Positions 1 through 64,000 of a DNA stretch of 64,000 nucleotides are shown piece after piece (positions within the stretch are counted from its first letter, which is position 1; the number at the start of each line of letters is the position of its first letter). Location of the stretch: positions 62,001-126,000 of the forward strand of contig JAIYAQ010000013.1 in assembly GCA_027488975.1 (NCBI GenBank), written 5' to 3'. The position numbers and the translations under genes are program-made. The DNA comes from Cyanobium sp. E1_MAG_00006 (GTDB lineage: Bacteria; Cyanobacteriota; Cyanobacteriia; PCC-6307; Cyanobiaceae). A model generated the notes under the pieces. It was not told the DNA's origin. It worked only from the letters and a program-made list of their open reading frames with translations, and made no database searches.

Positions 1-2
1 CT

Positions 3-3000
3 CCATTGGCCACGATCACGGCCATCCGTAGAGGTGCCAAGGAGGGTGTGGGGCTCGCCGGTACGGCCATCGCCGGAGGTGGCTTTGAGCTTGTCGGCTT
101 CTACGGCACCCTGACGATCAGGGCCGATGGTTCCTACACCTATGTGGTGAATAACAGCAACCGCTTCGTCGAAGCGTTGGATGCCGGCGACTTCATCATC
201 GAATCGTTCAACTACACCGTTCTCGATCACCCCAGCGGCCTGACTGACACCGCCGTTCTCAACATCCGCATCAACGGTGTCAACGACGCCCCTGTCGCCA
301 GCGACGACAGCGGCAGCGCCTCGGAAGCGGGCGGCGTGGCCAATGGCACAGCCGGCAGCAATGCCACCGGCAACGTGCTCAGCAACGACACTGATGTCGA
401 TCGCGACGACACGCCGCCATTGAACGGAATCGTCACGGCGATCCGTACCGGTGCCAGCGAAGGAGCGGGCACTGCTGGGACGCCTGATGGCGCCGGAGCT
501 TTTGTGGTCCGTGGGGCCTACGGCACCCTCACCATCAACGGCAACGGCACCTACACCTACGTCGTCGACAACAGCAATCCAAGCGTCGATGCCCTCAGCC
601 CGGGTCAGACCCTCCAGGAGAGCTTCAACTACACCGTGCGTGACACCGGCGGCCTCACCGACACGGCCGTCCTGACCATCACGATCAACGGGGCGAATGA
701 TGCTCCAATTGCAAGCAACGACACCGGCGCAGCCATTGAGGCAGGCGGCACCCGCAACAGCACCGCCGGTGCCAACGCCAGCGGCAACGTGCTCAGCAAC
801 GACACGGATGTCGACAACAACGACACGCCATTGCCTGGCAAGGGCACGGTCACGGCCATCCGCTCCGGTACCAGGGAGGGCTCAGGCACACCAGGCACCC
901 CGGATGGGAACGGTGGCTTCCTGCTGGCTGGCACCTACGGCACGCTCAGCATCAGTGCCAATGGGGCCTACATCTACACGCTCAACAACGCCAATCCCGA
1001 GGTGGATGGCATGGACGCGGGCGACCAACTGATCGAGTCGTTCAACTACACCGTGCGTGACACCAGCGGCCTCACAGACACAGCCGTGCTGACAATCACG
1101 ATCACCGGAAGCAACGATGCCCCCGTCGCCAGCGACGACAGTGCCACGGCAACGGAAGCCGGTGGGGTGCGCAACGGCACTGATGGTGCCGACGCCACCG
1201 GCGATGTTCTGGACAACGACAGCGATGTCGATCGCTCCGATACACCGGCGATCAACGGCACGATCACCGCAATCCGCCTGGGTGGCCTGGAGGGCTTAGG
1301 AAGCGCCGGCACGGTGGGCGCGGCCCTGCAGGGGCTCTATGGCTCGCTCACAATCCAGACCGATGGCAGTTACCGCTATGTGATTGACAATGCCAACCCA
1401 ACGGTCGAAGCCCTGAATCCGGGCGATCGCCTGAGCGAAAGCTTCAACTACACCGTGCGCGACACGGGCGGCCTCACGGACACGGCCGTGCTGACGATCA
1501 CGATCGTCGGCAGCAATGATGCCCCCGTGGCCAGCGATGACATCGGCATCGCCAAGGAAGCCGGAGGGATCAACAACAGCACTGGCGGCGCCAACGCCAG
1601 CGGCAACGTGCTCAGCAACGACACAGACGTCGACAGCAAAGACACACCGCTGCCCAGCAAGGGAACGGTCACCGCCATCCGCGCCGGCGCGGTGGAAGGA
1701 TCGGGCACGGCCGGAAACGTTGGTACCGCTCTCCAGGGGCAGTACGGCAGCCTGCTGATCAATGCCAACGGCAGCTTCACCTACGTGGTGAACAACAGCG
1801 ACCTGACGGTGGAACGACTGAACCAAGGCGACAGTCTCACCGAATTCTTCAACTACACCGTGCTGGACCACAGCGGTGGACTCACGGACATCGCCGTGCT
1901 CGCCGTCACGGTTGAGGGAACCAACGACAACCCCAAGGCCAGTGATGACTACCTCGGCCGGTTGACCTCCGGCCAGAGCGGCACCATCCGCGTGATCGCC
2001 AACGACACCGACATCGATTCCAGGCTGGTGCCGAGCACGATCAAGATCGAAGGAACGGCGAACCCAGGCGAACCACTTGTTGTTCCTGGCCAGGGCACCT
2101 GGAGTGTGGACCCTGACAATGGCGACATCACCTTCACACCCGAGAAAGGTTTCACCACAAACCCAACCCCGATCAAATACACCATCCAGGACGAACAGGG
2201 CGCCACCAGCAACCCAGCCACGGTTTATATCAACTACGACAGCCCATCGGTGGGGCCCGAACCGCCTATTCCGATCACCGAAGCGAGGCCCGTCAACCTG
2301 TTCCTGCTTCTCGACAACTCCACCTCCATGCAGGGTCTCGACCCCACAGGCGTCACCCGTCTGGAGGCGCAGAACCGGCTGGCCTTTTATTACGGCCTCA
2401 AGCCTGTCTTCAACAACGCAGGTTACATCTTCAAGAAGGGTGATCAACTCGGCTTCAATGGTGATGTACAACTCACCAACAGCCAGAGCCTCGCCACCGA
2501 AATTCTCAACTGGGAGCTGATTGACAATCCATTCGATACTAAAACAGCCCAACAGGTCACCATTCACACGATCGACTTCAGCTACCTGGTCACCAACACC
2601 AAAACGGTGATCAACAGCAGCAGCACAGGCGAGGGTGTCACTCTGGCCAGCGATGTTCTGGCAACGACCACACCCGACAAGCAATACGGCAGCAGCACCA
2701 GCGCCGATTGGATCGCGCGAGGCCTGCCTGCACCCGGCAACCTGGATGCCTATACAGCCCCGGGCACTCCCGGCAACCGCTACAGCGGCACGGAAATGCT
2801 GGGGGCGCTCACGGCGCTCAAGGACTTACTGAACGACGAACTCTCCTCGGTGACCACCGACACCCTCACCTACGTGGGGCTGCTCACCGACGGTCGTCCG
2901 GAGAGGCGTCCCTGGTGGGACAACCGGCCCGAATTCGGCCAAGGCTGGAGCGGCGTCAATGTGGCCCTACCCACCGATGCCAATCTGGGCGGTGATCCAA

Positions 3001-3296
3001 TCACCTCTTCAGGCCTGCGCTATCTGAGCAACGGCACGCCGATCAAAGTGCCCACGGCCAATGGTGTGGACATCTGGGGCCAGAACCAACGGGAGCTCAA
3101 TGCAGCCCTCGATCGCACCGCAGCGGCAAGCGGCAGTCCGGACAGCGTCAAGGTGATCAGCGTGGGCCTGGGAGATGGCGGTCTCTCCAACTGGAGTGCG
3201 ATCTACTCCGACCTGTTCAACAACCAGACCTTCAACAACCAGGTCGGGGGCTGGGGTTATCAGGTGGTCACTCCAAATATCCAGCTGCAGAACTGA
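3..3296 (+). CDS. VCBS-repeat / CshA-type / VWA surface protein (5' truncated by window edge)
   Basis: The reading frame is open from the first bases of the window, so the N-terminus lies upstream. About 1,097 residues are visible. They contain one partial and four full VCBS/cadherin-like units of 134-139 residues, each opening with a NDAPVASDD-type motif and carrying ESFNYTV and GLTDTAVL strands. A different module follows at about residues 640-755 with GTWSVDP, FTPEKGF and YTIQDEQG strands, as in CshA-type fibril repeats. A von Willebrand A domain then runs to the end, with the MIDAS motif DNSTS near residue 775 and a LLTDGRPE strand. Such proteins are secreted or surface-attached and act in adhesion, S-layers or cell contact. 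I see no RTX nonapeptides, sortase motif or membrane anchor in the visible part. Export by type I secretion is only an inference from the family. Confidence 0.85.
282..1922 (+). repeat. Four full VCBS-like coding repeat units
   Basis: Units begin at 282, 696, 1113 and 1515 and the last ends at 1922, giving lengths of 414, 417, 402 and 408 bases. The protein motifs [25 protein letters not shown] and ESFNYTV recur in each. Synonymous differences are scattered between copies, so these are established modules and not a very recent duplication. Confidence 0.85.
1423..1430. repeat. HIP1 octamer GCGATCGC (first of several)
   Basis: This is the highly iterated palindrome typical of many cyanobacterial genomes. 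Further copies that I located by eye are at 6544-6551, 28806-28813, 31909-31916 and 38389-38396. All lie inside coding regions. The scan was not exhaustive. Confidence 0.7.
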
Positions 3297-3383
3297 ACCC
3301 AGCCCTTGAGCGTCTGGGGAGAGCCTCAACAGCTCCGGTTTGGGCTGTACAGCGGCAAAGACCCTTGATCCATGTGGCCCCCT

Positions 3384-4517
3384 TCAAGCCAGCGGTTTCG
3401 CTGGCGCAGCCGACTCCAGCACCGCCTCCGGCGGGATCCACATCGCATCGCCGTAGGAGAAGAAGCGGTAGCCCTCAGCCTTGGCCTGCTCGTAGAGATC
3501 GAGCAGGCCAAGGCGTCCGATCAGCGCACTCACCAGCAGCAGCAGCGAACTCTTCGGCAGGTGGAAGTTGGTGAGCAACCCCTGCACCACCGCGAAGCGA
3601 TAGCCCGGCTGGATCACCAGGTTCACCGGGCCGCAGTGGGGCTGCAGCTCGCCGCCATGAAGCTGGGCCACCGCCTCCAGGCTGCGCACGCTGGTGGTGC
3701 CGATGGCGATCACACGGCCACCACGCGCGCGACAGGCAGCCACCGCCGCCACCAGCGCAGGCGAGACCTCCACCCATTCACTGTGCAGCTCCAGATGGCG
3801 TAGGTCCTCCGTTTCCACCGGCCGGAAGGTGCCGAGGCCCACGTGCAGCGTCACCTCGGCCAGCTCCACGCCGCGCGCTCGGATCGCGCTCAGCAGCGCA
3901 TCGCTGAGATGCAGGCCCGCCGTTGGTGCCGCAACGGCTCCCGGGCGGGAGGCATAGCGGGTCTGATAGCGGCTGTCGTCGTCGTCGCTGTGCTGATGGA
4001 TGTAGGGCGGCAGCGGCATCGAGCCGTAGCGAGCCAGCAGCGCCTCGATCGCCTCGGGGCTGGTGCAGTCCGCCGGGAAGCGAACCACGCGTCCGCCGCT
4101 GGCCGGATCGATCGCCACGATCTCCAGGCCGATCGGCGGCTGATCCGGATGCTCCAGTTGCAGCACCTCCCCCGGCTGCAGACGCTTGGCGGGTCGGGCC
4201 AGGCAGACCCAGTCGCTGGCGGCGACAGGCTCAAGCACGAGCAGCTCCACAGCACCCCCAGTGGGGCGCCGCGCCTGCAGGCGAGCCTTGAGCACGCGCG
4301 TGTTGTTCACCACCACCAGATCGCCAGGCCTGAGCTCCTGCTGCAGATCCCACACCGTCAGGTGGCGGCAGGGGAAGGGGCTCGAGAGCTCCGGCGCAGG
4401 CGCCACTGCCAGCAGCCGTGCGGCATGGCGCGGCTCCACGGGGCGTTGGGCGATGAACGTCTCCGGCAGATCGAAGACATAGCTCGACAGGCGCTGATCG
4501 AGCGGATCAGTCGACAT
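3384..4517 (-). CDS. queA: S-adenosylmethionine:tRNA ribosyltransferase-isomerase
   Basis: QueA transfers and isomerises the ribosyl part of SAM onto 7-aminomethyl-7-deazaguanine in tRNA, giving epoxyqueuosine at the wobble base. The 377 residues match the usual family size. Recognisable segments are YDLP-like SYVFDLPETFIAQRP at the N-terminus, GDLVVVNNTRVLKAR, AAPTAGLHLSDALL, VTLHVGLGTFRPV and the C-terminal LLTNFHLPKSSLLLLVSAL. The ATG at 4517 gives the canonical N-terminus. It is 48 bases downstream of pdhC on the same strand and may be cotranscribed with it. Confidence 0.97.
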   Translation of the reverse strand: MSTDPLDQRLSSYVFDLPETFIAQRPVEPRHAARLLAVAPAPELSSPFPCRHLTVWDLQQELRPGDLVVVNNTRVLKARLQARRPTGGAVELLVLEPVAASDWVCLARPAKRLQPGEVLQLEHPDQPPIGLEIVAIDPASGGRVVRFPADCTSPEAIEALLARYGSMPLPPYIHQHSDDDDSRYQTRYASRPGAVAAPTAGLHLSDALLSAIRARGVELAEVTLHVGLGTFRPVETEDLRHLELHSEWVEVSPALVAAVAACRARGGRVIAIGTTSVRSLEAVAQLHGGELQPHCGPVNLVIQPGYRFAVVQGLLTNFHLPKSSLLLLVSALIGRLGLLDLYEQAKAEGYRFFSYGDAMWIPPEAVLESAAPAKPLA

Positions 4518-4565
4518 GGGCAGGCCTACCTCGGACCGATGCGTTGGGCGCGGCCGAAGTGTGGA

Positions 4566-5900
4566 TCAGATCGCCAGGCTTTCGGGGTTGGTTTCGATCA
4601 GCTGGGCCAGATCCTTGAGGAAGGCGGCGGCGTGGGCGCCGTAGATCACGCGGTGATCGCAGGTGAGGTTCACCTGCATCTGGTTGGCCACGCGGATCGA
4701 GCCGTCCTTGCCGGCCACCACGGTGGGGCGGGAGGCGCCCACCGCCAGGATCGCGCCGGTGCCGGGGGGCAGGATCGCATCGAAGCGATCCACACCGAAC
4801 ATGCCGAGGTTGGAGAGGGTGAAGGTGCCGGTGCTGTACTCATCCGGCTGCAGCTGCTTGCTGCGGGCACGGTTCACCAGATCGGCCCAGTTGCGCGCCA
4901 GGGAATAGATATCCGTCTTGTCGGCGTTGGCCAGCACCGGCGTGATCAGACCGCCGTCCTCCATCGCCACGGCCACGGCCACGTTCACCGCCGCGGGGAA
5001 GGCCATGGCGCTGCCATCGGCACTGGTGGCGGCATTCACCTGGGGATGGCGGGCCAGCACCACACCCACGGCCTTGGCCAGCAGGGCAGTCATGGTGACG
5101 CCCTTGCCCTTCACCTGCTTGTAGAAGGCATCCAGCTTGGTGGTGGTGATCGTGTAACCCACCCGGAAGCTGGGCACCTGCAGGCTGGCCAGCATGTTGC
5201 GGTTGACCGCGTTCTGCAGCGTGTTGAAGCTCACGCTCTCACCGGGTCGCCCGAAGGCCTCACCGGCCGGAGCAGGGGCCGCAGCCGCAGCACCGTTGCC
5301 AGCGCCGGTGGCCGTCACGGCCGGCCCGGTGCCCTCCGCCACCCGGGGCACCGCCACCGTGAGACCAAGGGCGCGCTCCACATCGTCCGCCTGAATGCGG
5401 CCGTGGGGGCCGCTGCCCCGCAGGCTCTCGAGAGCGACGCCGTGCTGACTGGCCAGCTTCCTGGCGCGGGGGCTGGCGATCACCCGACCATTGGCCACCG
5501 GAGCAGGCACGGCTGGTACGGCCACCGGAGCCGGCACCGCCACAGGAGCGGGGGCCACCGGAGCTGGAGCAGGTGCTGCGGCCGCAGCGGGGGCGGCCGG
5601 TGCAGCAGTGGCGGCGCCGCCGGAAGGGGCCTTGGCCTGGGCCTCAGCGATCTCCGCTTCGGTTTCGACGACCAGACCAATGGTTTCGCCAACCGGCGCG
5701 GTACCACCGGCGGGCATCAGCACCACCGCCAGATAGCCCTCGTTGAACGACTCCACGTCCATGTCGGCCTTGTCGGACTCGACTACGAGCACCGACTCAC
5801 CGCGGCCGACCTTGTCGCCAGGCTTCTTCAGCCACTCAACGATCTTGCCCTCCGTCATGGTGGAGGACAGGGCGGGCATGAAGATTTCGTGGGTGGCCAA
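4566..5900 (-). CDS. pdhC: Dihydrolipoamide acetyltransferase, E2 of pyruvate dehydrogenase
   Basis: This is the core acyltransferase that passes acetyl groups from lipoamide to CoA. One N-terminal lipoyl domain (about residues 1-78) carries the lipoylated Lys44 in ESDKADM. An Ala/Pro/Val-rich flexible linker follows (about 85-135), then a peripheral subunit-binding domain (RVIASPRARKLA to HGRIQADDVERAL) and the catalytic domain ending CDHRVIYGAHAAAFL. The catalytic motif reads HRVIYG at residues 416-421, with Tyr420 where most E2 proteins have Asp. From memory, plastid E2 shares this form, so I take it as the cyanobacterial/plastid type and not as damage. The length of 444 residues is normal. 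Confidence 0.95.
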   Translation of the reverse strand: MATHEIFMPALSSTMTEGKIVEWLKKPGDKVGRGESVLVVESDKADMDVESFNEGYLAVVLMPAGGTAPVGETIGLVVETEAEIAEAQAKAPSGGAATAAPAAPAAAAAPAPAPVAPAPVAVPAPVAVPAVPAPVANGRVIASPRARKLASQHGVALESLRGSGPHGRIQADDVERALGLTVAVPRVAEGTGPAVTATGAGNGAAAAAPAPAGEAFGRPGESVSFNTLQNAVNRNMLASLQVPSFRVGYTITTTKLDAFYKQVKGKGVTMTALLAKAVGVVLARHPQVNAATSADGSAMAFPAAVNVAVAVAMEDGGLITPVLANADKTDIYSLARNWADLVNRARSKQLQPDEYSTGTFTLSNLGMFGVDRFDAILPPGTGAILAVGASRPTVVAGKDGSIRVANQMQVNLTCDHRVIYGAHAAAFLKDLAQLIETNPESLAI

Positions 5901-5952
5901 CGTAGGACTGCCGCGCGATTGGGGCGGAGTTTACGTGGCGCCTGGGCGGCGA

Positions 5953-6390
5953 TCAGCCCCCCTCGATCGCCTCGATCACGCCGTCGCGCACCAGCACAGC
6001 CACCTGCAGCTTCTCCACCAGGTTGTCGCCGACGCGCACATCAGTGAAGCTCTCCAGCTGACCCTGCTCCACGACCTGCTCCATCTCCAGCTCACGCACC
6101 TGGCGCTGCTGCTCCAGCAGCTGCCGCTTCTGCTCCTCAAGCTCGGCGCGCTTGGCCGCCACCTGCTCCTGCACCGAACCCACCTGCTCCTGCACGCGTG
6201 GATCGAGAGGGTTGGCACTCTGGCTGCGGATCGCCTCCACCAGCTGCTGACCCTCCTGCTCCAGCTGGGCCAGCTGGGCATCGGAATTGGCGATGGCGTT
6301 GCTGAGCTCGCGCTCGGCGTCCTCCTTCCAGCGGGGGGTGACCACGGCCCGCACGGTGATCGAGCGCTTGATCGTGAGGCTGTCGGCCAT
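5953..6390 (-). CDS. YlqD-family coiled-coil protein
   Basis: I start this gene at the ATG at 6390 (MADSLTIKRSITVRAVVTP). An upstream in-frame ATG at 6441 would add 17 Pro-rich residues unlike the family. The resulting 145-residue protein has the YlqD pattern: a short beta-type N-terminus (ITVRAVVTPRWK), a long charged Gln/Glu-rich coiled coil (about residues 20-95), and a C-terminal beta segment FTDVRVGDNLVEKLQVAVLVRDGVIEAIEGG. The biochemical function of YlqD proteins is not known to me. It sits between the acyl-activating enzyme and pdhC on the same strand. Confidence 0.85.
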   Translation of the reverse strand: MADSLTIKRSITVRAVVTPRWKEDAERELSNAIANSDAQLAQLEQEGQQLVEAIRSQSANPLDPRVQEQVGSVQEQVAAKRAELEEQKRQLLEQQRQVRELEMEQVVEQGQLESFTDVRVGDNLVEKLQVAVLVRDGVIEAIEGG

Positions 6391-6495
6391 GGGCTTGGGG
6401 GGATTCGCCGGCAGGCTGCCAGGGTCAGGCCGCCTCGGCAACGCAGGGGCGGGGCGGGTTCCCGGACTCGCACCGCGCTGAGACCACCAGCGGCC

Positions 6496-8514
6496 TCAGC
6501 GGCCGTAGAGGGCGTCGATCGCCGCGGCATCACGGGCGCTGATGCGATCGCGTTTCTGCTTGAGGGTCTGGGTGAGCAGGCCGTTCTCGATCGTGAACGG
6601 CTCCACCAGGGCCACACCGGCCAGCCGCTCATCGGGGCGGGAGCCCACCCGGGCCTGCAGGCGCCGATTGAGCCGGCCGGTGAGGGCCTTGAGCAGCGCC
6701 GCCTCGGCGCCGGCGGTGGAGCCATCCGGCCAGGCGGTGGGCGGCTGCAGGCCCTGCTCGCGGGCATAGGCGGCCAGGGCCTCGGCGCGGGGCACCACGA
6801 GGGCTCCGAGGGCCTTGCGGTCCTGCCCCACCAGCATCACCTGCTCCACGAGGGTGCAGGCCACCAGACACTCCTCCAGCGGGCCGGGCTCGATGTTCTC
6901 GCCGCTGCTGAGCACGATCGTGTCCTTAGCGCGGCCAGTGAGCACGAGGCTGCCATCGGTGAGGAGATGCCCCAGATCGCCGGTGTCGAACCAGCCATCG
7001 CCGTCGAGCACCTTGGCGCTGGCCTCCGGCTTGCCCAGGTAGCCCGCCATCACCTGCGGGCCGCGGGCCAGCACCCGGCCGCGCTCGCCGATCGCCAGGG
7101 CGGCTCCGCTCTCGGGGTCGACGATGCGCAGATCCGTACCGGGCAGCGGCTGGCCGGAGCTGCCGCGGCGGTTGCACCAGCGGCGCCGGCAGGTGAGCAC
7201 CGGGCTGGTCTCGGTGAGGCCGTAGCCCACCAGCAGTTCGATGCCGATCGCCTCGAAGAAGGCATCCACGTGGATCGCCAGGGCGCCGCCGCCGCTGATG
7301 GCCGTGCGCAGCCGCCCGCCGATCAGCTGCTGGCGCACCTTCGGCCAGAACAGACGGGCGGCCAAGCCGTGCAGGGGCCAGCTCAGGGCTGCCGCCGCCG
7401 CGGCCAGGGTCCGGCGGGGCAGCGGCTCCGAGGTGAGGGTGAGATCGGCGGCGATGCGGCGCTGCAGCCGGTGGAAGCGGCTCAGGGCCAGAGCCGAACG
7501 CAGCAAGCGCTGACGGGCCGGCGGCATGGCGGACAGGGCGTCCTCAAAGCCCCCAAGCAGGGCCTCCCACAGCCGCGGCACGCTGATCAGGTACTGCGGC
7601 CGCACCCGCTGCAGATCGGGGCGCAGCTGCTTGAGAGTCGTGTAGGTCTGCGCGCAGCCGCAGGAGAGCAGGAAGTATTCGGCGCTGCGCTCATAGGCGT
7701 GCCAGATCGGCAGCACGCTGAGCACCGCATCGCCGGGCTGCGGTGCCACCGCCACCCCGAGATGGTGCAGCTGGTGCAACAGGTTGGCGTGGCTCAGGGG
7801 CACCCCCTTCGGCTGACCGGTGGTGCCGGAGGTGTACAGCACGGTGGCCAGGCGATCCGGATCCGCTGCCGGCCAGGCGGGGGCCGGCGTCGCCGCGCCG
7901 CGCTCCAGCAACTGCTCCCAGCTCAGGCAGGGCACGCCGCCCAGTGCGACGGCGAGGGCTGCAGCGGGGGCCTCTCCCTGCAGCAGCACCACCGCCCGCA
8001 GGCGGGCCAGCAGCTCCGGAGCCAGCTGCAGGGGCTCGAGCAGGGCCGCCGATTCGAGCACCAGGGCCACGGCGCCACTGTCGGCGGCGATGTAACGCAG
8101 CTCCTCAGCGGGAGCGCTGCTGCCGCGCACCGCATCGGCGGCACCCAGGCGCATCAGTGCCTGATCGGCCACCAGCCAGCGGGGGCTGTTCTCGGCGAAC
8201 AGGGCCACCACATCGCCGGCGCCGATGCCGAGGGCAGCGAAGCCCGCCGCCGCCTGCTCGATCGCGTGGTGCAGTTGCCGGTAGCTGAAGCTCTGGGGCG
8301 GCCTGGCATGGTGGGCGTCGAGAGCCAGGCTGTCGCCGTAGCGCTCCGCCAGCACCGGCCAGAGCTGTTCCAGCCCGCTGAGTGCGCTCCAGTCGCTGCG
8401 CAGGGCCAGGGCCTGCTGATCCTGCGGACTGCCGGTCCAGCTGATCGAAGCAGCAGGGGCGGCGGCAGTGTCCGTGGCGGCTGGCTGGCGCTGGGGTGAG
8501 CGATCGGCCTTCAC
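6496..8514 (-). CDS. aas: AMP-dependent acyl-ACP/acyl-CoA synthetase
   Basis: This ANL-superfamily enzyme activates long-chain fatty acids through an acyl-adenylate. The ATP-binding motif YTSGTTGQPKGVPLSH is central, GYGLTETSPV is the A5 motif, and FDTGDLGHLLTDGSLVLTGR with KDTIVLSSGENI near the C-terminus are the A7-A8 motifs. In cyanobacteria the single enzyme of this type recycles free fatty acids onto ACP, so aas is the best symbol, but the sequence alone cannot separate ACP from CoA use. The length of 672 residues fits. The first 30 residues are Ala-rich and poorly conserved in type, so the exact start (ATG 8514) is less certain. Confidence 0.88.
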   Translation of the reverse strand: MKADRSPQRQPAATDTAAAPAASISWTGSPQDQQALALRSDWSALSGLEQLWPVLAERYGDSLALDAHHARPPQSFSYRQLHHAIEQAAAGFAALGIGAGDVVALFAENSPRWLVADQALMRLGAADAVRGSSAPAEELRYIAADSGAVALVLESAALLEPLQLAPELLARLRAVVLLQGEAPAAALAVALGGVPCLSWEQLLERGAATPAPAWPAADPDRLATVLYTSGTTGQPKGVPLSHANLLHQLHHLGVAVAPQPGDAVLSVLPIWHAYERSAEYFLLSCGCAQTYTTLKQLRPDLQRVRPQYLISVPRLWEALLGGFEDALSAMPPARQRLLRSALALSRFHRLQRRIAADLTLTSEPLPRRTLAAAAAALSWPLHGLAARLFWPKVRQQLIGGRLRTAISGGGALAIHVDAFFEAIGIELLVGYGLTETSPVLTCRRRWCNRRGSSGQPLPGTDLRIVDPESGAALAIGERGRVLARGPQVMAGYLGKPEASAKVLDGDGWFDTGDLGHLLTDGSLVLTGRAKDTIVLSSGENIEPGPLEECLVACTLVEQVMLVGQDRKALGALVVPRAEALAAYAREQGLQPPTAWPDGSTAGAEAALLKALTGRLNRRLQARVGSRPDERLAGVALVEPFTIENGLLTQTLKQKRDRISARDAAAIDALYGR

Positions 8515-8545
8515 AGGCGGGGGAGGCGGGAACAGCGCCCCGGTC

Positions 8546-9229
8546 TTACCACCTCTGCAGGGCTTCCTGGGGGGTGGGAGGCCGAAGGGTCAGCCCGAAG
8601 CGATCTGCGAAGCAACGCAGCAGCAGCGGCTGCAGCGACGCGGCGGTGAGACCGGGCCGCCAGTCCACCAGGCGACCCACCGGCCGATCACGGAGGCCGC
8701 AGGGCACCACCGCGGCGAAGCCGGCCAGGTCGGCCTCCACGTTGAGAGCGAGGCCGTGCTGCGAGATCCAGCGCCGGGCCCCGACCCCGATCGCCGCCAG
8801 CTTGCGACCCTCCAGCCAGACCCCAGTGAGTCCGTCGATGCGCTCCCCCCGCAAGCCGAGCTGATCGAGCAGGTCAATCACCACGCCCTCCAGCTCACGC
8901 AGATAAACGTGCAGGTCGGCGCCATGACGCTGCAGGTTCAGCACCGGATAGAGCACCAGCTGGCCCGGGCAGTGGTGGGTGACCTCACCACCGCGATCGA
9001 TCCGGAACAGGGGCGCGGGCGGGTCGGCGGGATCGAAGCCAAGAAAGGCGGCATCGGCGCCGCGGCCGAGGGTGTAGCAGGGGTCGTGCTCCAGCACCAG
9101 CAGGGTCTCGGGGCCGGCGGGATCCGCCAGCAGGCGCTGCTGCAGCTGCCGCTGCCAGTCCCACGCCAGGGCGAACGGCACAGGCCCTGCCGCTTGGAAA
9201 CAGATTGCGTCGCCTGTGGTGAGATTCAC
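8546..9229 (-). CDS. lipB: Octanoyl-ACP:protein N-octanoyltransferase
   Basis: LipB transfers octanoate from octanoyl-ACP to lipoyl domains, the first step of lipoate assembly; PdhC encoded nearby is a substrate. The family pattern is present: [40 protein letters not shown] (the conserved RGG and HGPGQ-like segment, here HCPGQ), and [22 protein letters not shown] containing the catalytic Lys. Length 227 is typical. The start at 9229 leaves 48 bases to the divergent hpf gene. Confidence 0.95.
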
Positions 9230-9277
9230 ACACCGTTCCTAGCGTTCAGGCATCCCCACCGCCTTGGGAGCCACGGG

Positions 9278-9865
9278 ATGAAGCTGTTGATTCACGGCCG
9301 CAATCTGGAGGTCACTCCAGCGATCCGCGACTACACCGAAGAGAAGTTGAAGCGGGCCATCGGCCACTTCGACGGCATGGTGAAGGAGGCGGACGTGCAT
9401 CTCTCGGTGGCCCGCAATCCGCGGGTGCCGCAGCAGACGGCCGAGGTCACGGTGTTCGCCAACGGCACCGTGATCCGCGCTCAGGAACGCAGCGAGAACC
9501 TCTACGCCAGCATCGATCTGGTGGCGGGCAAGCTCACGCGCCAGCTGCGCCGCTACAAGGACCGCCACGGCGACCACCACCACAGCCCCGGCCACCACGC
9601 CTCCACCACGCCGAGCCTGGCGGAGCTGGCCGGCGACGATGCCGTGACCGGCTCGCTGGTGGAGGGCAAGGAGCCCGCTCTGCCGAGCCCCGGTGTGCGC
9701 CGCAAGTATTTCGCGATGCCATCGATGAGCCTCGATGAGGCGCTGCACCAGCTGGAGCTGATCGACCACGACTTCTACCTGTTCCGCGATGCCACCAGAG
9801 GCGAGCTGCAGGTGGTGTACCGCCGCAATCACGGCGGTTTCGGCGTGATTCAGGCGAAGGCCTGA
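9278..9865 (+). CDS. hpf: Long-form ribosome hibernation promoting factor (LrtA type)
   Basis: The protein binds the 30S subunit and drives 100S ribosome dimer formation in stationary or dark conditions. I chose the ATG at 9278, because MKLLIHGRNLEVTPAIRDYTEEKL is the canonical N-terminus; the frame is open further upstream but antisense to lipB. Of 195 residues, about 1-105 form the ribosome-binding domain. A His-rich linker follows at about 100-115 (DRHGDHHHSPGHH). A C-terminal dimerisation domain ends the protein (VRRKYFAMPSMSLDEALHQL, then DFYLFRDATRGELQVVYRR). In cyanobacteria this is the light-repressed transcript lrtA. Confidence 0.95.
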   Translation: MKLLIHGRNLEVTPAIRDYTEEKLKRAIGHFDGMVKEADVHLSVARNPRVPQQTAEVTVFANGTVIRAQERSENLYASIDLVAGKLTRQLRRYKDRHGDHHHSPGHHASTTPSLAELAGDDAVTGSLVEGKEPALPSPGVRRKYFAMPSMSLDEALHQLELIDHDFYLFRDATRGELQVVYRRNHGGFGVIQAKA

Positions 9866-9889
9866 GCTGCGGCGCCGCCGGAGTGTCCC

Positions 9890-10603
9890 GTGCGTGATCT
9901 GCCCGACCTCGCCCCGTTGATCGACCATGCCCTGCTCGATCCCCACCAGGGGCTCGAGGCGGTGCGCCGCTGCTGCGATGAGGCCCGCCACTTCGGCTTC
10001 GCCGGGGTGTGCCTGGCCTCGCGCTGGCTGCCGCAGGGCCGCGAGCGGCTGGGTCCAAGCGGCGGCCGGGGGCCGAAGCTGATCAGCGTGGTGGGCTTCC
10101 CCTTCGGCGCCGTGCCGGCGGAGATCAAGCGGGCCGAGGCGGAATGGGCGGCGGCGGCGGGTGCCGAGGAGCTGGATGTGGTGCCGGATTTCGGTGCCCT
10201 GGCCGATGGCGACAGCCGGGCCTTCTGCAACGACCTGGCCGCGATCGTGGAGCTGGGCCTGCCGGTGAAGGTGATTCTTGAGGTGGGGCGGCTCAGCCGC
10301 GAAGCGCTCGAGCTGGCGGTGGAGGCCTCGATCGATGTGGGCGCCGCCTTCCTGAAAACGGGCAGTGGCTTCGGCCCCGCCGCCACGGTGGAGCAGGTGC
10401 AGCTGCTGCGCCAGCTGGCCCGCGGCCGCGCCGCCGTGAAGGCCGCCGGCGGCATCAATGGCCTGGAGCAGGCCCTCAGCCTGGTGGAGGCCGGCGCCAC
10501 ACGGCTGGGCACCAGCCGCGGCGTGGCGCTGCTGAAGGCCCTGCGCGATAGCCCTGCGCCCTCTGATCCCATGGCAGCGGAGCCTGGCCCCGCAGGGCCA
10601 TGA
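9890..10603 (+). CDS. deoC: Deoxyribose-phosphate aldolase
   Basis: DeoC cleaves 2-deoxyribose-5-phosphate into acetaldehyde and glyceraldehyde-3-phosphate in nucleoside catabolism. The Schiff-base lysine is Lys156 in GAAFLKTGSGF. GPKLISVVGFPFG and the VKAAGGI strand late in the barrel also match the class I aldolase fold. The start is a GTG at 9890 (MRDLPDLAPLIDHALLDP), only 24 bases after hpf. Its end overlaps the recO start by four bases (ATGA), which implies translational coupling. Length 237 is slightly long, with the extra residues at the C-terminus. Confidence 0.93.
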   Translation: MRDLPDLAPLIDHALLDPHQGLEAVRRCCDEARHFGFAGVCLASRWLPQGRERLGPSGGRGPKLISVVGFPFGAVPAEIKRAEAEWAAAAGAEELDVVPDFGALADGDSRAFCNDLAAIVELGLPVKVILEVGRLSREALELAVEASIDVGAAFLKTGSGFGPAATVEQVQLLRQLARGRAAVKAAGGINGLEQALSLVEAGATRLGTSRGVALLKALRDSPAPSDPMAAEPGPAGP

Positions 10604-11421
10604 GTCCGGAGCAGCGCCTGGAGGGCCTGGTGCTGCGCAGCAGCCCGCTGGGGGAGACCGACCGGCTGCTCACCCTGCTCAGCGCCAGCGAGGGCCTCAC
10701 CCGTCTGGCGGCGCCGGGGGCACGCAAACCGAAGAGCTCCCTGGCGGCGGCGGTGCCGCTGGCGGTGCTGAGCCTGCAGGTGGGAGGCCGCAGTGGCCTG
10801 CGGCGAGTACGGCAACTGCGGGTGCTGCGCAACTTCTCAGCCCTGGCGGAGCGCCTGGAAACCCTGGCTGCGGCACAGGGGCTGGCGGAGCTCACCCTGC
10901 AGCTGGTGCCTTCCGATGCGCCCGTGGAGGGTGTGCTCGACGACCTGCTGCTGCAGCTGAACCGCCTCGAAGCCGTGGTGAAGGAGCGGCAGCTCAACCT
11001 TGAAGCCCTGGCCATCGCCGTGCAGGGCAGCGTGCAGCTGCTGGCCCTTGGGGGCTACGCCCTGCCGCTGGCCAGCTGCGCCCGCAGCGGCGAGCCCCTG
11101 GAGCCGCCCCTGGGCAACTGGGAGTGGCGCTGCAGCCTGCTGCCGAGCGAGGGGCTGGTGATCGGCGCGGTGGCCGGCGCCCAGCTGGTGCTCAACGCCT
11201 CGGAGCTGGCTCTGCTGCAGCGCCTGCTGCGCCCTGCCCTGCCACGCCGCCGCGATGGGGAGCTCATGGGCCCGGAGCCGGTATGGCTGCGGCTGCTGCA
11301 ACTCGTGGAGATCTGGAGCCGGGAACATCTGGGCCGCAGCGCCCGTTCCTGGCGGCTGCTGCGGCAGTGCTACTCCGCGGGGCCATGGGCTGGGGCATCA
11401 TCAGAACCGGCCGGCACCTGA
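10600..11421 (+). CDS. recO: DNA repair protein RecO
   Basis: RecO works with RecR and RecF in loading RecA at gaps. The N-terminal OB-fold is clear: LEGLVLRSSPLGETDRLLTLL, then GLTRLAAPGARKPKSSLAAA. A helical domain rich in Leu and Glu follows. The usual four-cysteine zinc site is not evident; only scattered Cys such as LASCARSGEPL and WEWRCSLLPSEG remain, as in some cyanobacterial homologues. It has 273 residues and overlaps deoC by four bases. Confidence 0.9.
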   Translation: MSPEQRLEGLVLRSSPLGETDRLLTLLSASEGLTRLAAPGARKPKSSLAAAVPLAVLSLQVGGRSGLRRVRQLRVLRNFSALAERLETLAAAQGLAELTLQLVPSDAPVEGVLDDLLLQLNRLEAVVKERQLNLEALAIAVQGSVQLLALGGYALPLASCARSGEPLEPPLGNWEWRCSLLPSEGLVIGAVAGAQLVLNASELALLQRLLRPALPRRRDGELMGPEPVWLRLLQLVEIWSREHLGRSARSWRLLRQCYSAGPWAGASSEPAGT

Positions 11422-11440
11422 GCCACCCCCCTTGCAGCCC

Positions 11441-12826
11441 TTGAGCGACCCCTCGCCATCACCCGGCCTGCAGAAGGCCCCCGAGACGGACCAGGCGAAG
11501 GGCCAGCAGACCGGCATCCAGGCCGTCCTGGCCCTGCCGGAGTTCCGCAAGCTCTGGCTGGGCCAGGTGTTCAGCCAGCTGGCTGACAAGTTCTACATCG
11601 TGTTGATGGTGTTCCTGATCGCCCAGTACTGGGTGACAGCCACACCCCCGGCGGGCGGCGCTCTGGCCGAGGCCGCCGGCGCCCTCAACCTGAGCATCGA
11701 AAGCCGCGCCCAGCTGATCACCCTGCTGGCCACCGGCATCTACGTGGCCAACACGATCCCGGCGATGCTGCTGGGGCTGGTGGCTGGGGTCTGGGCAGAC
11801 CGCTGGCCCAAGCGCGAAGTGATGGTGGCCTCCAACGGCATCCGTGCCGGCCTGGCCCTGTTGATTCCGCTCTGCCTGATCGATGGTCCCCACTGGCTGG
11901 GACTGAGCTGGGGCTACTGGGGGCTGCTGGTGATCACCTTCCTGGAATCGGTGCTCACCCAGTTCTTTGCACCGGCGGAGCAGGCGGCGATCCCGATGCT
12001 GGTGCCCGGCCATCAGTTGCTGGCAGCGAACTCGCTGTACCAGGCCACGAGCATGGGCGCCACGATCGTCGGCTTCGCCCTCGGTGATCCGGTGCTGCGG
12101 CTGCTGCAGCGGCTGCTGGCAGGCATCGGCGTGCCCGACGGCGAATTCGTGCTGCTCCCCCTGTGTTACGGCCTGGCGGCGATCAGCATCGCCGCGATCC
12201 GGGTTGAGGAGTCACCGCAGCCGTCGCGGGGGCAGACGGTGTGGCAGGAGATCGGCGAAGGGCTGCAGGTGCTGCGCGAACAGGCGAGCGTGCGCAGTGC
12301 GATGTTGCAACTGGTGCTGCTCTACAGCCTGCTGGCGGCGCTGTATGTGCTGGCCATCAGCCTGGCCTCGGCGATCAGCCAGCTGGGGCCCACTCAGTTC
12401 GGCACGCTGCTGGCCATGAGCGGCGTGGGAATGGCCCTCGGTGCGGTGGCCGTGGCCCAGGTGGGCCACAGCTTCAACCGCCGCCGCCTGGCGGCCGCCG
12501 GCCTCGGCACGATCGCCTGGAGCCTGGTGCTGCTGGGCCAGCTGCGCGGCAACCTCACCCTCACCCTCACCCTCTGTGCCGTGCTCGGCGTGGGGGCGGC
12601 GTTGCTGGCGATCCCGGCTCAGACCACGATTCAGGAAGACACCCCGGAAGCGATGCGCGGCAAGGTGTTCGGGCTGCAGAACAACCTGATCAACATCGCC
12701 CTGAGCCTGCCGCTGGTGCTGGCCGGTGCCGTGGTGAGCCGCTACGGCCTTCTTCCCGTGCTCTGGGCCCTGGCCGGCCTGGCCCTGGCTGCAGCGTTGC
12801 TCGAGAAGCCCTGGAAGCGCTGCTAG
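11441..12826 (+). CDS. Major facilitator superfamily transporter
   Basis: This is a polytopic membrane protein of about 461 residues with roughly 12 hydrophobic segments. The N-terminal FRKLWLGQVFSQLADKFYIVLMVFLIAQ is typical of MFS permeases of the MFS_3/multidrug-like class. Loop 2-3 reads AGVWADRWPKREVMV, close to the MFS signature GxxxDRxGRR. I place the start at TTG 11441, 19 bases after recO; another TTG at 11432 is equally possible, and the frame is open upstream only as an overlap with recO. The substrate cannot be read from the sequence. Confidence 0.88.
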   Translation: MSDPSPSPGLQKAPETDQAKGQQTGIQAVLALPEFRKLWLGQVFSQLADKFYIVLMVFLIAQYWVTATPPAGGALAEAAGALNLSIESRAQLITLLATGIYVANTIPAMLLGLVAGVWADRWPKREVMVASNGIRAGLALLIPLCLIDGPHWLGLSWGYWGLLVITFLESVLTQFFAPAEQAAIPMLVPGHQLLAANSLYQATSMGATIVGFALGDPVLRLLQRLLAGIGVPDGEFVLLPLCYGLAAISIAAIRVEESPQPSRGQTVWQEIGEGLQVLREQASVRSAMLQLVLLYSLLAALYVLAISLASAISQLGPTQFGTLLAMSGVGMALGAVAVAQVGHSFNRRRLAAAGLGTIAWSLVLLGQLRGNLTLTLTLCAVLGVGAALLAIPAQTTIQEDTPEAMRGKVFGLQNNLINIALSLPLVLAGAVVSRYGLLPVLWALAGLALAAALLEKPWKRC

Positions 12827-12855
12827 CTTCATACCTTGCTTGAGCCTGCCGCTGC

Positions 12856-14064
12856 GTGGCCCACATCGCCTGGCTGGGCAAGAAATCTCCGTTCTGCGGC
12901 AACGTCACCTACGGCCTGACCACCACGGAGGCCCTGCGGCGCCGGGGCCATGAGGTGAGCTTCATCCACTTCGACACGCCAGCGGCCTCCCTGGGACGCA
13001 GCAGCGATGAGCCCGCCGAACTGACAGCCGCCAACGGCAGCGGAGGCGCAGAGGCCAATCCCGAAGTGGCGCTCCCCTACCTGGTGAAGTCGCAGGTGTA
13101 CACGATCCCCTCGCCTGGAGCGCAGCGGGAGCTGCGGGAATCGCTCGAGCGGCTGCAGCCAGACCTGGTGCACGCCAGCCTCACCCTCTCACCGCTGGAT
13201 TTCCGCCTGCCGGACCTCTGCCAGCAGCTGGGCCTTCCCCTGGTGGCCACCTTCCACCCGGCCTTCGATGCCAGCCTGCGCAACCTCAGCGGCGGCACCC
13301 AGCAGCTCACCTATCAGCTCTACGCCCCCTCCCTGGCCCGCTACGACCGGGTGGTGGTGTTCTCGGAACTGCAGGCCGAGGTGCTGACCCGGCTGGGGGT
13401 GCCCGAACGTCGGCTGGCGGTGATCCCCAACGGCGTGGATCCAGAGCGCTGGGCACCGTCCCCGCCGGGAGGGGAATCCGCGGAGCTGCTGGGCCTGCGC
13501 CAGCGCTTTGGCGGCCAACGGGTGTTTCTCTACATGGGCCGCATCGCCACCGAGAAGAATGTGGAGGCGCTGCTGCGGGCCTGGCGGCTGGTGCAACCGG
13601 CCGGTTGCACGCTCGTGGTGGTGGGGGATGGACCGGTGCGCCCGTCGCTGATGCAGACCTATGGCAGCGAGATCGGCGTGCACTGGTGGGGCTACGAGCC
13701 CGACCAGGCCAAGCGGCTGGCGCTGCTTCAGCTGGCGGAGGTGTTCCTTCTCCCTTCCTTGGTGGAGGGGCTGAGCCTGGCCCTTCTGGAGGCGATGGCC
13801 AGCGGCACCGCCTGCGTGGCCACCGACGCCGGTGCCGATGGTGAGGTGCTGGAAGGCGGCGCCGGGATCGTGATCAGCACCCAGGGGGTCACCACCCAGC
13901 TGCGCACGCTGCTGCCAGTGCTGCGCGACCAGCCGGTGCTCAGCACGGAACTGGGGCGCCGGGCCCGCCAGCGCACCCTGGAGCGCTACACCCTGGCCCG
14001 CAACATCGACCAGCTGGAGCGCCTGTATGCCGATCTGGTGCCGCAGGGCACCCTGGCCGCCTGA
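12856..14064 (+). CDS. Family 4 glycosyltransferase
   Basis: This is a retaining GT-B glycosyltransferase of 402 residues starting with GTG 12856 (MAHIAWLGKKSPFCGNVTYG). The N-terminal half is the acceptor domain with DLVHASLTLSPLDF. The C-terminal nucleotide-sugar domain has IPNGVDPERW, FLYMGRIATEKNVEALLRAW and the EX7E motif in EGLSLALLEAMASG, followed by CVATDAGADGEVLEGG. The acceptor is unknown; lipid glucosylation or cell-surface glycan synthesis are both possible. It is on the same strand as the MFS gene, 29 bases apart, and converges with pyrF. Confidence 0.9.
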   Translation: MAHIAWLGKKSPFCGNVTYGLTTTEALRRRGHEVSFIHFDTPAASLGRSSDEPAELTAANGSGGAEANPEVALPYLVKSQVYTIPSPGAQRELRESLERLQPDLVHASLTLSPLDFRLPDLCQQLGLPLVATFHPAFDASLRNLSGGTQQLTYQLYAPSLARYDRVVVFSELQAEVLTRLGVPERRLAVIPNGVDPERWAPSPPGGESAELLGLRQRFGGQRVFLYMGRIATEKNVEALLRAWRLVQPAGCTLVVVGDGPVRPSLMQTYGSEIGVHWWGYEPDQAKRLALLQLAEVFLLPSLVEGLSLALLEAMASGTACVATDAGADGEVLEGGAGIVISTQGVTTQLRTLLPVLRDQPVLSTELGRRARQRTLERYTLARNIDQLERLYADLVPQGTLAA

Positions 14065-14079
14065 GGCCGGAGTCCTACT

Positions 14080-14808
14080 TCAGCGCAGCTCAGCGCAGCA
14101 GGCGGCGAACGCAGCGGCGGGGTCGTGGGCGGCGGTGATGGGCCGACCGATCACCAGCTGACTGGAGCCGGCGGCAATCGCCTGGGCCGGCGTCAGCACA
14201 CGCTGCTGATCGCCATGGGCGGCGCCGGCCGGCCGGATGCCTGGCGTGACCAGGGCAAAGGGCTCGGGGTGGGCCACCCGCAGAGCTTCAACCTCGAGCG
14301 GGGAACACACGCAACCGCCGATCCCGGCCGACGCCGCCAGCTGCGCCAGCCGCGGCACATAGGCCGGCACGGGCTCCGCGATGGCGAGCTCGCTGGCGAA
14401 GCGGGCCGGATCCCAGCTGGTGAGCACCGTCACCGCCAGCAGGGTGGGTGCCGGCAGACCGGCTGCCAGGGCCGACTCCTGGGCAGCGGCCTGCGCCGCC
14501 GCCAGCGCCTCACCGCCGGCGCAGGCGTGCACGGTGATCAGCTCAGCGCCCAGCCGGGCCGCGCTGCGGCAGGCGCCGGCCATGGTGGCGGGGATGTCGT
14601 GGAACTTGAGATCCAGAAACACCCGTTGCCCCTGATCACGCAGCTGCCGCACCACATCCGGTCCGCCGGCCACAAACAGCTCCAGGCCCACCTTCACCCA
14701 GCGCAGGTCGGACACAGCCCGCGCGAATGCCAGGGCCTGCTCCGGGGCCATGCCATCGAGGGCCACGATGATCTGATCGGCCGGATCACGGCTGAAGCGC
14801 GTGGTCAT
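14080..14808 (-). CDS. pyrF: Orotidine 5'-phosphate decarboxylase
   Basis: PyrF catalyses the last step of UMP synthesis. The catalytic K-D-K-D pattern is seen in [14 protein letters not shown], with the upstream Lys in [20 protein letters not shown] and QLVIGRPIT are the phosphate-binding segments at the end of the barrel. Length 242 is normal. The ATG at 14808 overlaps the tyrS stop codon by one base, so tyrS and pyrF are probably cotranscribed. Confidence 0.97.
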
Positions 14809-16082
14809 CAGCCCGCCACCAGCCGCCGGAACGTTTTCTTGCCCAGCTGCAGCACCTTGCCCTGAAGCGCCGCCGCATCGGCGAATTCGTGATTCGGATC
14901 AGCCAGCTTCTCGCCATCGAGTTTCACGCCGCCACCCTGGATCTGGCGACGGGCTTCACTGCTGCTGGCGCAGATCCCCACGGCGCTGAGCAGGTAGAAG
15001 GCCTTGGCGGGGAAGTTCACCGCCGCCAGCGATGCCTCCGGCACCTCGGCATCCGCAGCACCGCTCCCACTGGCGCCGCCCACCAGCGTCGCCGCATCGG
15101 CCTGGGCTTGCAGGGCCGCCTCTGCGCCATGGCGCTGGCGCGTCACCGCCAGGGCCATCGCCTTCTGGCGTTCGCGCGGATTCGCCGGCAACTGCGCCAA
15201 CTCCAGATCGGTGAGCAGGGTGAGGTACTCCTCCACCACCGCATCGGGCACCTTCTCGAGCTTGGAGTACATCGAGAGCGGATCCTCGCTGAGGCCCACG
15301 GTGTTAGCCAGGCTCTTGCTCATCTTCTGCACGCCATCGAGGCCGGGCAGGATGGGCAGCAGCATGCCGAACTGGGGCCGCTGGCCGAAATGGCGCTGCA
15401 GATCGCGGCCCATGGCCACGTTGAACTTCTGATCAGTGCCGCCCAGCTCCAGATCTGAGCGGATCGCCACCGAGTCGTAGCCCTGCAGGAACGGATAGAG
15501 GAACTCGTGCAGGGAGATCGGCGTGCCGGAGCCGTAGCGGTTGGCGAAGTCCTCCTTGGCCAGCATCTGACCCACGGTGGAGATGCCTAGCAGCTCGATC
15601 ACCTGCGGCAGATCCAGCCCCGAGAGCCATTCACTGTTGCGGCGCACCTCCAGCCGGCCAGGGGTACTGAAATCCAGCAGGGCACGCTGTGGGTCCTGGC
15701 CCTGGCCGAGCTGCTGCAGATAGGTGGCGGCGTTGGCCTCCACCGCCTCGGCGCTGAGCTGCACCCGCGTGGCGCTCTTGCCGGTGGGATCGCCGATGCG
15801 GGCGGTGAAGTCGCCGATGATCAGCACGGCGGTGTGGCCGGCGTCCTGGAAGGCCCGCAGCTTGCGGAACAGGATCGAATGCCCCAGGTGGATGTCGGAG
15901 CCGGTGGGGTCGATGCCGAGCTTCACGCGCAGCGGCCTGCCGTCACGCTCGGCCTCCGCCAGCCGCGCGGCCAGCTGCTGATCGGCATCGGCCGCAGCAC
16001 CCTCCGCCTGGCCAGCAGGGAAGAGATCCGCCACCCCTCGCTCGAGAGCCTGCGGCAGTTCCCATGCGCCCCTGGCCATCAC
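14808..16082 (-). CDS. tyrS: Tyrosyl-tRNA synthetase
   Basis: This is a class I aminoacyl-tRNA synthetase. The HIGH-type motif is [13 protein letters not shown], and KMSKS is exact in [15 protein letters not shown]-terminal S4 RNA-binding domain is visible in [18 protein letters not shown]. Length 424 is normal. The second Met might be the real start, since the protein opens [13 protein letters not shown]. Confidence 0.97.
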
Positions 16083-16148
16083 GTTCCGGATCGCCTCATG
16101 GCGCAGCAGTTATGGCCCCGGATCGTAGGCAGCGGCGTTCCGGCAGCC

Positions 16149-16472
16149 TCAGCCCTGCTTCTCCAGCTCCAGCTTCATCCGCTCGAGCGTGCGCTGCATC
16201 TGCTCAAACATCTGCTCCGGGGTCAGTCCGAACTGGCCGAGCTGGGTGCGCAGCTGCTCCACGGTGAGCTTGGCCTGGAAGTCTTCGGAGAGCTCAAAAC
16301 GCTTCATGAACACGCGGTAGCGATCCATCAGCGCCTCCATCCGCTCGATGAACAGCTTCTTGCCCTCTCGGTCGAACTTGCCGTATTCGCCGCCCAGCTG
16401 CATCAGCTGCTGGTAATCGCCAAACAGGCGCTTGGCGTCCTCCTGGACGATCTCGGAATCGAAGAAGGCCAT
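16149..16472 (-). CDS. DUF1825 family protein
   Basis: The protein has 107 residues starting at ATG 16472 (MAFFDSEIVQEDAKRLFGDYQQLM). It is all helical and strongly charged, with FDREGKKLFIERMEALMDRYRVFMKRFELSEDF and a Gln/Met-rich C-terminal helix. It matches the cyanobacteria-specific DUF1825 family, for which I know no function. The frame is open for about 250 codons upstream, but that part is antisense to the divergent regulator gene. Confidence 0.88.
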   Translation of the reverse strand: MAFFDSEIVQEDAKRLFGDYQQLMQLGGEYGKFDREGKKLFIERMEALMDRYRVFMKRFELSEDFQAKLTVEQLRTQLGQFGLTPEQMFEQMQRTLERMKLELEKQG

Positions 16473-16607
16473 GGCGGGCAGCGGCCGGCAGCTCCAAACG
16501 ATTGTGCTGAACCGCCAACGGCCTTGGGAGTGCGGATCCACGTATCCGGCAGGCAGGGCTGCCACGGCCCGCAGCTCTGCACACAGTGGAACTGCAACCC
16601 GGGACGC

Positions 16608-17318
16608 ATGGACTTCACCGATCTGATGGCGCAGATGCGCCGCAACACCGAGGCCAGCAACGGCCTGCTGGAGGACACGCGCCTGGTGGCGGCCATGGGC
16701 AGCCGCTTGGCCCTGAGCCTGTTTGTCAGCGCCATCCGACCGGGCGCGCAGCTGGTGGGGGCTGTCACCTGCGAGGCGGCCGCCTTGCAGCGGCTGGATC
16801 AGCATCAGGCGGATCTGCTGCTCTGCACCGACCAGCTCGAGCAGGGAAACGGCGGCAGCTTGGTGGCGGCGGCCAAGCAAATCAGGCCCCAGCTGCGCAC
16901 GCTGCTGATCGTGACCCAGCCGCGGCGGACCGCGTTGATTCAGCAGGCCCTGCAGAGCGGCTGTGATGGCCTCTGCCTCGAGAGCAACATCGGCATGGGC
17001 ACGGTGCTGCAGGCCCTCACCTGTGTGGATCTGGGTGCGGCCTACATCGACCGCGATCTGAGGGCAGCCCAACTCCACGGGCTCAGCGGCCTGGATGGAC
17101 AGCCCCTCAGCCCGCTGACGCCCCGCGAACGGGAGGTGCTGGCGCTGATGAGCCACAGCCTCAACAACCAGGAGATCGCTCAGCGGCTGGTGATCAGCCC
17201 GGAGACGGCCAAGACCCACGTGCAGCGCATCCTCACGAAGCTGCAGGCACGCGATCGGCTACAGGCGGCACTTCAGGGGATCCGAGCGGGCTTGGTGGAG
17301 TGGCCGGAACCTCGTTAA
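16608..17318 (+). CDS. LuxR/NarL-type regulator with degenerate receiver domain
   Basis: The protein has 236 residues from ATG 16608 (MDFTDLMAQMRRNTEAS). The C-terminal HTH is textbook LuxR: LTPREREVLALM, NNQEIAQRLVISPETAKTHV, then RILTKLQARDR (residues 170-215). The N-terminal 150 residues align in length with a receiver, and Asp75 in LLLCTDQLEQGNG may be the phospho-acceptor. The usual acidic pair near the N-terminus is missing and the conserved lysine position reads Glu125 (CDGLCLES). Phosphotransfer control is therefore doubtful. The target genes are unknown. The helix-hairpin-helix gene follows 35 bases later. Confidence 0.88.
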   Translation: MDFTDLMAQMRRNTEASNGLLEDTRLVAAMGSRLALSLFVSAIRPGAQLVGAVTCEAAALQRLDQHQADLLLCTDQLEQGNGGSLVAAAKQIRPQLRTLLIVTQPRRTALIQQALQSGCDGLCLESNIGMGTVLQALTCVDLGAAYIDRDLRAAQLHGLSGLDGQPLSPLTPREREVLALMSHSLNNQEIAQRLVISPETAKTHVQRILTKLQARDRLQAALQGIRAGLVEWPEPR

Positions 17319-17353
17319 GGTTCTGGGACGTTGCATCACCAGCCACAGGAGCC

Positions 17354-18100
17354 ATGGCGCGGGGGCACTGGTTGGATCCCCTCGCCCGCAGTCTGCTGGT
17401 GGCCACGGGCCAGCTGCCGGCGCCGCCTCCTCCTGAGAAGCCAGTCGAGGCCCTGGTCGATTCCCTCGCCGAGCCCGCTGCCAGCGCCGCTCATAGCAAC
17501 ACCCACGACAACGGCGACGAGAACGCAAGCCAGAACGAGAACGACCACCTGGAGCGGGACCTGCTGGAGCTGAAGCTGCGTCAGAACCCCGGTCTGCGCT
17601 TCCAGAGCGCTGCGGAGGTCCGCCATGCCGCCGCCCTCGGCTGGCGCCTCGATGTGAACCGCGCCACCGCCGCCGACTGGCAACGCCTGCCCGGCATCAG
17701 CGCCAGCCAGGTGGATCTGCTGCTGCGGCTGCAGCGGGGTGGCGTGCAGCTGAGCGGCCCGGACGATCTGCAGCTCCTGCTGGAGCTGCCTGCGGATCAG
17801 GTGGCCAGCTGGCAGCCGCTGCTGCTGTTCCGCTGGTACGGCGAAGGAGCGCCGGCAACGGCGCGGCCGCTGGCGGTGGATCTCAACCGCGCCGCCGCCG
17901 GCGAGCTGCAGCGGCAGTTGCCCCAGCTGGACGACGTGCGCCGTCAGCGCCTGCTGCGGGAACGGCAGCGCAGCCCCTACCGCGATCTGGCCGATCTGCA
18001 GGAGCGCCTGCAGCTGCCGCCGGCGCTGGTGGAGGAGTTGATCGGCAAGGTTCGCTTCGGTCAGGGTCCGGCGGGGCCTGACCTGCCGCGGCCGGCCTGA
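17354..18100 (+). CDS. Helix-hairpin-helix (ComEA-like) DNA-binding protein
   Basis: I start at ATG 17354, which has an AGGAG ribosome site just upstream (MARGHWLDPLARSLLVATGQL). The 248 residues contain an acidic, Asn/Glu-rich linker (about 40-90) and then two helix-hairpin-helix units. The first is LDVNRATAADWQRLPGIS and the second VDLNRAAAGELQRQLPQLDD, each resembling the ComEA motif NxA. No signal peptide or membrane anchor is evident, so a cytoplasmic DNA-binding role is more likely than competence uptake. The stop is four bases before the next start, suggesting an operon with the GIY-YIG gene. Confidence 0.8.
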   Translation: MARGHWLDPLARSLLVATGQLPAPPPPEKPVEALVDSLAEPAASAAHSNTHDNGDENASQNENDHLERDLLELKLRQNPGLRFQSAAEVRHAAALGWRLDVNRATAADWQRLPGISASQVDLLLRLQRGGVQLSGPDDLQLLLELPADQVASWQPLLLFRWYGEGAPATARPLAVDLNRAAAGELQRQLPQLDDVRRQRLLRERQRSPYRDLADLQERLQLPPALVEELIGKVRFGQGPAGPDLPRPA

Positions 18101-18104
18101 GGTG

Positions 18105-18752
18105 ATGGCCAGCCGCGGCACACCCCGCCAGGGCGATCTGTTCGCCGAGCCCATCGGCTTCGGTGTCAGCGGCACTGGTGAGGGAGCCACCGCCGGCGGT
18201 CCGGAGCTGCTGCCGCTGCAACGCCGCCAGCTGCTCGACTGGCAGGAGCGCCTGCGGGACTTCCAGTCCCCCCGCTTCGAGGCGGTCGCTCGTGGTCACG
18301 CCATCAGCGCCGGCCAGATCGACCTGTTCAGCAACGCTGCCCTGGGACCGGCCGCCACGCTGCAGCGTCTCGACCCTCTGGCCCTGGCAGCGCAGCACCT
18401 GCAGTTCTGGCGCTGGCCCGAGCAGAACCCCGGCGGAGCCGCTCTCTACTTCGTGCTGGATCGGCCACCCCATCTGGACGGCCAGCTGCTGCTCTACGTG
18501 GGCGAGACCAGCCAGGCGGACAAGCGCTGGAAGGGTGAACACGATTGCAAGCGCTACCTGGCGGCCTACGGCGAGGCTCTGCAGCAGGCGGGGCTGGGCA
18601 GCGGCCTGAGCATCCGCTTCTGGCGGGATGCCCCGGCGGAGGTGAAGCCGCGGCGGGCGCTGGAGCAGGCCCTGATCCGCCACTGGCTGCCGCCGTTCAA
18701 CAAGGAGACCCGCGGGCGCTGGGCCACCCCCTTCACCGCAGAGCCGGACTGA
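18105..18752 (+). CDS. GIY-YIG nuclease-like protein
   Basis: This is a 215-residue protein; GTG 18102 is an equally placed alternative start. The C-terminal half resembles a GIY-YIG fold: GAALYFVLD corresponds to the first strand, LLLYVGETSQADKRW to the YIG part, then an Arg-containing helix (IRFWRDAPAEVKPRRAL) and LEQALIRHWLPPFNKE, with the Glu and Asn of the catalytic core. The N-terminal 80 residues are not recognised. The substrate is unknown. Tight linkage with the helix-hairpin-helix gene suggests a joint nucleic-acid role. Confidence 0.75.
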   Translation: MASRGTPRQGDLFAEPIGFGVSGTGEGATAGGPELLPLQRRQLLDWQERLRDFQSPRFEAVARGHAISAGQIDLFSNAALGPAATLQRLDPLALAAQHLQFWRWPEQNPGGAALYFVLDRPPHLDGQLLLYVGETSQADKRWKGEHDCKRYLAAYGEALQQAGLGSGLSIRFWRDAPAEVKPRRALEQALIRHWLPPFNKETRGRWATPFTAEPD

Positions 18753-18799
18753 TCCCCCAGCTCGGCCCACTTACCATCGCGCCCATCTGCCCAGCCCCG

Positions 18800-20302
18800 A
18801 TGGCCCTCGCATTCCGCTGCAGCACCGCCGCCCCCAGCGATTGGAGCGGCGATGCCCTGGCGGTGGGCCTGTTCGCGGGCGAGGCCGGTGCCACCACCCG
18901 CAGCGCCCTTGCCGAACAGTTCGGCGAGGCCCTGCTGGCCAGCCTTGAGCAGCGGCACTTCAAAGGCAAGCCGGGCGAATGCCTGAGCCTGGCGCGCCTG
19001 GGCCAGAGCCCCGCAACCCTTCTGCTGCTCGGTCTGGGCGAGCCGGCCGGGTTCAGTGGCGATCAGCTGCGCGCCGCCACCGCCTCAGCCTGCAAGGCCG
19101 CCGCCGCTGCGGGCGCCCAGTCGCTCGGACTGGCCCTGCCCCTGGAGGGACTGGAGCCGGCCGCAGCCGCTGGAGCCATGGCCGAGGCCGCCCGCCTCAG
19201 CCTTTATGCCGATCAGCGCTTCAAGGGTGACGCGGAGCCGCGTCCCAACCTGAGCGACGTGACCCTGCTGGGCCTGCCCGCTGCCGCCGAAGCCGCCGCC
19301 AACGCCGCCATCACCGCCGCACCAGCGCTCTGCAGCGGTGTGGAGCTGGCCCGCGAGCTGGTGGCCGCGCCACCGAACGTGGTGACCCCCCAGGCCCTGG
19401 CAGACACCGCCGACGCCATCAGCCGCGAGTTCGGCCTGGAGCTGAAAGTTCTCGAGCGTGCCGACTGCGAGGCCCTGGCCATGGGCTCCTACCTGGCGGT
19501 GGCCCAGGGCTCGGATCTGGAGCCCAAGTTCATCCATCTCACCTACCACCCCAGCGGCGCGGTGATGCGCCGGCTGGTGCTGGTGGGCAAGGGCCTCACC
19601 TTCGATTCCGGCGGCTACAACCTCAAGACCGCCGGCTCCCAGATCGAGATGATGAAGTACGACATGGGCGGCAGCGCGGCGGTGCTTGGGGCCATGCGTG
19701 CCATCGCCGAGCTGAAGCCCGCCGGCGTGGAGGTGCACATGATCGTGGCCGCCTGCGAAAACATGATCAGCGGCGGTGCCATCCACCCCGGCGCGATCGT
19801 CACCGCTTCGAACGGCAAGACGATCGAGATCAACAACACCGATGCCGAGGGGCGGCTCACCCTGGCCGATGCGCTGGTGTATGCCAGCAAGCTCGATCCG
19901 GACGCAATCGTTGATCTCGCCACCCTCACCGGCGCCTGCGTGATCGCCCTGGGCGAAGAGATCGCCGGCCTCTGGACGCCCAGCGACGGGCTGGCCGACG
20001 CCCTGCTTCAGGCGGGCGAGCAGGGTGGCGAGCCCCTCTGGCGGATGCCTCTGCGAGGCTCCTACCGCGAGGGCCTGAAGAGCGGCCTGGCGGACATGAA
20101 GAACACCGGCCCGCGCCCCGGCGGCTCGATCACCGCCGCCCTGTTCCTGCAGGACTTCGTGGCCAAGGACATCCCCTGGGCCCACCTCGACATCGCCGGC
20201 ACCGTCTGGAGTGACAAGGGGCGCGGCCAGGATCCGGCCGGTGCCACCGGCTTCGGCGTGCGCACCCTGGTGAACTGGGTCCGCGCAGGCGGACCGGCCT
20301 AG
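18800..20302 (+). CDS. pepA: Leucyl aminopeptidase
   Basis: This M17 metalloaminopeptidase has 500 residues from ATG 18800 (MALAFRCSTAAPS). The catalytic C-terminal domain is intact: LVGKGLTFDSGGYNLK, KYDMGGSAAVLG, the signature NTDAEGRLTLADAL and TLTGACVIALG. The N-terminal domain (about 1-170) is Ala-rich. It removes N-terminal residues, preferentially Leu, in the cytoplasm. Within bacteria PepA can also bind DNA; nothing here shows that it does. Confidence 0.96.
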   Translation: MALAFRCSTAAPSDWSGDALAVGLFAGEAGATTRSALAEQFGEALLASLEQRHFKGKPGECLSLARLGQSPATLLLLGLGEPAGFSGDQLRAATASACKAAAAAGAQSLGLALPLEGLEPAAAAGAMAEAARLSLYADQRFKGDAEPRPNLSDVTLLGLPAAAEAAANAAITAAPALCSGVELARELVAAPPNVVTPQALADTADAISREFGLELKVLERADCEALAMGSYLAVAQGSDLEPKFIHLTYHPSGAVMRRLVLVGKGLTFDSGGYNLKTAGSQIEMMKYDMGGSAAVLGAMRAIAELKPAGVEVHMIVAACENMISGGAIHPGAIVTASNGKTIEINNTDAEGRLTLADALVYASKLDPDAIVDLATLTGACVIALGEEIAGLWTPSDGLADALLQAGEQGGEPLWRMPLRGSYREGLKSGLADMKNTGPRPGGSITAALFLQDFVAKDIPWAHLDIAGTVWSDKGRGQDPAGATGFGVRTLVNWVRAGGPA

Positions 20303-20331
20303 GCTTGATTCATTCATAGAAGCGAATCGGC

Positions 20332-20568
20332 ATGGCCCTGCCCAAGATCCGCTGGTTCGTGAAGGCCCAGCTGGGGGTCCTGCTGCTGCCGGCAGGTCTG
20401 TGCCTCTTCGCCGAAGCGATCCAGCGCCGCACCCTGCAGAGCCTGGGCCAGGCCCACGGCCCCTGGTTCTGGTACGGACTTCTCAGCCTGGTGGCGATCG
20501 TGGGCGGCGTGGGCCTGATGGTGGAAAGCGGGCTGCTGCGCGGCTATCCAGGCCAGACGCGCTCCTGA
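20332..20568 (+). CDS. Small two-helix membrane protein
   Basis: The protein has 78 residues from ATG 20332. Two hydrophobic segments are visible, at about residues 12-28 (LGVLLLPAGLCLFAEAI) and 46-66 (WYGLLSLVAIVGGVGLMVE). Basic residues precede the first. I do not recognise the family. It converges with the small gene at 20572 with three bases between them. Confidence 0.7.
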   Translation: MALPKIRWFVKAQLGVLLLPAGLCLFAEAIQRRTLQSLGQAHGPWFWYGLLSLVAIVGGVGLMVESGLLRGYPGQTRS

Positions 20569-20571
20569 GCT

Positions 20572-20775
20572 TCAGGCCGCGGCCATCAAGGGCGGCTGAT
20601 CCAGCCCAGAGCCTCCGAGCAGCACCTGGGGATCCTCAAGAGCATGGATCTGCCAGCGGGCACGATCCCCGAACCGTTGCAGCAACTGATCGAGATCATC
20701 AGAGGCCTGCTTGGGGCTCTCGTAGGGGCCGATGTGACGGGTGACGAGACCATCACGAATCGTCAGCAGATACAT
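20572..20775 (-). CDS. Small conserved-looking protein of unknown function
   Basis: This encodes 67 residues from ATG 20775 (MYLLTIRDGLVTRHIGPYES). An in-frame GTG two codons upstream is possible. The protein looks like a compact alpha/beta domain, with a strand pair, then SPKQASDDLDQLLQRFGD as a helix and WQIHALEDPQ as a strand. It is most similar in style to short picocyanobacterial hypothetical proteins. I do not recognise a family. Confidence 0.6.
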   Translation of the reverse strand: MYLLTIRDGLVTRHIGPYESPKQASDDLDQLLQRFGDRARWQIHALEDPQVLLGGSGLDQPPLMAAA

Positions 20776-20930
20776 ACACACACCTGCACTCGCGTCGAGT
20801 CAAGGCTAATAGCCAGCCACTGGAGCAAAAACGCCGAGATCCCTGTCCACCACTGAAAAACGGCGAAACCCTGGCTCGGCCGTCTTCAGATTTTCATCGG
20901 AATCTCGTAAAGCAATCAACGGCTGCCCTG

Positions 20931-21629
20931 TCAGGGCGACCAGGGCTTGCCCGTGCGAGCCCGCTTGCTGCCCCAGACAGCATCAAGGCGCCGGTCGCGG
21001 CCGCAAGCCCAGCGGTAGTAGTTGTATTTCACGGCATTGGTCTCGGCATAGTTCTGGTGGTAATCCTCTGCAGGCCAGAAGGTCTGAAGCATGCGGATCT
21101 GCACCCGCAGCTCCGAGGCCGGCCGCTTCAGTTCCTTGGCCGCCGCCTGCAGGCTGGCCCGTGCCTGCTGCTGCTGCTCCTCGCCACGGGTGAAGATCAC
21201 CGGGCGATACGAGCTGCCTCGATCGCAGAACTGGCCGCCGTCATCCAAGGGATCGACATTGCGCCAGTACGAACGCAACAGAGTCGCGTAACTGAGCTGC
21301 GCCGGATCAAAGCGCACCCGCACTACCTCCTGATGGCCCGTGCCGCCGGCGGACACCTGCCGGTAGGTGGGATTGCGCAGGCTGCCGCCGCTGTAGCCGC
21401 TCGCCGCGTCAACCACGCCAGGGAGATGCTCCAGGTCGTGCTCCAGGCACCAGAAGCAACCGCCAGCGAACACCGCCTCGGCGGTGCCCTTCACGCTCGC
21501 CGCTGCCGGCGCCTTGGCCAACACGGGCTCAGCCTCTGAGGCAACCGCGGGGCTGAGCGGCAGCAGAAGCAGAAGGCCCAGCAGCAAGCTGGCCAACAGG
21601 GCGTTCAGACGAGCGGGGAACGGACTCAT
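20931..21629 (-). CDS. msrA: Exported peptide methionine sulfoxide reductase MsrA
   Basis: MsrA reduces the S-epimer of methionine sulfoxide. The active site is [17 protein letters not shown], and QYRSVIF-like [15 protein letters not shown] and [10 protein letters not shown] are conserved. Of 232 residues, about the first 30 form a signal peptide ([20 protein letters not shown] then AVASEAEP), so the enzyme should act in the periplasm or thylakoid lumen. Its start overlaps the lpxB stop by four bases (ATGA), tying it to the outer-membrane gene run. Confidence 0.94.
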
Positions 21630-22816
21630 GCCGAGGCGGCTGCAGGGAAGCTATCCAGGATGGCGGCGGCGGCACGCCGGGTGACGCCCGGTTCGCCGAG
21701 GGACTGGCGCAGGCGCGCGTAGCCCTCCGTGATCCGGTCGCGGGCCTCGGCCGACTGCAGCAGCGGCAACGCTTCAGCCACGATCGCCTCCGCCGTGAGC
21801 TGATCCTGCAGGAGCTCCGGCACGAGCCGCTCCCCCAGCACCAGATTCACCGGCGAGATGTGATCCACCTGAAACTGCAGCAGATGGCGCGCCAGCCAGG
21901 CGGTGGGGCGGCTCACCCGGTAGCCCACCACCTGCGGCACGCCGCGCAGGGCCAGCTCCAGATTCACGGTGCCCGATTTGTTCAGCGCCAGGTCGGCGGC
22001 GGCGCACAGCGCCGGCCGCAGCCGGTCCGCCTCGGCGGCCGGAACCACCCGTGCCTGCACACCGGCCTCCGCCAGCATCGCCGCCAGCACCGGCTCGAAG
22101 CTGCTTTGCCCCGCCGGCACGATCACGCTGAGGCCGGGGCAGCGCCGCTGCAGCTCCGCCGCCGCCGCCGCCAGGGGCGGCAGCAGATAGCGCAGCTCCT
22201 GGCTGCGGGACGCGGGCAGCAGCAGCAGCAGGCGTTCGTCCGGCTGCAGCCCCAGCTCAGCTCGGGCCTGCTCGCGGCTCGGCAGTTCCGCCAAGGTGTC
22301 GAGCAGGGGGTGGCCCACCCAGGTGACCGCGGCACCACGGGCCCCGTAAAAGCGGGCCTCTTCGGGAAAGATGGCCAGGATGCGGTCGGTGAAGCCGATC
22401 AGCCGGGTGGTGCCGCCATCGCCGATGCGGAAGGCCCACTCCTGCGGGGCGATGTAGTAGGTGATGGGCACCCCGGGCAGCTGCCGACGGATGCGCAGGC
22501 CGAGGCTGATGTTGGCGCCCATGTAATCGATCAGCACCACGCCATCCGGCGGCGTCAGCCGTAGCCAGCGGTTCACCCGGCGCTGCAGACGCAGCGTGGG
22601 CAGGATCAACGGCAGCGCCTCCCACAGGCCGATCGCCCCCATCGGGGCGGTGTTGGCCAGCAGCCGGGCACCGGAGCGTTGCATGCGCTCTCCGCCGAGG
22701 GCAGTGATCTCCAGCTCCAGGCCACGCTGTTCGGCCTCGGCCCGAAGCGCCTGCACCAGCAGGCCCCCCTGCAGATCACCGGATACCTCGCCGGTGCTGA
22801 TCAGCAGCCGCCTCAT
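21626..22816 (-). CDS. lpxB: Lipid-A-disaccharide synthase
   Basis: LpxB joins UDP-2,3-diacylglucosamine and lipid X to make the lipid A disaccharide at the inner membrane. Recognisable stretches are [21 protein letters not shown] at the start, [32 protein letters not shown] (canonical YYIxPQxWAW), [13 protein letters not shown] and [26 protein letters not shown]. Length 396 is normal. Both ends overlap neighbours by four bases. Confidence 0.97.
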
Positions 22817-23640
22817 CCGCGCCCGGCGGGCAGGGGGCCGCGACGTCCTGGGCCGATCGAAGCCTCGAGGAAGCTCACCAGGGTTTCGGCGGGGGGTAGC
22901 AGCTCCTGCTGCCGCACCGCCCGCAGGGCATCGGCCAGCACCGCCTCACCGCGGTAAAGCTCCGCCCAGACCTGCTGCAGCTGGCGGGCCTGAACACCGC
23001 CATCGAGGTCCCCCAGACCGCTGCGCTTGATGCCGATGCGGTTGAGGCCCCGCAGTCGGCCCGGATGACCCTCCACGATCGCGTAGGGGGGCACATCGCG
23101 GTCGATGCGGCTCATGCCGCCCACCATCGCCATCGTGCCGATGTGCACGAACTGATGAATACCGAGCACGCCGCCGATCACGGCCCGGTCGCCGATCACC
23201 ACATGGCCGGCAACGGCCACACCATTGGCGATCACGATGCGGTCGCCCAGATGGCAGTTGTGGCCTAGGTGGCTGTAGGCCATCAGCAGGTTGCCATTGC
23301 CGATCCGGGTCTGTTCACCCTCATGGGTGGCGCGGTTGATGGTCACGCATTCGCGGATGGCGTTGTCATCACCGATCACCACCTCGGTGGAGTCGCCGTT
23401 GTACTTGAGGTCCTGCGGTTCGGCACCGATGCAGGCCCCAGGGAAGATGCGATTGCCGCGACCCAGGCTGACGCGACCATCGAGCACCACGTGGGGGCCG
23501 ATGCGACTGCCGGCACCGATACGCACCTCCGGGCCGATCACGGCATAGGGTCCGATCTCAACGCCGGTATCGATCTGTGCCTTGGCGTCCACCACCGCCG
23601 TGGGATGGACGCGGGTACCGGTGGCAGGGGAACTGGTCAT
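22813..23640 (-). CDS. lpxA: UDP-N-acetylglucosamine O-acyltransferase
   Basis: LpxA starts lipid A synthesis by adding a 3-hydroxyacyl chain to UDP-GlcNAc. The left-handed beta-helix repeats are plain ([20 protein letters not shown] onwards). The catalytic region reads [21 protein letters not shown], with the active-site His, and [26 protein letters not shown] follows. A helical C-terminus completes 275 residues. It starts eight bases after fabZ. Confidence 0.97.
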
Positions 23641-23648
23641 GGCGGCGA

Positions 23649-24101
23649 TCAGTCAACCAGGGAGAACATCAGCTCTCCGGCGCAGACCAGAGCGCCATCC
23701 ACGTGGACTTCCGCCTTGACCTTGCCGAAGCGCTGGCGCTTGAGACTGAGCAGCTCGCAGCTGATCACCAGCTGATCGCCGGGCACCACTGGCCGGCGGA
23801 AGCGCACGCCATCGATACCGGCGAACACGAACAGCCCCTTGGGCAGATCCGGCATCTGGGTGACGATCAGGCCGCCCACCTGGGCCATCGCCTCGACGAT
23901 CAGCACGCCGGGCATGAGCGGCCGCCCGGGGAAATGACCCTGGAACTGCGGCTCATTGAGGGTGACGTTCTTGATCGCCACGGCTCGCTTGCCGGGCTCA
24001 TGCTCCAGGACCCGATCCACCAGGGCAAAGGGATACCGGTGGGGCAGCAGTCCCTGGATCTGCTCGCTGGTGAGCACGGGCGGCGCTGAGGATGCGGTCA
24101 A
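23649..24101 (-). CDS. fabZ: 3-hydroxyacyl-ACP dehydratase FabZ
   Basis: FabZ dehydrates 3-hydroxyacyl-ACP in fatty acid elongation and competes with LpxA and LpxC for the same acyl pool. The hot-dog fold motifs [20 protein letters not shown] and [19 protein letters not shown] contain the catalytic His and Glu. It has 150 residues; the ATG 24101 overlaps lpxC by four bases. Confidence 0.97.
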
Positions 24102-24985
24102 GGAATCAGGGGGGGTGACGTCAGAGCCGCCGCCAGAGCCGTGTGCAGCCCATGGGAGCCACGGAAGGCGAACACCTGTGCCTGGGGCAGACCCGCCAGG
24201 GCGAGATCCCCCAGCAGATCCAGGAGCTTATGGCGCACCGGTTCATCGGCAAAGCGCAAGGGCGGATTCAACCAGTGATCGCCATCGCAGACCAGGGCGT
24301 TGTCCAGGGCTCCTCCCTGAATCAGGCCGGCTGCCCGCAGTTGTTCCACCTGCTCGCGGAAGCCGAAGGTACGGGCCGGTGCGATGTCGCGCACAAAGGC
24401 CTCCGGAGTGAGCTCAAGGCTGAAGAACTGACGGCCGATGGCGGCCTGGGGGAACTCGATGGCGGCGGCGAGGCGCAGACGATCACTGGGCAGAGCGGTG
24501 ACGAAGCTCTGGCCCTGCTGCAGGGTGATCGGCCGGCTCAGGGGCTCACAAACCGGACGGCTACCAAGACACTGAAGCCCTGCCTCGGCAATCGCCTCCA
24601 CCCAGGGTTGGGCGGAACCATCGAGCAGCGGGATCTCATCACCCTCCACCAGCAGGGCTACGGCCGTGAGGCCCACGCCTGCCAGGGCTGCCAACAGGTG
24701 CTCTACCGTGGCCAGGCGTCGCTGGTCCAGTTTCAGAGCGGTGCAGAGCTGTGTTTCGCAGACCTGACTGGGCTGCAGCAGCTGCAAAGGTTCCTGCGGC
24801 GCATCGAGCCAGCCCACCCGGAAGCCGGGCTGCTCGCTGGGCTCCAGCCGCACCCGCGACACACCGCCGCTGTGCAGGCCGACACCGCTGCGCTCAACGG
24901 GCGCGGCGAGCGTCCAGGCGAGTGAATAATCGGCAGGCCAGGCGATGGACGCAATGGACTCGCCGGGGAAGACTGCATCAGGCAC
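24098..24985 (-). CDS. lpxC: UDP-3-O-acyl-N-acetylglucosamine deacetylase
   Basis: LpxC is the zinc deacetylase and committed step of lipid A synthesis. [13 protein letters not shown] gives the N-terminal substrate site. The zinc ligands are in TVEHLLAAL and in [15 protein letters not shown], and [12 protein letters not shown] and [13 protein letters not shown] are further conserved blocks. It starts at GTG 24985, three bases after the bamA stop. About 25 residues precede the usual start, so a later start is possible. Length is 295. Confidence 0.95.
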
Positions 24986-24988
24986 GGC

Positions 24989-27292
24989 TCAGAACTTCCA
25001 GCCGACGCCAAGGTTGAAGCGCCATTCCCCGGTGAAGTCCTGGCTGGCCACCTCAAGGCGCAGGGGCCCCACGGGGGTGGTCACGATCAGGCCGGTACCA
25101 ACCGAGAAACCCTGGCCGGGCTTCAGCAGCAGTCCGCCGGGATTGCCGGTCACGTTGGCCTGGCTGCCGAAACTAGTGCCGCCATCAATGAACAGCTCGC
25201 CACTGATGATGCTGAATATCGGGAAACGGTATTCGATTGTGGCCTCGCCGAAATTCTTACCAACGCCCAGATCACAGTCGAAGTAGCCACGCACTGAGTT
25301 GGAGCCACCCAGGCAGAAGGCTTCATAAGTGGGCAGATTGCCGACGTTTGCACCAGCGGAAACCTGGAACGCCAGGGCCTGTTTGCAATCAGCCGCCTGG
25401 CCAGGCTTGGGGCGACACCCCTTGAAAATCTTCAGCCAGTTCACAGGGATGAAATGGGAGTAACTGGCCCGGAGGCGGTTGAAGGTCGGCGAGTCGACGC
25501 CAACGGATACGAACTGTTCGGTACCCAGGCTCAGGAAATTGCCAGACGTCGGGTTGCGCGGATCATTGAGATTATTCATCGTGGCCGCAACACGCAGACC
25601 CACGAGCTGGTTTTGGGTTGCGCAGTTGTAAGCAATACAGATCACATCCTGGACCTGGGTCTGTCCATTGTTGTAGTTATTACTGCTCATGCCGTAGGGC
25701 ATCGTGTCCCCGGCAAAGTTCATCGGGGTGACTTCCTGGGCGCTCAAGCCAACCACCACACTCCAGGGTGCTCGCTTGAAGGGATCTCCACCGTTCAAGG
25801 GACGCACGAACTGAACATTCGCACCGATGCGCTGCAGGGCAATCGAGTTGCCATCGAGAGCGAAGAAGTTGTTATTTGGCGGATTAACACCACTCTGAGC
25901 CTTGGCCGCCGTCGGAGACGCATAGGGGCCTCCAGCCGCACTGGTGACATTGCTGTTGTAGGCCACGGCAGTGGCTGGCGCCTGGAAGAATCCGCTGGAA
26001 ACGTCGGAAACGGTGGTAATCGTGCCGTTGTTCTGACTCTGAAAGATCTGTGGCACCTCCCGGCTGAAGAACACACGCGCCCTGAACGCAGTGCGGAACT
26101 TATCTCCCTTGATCCAGGGATCAGTGAAGGAAAGATCGCCAAGGCCGCCAAACTGGCCATAGGTGAGATTCAGGGCGAGATCCCAGGCACGGCCCATCAG
26201 GTTGTTGTCCTGGATCTGGATCTGGCCGAACACACCCTGGCTCTGGCTGTAGCCCAGACCGCCGGACAGTGAACCGGTGGACTGCTCAATCACGCCAAGC
26301 ACGATCGTGACCTCACCGGGGTTGCCTGCCACCGGCCGCAGGGTCACCTTGACGTCACCGAACAGGCCCGTGGCATAAAGCCGTTTGATGTCATCCTCAA
26401 GCCGGCGGCGGTTGAAGGTGTCGCCAGCCTTGATCGAAACCTCACGGGTGACCACCCAGGGCTTCGTCTTGCCGCGGATCGGCTGGCCCTTGTCGTTGGT
26501 GTTCTCCCCCTCCTTGTTGAGGAACTGCACCTCAACCCCCGCCACGGAGCCCTCACGCACCAGCAGCTGCACCACCCCCTCTGGGCTGACGCGGGTAGGA
26601 CCGCTGACGCGGGCCAGGGAATAGCCCTGATCGGCGTACCACTTCTGCAGGCTGCCGATGCGGGCCTGCAGGCTGTTCAGGTTGAGGGTCTTGCCGTAAT
26701 CGGCAGCAAAGGTGTCGGGGATGAGGTTGGCCGGAATCTTCGTCTTGGCACCCACCCCATCCAGCTCCACCTTCGTGAGCACCGGATTGGGCGCCACAGT
26801 CACCACCAGCTGCACCCCCAGGGGGCTGTCCGTCGGCTGGATACGCACATCCGAGAACCAACCGGTGGCGTAGATGGCGGAGAGGTCGTTCTGCAGTTCG
26901 CTGCGGGTGACCCTGGAGCCGGGTCGGGTGGCCATCGCGTCGTAGACGGCGATCTCAAGCCGCTCCCGCTCCGGATGCCCCTGAATCCCCTTGACCACCA
27001 CCTCGCTGATCAGAACCTTCGGTTCCGCAGGAGACGGAGGCGTCAACGACTCGCTGGCGGCCGGAGCCTCTGCGGCTGGCTTCGGCTTCGGACTCGCCGC
27101 TTCAGGCTTTGGACTCGCCGCTTCCGGCTTCGGGGTGGGTGTTGCCGCGGGAGCGGAACCGGGGCGCGCCGATGGTGCATCCACCTGGCCGGACACCGGC
27201 GGTGCGGCCAGAGCCGGCTGCCCCAGTGCTGCCGCTGCCGCCATGGCCGCCAAGGGGACAACGCGGCTCAGACGGTTGCGGTGGGCAGCCAT
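24989..27292 (-). CDS. bamA: Outer membrane protein assembly factor BamA/Omp85
   Basis: This is the cyanobacterial Omp85 that inserts beta-barrel proteins into the outer membrane. I start at ATG 27292 (MAAHRNRLSRVVPLAAMAA), which gives a signal peptide ending LGQPALA; the open frame upstream is not supported. A Pro/Lys/Ala-rich linker (about residues 35-80, repeats of PKPEAAS) precedes three POTRA domains (from VLISEVVVKGIQGHPERE). A 16-strand barrel follows, with VRGYFDCDLGVGKN corresponding to the VRGY/F loop and an aromatic C-terminus GWKF. The protein has 767 residues. It is the head of the lpx gene run. Confidence 0.95.
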   Translation of the reverse strand: MAAHRNRLSRVVPLAAMAAAAALGQPALAAPPVSGQVDAPSARPGSAPAATPTPKPEAASPKPEAASPKPKPAAEAPAASESLTPPSPAEPKVLISEVVVKGIQGHPERERLEIAVYDAMATRPGSRVTRSELQNDLSAIYATGWFSDVRIQPTDSPLGVQLVVTVAPNPVLTKVELDGVGAKTKIPANLIPDTFAADYGKTLNLNSLQARIGSLQKWYADQGYSLARVSGPTRVSPEGVVQLLVREGSVAGVEVQFLNKEGENTNDKGQPIRGKTKPWVVTREVSIKAGDTFNRRRLEDDIKRLYATGLFGDVKVTLRPVAGNPGEVTIVLGVIEQSTGSLSGGLGYSQSQGVFGQIQIQDNNLMGRAWDLALNLTYGQFGGLGDLSFTDPWIKGDKFRTAFRARVFFSREVPQIFQSQNNGTITTVSDVSSGFFQAPATAVAYNSNVTSAAGGPYASPTAAKAQSGVNPPNNNFFALDGNSIALQRIGANVQFVRPLNGGDPFKRAPWSVVVGLSAQEVTPMNFAGDTMPYGMSSNNYNNGQTQVQDVICIAYNCATQNQLVGLRVAATMNNLNDPRNPTSGNFLSLGTEQFVSVGVDSPTFNRLRASYSHFIPVNWLKIFKGCRPKPGQAADCKQALAFQVSAGANVGNLPTYEAFCLGGSNSVRGYFDCDLGVGKNFGEATIEYRFPIFSIISGELFIDGGTSFGSQANVTGNPGGLLLKPGQGFSVGTGLIVTTPVGPLRLEVASQDFTGEWRFNLGVGWKF
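27081..27122 (-). repeat. 21-bp tandem repeat in the bamA linker
   Basis: Two adjacent 21-base units (27081-27101 and 27102-27122) agree at about 18 of 21 positions, and a partial third follows. On the coding strand they encode the PKPEAAS heptads of the BamA linker. Confidence 0.75.
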
Positions 27293-27335
27293 GAGGGACC
27301 AATCGGGTGCGGCAGTGCCGCAAATTCCGCTGAAC

Positions 27336-28091
27336 TTACCCGTGGATGCGGGGGGATGGACATGCCCCCTGGACCCGTTTGAGAACCTCCCCGTAGGCCT
27401 CCACCACGCCGCCGAGATCCTGGCGGAAGCGATCCTTGTCGAGAATCCGGTCCTGACCGTCCGCCACGCGAAGGTCCCAGAGGCGGCAGGTGTCGGGGCT
27501 GATCTCATCGGCAACCACGAGCTCACCTTCCGCGGTCACACCCAGCTCGATCTTGAAATCAACCAGCTGCAGGGCCAGGTCAGCGAAGAAGCGCCGCAGG
27601 CTGTCGTTCACGGCGAAGGCCAGTCGCTCCAATTCGCTTCGCTGCTCCGGCGTCAGCAGGCCAAGCCGCTCCAGGCGCGCGTCGGTGAGCAGGGGATCGC
27701 CAAAGGCGTCGTCCTTGTAATAGAGATCGAGCAACGGCGGCTCCAGGGGGGTGCCGGGGGCGATCGGCATCTGCTTGCAGAGGGAGCCGAAGGCGGTGTT
27801 GCGCACCACAACCTCCACCGGCACGATCCGAACAGGCCTCACCAGCATCCAGTTCGGCGGCTCCAGCGCGAGGTAATGCGTGGGGATGCCGTCGCGCTCC
27901 AGCAGCTCGAACAGTCGCGCCGAGATCTGGCAGTTCAGCTCGCCCTTGCCGGCAAGCTGCGCCTTCTTGAGCGCATTGAAGGCGGTGGCGTCGTCCTTGT
28001 ATTCCACAGCCACCAGATCGGTCCGGTCGGTGGCGAAGACGCGCTTGGCCTTGCCTTCGTAGAGCAGCGTTCCGAGGGTGTAGGCGGTCAT
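27336..28091 (-). CDS. purC: Phosphoribosylaminoimidazole-succinocarboxamide synthase
   Basis: PurC makes SAICAR from CAIR and aspartate in purine synthesis. The start at ATG 28091 gives [20 protein letters not shown], the usual N-terminus with the EGKAK ATP loop. The motifs [27 protein letters not shown] and [14 protein letters not shown] are intact. Length is 251. It overlaps the preceding gene by four bases and lies 43 bases before bamA. Confidence 0.97.
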
Positions 28092-29164
28092 GGCTGAGAT
28101 GTGGCGTGGCCTCCGGGGGCACGCGGCGAGCGCAGCTGCTGCTGCAGCTGCGCCGTGCGTGCGCCCTGCTGGGAATCCTGCCGCCTGAGCTGCCACTCGC
28201 TGTAGGCGTCATCCACCCGCTGGCTCAGCACCAGCAGACGGCCGTTGGCACGCTCGCTCGAACCGCCCGCCTGCTCCATCAGACGACGTTGATCCTCCAG
28301 CAGCGCCAGCGCCACCCCCCAGGCCTGCGCGGCAGCGGCCTGGTCCAGCGCACGCTCGATCAGCGCATCCCGCTGCTCCAGTGGCAGCGCCTCGAACAGA
28401 GCGACCGCCCGCTGCAGCCGTTCGGCGGCGAGCTGACCGGGCATCTGGCCGGCCAACAGCGCCGCAGCCGCCTCCTGGCGACGACCGAGCACCTCGAGAT
28501 GGTCGGCATACATGTCCAGCGCCGGCCTGGTTGCCAGGGTGCCGGTCTCGCGAAGCTGCAACGGCAGGGCGATCGTTTCCAGGGAAGCCAGCCCGCCGGC
28601 TGCCAGCAGCTCCAGGCTCTCGGCGGCCAACTGATGGTGCAGGCCCGCATAGGCCGCCCGCCAGCGCTGCACCAGCCACTGCTGCCGTTCCTGCCCCTGC
28701 TGGGGGCTGAAGCGGTTGAGCACGATCAGGGCCGCATCAGGTGCCTTGCAGCTGAGCAGGGCATTGGCATTCACCAGCACCACCGGCAGGGGCTGGGGAG
28801 CAGGAGCGATCGCCAGGAGCCGCTCCTGCAGCAGCCGCAGCCGGGTCGTGAAATCGAAGCGCACCGCCTCCGCACAGGCCCGATTGAGGGTCGGCAGGTC
28901 ACCGGTCAGCAGCTCCTGCTGGAACTGCGTTTCTGGGGTGCTGCCCGGCACGACGGGCGCCGATGGGCCTGGTTTGGCCACGACAGGAGGATTGAACAGT
29001 CGTTCCAGCTGCCGGAGCAGATTTCCCTGAGCCTGGGCAGGAAGGCCCGTCAGGAAGGGGAAGACGAGCAGGATCGGAAGCCGCCGCCATAAGCTCGCTG
29101 GCCGGCGAGTAGCACGCGCGAACGAAACACGGATGCCCTCCGGCGTGTAAAGAAGGGATGGCAC
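28088..29164 (-). CDS. Exported Gln/Leu-rich helical protein of unknown function
   Basis: The frame is open from GTG 29212, but that would leave ten bases to divergent purD, so I prefer GTG 29164 (358 residues). A signal peptide is visible as [20 protein letters not shown]. The mature part is helical and repeat-like, with many Leu, Ala, Gln and Arg and regularly spaced helices such as [32 protein letters not shown] and a C-terminal Gln-rich tail. It resembles a TPR or SEL-like scaffold, but I cannot name a family. It overlaps purC by four bases, so it may share the outer-membrane gene run. Confidence 0.75.
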
Positions 29165-29222
29165 CGGCGCTGCTTCTCTGGGCCACAACCTAGGGGAGGC
29201 GACCGGCCCCACCCTTCACCCC

Positions 29223-30539
29223 ATGGCCACCATGAGCAGCGCTGCCCCCCTGCCAAGCCCCGCCCGCGTGCTGGTGGTGGGCGGCGGCGGCCGGGAAAAC
29301 GCCCTGGCCTGGGCTCTGACTCGCTGCCACGGTGTGGAGCGCGTCTGGGTGGCCCCTGGCAACGGCGGCAGCGGCGAACTCAGTGGCGTGATGCAGCTGA
29401 CCATCGCCGAATCAGACCAGCCCGCCCTGTTGGCCGCCTGCAGCGAGCACGCCATCGACTTGGTGGTGGTGGGTCCGGAAGCCCCCCTGGCCGCCGGCCT
29501 GGCGGACCGTCTGCGTGAGGCCGGCTTTCCCGTGTTCGGCCCCGGTGCCGATGGTGCCCAGCTGGAGGCCAGCAAGCAGTGGGCCAAGGCGCTGATGCAG
29601 GAGGCGGGCGTGCCCACCGCCGGTTACTGGCCGGCCACCAGCCGCGAGCAGGCTCTGGCGGTGCTGGACGACCAGGGCCGGCCGCTGGTGGTCAAAGCCG
29701 ATGGCCTGGCAGCCGGCAAGGGTGTCACGGTGGCGGAAAGCGTGGCGGAGGCCCGCGCGGCCATCGAGGAGATCTTCGCCGGCCGTTTCGGCGAGGGGGA
29801 GGGGGCCTCGCTGGTGCTGGAGGAGCGCACCTACGGACCGGAGGTGTCAGTGTTTGCCCTCAGCGACGGTGAGCGGATGGTGCTGCTGCCGCCGGCGCAG
29901 GACCACAAACGCATCGGCGAGGGCGACACCGGCCCCAACACCGGCGGCATGGGGGCCTATGCCCCGGCGCCGCTGCTGGATGCCGCCGGTCTGGAACAGG
30001 TGCGACAGCTGGTGCTGGAGCCCACCCTGGCGGCCCTGCGAGCCCGCGGCATTGCCTATCGCGGCGTGATCTACGCCGGCCTGATGCTCACCGAGGCCGG
30101 CCCGAGCGTGATCGAGTTCAACTGCCGCTTCGGCGATCCGGAATGTGAAACCCTGATGCCACTGCTGGGTCCGGAGCTGGCCCAGGTGCTGCTGGCCTGC
30201 GCCGTGGGACGGCTGGATCAGGCCCCGGAGCTGACGATCGCCCCCCGCTGCAGCGCCTGCGTGATCGCCGCGGCCCAGGGTTACCCCGGTGAGATCCGCA
30301 AGGGCGATCCGATCGAGGGCGGCATCCGCAGCGACGATGACCTGCAGCTGTTCCACGCCGGCACCCGCCGCCTCGCGGATGGCAGCTGCGTCAGCAGCGG
30401 CGGCCGCGTGCTGGCGGTGGTGGCCCAGGCCGACGACTTTGATGCCGCCTTCGCCCGCGCCTACGCCGGCCTGGAGCAGGTGCACTTCGCGGGTATGACC
30501 GTCCGACGTGACATCGGCCATCAGGTGCGGCGCTCCTAG
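29223..30539 (+). CDS. purD: Phosphoribosylamine-glycine ligase
   Basis: PurD makes GAR, the second step of purine synthesis, with an ATP-grasp fold. Visible motifs are [68 protein letters not shown] and [19 protein letters not shown]. It has 438 residues; ATG 29223 is followed by a second in-frame ATG at codon 4. It is divergent from the purC-containing run and ten bases before nblS. Confidence 0.97.
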
Positions 30540-30549
30540 GCTCGCCGCC

Positions 30550-32598
30550 GTGACCAGCGCCAGCCCCTCCAATCCCGCCGGCGGCCAGATCGCCGCCAGC
30601 ACCCCAGCGAGGCCGGCCTGGTGGCTGCGGCTGAGCCGCTGGTGGGCGGAATTCAGCCTGCAGACTAAGCTGCTGGCGGCCGCCACCCTGGTGGTGAGCC
30701 TGATGATGACGGGCATCACCTTCTTCGCGCTCAACGGCATCCAGGCCGATGTGCGCATGAGCGACACCCGTTTCGCCCGCGATCTGGGCCTGCTGCTGGC
30801 CGCGAACGTGACGCCGCTGGTGGCCGAAGGCAACGACCGCGAGCTGGCGGCGGTAGCCGAGCGCTTCTGGCGCTCCAGCCGCAGCCTCCGCTACATCTTT
30901 TTCGCTGATCCCGACGGGATCATCTACCTGGGCATCCCGATCAGCGGCACCTCCGGCAGCAGCGAACTGCTGCTCAGCCGCCGTCTGGAGCTGCCGGCCG
31001 ATCTGGCCCGCCGGCCCCAGAACCCGCTGATCCGGCAGCACCTCACCCCGGACGGCCAGGTCACCGATGTGTTTGTGCCGCTGGTGAGCGGTGATCGCAC
31101 CCTCGGCGTGCTGGCCCTGGGAATCAACCCCAATGAAGCCGTCCTGGCCAGCGCAGCCCTCAGCCGCGAAGTCACCGTGGCGGTGTTCATCTCGATCTGG
31201 GTGCTGGTGATCCTCGGGGCGGTGTTCAACGCCCTCACCATCACCCGGCCGGTGAAGGAGCTACTGCGGGGCGTGCGCTCGATCGCCGGCGGCAATTTCG
31301 AGGCCCGCATCGCCCTGCCGGTGGGCGGTGAGCTGGGGGAGCTGCTGCAGGGCTTCAACACCATGGCCTCGCAGCTGGAGGACTACAAGGCGGCCAACAT
31401 CGAGGAGCTCACCGCCGCCCAGGTGAAACAGCAGTCGCTGATCGCCACGATGGCCGATGGGGCGCTGCTGCTTGATGCCGAGGGCCAGCTGGTGCTGGTG
31501 AACCCCACCGCCCGGCGCCTGTTCCGCTGGGAAGGCCGCAAGCTGGAGGGCACACCCCTGGCCGATGAGCTGCCGGAGGAGATCAGCCTTGAGCTGCAGG
31601 CCCCGCTCGAGGCGCTGCTGATCGGCGAGAAGGACAGCAGTGATGTGCGCATCAGCTTCGGCGAACCGGCGCGCACCCTGCGGATCGTGCTGCAGTCGGT
31701 GCGGGATGCCAGCGGCGAAACTCTCAAGGGCATCGCCGTGACGGTGCAGGACCTGACGCGCGAGGTGGAACTGAACGCCGCCCAGAGCCGGTTCATCAGC
31801 AACGTCTCCCACGAGCTGCGCACACCGCTGTTCAACATCAAGAGCTACGTGGAAACCCTCCACGACCTCGGCGATCAGCTCAGCGAAGAGGACAAGCGTG
31901 AATTCCTGGCGATCGCCAACGCCGAAACCGATCGGCTCACACGGCTCGTCAACGACGTGCTCGACCTTTCGCGCCTGGAAAGCGACCGGATCTGGAGCAT
32001 GGAACCGGTGGAGCTGCGGCCCGCCATGGAGCAGACCCTGCGCAACTACCGCCTCAACGCAAGCGACAAGGGCGTTGAGCTGATGCTGGAGGTGGATGAA
32101 CAGGTGCCGCGGGTGCGCGGGAACTGGGACCTGCTGCTGCAGGTGTTCGACAACCTGGTGGGCAATGGCCTCAAGTTCACGGCCAGCGGCGGCCACCTGG
32201 CCCTGCGTGCCTACCCGTGGCCCGACACCTGCCAGCTCGACCCGAGCACCGCCCCGAACCCCGCCAACCCCACCTGCACCCTCACGGCGCCGCTGCCGCG
32301 GCTGCGGGTGGAGATCGCCGACACGGGGTCCGGCATCTCACGCGAAGACCAGGATCGCATCTTCGAGCGCTTCTACCGGGTGGAGAACGCCGTGCACACC
32401 GAGGTGGGAACCGGCCTGGGCCTCTCAATCGTCCGCGGCATCCTCGACAAGCACGGCACCAGCGTGCGCATGGCCAGCGAGCTGGGGGTGGGCACCACCT
32501 TCTGGTTCGACCTACCGCTGGAGCAGGCCGACGAGGACGAACTGCGCATCGAAGCGGAGCGGCGCCTGCCTGAGGTGAGTGCCCTCAACGCCGGCTGA
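30550..32598 (+). CDS. nblS: NblS/Hik33-type sensor histidine kinase
   Basis: NblS senses high light and nutrient stress and controls phycobilisome degradation and photosynthesis genes. It starts at GTG 30550, giving 682 residues. The first membrane helix is at about 41-60 and the second at about 210-232 (VFISIWVLVILGAVFNAL), enclosing an extracytoplasmic sensor with FARDLGLLLAANVTPL. HAMP follows (TRPVKELLRGVRSIAGGNFEA), then PAS, then HisKA with the phospho-acceptor His421 in NVSHELRTPLFN, then HATPase with IADTGSGIS and GTGLGLSIVRG. An Asn/Pro/Thr-rich stretch interrupts the ATPase domain before the DTG motif. The cognate regulators are not in this window. Confidence 0.95.
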   Translation: MTSASPSNPAGGQIAASTPARPAWWLRLSRWWAEFSLQTKLLAAATLVVSLMMTGITFFALNGIQADVRMSDTRFARDLGLLLAANVTPLVAEGNDRELAAVAERFWRSSRSLRYIFFADPDGIIYLGIPISGTSGSSELLLSRRLELPADLARRPQNPLIRQHLTPDGQVTDVFVPLVSGDRTLGVLALGINPNEAVLASAALSREVTVAVFISIWVLVILGAVFNALTITRPVKELLRGVRSIAGGNFEARIALPVGGELGELLQGFNTMASQLEDYKAANIEELTAAQVKQQSLIATMADGALLLDAEGQLVLVNPTARRLFRWEGRKLEGTPLADELPEEISLELQAPLEALLIGEKDSSDVRISFGEPARTLRIVLQSVRDASGETLKGIAVTVQDLTREVELNAAQSRFISNVSHELRTPLFNIKSYVETLHDLGDQLSEEDKREFLAIANAETDRLTRLVNDVLDLSRLESDRIWSMEPVELRPAMEQTLRNYRLNASDKGVELMLEVDEQVPRVRGNWDLLLQVFDNLVGNGLKFTASGGHLALRAYPWPDTCQLDPSTAPNPANPTCTLTAPLPRLRVEIADTGSGISREDQDRIFERFYRVENAVHTEVGTGLGLSIVRGILDKHGTSVRMASELGVGTTFWFDLPLEQADEDELRIEAERRLPEVSALNAG

Positions 32599-32603
32599 GA
32601 CCG

Positions 32604-34148
32604 TCAGAGCCGGTCCTCGCTGGTGACGCCCTGCACGATCCGCGAGAGCTCGCTGCGTTCGTCGGTGTTGATGCGGTGGGGCACGCCGCTGATGATCCGC
32701 TCGAAGTTGGAGAAGGAATCCTTGATCTCCGGCCCATTGCTGGTGATCACGAACTCGCGGATGCCCTTGTCGTGCCAAGAGCCGCGCATCTTGAACACGT
32801 TGAGGGCGCGAGCCATCTCGCCGCGGATCTCCACGTACTGCAACAACAGAATCGTGTCGGTGATGGTGGAGATGTGAGAGTCAGTGATCGAATGACTACC
32901 CATGAACTCCTCAGAGGTGTTCGTGAAGAAGCCAGCGATCTCCTCCTGTTTGGCATAACCGGTCACGCCGATCACGAACTGGCGGAAGGCGTTGTGGCTG
33001 ACGCCACGGGCCAGGGCGGAGAGCGAATCGATCGCCATGCGCGAGGGCTTGAACTGGCTGATCTCGGTCTTGATGATCTGCAGATGGTCTTCCAGACCGG
33101 TGGATTCCGGGTAGGCGCAGATAATCTTCAGCAGACCATCGCGTTCCATCTGCTCAAAATCGATGCCCCAGCTGGTGGCGTTGCGCAGCAACTGGGCCCT
33201 CGATTCCTCGTAGGCGAACAGGATCGCCCGCTCCTTGTTGGCGCAGGCGTTCTCCACGAACTTGCTCACCAGCAGCGTCTTGCCGGTACCGGTGGCGCCG
33301 GTGGCCAGGATGATCGAATCCTTGAAGAAGCCGCCTCCGCACATCTCATCGAGCCGCGGCACACCGGAGCTGACGCGCACATTCGAACTGCGCTGGGTGA
33401 GACGCATCGCCCCCAGTGGGAAGATGCTGATGCCATGGGCGCCCATCGTGAAGGGAAACTCCCCCTTCATATGAGTGGTGCCGCGGAGCTTGAGGATCTC
33501 CACCGTGCGGCGGCGGCGCTCACCCTCGAGCACGTTGCGCAGGATCACCACATTGTCGGAGACGAACTCCTCCACGCCGTAGCGGGCGATCGGGCCGTAT
33601 TCGTCGATGCGCTCGGTGGTCATCACTGTGGTGACGCCGATTTCCTTGAGCCGGGCGATCAGGCGGAAGATCTCGCGGCGCACCACAGAGACGGCGTCGT
33701 ACTGCTGAAACACCGCCGTGATCGAATCGATCGCCACACGGCGCGCCTTGTACTTGCGGATCGCGTAATTGATCCGCTCGATCAGACCGGAGAGATCGAA
33801 GCTGCCGGCCACATCCTGGCCCTCCGGATCCGGTGAGGCATCAAGGATGAACAGCTTGTCCTGCTCCACCATCTCCTGAAGGTTCCAGCCGAAGCTGGAG
33901 GCGTTGCGCAGAATATCGAGCGGCGACTCCTCGAAGGTGACAAAAATGCCCGGCTCGTCGAACTGGCGGATGCCGTTGTAGAGGAAGTTCAGCGAGAACA
34001 CCGTCTTACCGGTGCCCGACGTGCCGCTGATCAGCGTGGAGCGTCCGATCGGCAGACCGCCCTGGCAGATGTCATCGAAGCCTTCGATCCCGGTGGGGAG
34101 CTTCTGCACCGATGTCAATGCATGGGAAGTGGGGCTGGGGTCCTGCAT
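32604..34148 (-). CDS. kaiC: Circadian clock ATPase/kinase KaiC
   Basis: KaiC is the hexameric autokinase/phosphatase of the clock. Both RecA-like domains are intact: CI Walker A is GTSGTGKT with Lys48 and acidic pair Glu73-Glu74, and CII Walker A is GATGTGKT with Lys290 and Glu314-Glu315. The phosphorylation site ISTITDT gives Ser427 and Thr428, equivalent to Ser431 and Thr432 of Synechococcus elongatus with an offset of four. The protein has 514 residues and a typical C-terminal A-loop region (SELSRIVQGV). It converges with nblS and follows kaiB by 65 bases. Confidence 0.98.
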   Translation of the reverse strand: MQDPSPTSHALTSVQKLPTGIEGFDDICQGGLPIGRSTLISGTSGTGKTVFSLNFLYNGIRQFDEPGIFVTFEESPLDILRNASSFGWNLQEMVEQDKLFILDASPDPEGQDVAGSFDLSGLIERINYAIRKYKARRVAIDSITAVFQQYDAVSVVRREIFRLIARLKEIGVTTVMTTERIDEYGPIARYGVEEFVSDNVVILRNVLEGERRRRTVEILKLRGTTHMKGEFPFTMGAHGISIFPLGAMRLTQRSSNVRVSSGVPRLDEMCGGGFFKDSIILATGATGTGKTLLVSKFVENACANKERAILFAYEESRAQLLRNATSWGIDFEQMERDGLLKIICAYPESTGLEDHLQIIKTEISQFKPSRMAIDSLSALARGVSHNAFRQFVIGVTGYAKQEEIAGFFTNTSEEFMGSHSITDSHISTITDTILLLQYVEIRGEMARALNVFKMRGSWHDKGIREFVITSNGPEIKDSFSNFERIISGVPHRINTDERSELSRIVQGVTSEDRL

Positions 34149-34213
34149 GGATCGGGTGGTCCTGAGGGTAAATCTAGGCGGGTGTTCAGACGCTGACAGG
34201 GATCAGGGCGGTC

Positions 34214-34561
34214 TCAGTCGAGACTGGACTCGTTGTCCTGCTCGTCATAGGGATCGCCGATGGACTCATCGGAGAGCTCCTCATAGAGAAGATCAAGCCC
34301 GATCAGCACACGCTCACGATCGGAGAGGTCGCCGATGATGCGGCGTACTGGCGGCGGCAGGATCTTGGCCAAGGTCGGTGTCGCCAGGATCTTGTCCTCC
34401 TCCGCCAGCTGCGGATTCTTGAGCACATCGATCACCTTGAGGGCATAGACGCCCCGGAATTCAGTGTCGAGGATGTTGCGCAGCGTCTTGAGGGCCCGCA
34501 TCGAGTTCGGGGTATTCCCAGCCACGTAGAGCTTGAGGATGTAGGTCTTGCGCGGGCTCAT
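34214..34561 (-). CDS. kaiB: Circadian clock protein KaiB
   Basis: KaiB is the fold-switching protein that binds KaiC, sequesters KaiA and recruits output kinases. [20 protein letters not shown] and [10 protein letters not shown]-like [24 protein letters not shown] are canonical. The 115 residues include an acidic C-terminal tail ([17 protein letters not shown]) longer than the core fold. Its start codon abuts the kaiA stop with no gap, so the two must be cotranscribed. Confidence 0.98.
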
Positions 34562-35440
34562 CTAGATCACCTCCGGGTATGGGGACTGGCCTGCATCGGC
34601 CGCGGTCGGCGCCGTCAGGGGCAGATCAGGCGGAATCGAGCGCCGGTACATCTCGCAGAGGTGAGCCAGCACATCGAGCAGGGCCAGGCGGTAGTCCTGG
34701 AGGAAGTCGTTCTTGTGCCCCTCCAGCTTGAGCTGCTTCCAGAACGCGTCAATCAGATCCACGTGAATCTCCACCACCTTGTTGATCGCCAGGTCGCTGA
34801 AGAAGGCGGTGTGCACAAAGCTCTCGATCGCCTGGTTGGCGGAGGCCGGATCCTTGAAGTAGCTGATCAGCAGATCGCGATAGCTGCGCTCCAGCGAGCG
34901 CAGCAGCTCCTGGCGCTCCGTCTGGGGGAGGTTGCGCAGGAACAGAGCGGGATCCCGCTTGTAGAAGACTCCCAGGTAGCCGAGCCGGCCGCGCAGGCGG
35001 TTGGGCAAACGCCAGGGTTCTGGAGTGGCCGGAGTCACACCCCCCGCCACCGCGCCGGAATCGCCGTTGCCGGGCACGCCATGGCGCAGGAATCGCGACA
35101 CAGCGGCATCGACGCTGTAGGCGATCTGCTCGAGCTGGTCCTGGGGAAGATGCACTTCCGCCTCGTGATACTCAAGTCGGCCGCTCACCTCCCCGACCAC
35201 CACCGCCGGCAGCAGCAGGCCCTGGCGGCGCAGGCCGGCATAGACCTCCGCAGGGATCGTGCCCTGCTGCAGCAACACCACATCAAAAGCCTCGCGGCGC
35301 TGTTCAAGCTCCGCCACCGGATCCGGCAGGGAGCCCAGGTCCTCCAGTTGGTAGCGGCCTCCCTTGAGCCAAGTACGGCAGGTCTTCTCCAGGCGTGGGT
35401 CGGAGAGCAGGGAGGCGATCGTGAAAGCCGGCTGAGACAT
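34562..35440 (-). CDS. kaiA: Circadian clock protein KaiA (full length)
   Basis: KaiA stimulates KaiC autophosphorylation. The 292 residues include the N-terminal pseudo-receiver (about 1-135) and the C-terminal four-helix KaiC-binding and dimer domain (from RLRGRLGYLGVFYKRDPALFLRN to RLALLDVLAHLCEMYRRSIP). The linker is Gly/Ala/Pro-rich. Full length distinguishes this strain from Prochlorococcus, which has lost kaiA. The promoter should lie in 35441-35605, shared with divergent rplU. Confidence 0.97.
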   Translation of the reverse strand: MSQPAFTIASLLSDPRLEKTCRTWLKGGRYQLEDLGSLPDPVAELEQRREAFDVVLLQQGTIPAEVYAGLRRQGLLLPAVVVGEVSGRLEYHEAEVHLPQDQLEQIAYSVDAAVSRFLRHGVPGNGDSGAVAGGVTPATPEPWRLPNRLRGRLGYLGVFYKRDPALFLRNLPQTERQELLRSLERSYRDLLISYFKDPASANQAIESFVHTAFFSDLAINKVVEIHVDLIDAFWKQLKLEGHKNDFLQDYRLALLDVLAHLCEMYRRSIPPDLPLTAPTAADAGQSPYPEVI

Positions 35441-35480
35441 GAGCCGCGATCAGGCCCGTTGCAAGACCCACAGTGTTGAC

Positions 35481-35506
35481 GATCCGGCGCCTGAAAGGCG
35501 AGGATC
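35481..35506. promoter_or_regulatory. Hairpin between divergent kaiA and rplU
   Basis: Nested inverted repeats are visible: GATCC (35481-35485) pairs with GGATC (35502-35506), and CGCCT (35488-35492) with AGGCG (35496-35500) around the loop GAA. It lies 41 bases upstream of the kaiA start and about 100 upstream of rplU. It could be a leader structure for either transcript; no T-run follows that would make it a clear terminator. Confidence 0.4.
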
Positions 35507-35605
35507 CTTGTTTGTCTTTCGATTGCCGTGCGGCAGGCCGAATGACGCTCAGTCTCCGAGTCATCTCCGGAGCCACGGCGTCAGCCTGACCACGCCCCCG
35601 TCACC

Positions 35606-35965
35606 ATGAGCACAGACTCCCCGGCCATCAGCGGCCCCTACGCCATCGTCGAAACCTCCGGCACCCAGGTGTGGGTCCAGCCGAACCGCTATTACGACCT
35701 CGATCGCATCCACGCCGAGGTCGACAGCACCCTCACCCTGGAGAACGTGCTGCTGGTGAACGATGGCAAGGCCGCCAGCGTCGGCCAGCCGTTCGTCAAG
35801 GGCGCCACGGTGGAACTGCAGGTGATGGCCCATCGCCGTGGTCCCAAGGTGATCGTCTATAAGATGCGCCCCAAGAAGAAGACCCGTCGCAAGAACGGTC
35901 ACCGCCAGGAGCTGACCCGCGTGATGGTCAAGTCCATCAGCGTCGGCGGCAAGGCGCTGTCCTGA
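35606..35965 (+). CDS. rplU: 50S ribosomal protein L21
   Basis: The 119 residues match L21: [44 protein letters not shown] and [18 protein letters not shown]. It binds 23S rRNA near L20. The usual L21-L27 pairing is kept, with rpmA 74 bases downstream. Confidence 0.98.
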
Positions 35966-36039
35966 GCGCACCCCGAACGGCACCCGGCCCCCTGAATCGA
36001 CCGCTCTCCGAGCTCTCCACTCCGCCATCCCACTGAACC

Positions 36040-36303
36040 ATGGCCCACAAGAAAGGCACCGGCTCCACTCGCAACGGCCGCGATTCCAATTCCAAGCGCC
36101 TCGGCGTCAAGCGCTACGGCGGTGAAGCCGTGAGCGCCGGCTCGATCCTGATCCGCCAGCGCGGCACCTCGGTGCTCCCCGGCATCAATGTGGGCCGCGG
36201 CACCGACGACACCCTCTTCGCCCTGACCGACGGCGTGGTCAGCTTCGACACCATCAAGCGCGGCCTGCGCACCCGCAAGCGCATCAACGTGGCCGTGGGC
36301 TGA
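36040..36303 (+). CDS. rpmA: 50S ribosomal protein L27
   Basis: The 87 residues begin [20 protein letters not shown], the canonical L27 tail that reaches the peptidyl transferase centre, with [20 protein letters not shown] following. No Firmicutes-type cleavable extension is present. A strong terminator follows at 36340. Confidence 0.98.
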
Positions 36304-36339
36304 AGCCCATAGCAAGCAGCTCAGGCGAACGCCTCCTCA

Positions 36340-36367
36340 GCCGGTGCCTCGCGCACCGGCTTTTTTT
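36340..36367 (+). terminator. Rho-independent terminator of rplU-rpmA
   Basis: An 8-bp stem, GCCGGTGC (36340-36347) with GCACCGGC (36353-36360) around a five-base loop, is followed by seven T residues. It ends 37 bases after rpmA starts to be untranslated. Confidence 0.93.
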
Positions 36368-36375
36368 GTGCCAGC

Positions 36376-37131
36376 TCAGGCCGGTCTGTAGGCGCGGGTT
36401 GTGATCAGGTAGGGGTGAAACACTTCCAGGAATCGGCTCTGCAGGGTGCGGAAGAAGCGCTCCACCAGCTGCGGATCGTCGAAATGGAACGGATACTCGC
36501 CGTTGAAGCCCTTGAAGAAATACCAGTTGAGCAGGGCGATGCCGGCCGGCTGCAGGCGCTGGGCGAACCGCTCCAGCTGAGCGGCCGGGTCGCTCAGGTG
36601 CTCGAGCACATCCAGGCAGACAATCGTGTCGAAGCGCTCAGGCAACTGGGGATCCTCAAGGTCGCGGAAGCAGCGCAGCCGATCCGCCAGCCCCAGCTCG
36701 GCGGCGCGGGCCGCCACGAAGGCGCGGTTGCTGGGATTGAGATCCACGAACCAGACGGCCTCCACCTCAGGCAGTGCCGCCGCTGCCAGGGCATGGCTGC
36801 CGATGCCGCCGCCGAAATCGAGCACCTGGCCGCGGGCAAAGCGCTGCTGCAGGCGCAGGGTGTCGGCGATGTAGTCGGCACTGCCTAGGTGCCAGGCCGC
36901 CAGCTCCAGCAGGTGGCCATCGCCAACAGACTCCTCATAAAAGGCCTCCGCCCGCTGCGGATCGAAGGCACCCGGATGCAGGGCAGCAAGATCATCGGTG
37001 CTTCTGGGCAAACGCTCTGCCAACGCTTCCGGGCTCAGACCCAGATGGGCCGCCAGCTGACGGCTGAGTTCGAAGCCATCCGCCAGAAAACGCTCGGGCG
37101 TGAGCGGGGGCAGGACCAGAGAAGTGCTCAT
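36376..37131 (-). CDS. Class I SAM-dependent methyltransferase
   Basis: The protein has 251 residues from ATG 37131 (MSTSLVLPPLTPERFLADGFEL). An upstream GTG is possible. The SAM-binding motif I is VLDFGGGIGSHALAAAALP, motif II region VWFVDLNPSNRAF, and post-motif FDTIVCLDVLEHLSDPAAQLERF is typical of Methyltransf_11/23 enzymes. FFKGFNGEYPFHFDDPQLVERFF may hold the acceptor site. The substrate is unknown. It converges with rpmA and diverges from truB. Confidence 0.85.
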   Translation of the reverse strand: MSTSLVLPPLTPERFLADGFELSRQLAAHLGLSPEALAERLPRSTDDLAALHPGAFDPQRAEAFYEESVGDGHLLELAAWHLGSADYIADTLRLQQRFARGQVLDFGGGIGSHALAAAALPEVEAVWFVDLNPSNRAFVAARAAELGLADRLRCFRDLEDPQLPERFDTIVCLDVLEHLSDPAAQLERFAQRLQPAGIALLNWYFFKGFNGEYPFHFDDPQLVERFFRTLQSRFLEVFHPYLITTRAYRPA

Positions 37132-37217
37132 TCGGGCCACCGTAGGGGGGCGACCCTCCTGCGCAGTACTTCGGCCGAGCGGATGCAACAGTGCCCGCAG
37201 CGGGTGCTCGAGGCGGT

Positions 37218-38117
37218 ATGGCGGCGGACGAGGAGGGTCAGCTCTGCGGCTTTCTGGTGCTCGACAAACCGGCCGGCCTCACCTCCCACGCCTGCGTCAG
37301 CCAGGTGCGGCGGGCCTTCGGCCTCAAGCGCGTGGGCCACGGCGGGACGCTCGACCCCGCGGTGACGGGCGTGCTGCCGATCGCCCTGGGACCCGCCACC
37401 CGGCTGCTGCCCTATCTGAGCGGCGAGAAGGCCTACCGCGGCGTGATCCAGCTGGGCCTCACCACCAGCAGCGATGACCTGGAGGGAGAACCGCTGCAGC
37501 AGCGGAGCCTTCCCGCCCTCAGCCTGGAGCGACTGAAGCAGGAGCTGGCCGCCTTTCGCGGCTGCATCAGTCAGCGGCCGCCGCAGGTGTCGGCCGTGCA
37601 TGTGAACGGCGAACGGGCATACGCCCGCGCCCGCCGCGGCGAGCAGCTGGAGTTGCCGCCCCGTGAGGTGACGATTCATGCCCTGGAGCTGCTGGGCTGG
37701 GATGCCGCCAGCGGACGGGTGGAGCTGACCGTGCGCTGCTCCGCCGGCACCTACATCCGCTCGCTGGCGCGCGATCTGGGGGAGCGGCTGGGCTGCGGTG
37801 GCTGCCTGGCCAGCCTGCGGCGCAGTGAAGCCCTGGGGTTTCGGCTGGATCAGGCGGTGCCGCTTGAGCGACTGCAACAGGCCCCGCCACCGCCGCTGCT
37901 CAATCCGCTGGAGCCGCTGGCCGGCCTGGCCCAGCACCGCCTGGAGCCGGAGGATCTGCCGGGATGGCGCTGCGGCAGGGCCCAGCAGAGCCGCGCAGCG
38001 CTGACCGCCGGCAGCCCGGTCGTGGTGGTTAGCCCGGATGGCAACCTGGCTGGCATGGCCTGCGCCCTGGCCGATGGCCAACTGCAGCCGCGCCTGGTGC
38101 TGCAGGCCGCCGGCTGA
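37218..38117 (+). CDS. truB: tRNA pseudouridine-55 synthase
   Basis: TruB makes pseudouridine 55 in the T loop of tRNAs. The catalytic Asp is in [20 protein letters not shown], preceded by the N-terminal [55 protein letters not shown] and [15 protein letters not shown] are conserved. I prefer ATG 37218 over an upstream GTG at 37191. Length is 299. Confidence 0.96.
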
Positions 38118-38187
38118 GCTTCCGCCCCCGGCTTGTCACTGCAGCGCCAGAGCCACCCCGTCCCCCCCGCACCCGTTCAGCACCCTC

Positions 38188-38961
38188 ATGGCCGGCCACA
38201 GCCGATGGGCCCAGATCAAGCGCACCAAGGCGGTGGTGGATGCCAAGCGCGGCGCCGTCTTCACCCGCCTCGGCAGGGAAATCATGGTGGCGGCACGGGC
38301 GGGCGCCGATCCGGCGGGCAACTTCCAGCTGCGCACCGCCATCGAGAAGGCCAAAGCTGCCCGGGTGCCCAACGCCAACATCGAGCGGGCGATCGCCAAG
38401 GGCTCGGGCCAGGGGGCGGGCGGCGCCGACGCCTTTGAGGAGGTGCGCTACGAGGGCTACGGCCCCGGTGGGGTGGCGATCCTGATCGAATCCCTCACCG
38501 ACAACCGCAACCGCACCGCCGCCGAGCTGCGCCTTGCCTTCAGCAAGAACGGCGGCAACCTGGGCGAAAGCGGCTGTGTGGGCTATCTGTTCGAGCACCA
38601 CAGCGTGGTGCGGATCGAGCAGAGGAACCTGCAGGAGGACGTCCTGCTGGAGAGCCTGCTGACCTTGGGAGAGCAGGGCGGCCCCGCCGCCGTGGGCTAC
38701 GAGCTCGACGACGATGGGGCGGAGGTGCTTGGCCCCTTCGAGGCCCTCGAAGCCCTGCAGGACGGCCTGCGCCGCCTGGGCTGGCCCGTGCAGAGCTGGG
38801 AGCACCGCTGGATCGCACAGACCCCCTGCCGCCTCGAGCAGGCTGAGTCCCTGGGCGCCTGCCTGAAGCTGCTGGATGCACTCGAGGAGCTCGACGATGT
38901 GCGCAGCGTGACCGCCAACCTTGAGGCCGATGATGCGCTGATGCAGGCGGTGCTGAACTGA
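38188..38961 (+). CDS. YebC/PmpR family transcriptional regulator
   Basis: The 257 residues begin [22 protein letters not shown] at ATG 38188, the family hallmark (AGHSKWxNIKxxK). [33 protein letters not shown] and [23 protein letters not shown] follow. YebC proteins have been described as regulators and, more recently, as ribosome-associated factors for proline-rich sequences; either role may apply. Confidence 0.95.
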
Positions 38962-38999
38962 GGCTGGCCTGAAGCAGCCCAGGCCCCGAGCACGCGGAT

Positions 39000-39830
39000 T
39001 CAGGCGAGCTCGAGCGCCGACGCCGCGGCCGCATCCACCACCACCTCCAGCTGCCGGTGGGCCTGCAGCCAGCTGGCGGGCACCGCCGGCGATGGCGGCT
39101 CCTGCAGGCTGCGACGCAGAATCTCAGCCTTGGCACCGCCGGTGACCACCAGCAGCACCTGCCGCGCCGCCAGGATCTCAGAGGTGCCGAGGGTGATCGC
39201 CTGCGCCGGCACAGCGGCCGGATCGCCGCCGAAGGCCCCGGCGTTCTGACGACGGGTGGCCTCGCTCAGCGACAGGCTGCAGCAGGGGGCATCCGCCGGG
39301 CAGGGGGGTTCGTTGAAGCCCACATGGCCGTTGCTGCCAAGCCCAAGCAACTGCAGACCGATACCGCCCGCGGCCGCCACGGCGGCGCCGTAGCGGCGCG
39401 CCTCCGCCTGGGGATCCGCCGCCAGGCCATCGGGGAGGTGCAGCTGATCCGGCGCCAGTCCAAGCGGATGGCCCAGGGCCGCGGCCATGACGGCGGCGAA
39501 GGAGCCTGGATCAGCCGGTCCCAGGCCGACGTACTCATCGAGATTGAAGCTGCACCACTGCAGCAGCAGCCGCTGCCGGCGCTCCGGACTCCAGCCCGCC
39601 AGGCGGCGCAGCACAGCCTCATAGACCGGCTCCATCGTGCGGCCGGTGGCCAGACCGACAGGGTCACCGCTCTCCAGGGCCTCCAGAAGCCGGGCGGCCA
39701 CCCTCTCGGCCACGGCTGCCGCGTCGGCCTCGATCCTCAGGCTGAACCCGCTGAGGCCGGGCCGCTCTGACGGCAGGGTCAGGGCCGGCTCAGGGCCTGG
39801 AGCGCGGACCGACCGCCACAACCTTGGCAT
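39000..39830 (-). CDS. nagB: Glucosamine-6-phosphate deaminase (NagB type)
   Basis: The enzyme converts GlcN6P to fructose-6-phosphate and ammonia. NagB features, rather than those of 6-phosphogluconolactonase, are FNLDEYVGLGPADPGSF, LLGLGSNGHVGFNEPP (the SNGHxGFNEP form of the short NagB class) and ITLGTSEILAARQVLLVVTGG. The start is uncertain. ATG 39830 gives 276 residues but overlaps the end of the upstream gene by 41 bases; a later non-ATG start would reduce this. Confidence 0.85.
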   Translation of the reverse strand: MPRLWRSVRAPGPEPALTLPSERPGLSGFSLRIEADAAAVAERVAARLLEALESGDPVGLATGRTMEPVYEAVLRRLAGWSPERRQRLLLQWCSFNLDEYVGLGPADPGSFAAVMAAALGHPLGLAPDQLHLPDGLAADPQAEARRYGAAVAAAGGIGLQLLGLGSNGHVGFNEPPCPADAPCCSLSLSEATRRQNAGAFGGDPAAVPAQAITLGTSEILAARQVLLVVTGGAKAEILRRSLQEPPSPAVPASWLQAHRQLEVVVDAAAASALELA

Positions 39831-41298
39831 CACCATCGCTGATCTGGGCACGCCACGAGCCTGGCCCAGCGGCCGTCGCCGACGCCAGCTCCCTGTAGGG
39901 CCGCAGCTGCGCCCCGCGGTAGTAATGGCTGAGGATCGCATCGAAACTGTCGCCGCGGCGGGCCATCGCCAGGGCCCCCCACTGGCTCATGCCGATGCCA
40001 TGGCCGAAGCCGCGGCCCACGGCAACCCACTGGGGCAGCAGCAGCGGAACCGGCGCAGCACCGGGATCGGCACTGAAGGCCGCCGCCGGAAGACTGAAGG
40101 CCGGAAGCGGCGGAGGCGGAGCCGGCGGCAGGGCTCCGCTGTTGATGCCTGCTGCCGCCTCGGGCACCTCCAGCTCGAAGCGCACCCAGGTGCTTCTGAG
40201 CCCCAGGCGGCTGCGCAGAGCAGCGCCGCTGAGCAGCAGCTGGCCGGCGGGACCGACCACCCGCGCCTGGCGCACCCGCCCGGTGCTGGTGGTGGCAACC
40301 ACCTCGATGCTGCGCACACCGCCGATCTCCGCAAAGGCCTTGGCCAGCAGATCGGGGGCGAGAGGCTGACGCCACTGGCGCACCGGCGAGTCCTGATCGA
40401 AGTCGGGCACGCTCACCAGATAGGGGAGCTGCTGGGGCCAGAGCTCACCGCTGCTCTCGGTGCTGCCGCCGCTGCTGCTGTGGAACACGGCGTTGATCAG
40501 TCCCTGGCCATAGGTGAGCACCAGCCCGCGGGTGGCGGCCACGGCTTCACGGGTGGAGGGGGTCTCGGCCTCGACGCCGCGATACACCTGGCTGGCCACG
40601 GTGGCCTTCAGATCAAAGCCAGCCTCCGGCCGGCGGCCCTTGAGGGCGTAGGTACGGGCAGCCACCGCCTGGGCGCGCAGGGCCTGCTGCGGCCAGCTGG
40701 CGGGCATCTCGCTGCCCACCACGCTGGGCAGATAAGTCTCCAGGGGCACGTGGTTGATCACCTGCAGACCGGAGCCAGCGGGAATCACCTGCAGCCGGCC
40801 GCGGTAGCGGCGCTGCTGCAGCACAAGCACCCCATCGGCACTGGTGGAGGCGGCTATCGGTTCGAGCCACAGTTCAGTGGCCGCCAGCAGCGGTTGCGCC
40901 TCTGCTGAGCCAGCTCCGGGGGGTACAGGCCCAGCGGCGAGAGCTCTAGCGGCGACAGCCCCGGCAGCTGCGGCGGACGCTCCCATCGCCGAGACCTCGG
41001 CCTGCCCGGGCACGGGCCGCAGTTCCAGCCAGCCAGCCCGCAAGCGCAGCTGCAGTGGCTGGGCCCCTGCCAGTTCGAGCAAGGGGCGACCCTGCCGATC
41101 GCGCAGGCGTAATCCAGCCGCAGTGGGTGCAGCCACCGTGGCGGACGGGCCCTCCACCAGCAGCACCCGCAGCTGAGGCTCCCGGGCCGTCTCCTGACGG
41201 TTCGCCTGGGCGGCCGCCGGCTGCGGCCGCAGCAGCGGAGCCGAACCCAGCAGCAGCAGGGCCAGCGGCAGGGAAACGCCGCGCCAGAACCGTGCCAT
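39790..41298 (-). CDS. SpoIID/LytB domain protein
   Basis: The 502-residue protein begins at ATG 41298 with a signal peptide ([20 protein letters not shown] to PAAAQ). The SpoIID signature is clear: [56 protein letters not shown] and [21 protein letters not shown]. In Bacillus SpoIID is a lytic transglycosylase acting on denuded glycan; in cyanobacteria the role is unknown but extracytoplasmic peptidoglycan cleavage is likely. Linkage to nagB suggests amino-sugar turnover. A Pro-rich spacer (about residues 395-425) separates two parts of the domain. Confidence 0.88.
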
Positions 41299-41399
41299 CG
41301 ATCGCCGCTCCACTGGCAGGCCATTGTGACGAGGCGGCCGCAATGGCGCCAGCCCCGGCGTGGGAGCATGCCAGCAGAGACACCGGGGAGCAGCCGGCC

Positions 41400-42350
41400 G
41401 TGCAGGTCACCTTCCTCGGCACCAGCTCAGGGGTTCCCACCCGAGCACGCAACGTGTCAGCCGTGGCCTTGCGCCTGCCACAGCGCTCGGAGCTATGGCT
41501 GTTCGACTGCGGCGAGGGCACCCAGCACCAGTTCCTGCGCAGCGACCTGCGGGTGAGCCAGCTTCGCCGCATCTTCGTGACCCACATGCACGGGGATCAC
41601 GTGTTCGGGCTGCCCGGCCTGCTGGCCAGCCTGGGGCTAGCGGGCACCTGCAGCGGCATCGACCTCTACGGCCCCGATCCGCTGCGCGACTACCTCGAGG
41701 GCGTGCTGCGCACCTCGTCCACCCGCATTGGCTACCCCCTGCGCAGTCATCGGGTGAAAGAGGCCGCCAGCAGCGGCTCCCTGCTGCTCGACGACGGTGA
41801 CATCAGCGTGCGCTGCACCCCACTCACCCACCGGGTGCCGGCCTACGCCTACCGGGTGGATCAGAAGCCGCGTCCCGGCCGTTTCGATGTGGAGAAGGCC
41901 CGGGCCCTGGGCATCCCACCGGGGCCGATCTACGCCGAACTCAAGGCAGGCCGCAGCGTGAGCCTCGACGACGGACGCATCATCAATGGCGCCAGCCTGT
42001 GCGGCCCAGAGCGGCCTGGCTGCAGCCTCGTTTACTGCACCGACACGGTGTTTTCTGAGGCGGCGGTGGAACTGGCGACAGGGGCCGACCTGCTGATCCA
42101 CGAGAGCACGTTCGCCCACGCCGAAGCGGAGATGGCTGTCGCCCGCCAGCACTCCACCAGCACCATGGCCGCCCAGACGGCCCTGGCCGCCGGCGTGAAG
42201 CAACTGATGCTCACCCACCTCAGCCCGCGCTACATGCCCGGCAACCCGGTGACACCGGACGATCTGCTGGCGGAGGCGCGCGCGATCTTCCCGGCCACCG
42301 AGCTCGCTCGTGACTTTCTGAGCGTGGAACTCAGCGCCGCGGAGGCCTGA
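41400..42350 (+). CDS. rnz: Ribonuclease Z
   Basis: RNase Z trims the 3' ends of tRNA precursors. I start at GTG 41400 ([21 protein letters not shown]), which has GGGGAG at 41385-41390 as ribosome site; an ATG at 41343 would add 19 residues. The zinc motif HMHGDH is in [17 protein letters not shown], and [29 protein letters not shown] and LTHLSPRYM complete the metal sites. Length 316 is typical of the bacterial short form. Confidence 0.96.
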
Positions 42351-42467
42351 GGCACGGCAGCGCTGCAACAGTGTGTGAGTGCCTGGAGCGCGGCCAACCG
42401 GCAGGCCCGCCGGCCGTGATACAAGGGCTCTGGCGCGGTTCCGACCGCCACGTTGCCGGCTTTTTCG

Positions 42468-42977
42468 ATGGCCTCTCTCTTCTCCTCTGCCTTCCGGACC
42501 CTGGCCCGGCTGCTGGTTCTGCCCCTGGCGCTGCTGGTGGGCCTTGCCGGCCCCGCCCAGGCTGCCCAGTGGACCGCTGATCAGCTCACCGTTCCCGCCA
42601 CCGCTGACGGCAGCACCGTGAGCTTCAGCGAACAGGAGATCAAATCGGGCCGCAAGATCTTCAACAGCAGCTGCGGCGAGTGCCACGCCGGCGGCATCAC
42701 CAAAACCAACCAGAACGTAGGGCTCGACCCCGAGACCCTCGCCCTGGCCACCCCGGCGCGCGACAACGTCGATGCCCTGGTGGATTACATGAAGGACCCC
42801 ACCAGCTACGACGGCGAATACAGCATCGCCGACGTGCACCCGAGCATCCGCAGCAGCGACGTGTTCGTGAAGATGCGCGATCTCAGCGACGAGGACCTGC
42901 GCCTGATGGCCGGCTTCATCCTTGTGGCTCCCAAGGTGCAGGGCCTGCAGTGGGGCGGCGGCAAGATCTACTTCTGA
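42468..42977 (+). CDS. psbV: Photosystem II cytochrome c-550
   Basis: PsbV is an extrinsic lumenal subunit that stabilises the oxygen-evolving cluster. The signal peptide ends at AQA (residues 30-32). Haem attachment is CGECH at residues 69-73, and the second axial His is in SIADVHPSIRSSDVF. GITKTNQNVGLDPETLALA and the C-terminus VQGLQWGGGKIYF are specific to PsbV and rule out cytochrome c6. Length 169 is normal. A terminator follows. Confidence 0.98.
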   Translation: MASLFSSAFRTLARLLVLPLALLVGLAGPAQAAQWTADQLTVPATADGSTVSFSEQEIKSGRKIFNSSCGECHAGGITKTNQNVGLDPETLALATPARDNVDALVDYMKDPTSYDGEYSIADVHPSIRSSDVFVKMRDLSDEDLRLMAGFILVAPKVQGLQWGGGKIYF

Positions 42978-43037
42978 TCCAGGTCCTCAGTCCCAGCAGG
43001 CTTCCCGCTCGCCCAGGCGAACAGAGTTCCTGCGATG

Positions 43038-43059
43038 CCCCGCCCAGGCGGGGTTTTTT
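43038..43059 (+). terminator. Rho-independent terminator of psbV
   Basis: CCCCGC (43038-43043) pairs with GCGGGG (43048-43053) around the loop CCAG, and six T residues follow. It is 60 bases after the psbV stop. Confidence 0.9.
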
Positions 43060-43134
43060 CATGGCTTAAGGTCCCTCCAGGCCTGGACTGACGCTGAGAC
43101 TTGTGGCGGTGAGGGAGCTGGGGCCGGAAGGTTC

Positions 43135-43578
43135 TCAGGGCGGCGGCGCCACGTTCGCCGGATCAAGGGAGCCGGGCTGCTTGCTGTACCACCATTCCTG
43201 CAACGAAGCACTCAGCCGCAGGGGGAACAGGGTGAGCACTGTGGTGGTGGGGCGGGAGCCGGGCTGGAGCAGCTCCACCGCGTAGGAGGGACAGCGACGG
43301 GAAGCAAGATCGGCAACGAAGCGACGCCCCACCCGCCGCCAGCTGGGCTCCTTGCTGCGCCAGGCCAGTCGGCAACAGGGCCAGGGCAGCTCCTCGCGGT
43401 CGAACAGGCGGCAGCAGGGGCCGAGCACACGGAAGCTGTACTGGCCGCCGGGGCTGGTGTGCTCGCTGCCGGCGGCATACAGCCCAGTGACCTGCGACGA
43501 CTGGGGCGACGGGGGAGGTGGCGACGTGACTGGGGCGACAGCGGTCACAGCGACGGGACAACCTGACAAAAAAGCCAC
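43135..43578 (-). CDS. Trp/Cys-containing protein of unknown function
   Basis: The frame gives 147 residues from GTG 43578, but that start lies inside the petF terminator; GTG 43548 (137 residues) is more plausible. The C-terminal 105 residues look like a real domain, with YSFRVLGPCCRLFDREELPW, CCRLAWRSKEPSWRRVGRRF and LTLFPLRLSASLQEWWYSKQ. The N-terminal part is Pro/Ser-rich. I recognise no family. Its position, convergent with psbV and downstream of petF, is otherwise empty, which supports it as a gene. Confidence 0.5.
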   Translation of the reverse strand: MAFLSGCPVAVTAVAPVTSPPPPSPQSSQVTGLYAAGSEHTSPGGQYSFRVLGPCCRLFDREELPWPCCRLAWRSKEPSWRRVGRRFVADLASRRCPSYAVELLQPGSRPTTTVLTLFPLRLSASLQEWWYSKQPGSLDPANVAPPP

Positions 43579-43591
43579 CCCGAAGGGTGGC
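43568..43591 (-). terminator. Rho-independent terminator of petF
   Basis: Read on the minus strand, GCCACCC (43585-43591) and GGGTGGC (43574-43580) form a 7-bp stem with a four-base loop, followed by six T residues (43568-43573). It lies 79 bases after the petF stop. Confidence 0.92.
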
Positions 43592-43669
43592 AGAAATGGC
43601 TGCGGAGGGCCAAGAGGGACATCCGCCTGCCGGAGTGGTGTTGGCGGCGTGCAGGACGCCGCCAGGGGC

Positions 43670-43969
43670 TCAGTAGAGCTCCTCTTCGGCGTGGGTCTTG
43701 ATGGTGCAGTCGCTGGTGGGGTAGGCCACGCAGGTGAGCACGAAGCCGGCTTCGATCTGGTCGTCGTCCAGGAAGCTCTGGTCGGACTGGTCGACGGTGC
43801 CAGCGGTCAGCTTGCCGGCGCAGGTGCTGCAGGCACCGGCACGGCAGGAGTAGGGGAGGTCGATGCCCTGCTCTTCAGCGGCGTCGAGGATGTACTGATC
43901 GTCGGGAACCTCGATGGTCTTGTTGAGGCCCTCTGCCTCGCCGATGAGGGTGACCTTGTAGGAAGCCAT
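43670..43969 (-). CDS. petF: Plant-type [2Fe-2S] ferredoxin
   Basis: This is the soluble electron carrier that accepts electrons from photosystem I and passes them to FNR, FTR and other reductases. The cluster ligands are Cys42, Cys47 and Cys50 in [14 protein letters not shown], and Cys80 in [13 protein letters not shown]. The C-terminus THAEEELY is that of photosynthetic ferredoxin. Length 99 is standard. It has its own terminator and a leader with inverted repeats. Confidence 0.98.
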
Positions 43970-44014
43970 GGAAGGGATTGGGGCTCACAGGCTCCTGGGA
44001 AAAATCCCGGGCCC

Positions 44015-44034
44015 GTAGGACGGTCCCTTCCTAC
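44015..44034 (-). promoter_or_regulatory. Inverted repeat in the petF leader
   Basis: GTAGGA (44015-44020) and TCCTAC (44029-44034) are perfect 6-bp arms around eight bases, 46 bases upstream of the petF start. A second weaker hairpin (GGGA and TCCC around AAAA, 43997-44008) lies nearer the start codon. Both could be operators or transcript structures. Confidence 0.4.
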
Positions 44035-44116
44035 ATCCGCCAAGGGGTGATCCTGGGGTTCCGGGCCGTTCTGGCCGCGAAGGCCAATGGGAAACGCCGG
44101 CACAGATCAGCGTGAC

Positions 44117-45082
44117 TTATGCGACATCCGGTGGTGAGCCGCGGCCACGGCGGATCGTCATCAGGCCCCACTGGCTCTGCTTGGCCGTGAGTTCGGCCAG
44201 CCAGCCGTGCTCCGCCAGGGCCACCTGCAGCCGCGGCGCCTGCTCCACCAGTAGACCGCTGAGCAGTCCAAGGCCTTCGGCCGCCAGCACAGTGTGAAAG
44301 GCCGGGCAGAGGGCCTCGATCACCGGCGCCAGAATGTTGCAGAGCAGCAGATCGGCCGGACGCCCCTCCAGCAGCTCAGCCAGCCGCTCCACCGAGCCCA
44401 GATCCACCTGCAACTGAGCACTGAAGCCACTCACCGCTGCGTTGTCGCGGGTGGCGCGCACCGCCAGGGAATCGGTGTCGGCGGCGGCCACGCTGGCGGC
44501 CCCCTGCAGGAGGGCCGCAACGCCGAGGATGCCGCTGCCGCAGCCCAGGTCGGCCACCCGTAAGCCCTTCAGGCCCGCAGAGGTCCCAGGCAACGCCGAC
44601 CCAGCGGATGCCGGCCGCTCCGCCAGCTCCTCGATGGCCTCGAGGCAGAGACGGGTGGTGGGGTGGCTGCCGGTGCCGAAGGCGCTGCCAGGGTCCATGC
44701 GGATCACCAGCCGATCGGCGTGCTCCGGCGGCAGCTCCAGCCAGGCGGGCAGGATCAGCAGCCGGCGGCCCACCGGATCGGCCTGCCAGTGCTGCTTCCA
44801 GCTAAGGCTCCAGTCCTCGTCGTCCTGCTGCTCCCAGACGATCGGCGGCAGACAGAGACCGAAGGTGTCGGCCATGGGGGCCAGAGCCGCCTCCAGCTGG
44901 GCGCGCTCGGCCTCAGGCCAGTCGGCCTCGGGCAGCCAGGCGATCAGCTGACGCTGCTCCGGGGCCTCGGGGCGATGGCGCAGCGCCACCCTGGAGATGC
45001 CAAGGGTGTTGAGTTTCCAGATCAACGATTCCTCCAGCTCCGGCAAGGAGGGGAGTTCCAGCCGCCACCAGGAGAGGGTCAC
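44117..45082 (-). CDS. prmA: Ribosomal protein L11 methyltransferase
   Basis: PrmA trimethylates ribosomal protein L11. The catalytic domain has MDPGSAFGTGSHPTTRLCLEAIE and VADLGCGSGILGVAALLQGA, and DLLLCNILAPVIEAL is the post-I motif. The N-terminal domain (about residues 1-110) binds L11. Length is 321. It follows serA by 11 bases and is likely cotranscribed. Confidence 0.96.
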   Translation of the reverse strand: MTLSWWRLELPSLPELEESLIWKLNTLGISRVALRHRPEAPEQRQLIAWLPEADWPEAERAQLEAALAPMADTFGLCLPPIVWEQQDDEDWSLSWKQHWQADPVGRRLLILPAWLELPPEHADRLVIRMDPGSAFGTGSHPTTRLCLEAIEELAERPASAGSALPGTSAGLKGLRVADLGCGSGILGVAALLQGAASVAAADTDSLAVRATRDNAAVSGFSAQLQVDLGSVERLAELLEGRPADLLLCNILAPVIEALCPAFHTVLAAEGLGLLSGLLVEQAPRLQVALAEHGWLAELTAKQSQWGLMTIRRGRGSPPDVA

Positions 45083-45093
45083 CGGGCAGACCC

Positions 45094-46680
45094 TCAGAGG
45101 GTCACCGGGTGGGCGTCCTGGATGCCGTCGATCGCGTGAATCGTGGCCAACAGGCTGGGGGGCAGGGGGTCGTCGAGGCTGAGCACCATCACGGCATCGC
45201 CGCGAACGATGCGGCGGCCCACCTGCATCGAGGCGATGTTGACGTTGTGCTCGCCGAGCACCGACCCGAGGTGCCCAATGATGCCGGGCATGTCGCGGTG
45301 ACGGGTGAACAGCATGTGGCGACTCGGCGCCACGTTCACCGGGAATTCATCGATGGTGGTGATGCGCAGCTCACCGTCGGCGAACACAGCACCGGTCACG
45401 GTGTGGCTGCCATTGCCGCCCTTGGAGCTGAGTTGCAGCGAACCGCCGGCGAAGTCGCGGGCGGCATCATCCTTCACCTCCAGCACGTGGATGCCTCGGT
45501 CCTTGGCCTCCAGACCGGCGTTCACGTAATTGATCGAATCGCCAAGCGCGGTGGAGAGCAGGCCCTTGAGGGCCGCGATCACAAGCGGCTGGGAGGGGTG
45601 GCTGGCGAACTCGCCCTGCAGGCGCACCTCCAGCTCGCTGATCTGGCCGCCCGCCAGCTGGCTGAGCAGCTGGCCAAGGGTTTCCGCCAGCTGCAGGTGG
45701 GGCTTGAGCTGCTCCATCACCTCGGCGTTGAGGCCGGGGATGTTCACGGCGCTGCGGGCGGGCAGACCAAGCAGCACATCGCGGATCTGCTCGGCCACAT
45801 CGATCGCCACGTTCTCCTGGGCCTCTTCGGTGGAGGCGCCCAGGTGCGGCGTGAGGATCAGCCGCTCGCTGACGCTGCGCAGCGGTGAATCTGCCTCCAG
45901 CGGCTCCTTGGCGAATACGTCCAGGGCGGCGCCGGCGATCACGCCAGTCTCCACGGCCTCAGCGATGGCGGCCTCATCGATGATGCCGCCGCGGGCGCAG
46001 TTCACAATCCGCGCCGTGGGCTTCATCGTGCGCAGCAGCTCGGCGTTCACCAGGTTCTCGGTGTCCGGCGTGCGGGGGAGGTGCAGGCTCACGTAGTCGG
46101 CCTCGGCGAACAGGGCCGGCAGCTGCATCAGCCGCACCTGCATCTGCTGGGCGCGCTCGGCCGAAACGAACGGGTCGTAGGCCATCACGTCCATGCCCAT
46201 CGCCTTGGCGACGCGGGCCACGTGGGAGCCGATCTTGCCGAGGCCCACCACACCGAGCTTCTTCTTGTAGAGCTCATTGCCCACGTATTTCTTGCGGTCC
46301 CAGCCGCCCGCCATGGTGCTCACATGGGCGTGGGGCACATGGCGCGACAGCGACAGCATCAGCGCCAGGGCGTGCTCAGCCGCGGCGATGGTGTTGCCCT
46401 CGGGCGAGTTCACGACGATCACGCCGCGCTTGGTGGCCGCCGGCACATCAACGTTGTCGACCCCCACGCCGGCACGACCGATGATGCGCAGCTTGTCGGC
46501 AGCCTCAATGATCTCGGCCGTCACGGTGGTGCCCGAGCGGATCATCAGGGCGTCGTAGTCGCCGATGATCGCCTTGAGCTGCTCGGGCGGCAGGCCCGTG
46601 CGCACATCCACCTGGGCCACCTGCGACAGGATGTCGATCCCTGTCTGATCGATGGGATCGGAAACCAGAACCTTCGTCAT
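45094..46680 (-). CDS. serA: D-3-phosphoglycerate dehydrogenase
   Basis: SerA makes 3-phosphohydroxypyruvate, the first step of serine synthesis. The 528 residues are the long type 1 form: substrate and NAD domains with VGLGKIGSHVARVAKAMG and the catalytic His in LTPHLGASTEEAQENVA, an intervening ASB domain (about 325-450), and a C-terminal ACT domain with HRDMPGIIGHLGSVLGEHNVNIASM for feedback by serine. It uses phosphoglycerate supplied in part by GpmI's equilibrium. Confidence 0.97.
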   Translation of the reverse strand: MTKVLVSDPIDQTGIDILSQVAQVDVRTGLPPEQLKAIIGDYDALMIRSGTTVTAEIIEAADKLRIIGRAGVGVDNVDVPAATKRGVIVVNSPEGNTIAAAEHALALMLSLSRHVPHAHVSTMAGGWDRKKYVGNELYKKKLGVVGLGKIGSHVARVAKAMGMDVMAYDPFVSAERAQQMQVRLMQLPALFAEADYVSLHLPRTPDTENLVNAELLRTMKPTARIVNCARGGIIDEAAIAEAVETGVIAGAALDVFAKEPLEADSPLRSVSERLILTPHLGASTEEAQENVAIDVAEQIRDVLLGLPARSAVNIPGLNAEVMEQLKPHLQLAETLGQLLSQLAGGQISELEVRLQGEFASHPSQPLVIAALKGLLSTALGDSINYVNAGLEAKDRGIHVLEVKDDAARDFAGGSLQLSSKGGNGSHTVTGAVFADGELRITTIDEFPVNVAPSRHMLFTRHRDMPGIIGHLGSVLGEHNVNIASMQVGRRIVRGDAVMVLSLDDPLPPSLLATIHAIDGIQDAHPVTL

Positions 46681-46829
46681 GATCCGGCGGGGTGGGGGCG
46701 GCCGGAGGTGAAGTGTAGAGATCGGTGCTCAGCCCCCCATGGGCAGCCGGCCCCGAAGGCCTGACCGGGCTCCCCACCACCAGGGCCGCGCCTGAACGTG
46801 GAGAATCAGCGCAGCGGTGGGAGCGGCCC

Positions 46830-47333
46830 TTGGGCAGCAGCGTGGTGGTGGTGCTGGCGGAGCGCAAGCGGCTGCGCCAGTTGCAGGAGCAGCTGGCGGC
46901 GATGACACCGCCGCCGCAACGGCTGGTGGCCATCGGAGTGGGCGAGACCGACATCGCCGAAGTTGCGGAGCTCAACCCGGCCCTGGCCCGGCAGCTGCGC
47001 CAGCGCGGCATGGCCCGCTGGCTGCTGCCGTTCGGTTTCTTCGCCGGCCTCACATTCACCTACATCACCGATCTCGACACCTTTGCCTTTGCCGGTGAGC
47101 TGGGGTCCCACCTGATCGGCGCCCTGCTGGGACTGGGCTCCGGCTGGATGGGCAGCTTCGCCGCAGCCGCCAGCGTCACCTCCGAAGCTGACGACCGTGT
47201 GCGCGCCCTGCGCAACCGGCTTGAGGAGGGCAACTGGCTGCTGCTGGTGGAGAGCGCCAACGGCATCGAGATGCCCTGGACGCGGCTGCAGGAGGCGAAA
47301 CCCAGAGCCGTGGTGCGCCTGAATGAAAGCTGA
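46830..47333 (+). CDS. Putative membrane-associated protein of unknown function
   Basis: I propose TTG 46830 (167 residues; LGSSVVVVLAERKRLRQLQ), since no ATG or GTG fits better at the family-like beginning. A GTG at 46842 is also possible. Residues about 68-110 are hydrophobic and Gly-rich (LLPFGFFAGLTFTYI and LIGALLGLGSGWMGSF), suggesting two membrane segments with a glycine-zipper pattern. The ends look soluble. I do not recognise the family. It is divergent from serA and 15 bases before the S4 gene. Confidence 0.7.
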   Translation: MGSSVVVVLAERKRLRQLQEQLAAMTPPPQRLVAIGVGETDIAEVAELNPALARQLRQRGMARWLLPFGFFAGLTFTYITDLDTFAFAGELGSHLIGALLGLGSGWMGSFAAAASVTSEADDRVRALRNRLEEGNWLLLVESANGIEMPWTRLQEAKPRAVVRLNES

Positions 47334-47348
47334 GGCGATGGCAAGCCG

Positions 47349-48128
47349 ATGGTGATGCTGCCGCGCGAACAGCTGCTGCAGGGCAGCCGTCGGCCCGAGG
47401 CGCTGCTGCCCCTGATCGCACTGGCCGATCAGGCGCTGCGCACCTGGGAACCGGTGTGGAGCTCGTTCGTGGCAGCCGACCTGCGCGAGGAGCTCGAGCA
47501 GCGGTTGGGCGCCCTGAGTGAGCTGACCGTCAGTTCCGCCGGGGGCTGGCCCGAGGCAGAGCGACGCTGCCTGCTGCTGCGGCGCTTCGACGTCGCCGAC
47601 GACAGCCCGGCTCTGGCGGGCCTGATCGTGAGCGGCAATTTTCTGTTCGATCCCGCCGATCCCGACGACATGCGGCGCGGGCTGCTGGCGATCGGCGCCG
47701 AGCCCGGCGATCTGGGGGACATCTGGCTGCGCGGCGACCGGGGCGCCCAGCTAGTCGTGAGCGAAGCCGCCGCCGAGCGGTTGCACGGCCGCACCGCCCT
47801 GGTGCGCACGGTTGAGGTGCAGCTGGAGCGGGCCGCGCTGAGCGCTCTGCAGCTTCCGGCCGCCCGCAGCCCGCGCGAACTGAGCAGTGTGGAGGCCTCC
47901 GTACGGCTCGATGCCGTGGCGTCGGCGGGTTTCGGCCTCTCGCGCAACCGCATGGTCGAGCAGATCCGTGCCGGAGCCGTACGCATCAACTGGCAGCCGG
48001 TGAGCAGCCCCAGCAAGGAACTGGCCTGCGGGGATCGGATCCGCCTCGAGGGAAGGGGCGAACTGGAGATTCTTGAGATCCAGCCCACCAAGCGCGACCG
48101 CTGGCGCCTGCGCATGATCCGGCGCTGA
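47349..48128 (+). CDS. Photosystem II S4 domain protein (YlmH-like)
   Basis: The 259 residues carry a C-terminal S4 RNA-binding domain, SVRLDAVASAGFGLSRNRMVEQIRAGAVRINWQP. The N-terminal part has LRREELEQRL-like DLREELEQRLGALSELTV and GDIWLRGDRGAQLVVS, as in the YlmH family, which cyanobacterial genomes label photosystem II S4 domain protein. An RNA or ribosome function is more likely than a direct photosystem role. It starts at ATG 47349, with a second ATG two codons later. Confidence 0.85.
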   Translation: MVMLPREQLLQGSRRPEALLPLIALADQALRTWEPVWSSFVAADLREELEQRLGALSELTVSSAGGWPEAERRCLLLRRFDVADDSPALAGLIVSGNFLFDPADPDDMRRGLLAIGAEPGDLGDIWLRGDRGAQLVVSEAAAERLHGRTALVRTVEVQLERAALSALQLPAARSPRELSSVEASVRLDAVASAGFGLSRNRMVEQIRAGAVRINWQPVSSPSKELACGDRIRLEGRGELEILEIQPTKRDRWRLRMIRR

Positions 48129-48176
48129 AAGCGGGTGGGGTCGGCTGCTAAATTACCAATGCCGGAAGGCCCCTGA

Positions 48177-48248
48177 GGGCGATTAGCTCAGAGGTAGAGC
48201 ACTACCTTGACACGGTAGGAGTCACTGGTTCGATTCCAGTATCGCCCA
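48177..48248 (+). tRNA. tRNA-Val (anticodon GAC)
   Basis: The acceptor arms GGGCGAT (48177-48183) and ATCGCCC (48241-48247) pair fully, with A48248 as discriminator. The D arm AGCTCAGAGGTAGAGC, the anticodon stem CTACC/GGTAG around TTGACAC (anticodon GAC) and the T arm CTGGTTCGATTCCAG are all complete. No CCA is encoded. It lies 48 bases after the S4 gene. Confidence 0.97.
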
Positions 48249-48558
48249 CTCGCATCGCTGCCAATAAGAATCCTGGCAGCATTGAGAGGCTCTCGAGATG
48301 AGAGTCTCATTCGACGAGATGCCCAAGAGAAGATCGGTCGTCGCAATCAATTGCAGACCTGATCAATGTCATTTCTGATCAATGCCATTTCTGATTAATG
48401 CTTTTTTTGAACAATGGCATTGCTGAAAAACGGCTGACCCGAAATGATCGGCAGAGGCAGGTCCGGCAGGAGATCTGCTGGGCAAAGTTTTTGGGCGCCG
48501 CGCAGAATCGTTGCTCGCCGCGCAGAATTCTGATCGCGCCCTCACCGAACTGCAGCGC
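48249..48558. other. Noncoding stretch rich in palindromes and short repeats
   Basis: This 310-base gap between tRNA-Val and murD is visibly richer in A and T than its neighbours over 48340-48425. It holds a 7-bp stem GCTGCCA/TGGCAGC (48257-48263, 48274-48280). It also has odd-centred palindromes GAGAG-G-CTCTC (48284-48294), ATGAGA-G-TCTCAT (48298-48310) and CAATG-G-CATTG (48412-48422), plus GCAAT-CA-ATTGC (48343-48354) and the tandem repeat listed separately. I find no convincing gene. Confidence 0.75.
48359..48406. repeat. Three tandem 16-bp repeats
   Basis: Units CTGATCAATGTCATTT (48359-48374), CTGATCAATGCCATTT (48375-48390) and the diverged CTGATTAATGCTTTTT (48391-48406) lie head to tail. 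The AATGCCATT of the second unit recurs inverted as AATGGCATT shortly after, at 48413-48421. Confidence 0.85.
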
Positions 48559-49968
48559 ATGACAGCTGTGCCTCTCGCTGTTCCAGGCCAGCCCTACACC
48601 CTGGTGCTGGGTCTTGGACGTTCCGGACTCGGAGCCGCCCGCCTGCTGCAGGCGCGGGGCACTGCCGTGCTGGTGCTGGAAAGCGGCAGCGGCGAGGCCC
48701 TTGAAGCCAGAGCCGAGGCCCTGCGCGCTGAAGGGATCGCAGTGACCCTTGGCATCCCGCTCAGTCCGGCTCTGGTGGAGGAGCTGCCTGCCCTGCCGGA
48801 GCGGGTGATCGTCAGCCCCGGCATCCGCTGGGACCATCCGGCCCTCGAGGCCCTGCGCAGTGCCGGCGTGACCAGCGACGGCGAGATCACCACCGCCTGG
48901 GATGCCACCCGTCCGGTGCCCTGGATCGGCATCACCGGCACCAACGGCAAGACCACCGTCACCCATCTCGTGGCACACCTGCTCAAGCAGGCAGGCCTTG
49001 ATGCACCGATGTGCGGAAACGTGGGCCACTCAGCCGCCGAACTGGCCCTGGAGCGGCTCAGGCCCGGCCAGCGACTGCCCGAATGGCTGGTGGTGGAGCT
49101 CAGCAGCTATCAGATCGAAGCGGCACCGACCCTGGCGCCGCGCATCGGTCTGTGGACCACGCTCACGCCGGATCATCTCGAGCGCCACGGCACGCTGGAC
49201 AACTACCGCGCCATCAAGCGCAGCCTGCTGGCGCGCTCGGCGGTGCGCATCCTCAACGGCGACGATCCGGACCTGCGCAGCCGCGCCGCCAGCTGGGATC
49301 AGGCGCGCTGGATCAGCGCCGGCAGCCGCGAGGCCGCCCGGGCGGCCGGGCTTGAGCCGCACCTCTGGATCGAGGCCGATCAGGTGATGGGTGCCGATGG
49401 TCGGCTGCTGGATGCCCGCGCCCTGGCGATGCCCGGCGCCCACAACCGCCAGAACCTGCTGATGGCGGTGGCGGTGGGGCTGGAACTTGGACTGGGTGGC
49501 CCCCAGATGGAACAGGCCTTCCGCTCCTTCCCGGGAGTACCGCACCGGCTGGAGCGCATCCGCGAGCTCGCCGGGGTGACCTGGTTCAACGACAGCAAGG
49601 CCACGAACTACGACGCCGCCGAGGTGGCCCTGCACGCCCTGGAGGGGCCGTTGGTTGTGCTGGCTGGCGGCGAATCCAAGCGCGGCGATGCCGGCGGCTG
49701 GATCGCCCAGCTGCAGCGCCAGGCGAGGGCGGTGGTGCTCTTCGGCGCAGCCTGCAACGAATTCCGGAACCTGCTGCAGCAGGGCGGCTACGACGGTGAG
49801 GTGCGAGAGGTGGATGGACTGGCCGGGGCGGTGCCCCTGGCGCAGCAGCTGGCGGCGCAGCATCACTGCAGGGCCGTGCTGCTCTCACCGGCCTGCGCCA
49901 GCTTCGATCAGTACAGCGACTTCGAGGCCCGGGGCGATCACTTCCGCCAGCTGGTGCAGGCGCTCTAA
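48559..49968 (+). CDS. murD: UDP-N-acetylmuramoylalanine-D-glutamate ligase
   Basis: MurD adds D-glutamate to the peptidoglycan precursor. I start at ATG 48559 (MTAVPLAVPGQPYTLVLGLG); the frame is open from 48511. The first domain binds UDP (VLGLGRSGLGAARLL), the ATP loop is GITGTNGKTTVTHLV, and WLVVELSSYQIE, LTPDHLERHGTLDNY, ALAMPGAHNRQN and WFNDSKATNYDAAEVAL are conserved ligase blocks. Length is 469. Confidence 0.97.
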   Translation: MTAVPLAVPGQPYTLVLGLGRSGLGAARLLQARGTAVLVLESGSGEALEARAEALRAEGIAVTLGIPLSPALVEELPALPERVIVSPGIRWDHPALEALRSAGVTSDGEITTAWDATRPVPWIGITGTNGKTTVTHLVAHLLKQAGLDAPMCGNVGHSAAELALERLRPGQRLPEWLVVELSSYQIEAAPTLAPRIGLWTTLTPDHLERHGTLDNYRAIKRSLLARSAVRILNGDDPDLRSRAASWDQARWISAGSREAARAAGLEPHLWIEADQVMGADGRLLDARALAMPGAHNRQNLLMAVAVGLELGLGGPQMEQAFRSFPGVPHRLERIRELAGVTWFNDSKATNYDAAEVALHALEGPLVVLAGGESKRGDAGGWIAQLQRQARAVVLFGAACNEFRNLLQQGGYDGEVREVDGLAGAVPLAQQLAAQHHCRAVLLSPACASFDQYSDFEARGDHFRQLVQAL

Positions 49969-50039
49969 GGCCCCTGGTTTCAGGCCCCTTGGGAGTGGCG
50001 GAGCCAGGCGCTACCCTCACGCCAACGCCGAGCCGACGC

Positions 50040-50498
50040 ATGGCCCACTGGCTGATGAAGAGTGAGCCCGACGTTTACGGGATCCACCATCTTCAGCAGG
50101 AGGGCACGACGCTCTGGGACGGCATCCGCAACTATCAGGCGCGCAACTTCATGCGCAGCATGGCGATCGGTGATCGCGCCTTCTTCTACCACTCGAATGC
50201 CAAACCACCCGGCATCGTTGGGATGATGGAAGTGATCGAAACCGGTCTAACCGACCCCAGCCAGTTCGATCCGGCCAGCAAGTATTTCGACCCGAAATCA
50301 AAGCCGCAGGCGCCGCGCTGGGACTGCGTACGGCTGCGCTATGTGGGCACCTTCGCCGAGCTACTCAGCCTCGATCAGCTGCGCGAGCAGTTCTCCGTGG
50401 AGGAGCTGACCGTGGTGCGCCAGGGCAATCGTCTGTCGATCCTGCCGGTACCGGAGGCGAGCGCCACGCGGCTGCTCGACCTGCTCGGGCCCCTGTGA
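50040..50498 (+). CDS. EVE domain protein
   Basis: The 152 residues begin MAHWLMKSEPDVYGIHHL at ATG 50040, the signature of EVE domains (PUA/YTH-like folds that bind modified bases). WDGIRNYQARNFMRSM and DRAFFYHSNAKPPGIVGMMEVI follow, with an aromatic cage likely formed by Trp and Tyr residues there. Its ligand in this organism is unknown. It overlaps the next gene by four bases. Confidence 0.93.
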   Translation: MAHWLMKSEPDVYGIHHLQQEGTTLWDGIRNYQARNFMRSMAIGDRAFFYHSNAKPPGIVGMMEVIETGLTDPSQFDPASKYFDPKSKPQAPRWDCVRLRYVGTFAELLSLDQLREQFSVEELTVVRQGNRLSILPVPEASATRLLDLLGPL

Positions 50499-51262
50499 GC
50501 GCAACCGCACTGAAGCCGCTGCTGGCCCTGCGGGAGGGGCTGGCGGCAGCGCGGCGGCAGCCACGCCTTGCCCTCGGATTCAGCGCGCTGACCTGGACGA
50601 TCCATCTGCTGGGGTGGGCGCTGTTCGCCGCTGGGCATGACAGCAGCAGCGCCGTGCTGGCGGTGGTGCTGCACGGTCTGGGTAGCGGGCTCTATCTGGC
50701 GGGCCTGATCTGGCTGATCGACGGGCTCACCCGCCTCGGCCTGGCCCTGAGTGCCGGCCGAACCCTGCACTGGCGAGCCCTCTGCCGCTGGCATGGACGG
50801 CAGAGCCGTCATCTGGTTGTCGGACTGCTGAACACCGGCCTCGCCCTGGCAGCCACGGCACTGGCGGGCTTCATGAGCTGGTCGCTGGTGCTGTTCCTGC
50901 TGCCGGCCCTGAGCATTCTTCCGGCCCTGCTGGGATTGACGGCCATGCTGGCGATGGGGATGAGCCAGCTGTTCAACCCCTGCCTGGTGCTGGAGGAGCG
51001 ATTGAGCCCGTCGCGGGCCTTCGGCCGGGGAGTGGAGCTGTTGAGACAGCACTGGCGCGGCCTGCTCGGACTCTCTCCACTCCTGCTTGGGATCCTGCTG
51101 TTGCCCTTCGTCCTGGGGCTGCTGGCCGAGGCCGTGGGCGCTGGCCTGGGCGTGGCGATCACCGCTCTCGCCATGGTGGCCGCTCTACCTCTGCTGGCCA
51201 CCACCGTCACAGCGGCTTACCGCCAGATCAGCGGCACAGCCTTCACGGCAGAGGCTCGCTGA
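50495..51262 (+). CDS. Polytopic membrane protein of unknown function
   Basis: The protein has 255 residues from GTG 50495. About five to six hydrophobic segments are visible, including LGWALFAAGHDSSSAVLAVV, LLNTGLALAATALAGFMSW, LVLFLLPALSILPALLGL and GLLGLSPLLLGILLLPFVLG. A cytoplasmic loop with Arg residues (RWHGRQSRH) lies between. No transporter signature is evident and I do not recognise the family. Its 3' end overlaps the convergent DUF2811 gene by 20 bases. Confidence 0.8.
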   Translation: MSATALKPLLALREGLAAARRQPRLALGFSALTWTIHLLGWALFAAGHDSSSAVLAVVLHGLGSGLYLAGLIWLIDGLTRLGLALSAGRTLHWRALCRWHGRQSRHLVVGLLNTGLALAATALAGFMSWSLVLFLLPALSILPALLGLTAMLAMGMSQLFNPCLVLEERLSPSRAFGRGVELLRQHWRGLLGLSPLLLGILLLPFVLGLLAEAVGAGLGVAITALAMVAALPLLATTVTAAYRQISGTAFTAEAR

Positions 51263-51470
51263 AGCGGGGTTGCAGCGGAAACAGGTTGGCCAGGTAGCAG
51301 CGGGTGATCTCCCGCGTCTGCACTCCGTTCTGCACGAGGAAGCCGGCCAGAGCCGCCTGGAACAAGCGGTACTGATCCCAGTTGGGATGGGCCTCGATGA
51401 AGCCCTGCATCGATTGCAGCAAGGGCTCGGGGACCTCCGCCGTCATGCTCACCGTGCCGGCCATCTCCAT
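51243..51470 (-). CDS. DUF2811 family protein
   Basis: The product is a 75-residue cyanobacterial small protein. The core VPEPLLQSMQGFIEAHPNWDQY and FQAALAGFLVQNGVQTREI and CYLANLF match DUF2811. A start at the internal ATG (MTAEVPEPLL) would shorten it by eight residues and is as plausible. The function is unknown. It ends inside the convergent membrane-protein gene. Confidence 0.82.
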   Translation of the reverse strand: MEMAGTVSMTAEVPEPLLQSMQGFIEAHPNWDQYRLFQAALAGFLVQNGVQTREITRCYLANLFPLQPRFSEPLP

Positions 51471-51856
51471 CCTGTTCTTCCCGGTTCAGCCACTAGTTCT
51501 CCACGGCGCGCCGCTGGGGTCAAGCATCGAGTGTGCAGCACGATCGCAGCAGCTCTCAGCGCGAGATCGCCGGCCCCGACTCAGGTCCGGCCCTCAGTCC
51601 TGGCGACGGAATCAGGCCCTGCAGGAACCGGATGCCCGCGTCAACGGGAAAAGCACAGATCAAGGCGTTCTCCCCAGCCCGGCCGCCGCGGCGCCGATCC
51701 AGTGGAGTGATCTGTGGAAAAACGGTGTAAAACGCAAGGGAGAGAGCAGCCGCCCTTGGGAGAAGTGCCACGATCAGCAGTGCTGATCGAAGGGCCAATC
51801 TCGTGGCCGATCTCAGCGCGAGGCTTCAGGCAAGCTGATCGCCCCGACCCAGCACC
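51471..51856. other. 386-base intergenic stretch
   Basis: No convincing gene is seen. It contains a perfect 8-bp hairpin, CGATCAGC (51771-51778) with GCTGATCG (51782-51789) around three bases. It also contains a single TGTGGAAAA (51713-51721), which is the complement of the cyanobacterial DnaA box TTTTCCACA. The stretch should hold the promoters of the DUF2811 gene and of the oxidoreductase gene. Confidence 0.6.
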
Positions 51857-52735
51857 ATGACCATCGCGCTGTTTGGAACCGGTCTGCTCGGGAGCGCCAT
51901 CGGCCACCGGCTGCTGCAACGCGGCCATGCGCTGATCGTCTGGAACCGCAGCGCGGAACGCTGTTCAGATCTGCAGCAGGCCGGCGCCAGGCTGGCGGGC
52001 AGCCCCGCCGAGGCGGCCAGCGACAGTGACTGGCTGATCACGGTGCTCAGCGACGGCCCCACCACCACGGCGGTGCTGCTGGAGCAGATCGGCGCTGGGC
52101 TGGCCGGCCGAAGTGTGCTGCAAATGGGCACGATCGGCGTACAGGAGAGCGAGACCCTGGCTGCAGCGGTGCAGCAACGGGGCGGACGTTATCTGGAGGC
52201 GCCGGTGCTGGGTAGCCGGCCGGAGGCCCTGGCCGGCACGCTGCAGCTGATGGCGGGCGGCCCTGCCGACCTGTTCACATGGGCGCTGCCGCTGCTGCGG
52301 GATCTGGCGGCTGAACCCCTCCATGTGGGGCCGGTGGGCAGCGGCATGGCCACCAAGCTCGCCCTCAATCAGCTGATCGCCAGCCTCACGCACGCCTTCA
52401 GCCTGTCGCTCCACCTCGTGCAACGCCAGGGCGTTGACGTGGAGACGTTCATGCAGCTGCTGCGCGGCAGCGCGCTGTATGCCCCCACCTTCGACAAGAA
52501 GCTGCAGCGGGAGCTGGACGGCGACTACGGCAACCCCAACTTCCCCACCGCACACCTGCGCAAGGATCTGGCTCTGTTCCTGGCTGCGGCCGATCAGGCA
52601 GGCCTTGAGGGCAAGGGGCTGCAGGGTCTGCTGCAGCTGCTGCAGACCAGCACGGCAGCCGGGCTGGACGCGCTCGACTACTGCGCCCTGCACGCCCTCA
52701 CGGCTGGCCGTACAGCTGCTGCAGGGCCTGGCTGA
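51857..52735 (+). CDS. Beta-hydroxyacid dehydrogenase family oxidoreductase
   Basis: The 292-residue protein begins with a Rossmann loop, MTIALFGTGLLGSAIGHRLL, and NRSAERC suggests NADP preference. LEAPVLGSRPEALAGTLQLMAGG is the substrate-site signature. The catalytic lysine is in GSGMATKLALNQLI, and NFPTAHLRKDLALFLAAA is the usual helix. It belongs with 3-hydroxyisobutyrate and glyoxylate/succinic-semialdehyde reductases; the last would suit a cyanobacterium, but the substrate is not proven. Its end overlaps the convergent DUF1818 gene by 38 bases. Confidence 0.9.
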   Translation: MTIALFGTGLLGSAIGHRLLQRGHALIVWNRSAERCSDLQQAGARLAGSPAEAASDSDWLITVLSDGPTTTAVLLEQIGAGLAGRSVLQMGTIGVQESETLAAAVQQRGGRYLEAPVLGSRPEALAGTLQLMAGGPADLFTWALPLLRDLAAEPLHVGPVGSGMATKLALNQLIASLTHAFSLSLHLVQRQGVDVETFMQLLRGSALYAPTFDKKLQRELDGDYGNPNFPTAHLRKDLALFLAAADQAGLEGKGLQGLLQLLQTSTAAGLDALDYCALHALTAGRTAAAGPG

Positions 52736-53069
52736 AGCCCCGGCTGGCAGGATGGGGCCAGCTCCCCTCGAACGCCCTCTGCCCAGGCTGCGGACTCAGC
52801 ATCACCTGCAGAGACCATTCCCTGCGATCCCCATCGATCGTCAGCCACCAGGGATCGCGCTCCAGCTCCAGGCTGATCGACTCCTCCGCCATCAGCTGAT
52901 CCACCAGCGCGGCGTGTTGTGCCAGCAGATCGGCCAGGGCATCGCGCAGGGACTCCGCTTCCGCGCGGCTCAGCTCGGTGGCCCAGCCAGCGCCGCCAAT
53001 GAGCACAGCAAAGGGCTGACGACCGCCATCCCAGGCGATCCGCCAGCCCTCACCCTCGCGCTCAATCAC
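52698..53069 (-). CDS. DUF1818 family protein
   Basis: The 123 residues start at GTG 53069. The cyanobacterial DUF1818 pattern is present: GEGWRIAWDGGRQPFAVLIGG, WATELSRAEAESLRDALADLL, and ISLELERDPWWLTIDGDRREWSLQVML. It looks like a small beta-rich fold with central helix. The function is unknown. A 14-bp tandem repeat covers its start. Confidence 0.85.
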   Translation of the reverse strand: MIEREGEGWRIAWDGGRQPFAVLIGGAGWATELSRAEAESLRDALADLLAQHAALVDQLMAEESISLELERDPWWLTIDGDRREWSLQVMLSPQPGQRAFEGSWPHPASRGFSQALQQLYGQP

Positions 53070-53092
53070 ATCCGTTCGATCACATCTGTTCG
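53065..53092. repeat. 14-bp tandem duplication at the DUF1818 start
   Basis: ATCACATCCGTTCG (53065-53078) is followed directly by ATCACATCTGTTCG (53079-53092) and a partial third copy. On the minus strand it duplicates the start codon region. Since 14 is not a multiple of three, only the proximal GTG is in frame. Confidence 0.8.
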
Positions 53093-53110
53093 ATCAAACG
53101 ATGCGCCCGC

Positions 53111-53341
53111 TCAGCCCGGCAGCAGATCAGGCTGATCCTGCTCATCGCTGAGCTCGATGATCGCCCGCTGGACAGGCTTCACCATGCTGTCCTCGAGCAG
53201 ACCATCAAAGTCGTCGAAACGGCGCTGCTTGGCGCGGAAGGCAATCCGCACCGTGGTGAGGTAGCGGTTACTGGAATGGCGCACCAGGCTTTCGGCCCGC
53301 TGGGCGAGTTCCTTGGGGCTGACGTTGACGCCGAGATACAT
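53111..53341 (-). CDS. rpoZ: RNA polymerase omega subunit (cyanobacterial RpoZ)
   Basis: The 76 residues are strongly of the cyanobacterial omega type: [20 protein letters not shown] followed by [15 protein letters not shown] and [23 protein letters not shown]. Omega helps RNA polymerase assembly and, in cyanobacteria, sigma factor recruitment. It starts three bases after the unknown gene upstream. Confidence 0.93.
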
Positions 53342-53344
53342 GCA

Positions 53345-53650
53345 CTACTCACCAATCAACCCATCGTAGGCCAGCAGGCTGCCGGAGAACGGCACGGTGA
53401 CGGGGAAGCCCAGCGCCTCCCGCCCCGGAGCCAGCAGGCGGATCTCCCTGGCCAGCTGCAGGGCCTGCAGGGGCGGACGGAGCAGCGGGATCAGATCGCT
53501 CACCACCGCACGGTGGGCCAGATCGCGGCACTCGATGCGCAGACAGCCCCAGCCGCGCGAGAGGCGGCAGGCGAGCAGCGGGTCCAGCCGCCGCGCCAGG
53601 CGCGGATCCTCCCGGTAGAACGACCAGATCGCCACAGACACCCGATCCAT
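53345..53650 (-). CDS. Small protein of unknown function upstream of rpoZ
   Basis: The 101-residue product begins MDRVSVAIWSFYREDPRLARR at ATG 53650. It appears alpha/beta, rich in Leu and Arg, with GWGCLRIECRDLAHRAVVSDLIPLLRPPLQALQLA and a C-terminal VTVPFSGSLLAYDGLIGE. No motif is recognised. Three bases separate it from rpoZ, so the two are almost certainly cotranscribed, and it diverges from the hsp70 gene. Confidence 0.75.
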   Translation of the reverse strand: MDRVSVAIWSFYREDPRLARRLDPLLACRLSRGWGCLRIECRDLAHRAVVSDLIPLLRPPLQALQLAREIRLLAPGREALGFPVTVPFSGSLLAYDGLIGE

Positions 53651-53736
53651 CCCGACACCAGACCCGCTGGTCTCACCATGCAGCGGTGAAGTGCGCCACG
53701 CTCGGTGCTGGCCCGATTCCCTTCAGCTTTGCGGCC

Positions 53737-55311
53737 ATGACCGGCACCCTTGCCATCGATCTGGGCAGCACCACCACGGTGGTGGCCTTCCAGCCTGCCG
53801 ATGGTGGACCGGCCCATCTGTTGGCGCTTCCCCCGTACAGCACGTCGGATCCGCCGCTGATCCCCAGCCTGCTGTGGCTGAGCCACGCCGAAGCCTGCCA
53901 GCCGCTGATCGGCCGCCAGGTGATCGAAGCCGGTCTGCTGGAGCGGGGCGGAGCGGAACTGCAGCGGGATTTCAAGCGCTGGATCGGCGCACCGGAGAAG
54001 CCCGCGACAGCGACAGAGCCGCAGCAACTGCTCAGCCCGGAACGGAGCGGTCGCCTGCTGCTCGAGCAGCTCTGGCGCCAGCTGCCGCCGGGGCTGCAGC
54101 CTCAGCGGCTGGTGCTCACGGCTCCGATCGACAGCTACCGGGGCTACCGCCAGTGGCTGCTGCAGGCCACCGCCAGCCTGGCGGTGCCGGAGGTAGCGCT
54201 GGTGGACGAACCCACCGCTGCGGCCATCGGCGCCGGCCTGCCGGCGGGCAGCCGCGTGCTGGTGCTGGATGTGGGGGGAGGCACCACCGACCTGGCCCTG
54301 GTCCATCTCCAGGGGGGAGAGGGACGCGCGGCGCCGATCGCCCAGCTGCTGCGCTTCGGCGGCCGCGACCTCTCCGACAGCCGCCAGAGCCTGCGCACCG
54401 CCGAGGTGCTCGGCAAGGCGGGGCTGGCCATCGGCGGCCGTGACATCGACCGCTGGATCGCCGCCGAGCTGTGCCCTGAACTGCCGGGGGTCGAGGGGCG
54501 CTCCGATCTGCTGAGCGCCTGCGAGCGCCTGAAATGCACCTTGAGCGATCAGAGCGAGGCCCTCACGCTCTGGCTACCCGCCGACGGAGGGCCGCCGCGG
54601 GAGCTGCGGCTGCAGCGACGGGAGCTGGAGACCCTGCTGGAGCGCAACGGCCTGATCGATCTGCTGGACGAACTGCTGGAGCGGGTGCTGGCCGGCGCCC
54701 GGGCCGCAGGGGTGCAGCCACGGAATCTCGATGCGGTGCTGCCGGTGGGTGGCAGCAGCCGCCTGCCCCTGATCCGCCGCTGGCTGGAGGAGCGCCTGCC
54801 GGGCGTCCCCCTGCGTGGTGAACGCCCGGTGGAGGCCGTCGCCTTGGGCGCCTTGCGGCTCACTCCTGGGGTGGCCGTGAAGGATCTGCTCAGCCGCGGT
54901 GTCTCCCTGCGCTGCTGGGACCGCCGCAGCGGTGAACATCGCTGGCATCCCCTGTTCGTGGCCGGGCAGCCCTGGCCCAGCGATCACCCGCTTGAGCTGG
55001 TGCTGGCCTGCAGCCGCAGCGGGCAAGACCAGCTGGAGCTCGTGCTGGGGGAACCCTCAGGCGAGGAGCGGAGCGAGGTGGTGTTCGTGGCAGGGCTGCC
55101 GGTGCTGCGGCGCCGCCCCGCCGGGGCGGCTGAGGTGCAGGTCTGGAACGAGCAGCCCGCCCCCCTGGAGCTGGAGCCCCCCGGCAGCCCCGGCCAGGAC
55201 CGCTGGCAGCTGCAGTTCGCCATCGATGCCGCGGGACAGCTGCTGGTGGAAGGGCGCGATCTCGTCAGCGGCACGGCTTTGCCACCCCGGCGACTGGGCC
55301 GCCTGCACTGA
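53737..55311 (+). CDS. Short Hsp70-family protein
   Basis: I start at ATG 53737 (MTGTLAIDLGSTTTVVAFQ). The 524 residues carry the Hsp70/actin-fold ATPase motifs: phosphate 1 AIDLGSTTTVV, VALVDEPTAAAIGAGLPAG, phosphate 2 VLVLDVGGGTTDLALV and adenosine-binding LDAVLPVGGSSRLPLI. After residue about 370 there is a beta-type substrate domain but no long helical lid, and no EEVD-like tail. It is shorter than DnaK (about 630) and than cyanobacterial DnaK1. It may act as a DnaK-like chaperone without a lid. It diverges from the rpoZ group. Confidence 0.9.
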   Translation: MTGTLAIDLGSTTTVVAFQPADGGPAHLLALPPYSTSDPPLIPSLLWLSHAEACQPLIGRQVIEAGLLERGGAELQRDFKRWIGAPEKPATATEPQQLLSPERSGRLLLEQLWRQLPPGLQPQRLVLTAPIDSYRGYRQWLLQATASLAVPEVALVDEPTAAAIGAGLPAGSRVLVLDVGGGTTDLALVHLQGGEGRAAPIAQLLRFGGRDLSDSRQSLRTAEVLGKAGLAIGGRDIDRWIAAELCPELPGVEGRSDLLSACERLKCTLSDQSEALTLWLPADGGPPRELRLQRRELETLLERNGLIDLLDELLERVLAGARAAGVQPRNLDAVLPVGGSSRLPLIRRWLEERLPGVPLRGERPVEAVALGALRLTPGVAVKDLLSRGVSLRCWDRRSGEHRWHPLFVAGQPWPSDHPLELVLACSRSGQDQLELVLGEPSGEERSEVVFVAGLPVLRRRPAGAAEVQVWNEQPAPLELEPPGSPGQDRWQLQFAIDAAGQLLVEGRDLVSGTALPPRRLGRLH

Positions 55312-55396
55312 AGTGCCGGCTGCCGCGCTGCCCCCGCCACCATGAAGCCGGCATGCCGACTCCATAGAACGGATCTGCCGATCTCCCACTCCCGCC

Positions 55397-56230
55397 TTGG
55401 CCATCCGCCGGCACCGGCTGCCTCGCTTCTGGCTGGTGCTCACGCTGGGATTGGTGGCTGCTGGAGTGGGCACGGCCTACTGGTGGGAGAAACAGTTGCC
55501 GCAACGGCTGGAACAGGCCGCCCGAAGCGGTCGGCTGGACGACTGCCTGCGCTACGGCGAACAGCTGGCCGCCCTGCGCTGGCTCGGGGGGCTGGCGCCG
55601 ATCGAGCAGGGGCGCTGCCGCCGGCTCAAGGCCGCCCAGCTCTGGAAACAGGGCAACTGGGCTGAGGCCCTGCGGCTGCAACAGCAGCTGGTGAACTCTG
55701 GGGCCAGCAGCAGCGGCGATCAACAGACGCTGCTGCGTTGGCAATCCCAGCTGGAAAGCCGTGCCCGCGAGCTCTACCGGGCGGGCGACCTGGAGGGAGC
55801 CCTCAGCGTGCTCACCAGCCTCAACGCCGCACACAATGCCGAAGGCACGGCCCTGGGCGACAGCCTCCGGGAGGACTGGAACCGCAACCGCTGGCAGAAG
55901 CAGCGGGCCGAACAGCTGATTCCCCAGAAACGCTGGTGGGAAGCCCTGGATGCCCTGAACCGCATCGAACATCCCTGGTGGAAGCGTCACACCGAGGCGC
56001 TGCGCCGCCAGGTGGAACAAGGCATCGAGGGCCTGCGCGACAGCAACCAACGGGAGCACGACGGCCACGGCGGCGGCCTCGACTCCAACGTGCCGGAGGA
56101 TCGCCTCAATGCGCTGATCACCGCCAAGATCGCCCGCGGCATGGACGACTGGCAGGCCTTCAGCAGCGCCTGCCGCGAACTGGGCGGCAAGGTGGTGGAA
56201 GCCGGCCCGGAGACCGCCTGCCGCCGCTGA
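55397..56230 (+). CDS. Membrane-anchored helical protein of unknown function
   Basis: The 277-residue protein is read from TTG 55397 (MAIRRHRLPRFWLVLTLGLV). A single N-terminal membrane helix (about 10-28) is followed by a soluble region of Arg/Glu/Gln-rich helices resembling tetratricopeptide-like pairs (LDDCLRYGEQLAALRWLGGL, LWKQGNWAEALRLQQQL, LYRAGDLEGALSVLTSL). A His/Gly-rich linker (REHDGHGGGLDSNVP) precedes a C-terminal segment. A scaffold role is possible; the family is not recognised. Confidence 0.75.
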   Translation: MAIRRHRLPRFWLVLTLGLVAAGVGTAYWWEKQLPQRLEQAARSGRLDDCLRYGEQLAALRWLGGLAPIEQGRCRRLKAAQLWKQGNWAEALRLQQQLVNSGASSSGDQQTLLRWQSQLESRARELYRAGDLEGALSVLTSLNAAHNAEGTALGDSLREDWNRNRWQKQRAEQLIPQKRWWEALDALNRIEHPWWKRHTEALRRQVEQGIEGLRDSNQREHDGHGGGLDSNVPEDRLNALITAKIARGMDDWQAFSSACRELGGKVVEAGPETACRR

Positions 56231-56271
56231 TCACGCGTGACAGGATGGGCAGCAACGATGCGCACCCTTGC

Positions 56272-56493
56272 ATGCAGCCGGGAGATCAGGTCAGGGTTTG
56301 CCAGAGCGTTGTGGTGTTCCATCACCCCGAGCACCGTGGCCAGGCCTTTGATCTTCAGGGCCAGCAGGGTGAAGTGCTGCAGGTTCTGAACGACTTCAAG
56401 GGAAGGCCGATCAGCCCAACCCTGCCGCTGATCGTGGCCTTCGGCCGCTTTCGGGCCCATTTTCGCTCCGATGAGCTGGAGCCGGTGGCCTGA
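56272..56493 (+). CDS. ftrV: Ferredoxin-thioredoxin reductase variable chain
   Basis: The 73 residues match FtrV, the SH3-like subunit of the enzyme that passes electrons from ferredoxin to thioredoxin in light regulation: DQVRVCQSVVVFHHPEHRGQ, then FDLQGQQGEV and FKGRPISPTLPL and FRAHFRSDELEPV. I start at ATG 56272. The partner is PetF, encoded 12 kb away; the catalytic chain ftrC is not in this window. Confidence 0.9.
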   Translation: MQPGDQVRVCQSVVVFHHPEHRGQAFDLQGQQGEVLQVLNDFKGRPISPTLPLIVAFGRFRAHFRSDELEPVA

Positions 56494-56504
56494 GCGCCAT
56501 CAGG

Positions 56505-57044
56505 TCAGGCGTCCTTCAGCAGGAAGACCCCCTCCTCGCCATCGATGCTCTCAAGGCAGAGGGCGATCACCTCCTGACGACTGGTGGGCACCACCCGGCC
56601 GCAGAAATCCGGCTGGATCGGCAATTCACGATGGCCGCGATCCACCATGGCCAGCAGGCGCACGCGCCGGGGGCGTCCCCAGGCCTGAAGAGCCTCCAGG
56701 GCGGCTCGCACGGTGCGACCGGTGAAAATCACGTCGTCCACCAGCACCACCTCACGGCCGTCGAGGCTGGCGGGCAGCTCCGTGGGTGTTGTCAACCGCG
56801 TGCCGATGCGCTCGAGATCGTCGCGGTGAAAGGTGGGATCGAGGCTGCCGCAATCGATCGGGTGGCCACATAGCTCTTCCAGCCTGTCCGCCAGAACCCT
56901 CGCCAGAGCGACACCGCGGGTGGGAATGCCCAGCAGGACCAGCTGGCGGCTATCGGCCACGCTCTCCAGCATCTGGGAGGCCAGACGGTTGAGCGTGCGG
57001 CCCAGCTCGTCGGCAGAGAGGATCTCAACGCGCTCGGCGGCCAT
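56505..57044 (-). CDS. pyrR: PyrR bifunctional regulator / uracil phosphoribosyltransferase
   Basis: The 179 residues from ATG 57044 match PyrR: ILSADELGRTLNRLASQMLE, VLLGIPTRGVALARVLADRL, and the PRPP-binding loop VVLVDDVIFTGRTVRAALEAL. HRELPIQPDFCGRVVPTSR is the PyrR-specific block. In Bacillus it binds pyr leader RNA; whether it does so here is unknown, since no pyr operon attenuator lies in the window. Confidence 0.94.
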   Translation of the reverse strand: MAAERVEILSADELGRTLNRLASQMLESVADSRQLVLLGIPTRGVALARVLADRLEELCGHPIDCGSLDPTFHRDDLERIGTRLTTPTELPASLDGREVVLVDDVIFTGRTVRAALEALQAWGRPRRVRLLAMVDRGHRELPIQPDFCGRVVPTSRQEVIALCLESIDGEEGVFLLKDA

Positions 57045-57077
57045 GGCAGGAGCTATGGGACGTGATCTTAACGGGAT

Positions 57078-57125
57078 CGGCGTGATCCCATGTGCACAAA
57101 AGCTGACCCGCCTGGGATCACGCCG
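57078..57125. promoter_or_regulatory. 13-bp inverted repeat between divergent pyrR and gpmI
   Basis: CGGCGTGATCCCA (57078-57090) is the exact inverse of TGGGATCACGCCG (57113-57125), with 22 bases between. The spacer begins with the 8-bp palindrome TGTGCACA (57091-57098). CGGGATCGG occurs as a direct repeat at 57072-57080 and 57124-57132. It lies in the 150-base shared promoter region. Confidence 0.7.
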
Positions 57126-57194
57126 GGATCGGTTCAGGGCTCGCTGTAAGTTTGGATTGTGCAGGTGTTGCAGTAGCGAGGCAGGATCAACCGG

Positions 57195-58877
57195 GTGACC
57201 GCTGTACCGTCCACCGATCAAGGTTCCAGTCGCGAGAGCAACCGGTTCGGCTCAGGCAGCCACGATTCCGGTTCTCCCAGAGGCTCCGCCCCAACAGCAC
57301 CTGTGGTGCTTTGCATTTTGGATGGCTGGGGCTACCGCCCCGATGACGAGCACAACGCCATCCGTGCCGCACAGACACCGGTGATGGATGCTCTCTGGCA
57401 TGCCTATCCCCACACCCTGATCCAAGCCAGCGGTGCTGATGTTGGCTTACCCGACGATCAGATGGGTAACTCTGAGGTGGGCCACCTCACCATCGGCGCC
57501 GGCCGGATCATTCGCCAGGAACTCGTGCGCATCGGCCAGGCCGTGCGCAACGGCAGCATCGCCAGCAACCCAGAACTCAATGCCCTCGCCGACCGGCTGC
57601 TGAGCAGCGGTGGCACGCTCCATCTAATCGGGCTCTGCTCCGACGGCGGCGTCCACAGCCACGTGGATCACCTCGGTGGCCTGCTGCGCTGGGCCGCGGC
57701 CCGCGGCCTCAAGGATGTCTGCATCCACGTCATCACCGATGGCCGGGATACTCCAACCCAGAGCGCACCCGGCTTCCTGGCCACCATCGAGAGCCAGATC
57801 GCCGAAGCAGGGGTCGGCCGGATCAGCACCCTCTGCGGGCGCTACTGGGCGATGGACCGCGACAACCGCTGGGAGCGCACCGAGAAGGCCTACCGCCTGT
57901 TCACCGAGGAGGGGGAGATCAGCACTGCCACGCCGCTGCATGTGCTGCAGAGCTCCTACGCCCAGGATGTCACCGACGAATTCCTCGAGCCCACCCGCCT
58001 CGGCAGCGGTGCCATCAGCCCCGGCGACGGCCTGGTGTGCTTCAACTTCCGCCCGGATCGCGTGCGTCAGCTGATGCGCGCCCTGGTGGTGCCCAGCTTC
58101 GATGCCTTCCCCCGCCAGCTGATCGAAGGCCTGCAGGTGGTCACCTTCACCCAGTACGAGGCCGGCCTGCCGGTGGCTGTGGCCTTCCCGCCCGAATCCC
58201 TCGACGGTCTGCTCGGCCAGGTGGTGTCCGAGTCCGGGCTGCGCCAGTTCCGCACGGCTGAAACTGAGAAATACCCGCACGTCACCTACTTCATGAACGG
58301 CGGCATCGAGCAGCCCTACCCCGGTGAAGATCGGCACCTCGTGCCCTCGCCGCGGGTGGCCACCTACGACCAGGCACCAGCGATGTCGGCGGAGCAGCTC
58401 ACCGACCACTGCATCAACGCGATCAGTAAGGGGATCTATTCCTTGGTGGTGATCAACTACGCCAATCCCGACATGGTCGGCCACACCGGTGAGATGGCCG
58501 CCACCGTCGAGGCCATCGGCACCGTGGACCGCAGCGTGGGACGCCTGATGGAAGCCACCAACCGCATGGGCGGCACCCTGCTGGTGACAGCTGATCACGG
58601 CAACGCCGAATTGATGGAAGGCCCTGATGGCCGCCCCTGGACTGCCCACACCACCAATCCGGTGCCGGTGATCCTCGTGGAGGGCGAGAAGCGCAAGCTG
58701 CCCGGCCACGGCAATGCGGTGCAACTGCGCGAGGGCGGCGGCCTGGCGGACATCGCTCCCACCCTGCTGGAGATTCTCGGCCTGCCCCAGCCGTCCCGCA
58801 TGACCGGCCAGTCGCTGGTCGTGCCGTTGGGGCAGCCTGCTCTGGCCAGCCGCATCCCCCAGACCCTCGGGGTCTGA
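57195..58877 (+). CDS. gpmI: 2,3-bisphosphoglycerate-independent phosphoglycerate mutase
   Basis: GpmI interconverts 3- and 2-phosphoglycerate using manganese and a phosphoserine intermediate. The catalytic Ser lies in [51 protein letters not shown] and [13 protein letters not shown] are metal and substrate motifs. The frame from GTG 57195 gives 560 residues with a Ser/Gly-rich leader of about 33 residues before the catalytic fold; a later GTG near 57302 would remove it. Confidence 0.95.
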
Positions 58878-58960
58878 ATCCACCCTTCGCCGAAGCAGCC
58901 CGCCTCCTGCATCGGTAGGGTCCTGCCACACCCTTCTCCCGGCTTCTCGGACGCGACCCC

Positions 58961-59197
58961 ATGCTTCAGTCCATCGTCACCTGGATCTGGATAACCAGCG
59001 GTGTGCTGCTGGTGATCAGCGTGCTGCTGCACAGCCCCAAGGGCGATGGCATGGGCGGGCTGGCCGCCAGTGGTGGCTCAATGTTCAGCAGCGCCCGCAG
59101 CGCCGAAGCCACCCTGAACCGGATCACCTGGACCCTGCTGGCCACCTTCCTGGGCCTGGCCGTCGCCCTGAGCGCGGGCTGGCTGAAGGGCATCTAA
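58961..59197 (+). CDS. secG: Preprotein translocase subunit SecG
   Basis: The 78 residues contain two membrane helices (IVTWIWITSGVLLVISVLLH and ITWTLLATFLGLAVALSAGW) joined by the Gly/Ser-rich loop SPKGDGMGGLAASGGSMFSS, typical of SecG. It stimulates SecYEG export. It starts at ATG 58961. Confidence 0.95.
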   Translation: MLQSIVTWIWITSGVLLVISVLLHSPKGDGMGGLAASGGSMFSSARSAEATLNRITWTLLATFLGLAVALSAGWLKGI

Positions 59198-59229
59198 CTG
59201 GCCGAAAGGCATCTGAGGCATCGAGCACC

Positions 59230-59709
59230 ATGACTCGCCGCGGCTTACTGGCCACACTGGCCTCCCTGACCACGCCTCTCTTCGGCGGACGCGCTGCGGA
59301 AGCAGCCAGCGCTGCCCCAGACCCCCAGTGGCAGCTCAGCGATACCGAGTGGAAACAACGCCTGAGCCCAGCCGCCTATGCAGTGCTGCGGCGTGAAGGC
59401 ACCGAGCGCCCCTTCAGCAGCCCGCTGAATGGCGAAAAGCGCGCCGGCACCTTCCTCTGCGCCGGCTGTGCGCTGCCCCTGTTCAGCTCCAAGGCCAAGT
59501 TCGAGAGTGGCACCGGCTGGCCCAGCTTCTGGGAGCCCCTGCCCAAGGCAATCGCCACCAAGGTGGACTTCAAGCTGATCGTGCCCCGCACCGAATACCA
59601 CTGCCGCCGCTGCGGTGGTCATCAGGGCCATGTGTTCAACGATGGGCCACGCCCAACCGGCAAGCGCTACTGCAACAACGGGGTGGCACTGACCTTCCGG
59701 CCCGGCTGA
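59230..59709 (+). CDS. msrB: Peptide methionine sulfoxide reductase MsrB with export signal
   Basis: MsrB reduces the R-epimer of methionine sulfoxide. The zinc cysteines are in FLCAGCALPLF and YHCRRCGGHQGHVFND, and the catalytic Cys is in KRYCNNGVALTF. The first 26 residues (MTRRGLLATLASLTTPLFGG, then RAAEAASA) look like a Tat-type signal, with the twin Arg at positions 3-4. It has 159 residues and follows secG by 32 bases. Confidence 0.93.
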   Translation: MTRRGLLATLASLTTPLFGGRAAEAASAAPDPQWQLSDTEWKQRLSPAAYAVLRREGTERPFSSPLNGEKRAGTFLCAGCALPLFSSKAKFESGTGWPSFWEPLPKAIATKVDFKLIVPRTEYHCRRCGGHQGHVFNDGPRPTGKRYCNNGVALTFRPG

Positions 59710-60102
59710 CGGTGCCAACGACCTGGGCTTGATGCCCCACGCTGTTGTTGCTACTCAGCGGCCTCAGATGACCCCGCGGCTGCGGCGCGATTTCGATGCG
59801 CTCCAATGAGGGCAATGCTGGGGCAGCTGCAGGCTGCTGCTCAACACCGTCGACCAGATCCGGCAGAAGCCATTGCCACCAAAAGGCTGACCGCAGAAAT
59901 GCACGCAACTGGCGCACTTGGTGTGGAGAGGGGCCAATCGCGCCGTCCGGGAGTGGAGATGGTAACGACCGCCGCCTGCAACACGCGGCCTGATCCGACA
60001 CGCACGCGAACGCCAAACCGCAAGTCAAAAAAAAGCGCCCCCGCAGGGGCGCTGTGAACGGATCTCGAGATCGGAGGGAACCCGAAGGTCCCCAGGTCCG
60101 GC
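59710..60102. other. 393-base intergenic stretch between msrB and groEL
   Basis: The genes converge here. The only structure that I can support is the groEL terminator. An open frame of 130 codons on the minus strand (59636-60028) has an unnatural composition and overlaps msrB and the terminator. Confidence 0.65.
60027..60053 (-). terminator. Rho-independent terminator of groES-groEL
   Basis: On the minus strand AGCGCCCC (60046-60053) pairs with GGGGCGCT (60034-60041) around four bases, and the transcript then runs into eight T residues (60027-60034). It is 50 bases after the groEL stop. Confidence 0.94.
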
Positions 60103-61841
<1,739 letters not shown>

Positions 61842-61859
61842 CGGCGACCTGAGCGACGC

Positions 61860-62171
61860 TCAGTTGACGATGGCGAGAATGTCCTTCTCGGACAGCAGCA
61901 CGAACTCGTCGCTGCCGAGCTTGATGTCGGTGCCGGCGTACTTGCTGTAGAGCACCTTGTCGCCGACGCTCACTTCAGGAGCCTGACGGGTGCCGTCGTC
62001 GTTGCGCTTGCCGGGGCCCACCTGGACCACCTCGCCCACCTGGGGCTTTTCCTTGGCGGTGTCGGGGAGAAGGATGCCGCCGGCGGTCTTCTCCTCGGAT
62101 TCGGAGACCTTGATGAAGATGCGGTCGCCGAGAGGCTTGACGGTGGAAACGCTGAGAGAAACAGCTGCCAT
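61860..62171 (-). CDS. groS: Co-chaperonin GroES
   Basis: The 103 residues begin [20 protein letters not shown] at ATG 62171. The mobile loop [20 protein letters not shown] and [18 protein letters not shown] are intact. It caps GroEL. The frame is open upstream for 84 codons, but that region holds the CIRCE operator. Confidence 0.98.
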
Positions 62172-62262
62172 GGATGGAATGCGGTAAGGGATGCGAAACC
62201 ATTGGCATGGCGCCAATGACGCTGCCAGGGTCGCGGCGTGGGCACGCCTGCGGGACCGCGAG

Positions 62263-62289
62263 TTGGCACTCGCTGGCCCTGAGTGCCAA
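62263..62289 (-). promoter_or_regulatory. CIRCE operator (HrcA site) of groES-groEL
   Basis: TTGGCACTC (62263-62271), nine bases, then GAGTGCCAA (62281-62289) form a perfect CIRCE-type inverted repeat, differing from the consensus TTAGCACTC by one symmetric change in each arm. It lies 92 bases upstream of groES and predicts heat control by HrcA. Confidence 0.93.
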
Positions 62290-62404
62290 GGTATGAGCGC
62301 AGGCACCCCGGCCACAACCGTCGGGCTGGGCGGTTGACCGAACACCCGCACGGATCCTGGACTGGGCCCACCGCAGGATCCCCCAGGCGGGTCGGCTGAA
62401 GTGG

Positions 62405-62440
62405 TAACGTTGCGCCGCTTCAAGCGGGATTGGTCCCGCT
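62405..62440 (+). promoter_or_regulatory. Putative atpD promoter -10 and leader hairpin
   Basis: TAACGT (62405-62410) is a fair -10 hexamer. A perfect 7-bp stem, AGCGGGA (62423-62429) with TCCCGCT (62434-62440) around TTGG, follows at the expected start of the transcript, 28 bases before the atpD start codon. Both assignments are by eye. Confidence 0.45.
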
Positions 62441-62467
62441 ACGCGTCCCCCGCGACTTCTCCCATAA

Positions 62468-63928
<1,461 letters not shown>

Positions 63929-63957
63929 TCCCCTCCTCCCTCTGAGCTTCTGACGCC

Positions 63958-64000
63958 ATGTCTCTCACCCTTCGTGTTCTGGCCCCTGACCAGAGCGTCT
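63958..64000 (+). CDS. atpC: ATP synthase epsilon subunit, 5' end only
   Basis: The ATG at 63958 opens MSLTLRVLAPDQSV, the usual N-terminus of the F1 epsilon subunit. The gene runs off the window. Its position after atpD supports the call. Confidence 0.9.
   Translation, partial: MSLTLRVLAPDQSV

Follow-up and report, generated by a model that had tools for sequence, protein, structure and literature searches.

The window, by which we mean the whole stretch of 64,000 nucleotides that was analysed, belongs to a genome of 2.7 Mb in 40 contigs, and a PyrR search (best 80 of 577 matches) gave Vulcanococcus and uncultured Synechococcaceae as its nearest named relatives, which places it among the picocyanobacteria. 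It contains the divergent genes pyrR and gpmI, separated by an interval of 150 bp (57045-57194). The first-pass annotation, made from the letters alone, had recognized this 150-base divergent region, and NCBIfam matches confirmed both gene identities, with pyrR encoded on the minus and gpmI on the plus strand (Table 1). Within the interval lies an inverted repeat whose arms are complementary at 13 of 13 positions (100%) around a spacer of 22 nt. The first bases of the spacer form the 8-bp palindrome TGTGCACA (57091-57098), and the two copies of a 9-bp direct repeat stand on both sides, overlapping the outer arm ends by 3 and 2 bases. Perfect arms, palindrome and direct repeat had all been described at first pass, and all three were found as described.

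Table 1. Features of the pyrR-gpmI region, in positions of the window
Feature	Position	Strand	Basis or remark
pyrR	56505-57044	-	NCBIfam NF003549, E 2.5e-74; ATG at 57044
Candidate pyrR -10, TAAGAT	57065-57070	-	Sequence; weak
Left copy of 9-bp direct repeat, CGGGATCGG	57072-57080	+	
Left arm of 13-bp inverted repeat, CGGCGTGATCCCA	57078-57090		Sequence
Conserved box, consensus TGTnnCCAAARSCTGACG, here TGTGCACAAAAGCTGACC	57091-57108	+	Inside repeat spacer; candidate regulator site
Right arm of 13-bp inverted repeat, TGGGATCACGCCG	57113-57125		Sequence
Right copy of 9-bp direct repeat, CGGGATCGG	57124-57132	+	
Weak -35 position of gpmI, CGGGAT	57124-57129	+	Putative; 17 bp before -10
Conserved GTARGTT	57146-57152	+	Sequence comparison
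Likely -10 of gpmI, TARGTT	57147-57152	+	Inferred from the TAN3T form of the cyanobacterial -10
gpmI, 2,3-bisphosphoglycerate-independent phosphoglycerate mutase	57195-58877	+	NCBIfam TIGR01307, E 2.5e-205; GTG at 57195

The 13-bp repeat is real and locally beyond chance. A perfect inverted repeat of at least 13 bp (loop 3-60) appeared in 0 of 2000 dinucleotide shuffles of the 150-bp interval and one of at least 12 bp in 1 of 2000, while five shuffles of the whole window produced no 13-bp repeat and a mean of 0.6 nested counts of at least 12 bp. Elsewhere in the 64 kb, inverted repeats of at least 12 bp are confined to a single place (3478-3514), where perfect arms of 15 bp enclose a 7-nt loop, a longer repeat than the one between pyrR and gpmI. 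Taken alone, the palindrome and the direct repeat are each unremarkable, the former because TGTGCACA is the version of a conserved TGTnnCCA carried by this genome and its nearest relative, the latter because GGGATC recurs in relatives.

To see what is kept at this locus, we turned to the same-genus set, in which a PyrR search located 23 relatives, a 24th (G017) giving a weak match only. One relative (L024), the sequence of which stops 38 nt upstream of pyrR, was left out, and the comparison thus covers 22 relatives and the own genome. Two blocks are common to all 23 intervals, namely TGTnnCCAAAAGCTGACG or a near form of it (57091-57108) and GTRGGTT or GTAAGTT (57146-57152). The distance from AAAAGCTGAC to the second block is 48 nt in 23 of 23; pyrR lies 28-279 nt from AAAAGCTGAC, and the gpmI start 92-97 nt from it, with all three reading frames represented. 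The repeat fails the test of conservation in relatives that had been set at first pass, the perfect 13-bp arms being present in the own genome only (n = 23). As judged by these intervals, the conserved object is the box together with GTARGTT, not the inverted repeat.

The same arrangement extends to the wider collection of named loci, which comprises the best 80 of 577 from the PyrR search. There, gpmI is divergent to pyrR in 79 of 80, the exception (L053) stopping at a contig end, and a loose pattern found the box plus a GTA-type element inside the pyrR-gpmI interval in 73 of the 80, or in 74 when the whole locus was scanned; it matched 1 of 7900 mononucleotide shuffles of these intervals. 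Across the 73 loci the box-to-element spacing has a mean of 47.03 nt (sd 0.68, range 46-50 nt), and the distance from pyrR to the box runs from 20 to 1178 nt. That from the GTA-type element to the gpmI start goes up to 300 nt, the lowest value, -10, coming from extrapolated starts. Of the six loci missed by the whole-locus scan, inspected by eye, L110 and L116 possess the box but show GTTAACTTG where GTARGTT would stand, the boxes of L123 and L125 are altered, L053 ends with its contig, and L066 offered no visible cause. One record (L068), titled Bifidobacterium breve, carries a cyanobacterial-looking pyrR-gpmI locus with 82% PyrR identity, and its title is probably wrong.

How often does the element occur in a genome? 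A sequence-only model (R1) was built from an alignment of 41 elements, that is, the own one and 40 from loci with the commonest spacing, near-duplicates removed. R1 matched the element once in each of the 25 genus genomes, with E between 1.4e-8 and 3.3e-15; in two of them (G021 and G017) the position beside gpmI is unconfirmed. These main matches are to be expected, since some of the searched genomes contributed elements to the model, and the informative part is the absence of second copies: with 150 candidates scored in each of the 25 genomes, the next best match in any had an E of 0.04. In 201 family genomes, where strict matches were counted irrespective of neighbouring genes, the strict box alone was found in 56, one match each (reversed control, 2), and a gapped pattern allowing 28-50 nt in 54, again once per genome (the reversed control matched 9 times, in 8 genomes). 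Of the 54 gapped matches, 50 are 54-56 nt long; those in G084, G136, G255 and G118 have other lengths, and some may be due to chance. The strict patterns miss Prochlorococcus-type variants. When one mismatch was allowed in GCCAAAAGCTGACG, which covers part of the box, matches appeared in 62 of the 101 family genomes scanned, at up to 5 places in a single genome, with a reversed control that was also frequent. There is, then, no second strong copy of the box in the genomes searched, and weak sites may exist elsewhere in them. Of 54 genomes searched outside the family, 25 yielded gpmI loci; neither the element in the 400 nt before gpmI nor pyrR in the fetched flank was found in any of these 25, and many of them have, by eye, a GGTATGAT-like -10 instead. 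Three of four further in-family gpmI loci have the element, and the fourth (L133) lacks it by the pattern used.

We consider it rather probable that this element belongs to the gpmI promoter, with TARGTT as the -10, a poor -35 and a box bound by an activator, the repeat being a recent by-product. A box and GTARGTT about 47 nt apart were found upstream of gpmI, as a family-wide promoter element of this gene should show. The putative -10 takes the TAN3T form that is stated, in a passage of PMC2633013, for CRP promoters of cyanobacteria; at the -35 position only GG is fairly conserved among the loci, and a simple sigma-70 scan returned no promoter-like site. A start about 7 nt after TARGTT, as predicted, would set the box at about -68 to -51. 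Because a weak -35 is joined to an upstream site at a fixed distance, the arrangement suggests an activator at the box. The element more likely acts as DNA than as mRNA, since the plus strand of the 41 aligned elements folded into no consensus pairs (0) and since its distance to the start of gpmI is variable, reaching 300 nt. In the mechanism that we propose, the Cyanobiaceae gpmI promoter would consist of the TARGTT -10, the poor -35 and the upstream box at a nearly fixed distance, and an activator protein would bind the box and contact RNA polymerase from about -60. The older right arm would have been copied in reverse to a place beside the box, perhaps through template switching, giving the left arm, and the old box would thereby have come to lie in the loop of a new hairpin. 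Against this proposal stand the negative sigma-70 scan, the 7 of the 80 loci (best 80 of 577) that the loose pattern left unmatched, and the circumstance that a shared regulator would not usually have so information-rich a box in one strong copy only.

Which protein might bind there was approached through known consensus sequences. None of the 74 elements contains an exact NtcA site, for which the consensus is GTAN8TAC. Nor was there, in the same 74, a CRP site, either as exact TGTGAN6TCACA or as GTGAN6TCAC, or an exact LexA pattern (GTACN4GTAC or CTAN9CTA); these CRP and LexA patterns, and the SphR Pho box consensus of tandem CTTAACCT with 3-bp linkers, are as given in the literature. Activator-dependent cyanobacterial promoters of the NtcA or CRP type resemble the proposed one in a TAN3T -10 (stated for CRP promoters in PMC2633013), in a -35 that is weak or absent, and in a regulator site whose upstream distance is constant; unlike them, the box here carries no exact NtcA, CRP or LexA pattern, would sit near -60 and has no second strong copy. 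No paper on the box or on a gpmI promoter element was found in the literature searched; a term search of the main texts of PMC2633013, PMC3091678 and PMC1906773 gave no phosphoglycerate mutase, pgm, gpm or pyrR, and one of PMC7368042 no pyrR, gpmI or pgm.

As regards the repeat itself, its two arms appear to differ in age. Perfect inverted repeats of at least 8 bp (loop 3-59) occur in the own interval (13 bp) and in those of L035, L038, L044 and L045 (8 bp each), and none in the remaining 18 of the 23 sequences; in L035 and L038 both arms lie at one side of the box, and in L045 they flank it. In 21 sequences (without L044 and L045), the longest exact complement between the left and the right of the box is 13 in the own genome, 7 in L023 and 0-8 in the other 19. 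L023, the nearest relative (96% PyrR identity), has an imperfect version of the repeat, with GCGCGCGATCCCA opposite an unchanged right arm. At the right-arm place it agrees at 13 of 13 bases, and 10 of the 21 other relatives agree at 9-11 of 13; at the left-arm place the corresponding values are 10 of 13 for L023 and 2-8 of 13 for the other 21. The best left-arm match within 45 nt is 5-10 in 21 relatives, as against a shuffle mean of 7.1. On this comparison the right arm is older than the left arm, the match of which in relatives is mostly at chance level, and for these two reasons the 13-bp repeat is probably a lineage-specific change.

The own genome has the 12 nt GGCGTGATCCCA where L036 and L025 have 6 nt, and these 12 nt of the left arm match the right arm exactly in reverse complement. 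Taken as a whole the left arm is lineage-specific, and it was perhaps copied from the right arm; a single template switch, perhaps the source of the repeat, would account for this. Template switching makes perfect stems according to Monttinen and Loytynoja (2022, PMC8794818), and the hairpins treated there likewise have a perfect stem confined to one branch and an arm that is the reverse complement of an older neighbouring arm; they belong to RNA genes, whereas the present case lies in a promoter region and the event would be deduced from a single lineage compared with the relative closest to it. The left arm may nevertheless be older, or convergent, in part, because CTGATCCCC stands one base off the left-arm place in L038 and L035 (agreement at 10 and 8 of 13 bases), and ATCCCC or ACCCA occurs near it in L033, L037 and L041. 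An ordinary insertion together with substitution could also have made the left arm.

The first-pass annotation was correct in what it observed and mostly wrong in the function that it read into the repeat. The region matters through the conserved promoter box in the spacer, not through the repeat, and a striking, probably young hairpin can be set apart from an element that selection has kept. The hairpin offers a small example of how mutational accident can account for an eye-catching perfect repeat seen in a single genome. The box with its fixed spacing provides a concrete and testable candidate for a control site of gpmI in picocyanobacteria. Cyanobiaceae, the picocyanobacteria, are ecologically major photosynthetic bacteria, and the gpmI enzyme leads Calvin cycle carbon into lower glycolysis.

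Several other readings of the region have to be weighed against the gpmI promoter. The inverted repeat itself might be a lineage-specific operator or a functional cruciform, as its perfection over 13 bp (unmatched in 2000 shuffles), its span across the box and the -35 region of gpmI, and the shorter 8-bp GATCCC repeats in the intervals of L035, L038 and L045 would suggest; we regard this as very unlikely, given that the 13-bp repeat is missing from 22 relatives, the nearest of which has a differing left side opposite the unchanged right arm, and that the sole other TGATCCC..GGGATCA repeat (6-36 nt) in the genome lies just 3' of a glnA-like gene and not in a promoter. Still less probable is the reading of the repeat as a pyrR leader RNA of the PyrR-type attenuator kind or as an intrinsic terminator. 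A hairpin is indeed predicted on both strands of the 150 nt (z -1.55 minus, -2.97 plus), and a weak terminator-like match occurs on the minus strand (57120-57104), overlapping the box and the right arm; this match, however, has a stem of only 6 pairs and draws on CTTTTG, a conserved part of the box, and the 13-bp arms enclose a 22-nt loop with no T-run directly after them. A pyrR leader structure, which had been offered at first pass as an alternative, is unlikely in view of the absence of any RF00515 match when 56000-58000 was scanned with cmscan at E up to 10 (six hits, all to other families), the lack of conserved pairs in the plus-strand fold given above, and the two relatives in which no more than 28 nt separate the beginning of AAAAGCTGAC from the start codon of pyrR. 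At first pass the structure was said not to resemble the Bacillus PyrR binding loop. What the two have in common is an adjacent pyrR and a possible hairpin; the repeat here differs in matching neither RF00515 nor any conserved RNA structure (plus strand), in being unconserved, and in lying probably upstream of the pyrR start site, where TAAGAT as the pyrR -10 would set it.

The idea that one operator serves both genes fared better in part, in that a conserved cis-element does exist in the divergent promoter region; the inverted repeat, found in one genome of 23, is not that element. A single regulator might control pyrR and gpmI jointly. In the fuller form of this idea, the box would be shared by the divergent pair: gpmI would use it as an upstream activator site, pyrR as its -35 region or as an operator, with one protein setting both. 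This agrees with the divergent order of pyrR and gpmI in 79 of 80 loci (best 80 of 577) and the place of the box between them, and with the minus-strand TTTTGG/TTGGCC of the box standing, by eye, 17-19 bp from hexamers of the TACCAT, TAGGAT or TACGAT type in several relatives. The distance from the box to a possible pyrR -10 is, however, not fixed, and a fitting hexamer (TAAGAT-type, 10-60 nt upstream of the box) was present in only 36 of 73 loci, a count made without a chance control; the box lies 20-1178 nt from the pyrR start in these 73, and in the window extra bases shift the hexamer out of register (23 nt against about 17, by eye). We hold the shared site to be rather unlikely, and give a decidedly slim chance to the further idea that a regulator found in Cyanobiaceae alone has the box as its sole or main target and links gpmI, for lower glycolysis, with pyrR, for pyrimidine salvage. 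The box is kept from freshwater Vulcanococcus to Prochlorococcus, in some strains of which it is a true dyad. By eye, it extends as the dyad AGCTGACnnAAGTCAGC in three Prochlorococcus loci (L119, L120, L129), L131, also from Prochlorococcus, has the form CTAACTTAAGTTAG with both halves changed, and L124 has a shorter form.

The genome-wide search for half-sites, proposed together with the operator at first pass, brought no genome-wide operator to light. Exact GGCGTGATCCCA occurs at 4 places in the own genome, comprising both arms and 2 single arms elsewhere. With up to one mismatch it occurs at 31 places against 5 for the reversed sequence, an excess that we give no weight, because the reversed control contains CTAG in place of GATC and is a poor one. 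A half-site regulon was rejected on this basis, the yield being the 2 exact single half-sites and the one similar repeat 3' of the glnA-like gene; the latter, TGATCCCAGC..GCTGGGATCA, is located at the stop of that ORF (named by eye) on contig 11 of the own genome (L162, 1501-1531).

The hexamer GGGATC is itself widespread at this locus. GGGATC or GATCCC occurs 36 times in the 23 pyrR-gpmI intervals, against about 2 expected at equal base frequencies. Several relatives have, at -19 from the box, a counterpart of the GGGATC in the left direct-repeat copy, and those of the right copy (+27) and of the right arm (+16) are common to several relatives. In several intervals the hexamer thus stands twice, at +16 and at +27 relative to the box, with 11 nt from one to the next. 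A search for the tandem GGGATCN5GGGATC gave 56 places, spread over 23 of the 25 genus genomes, and a single one for the reversed control. As a second operator it was rejected, no promoter regulon being seen in 30 fetched loci by a crude test: 26 of the 30 lie inside ORFs under a naive choice of ORF, and at least 2 of these 26 (L169 and L193) are the pyrR-gpmI interval itself. Elsewhere in the window, TGATCCCGACGGGATCA (30906-30922) forms a near-perfect palindrome within an ORF (30508-32598) that is, by eye, sensor histidine kinase-like.
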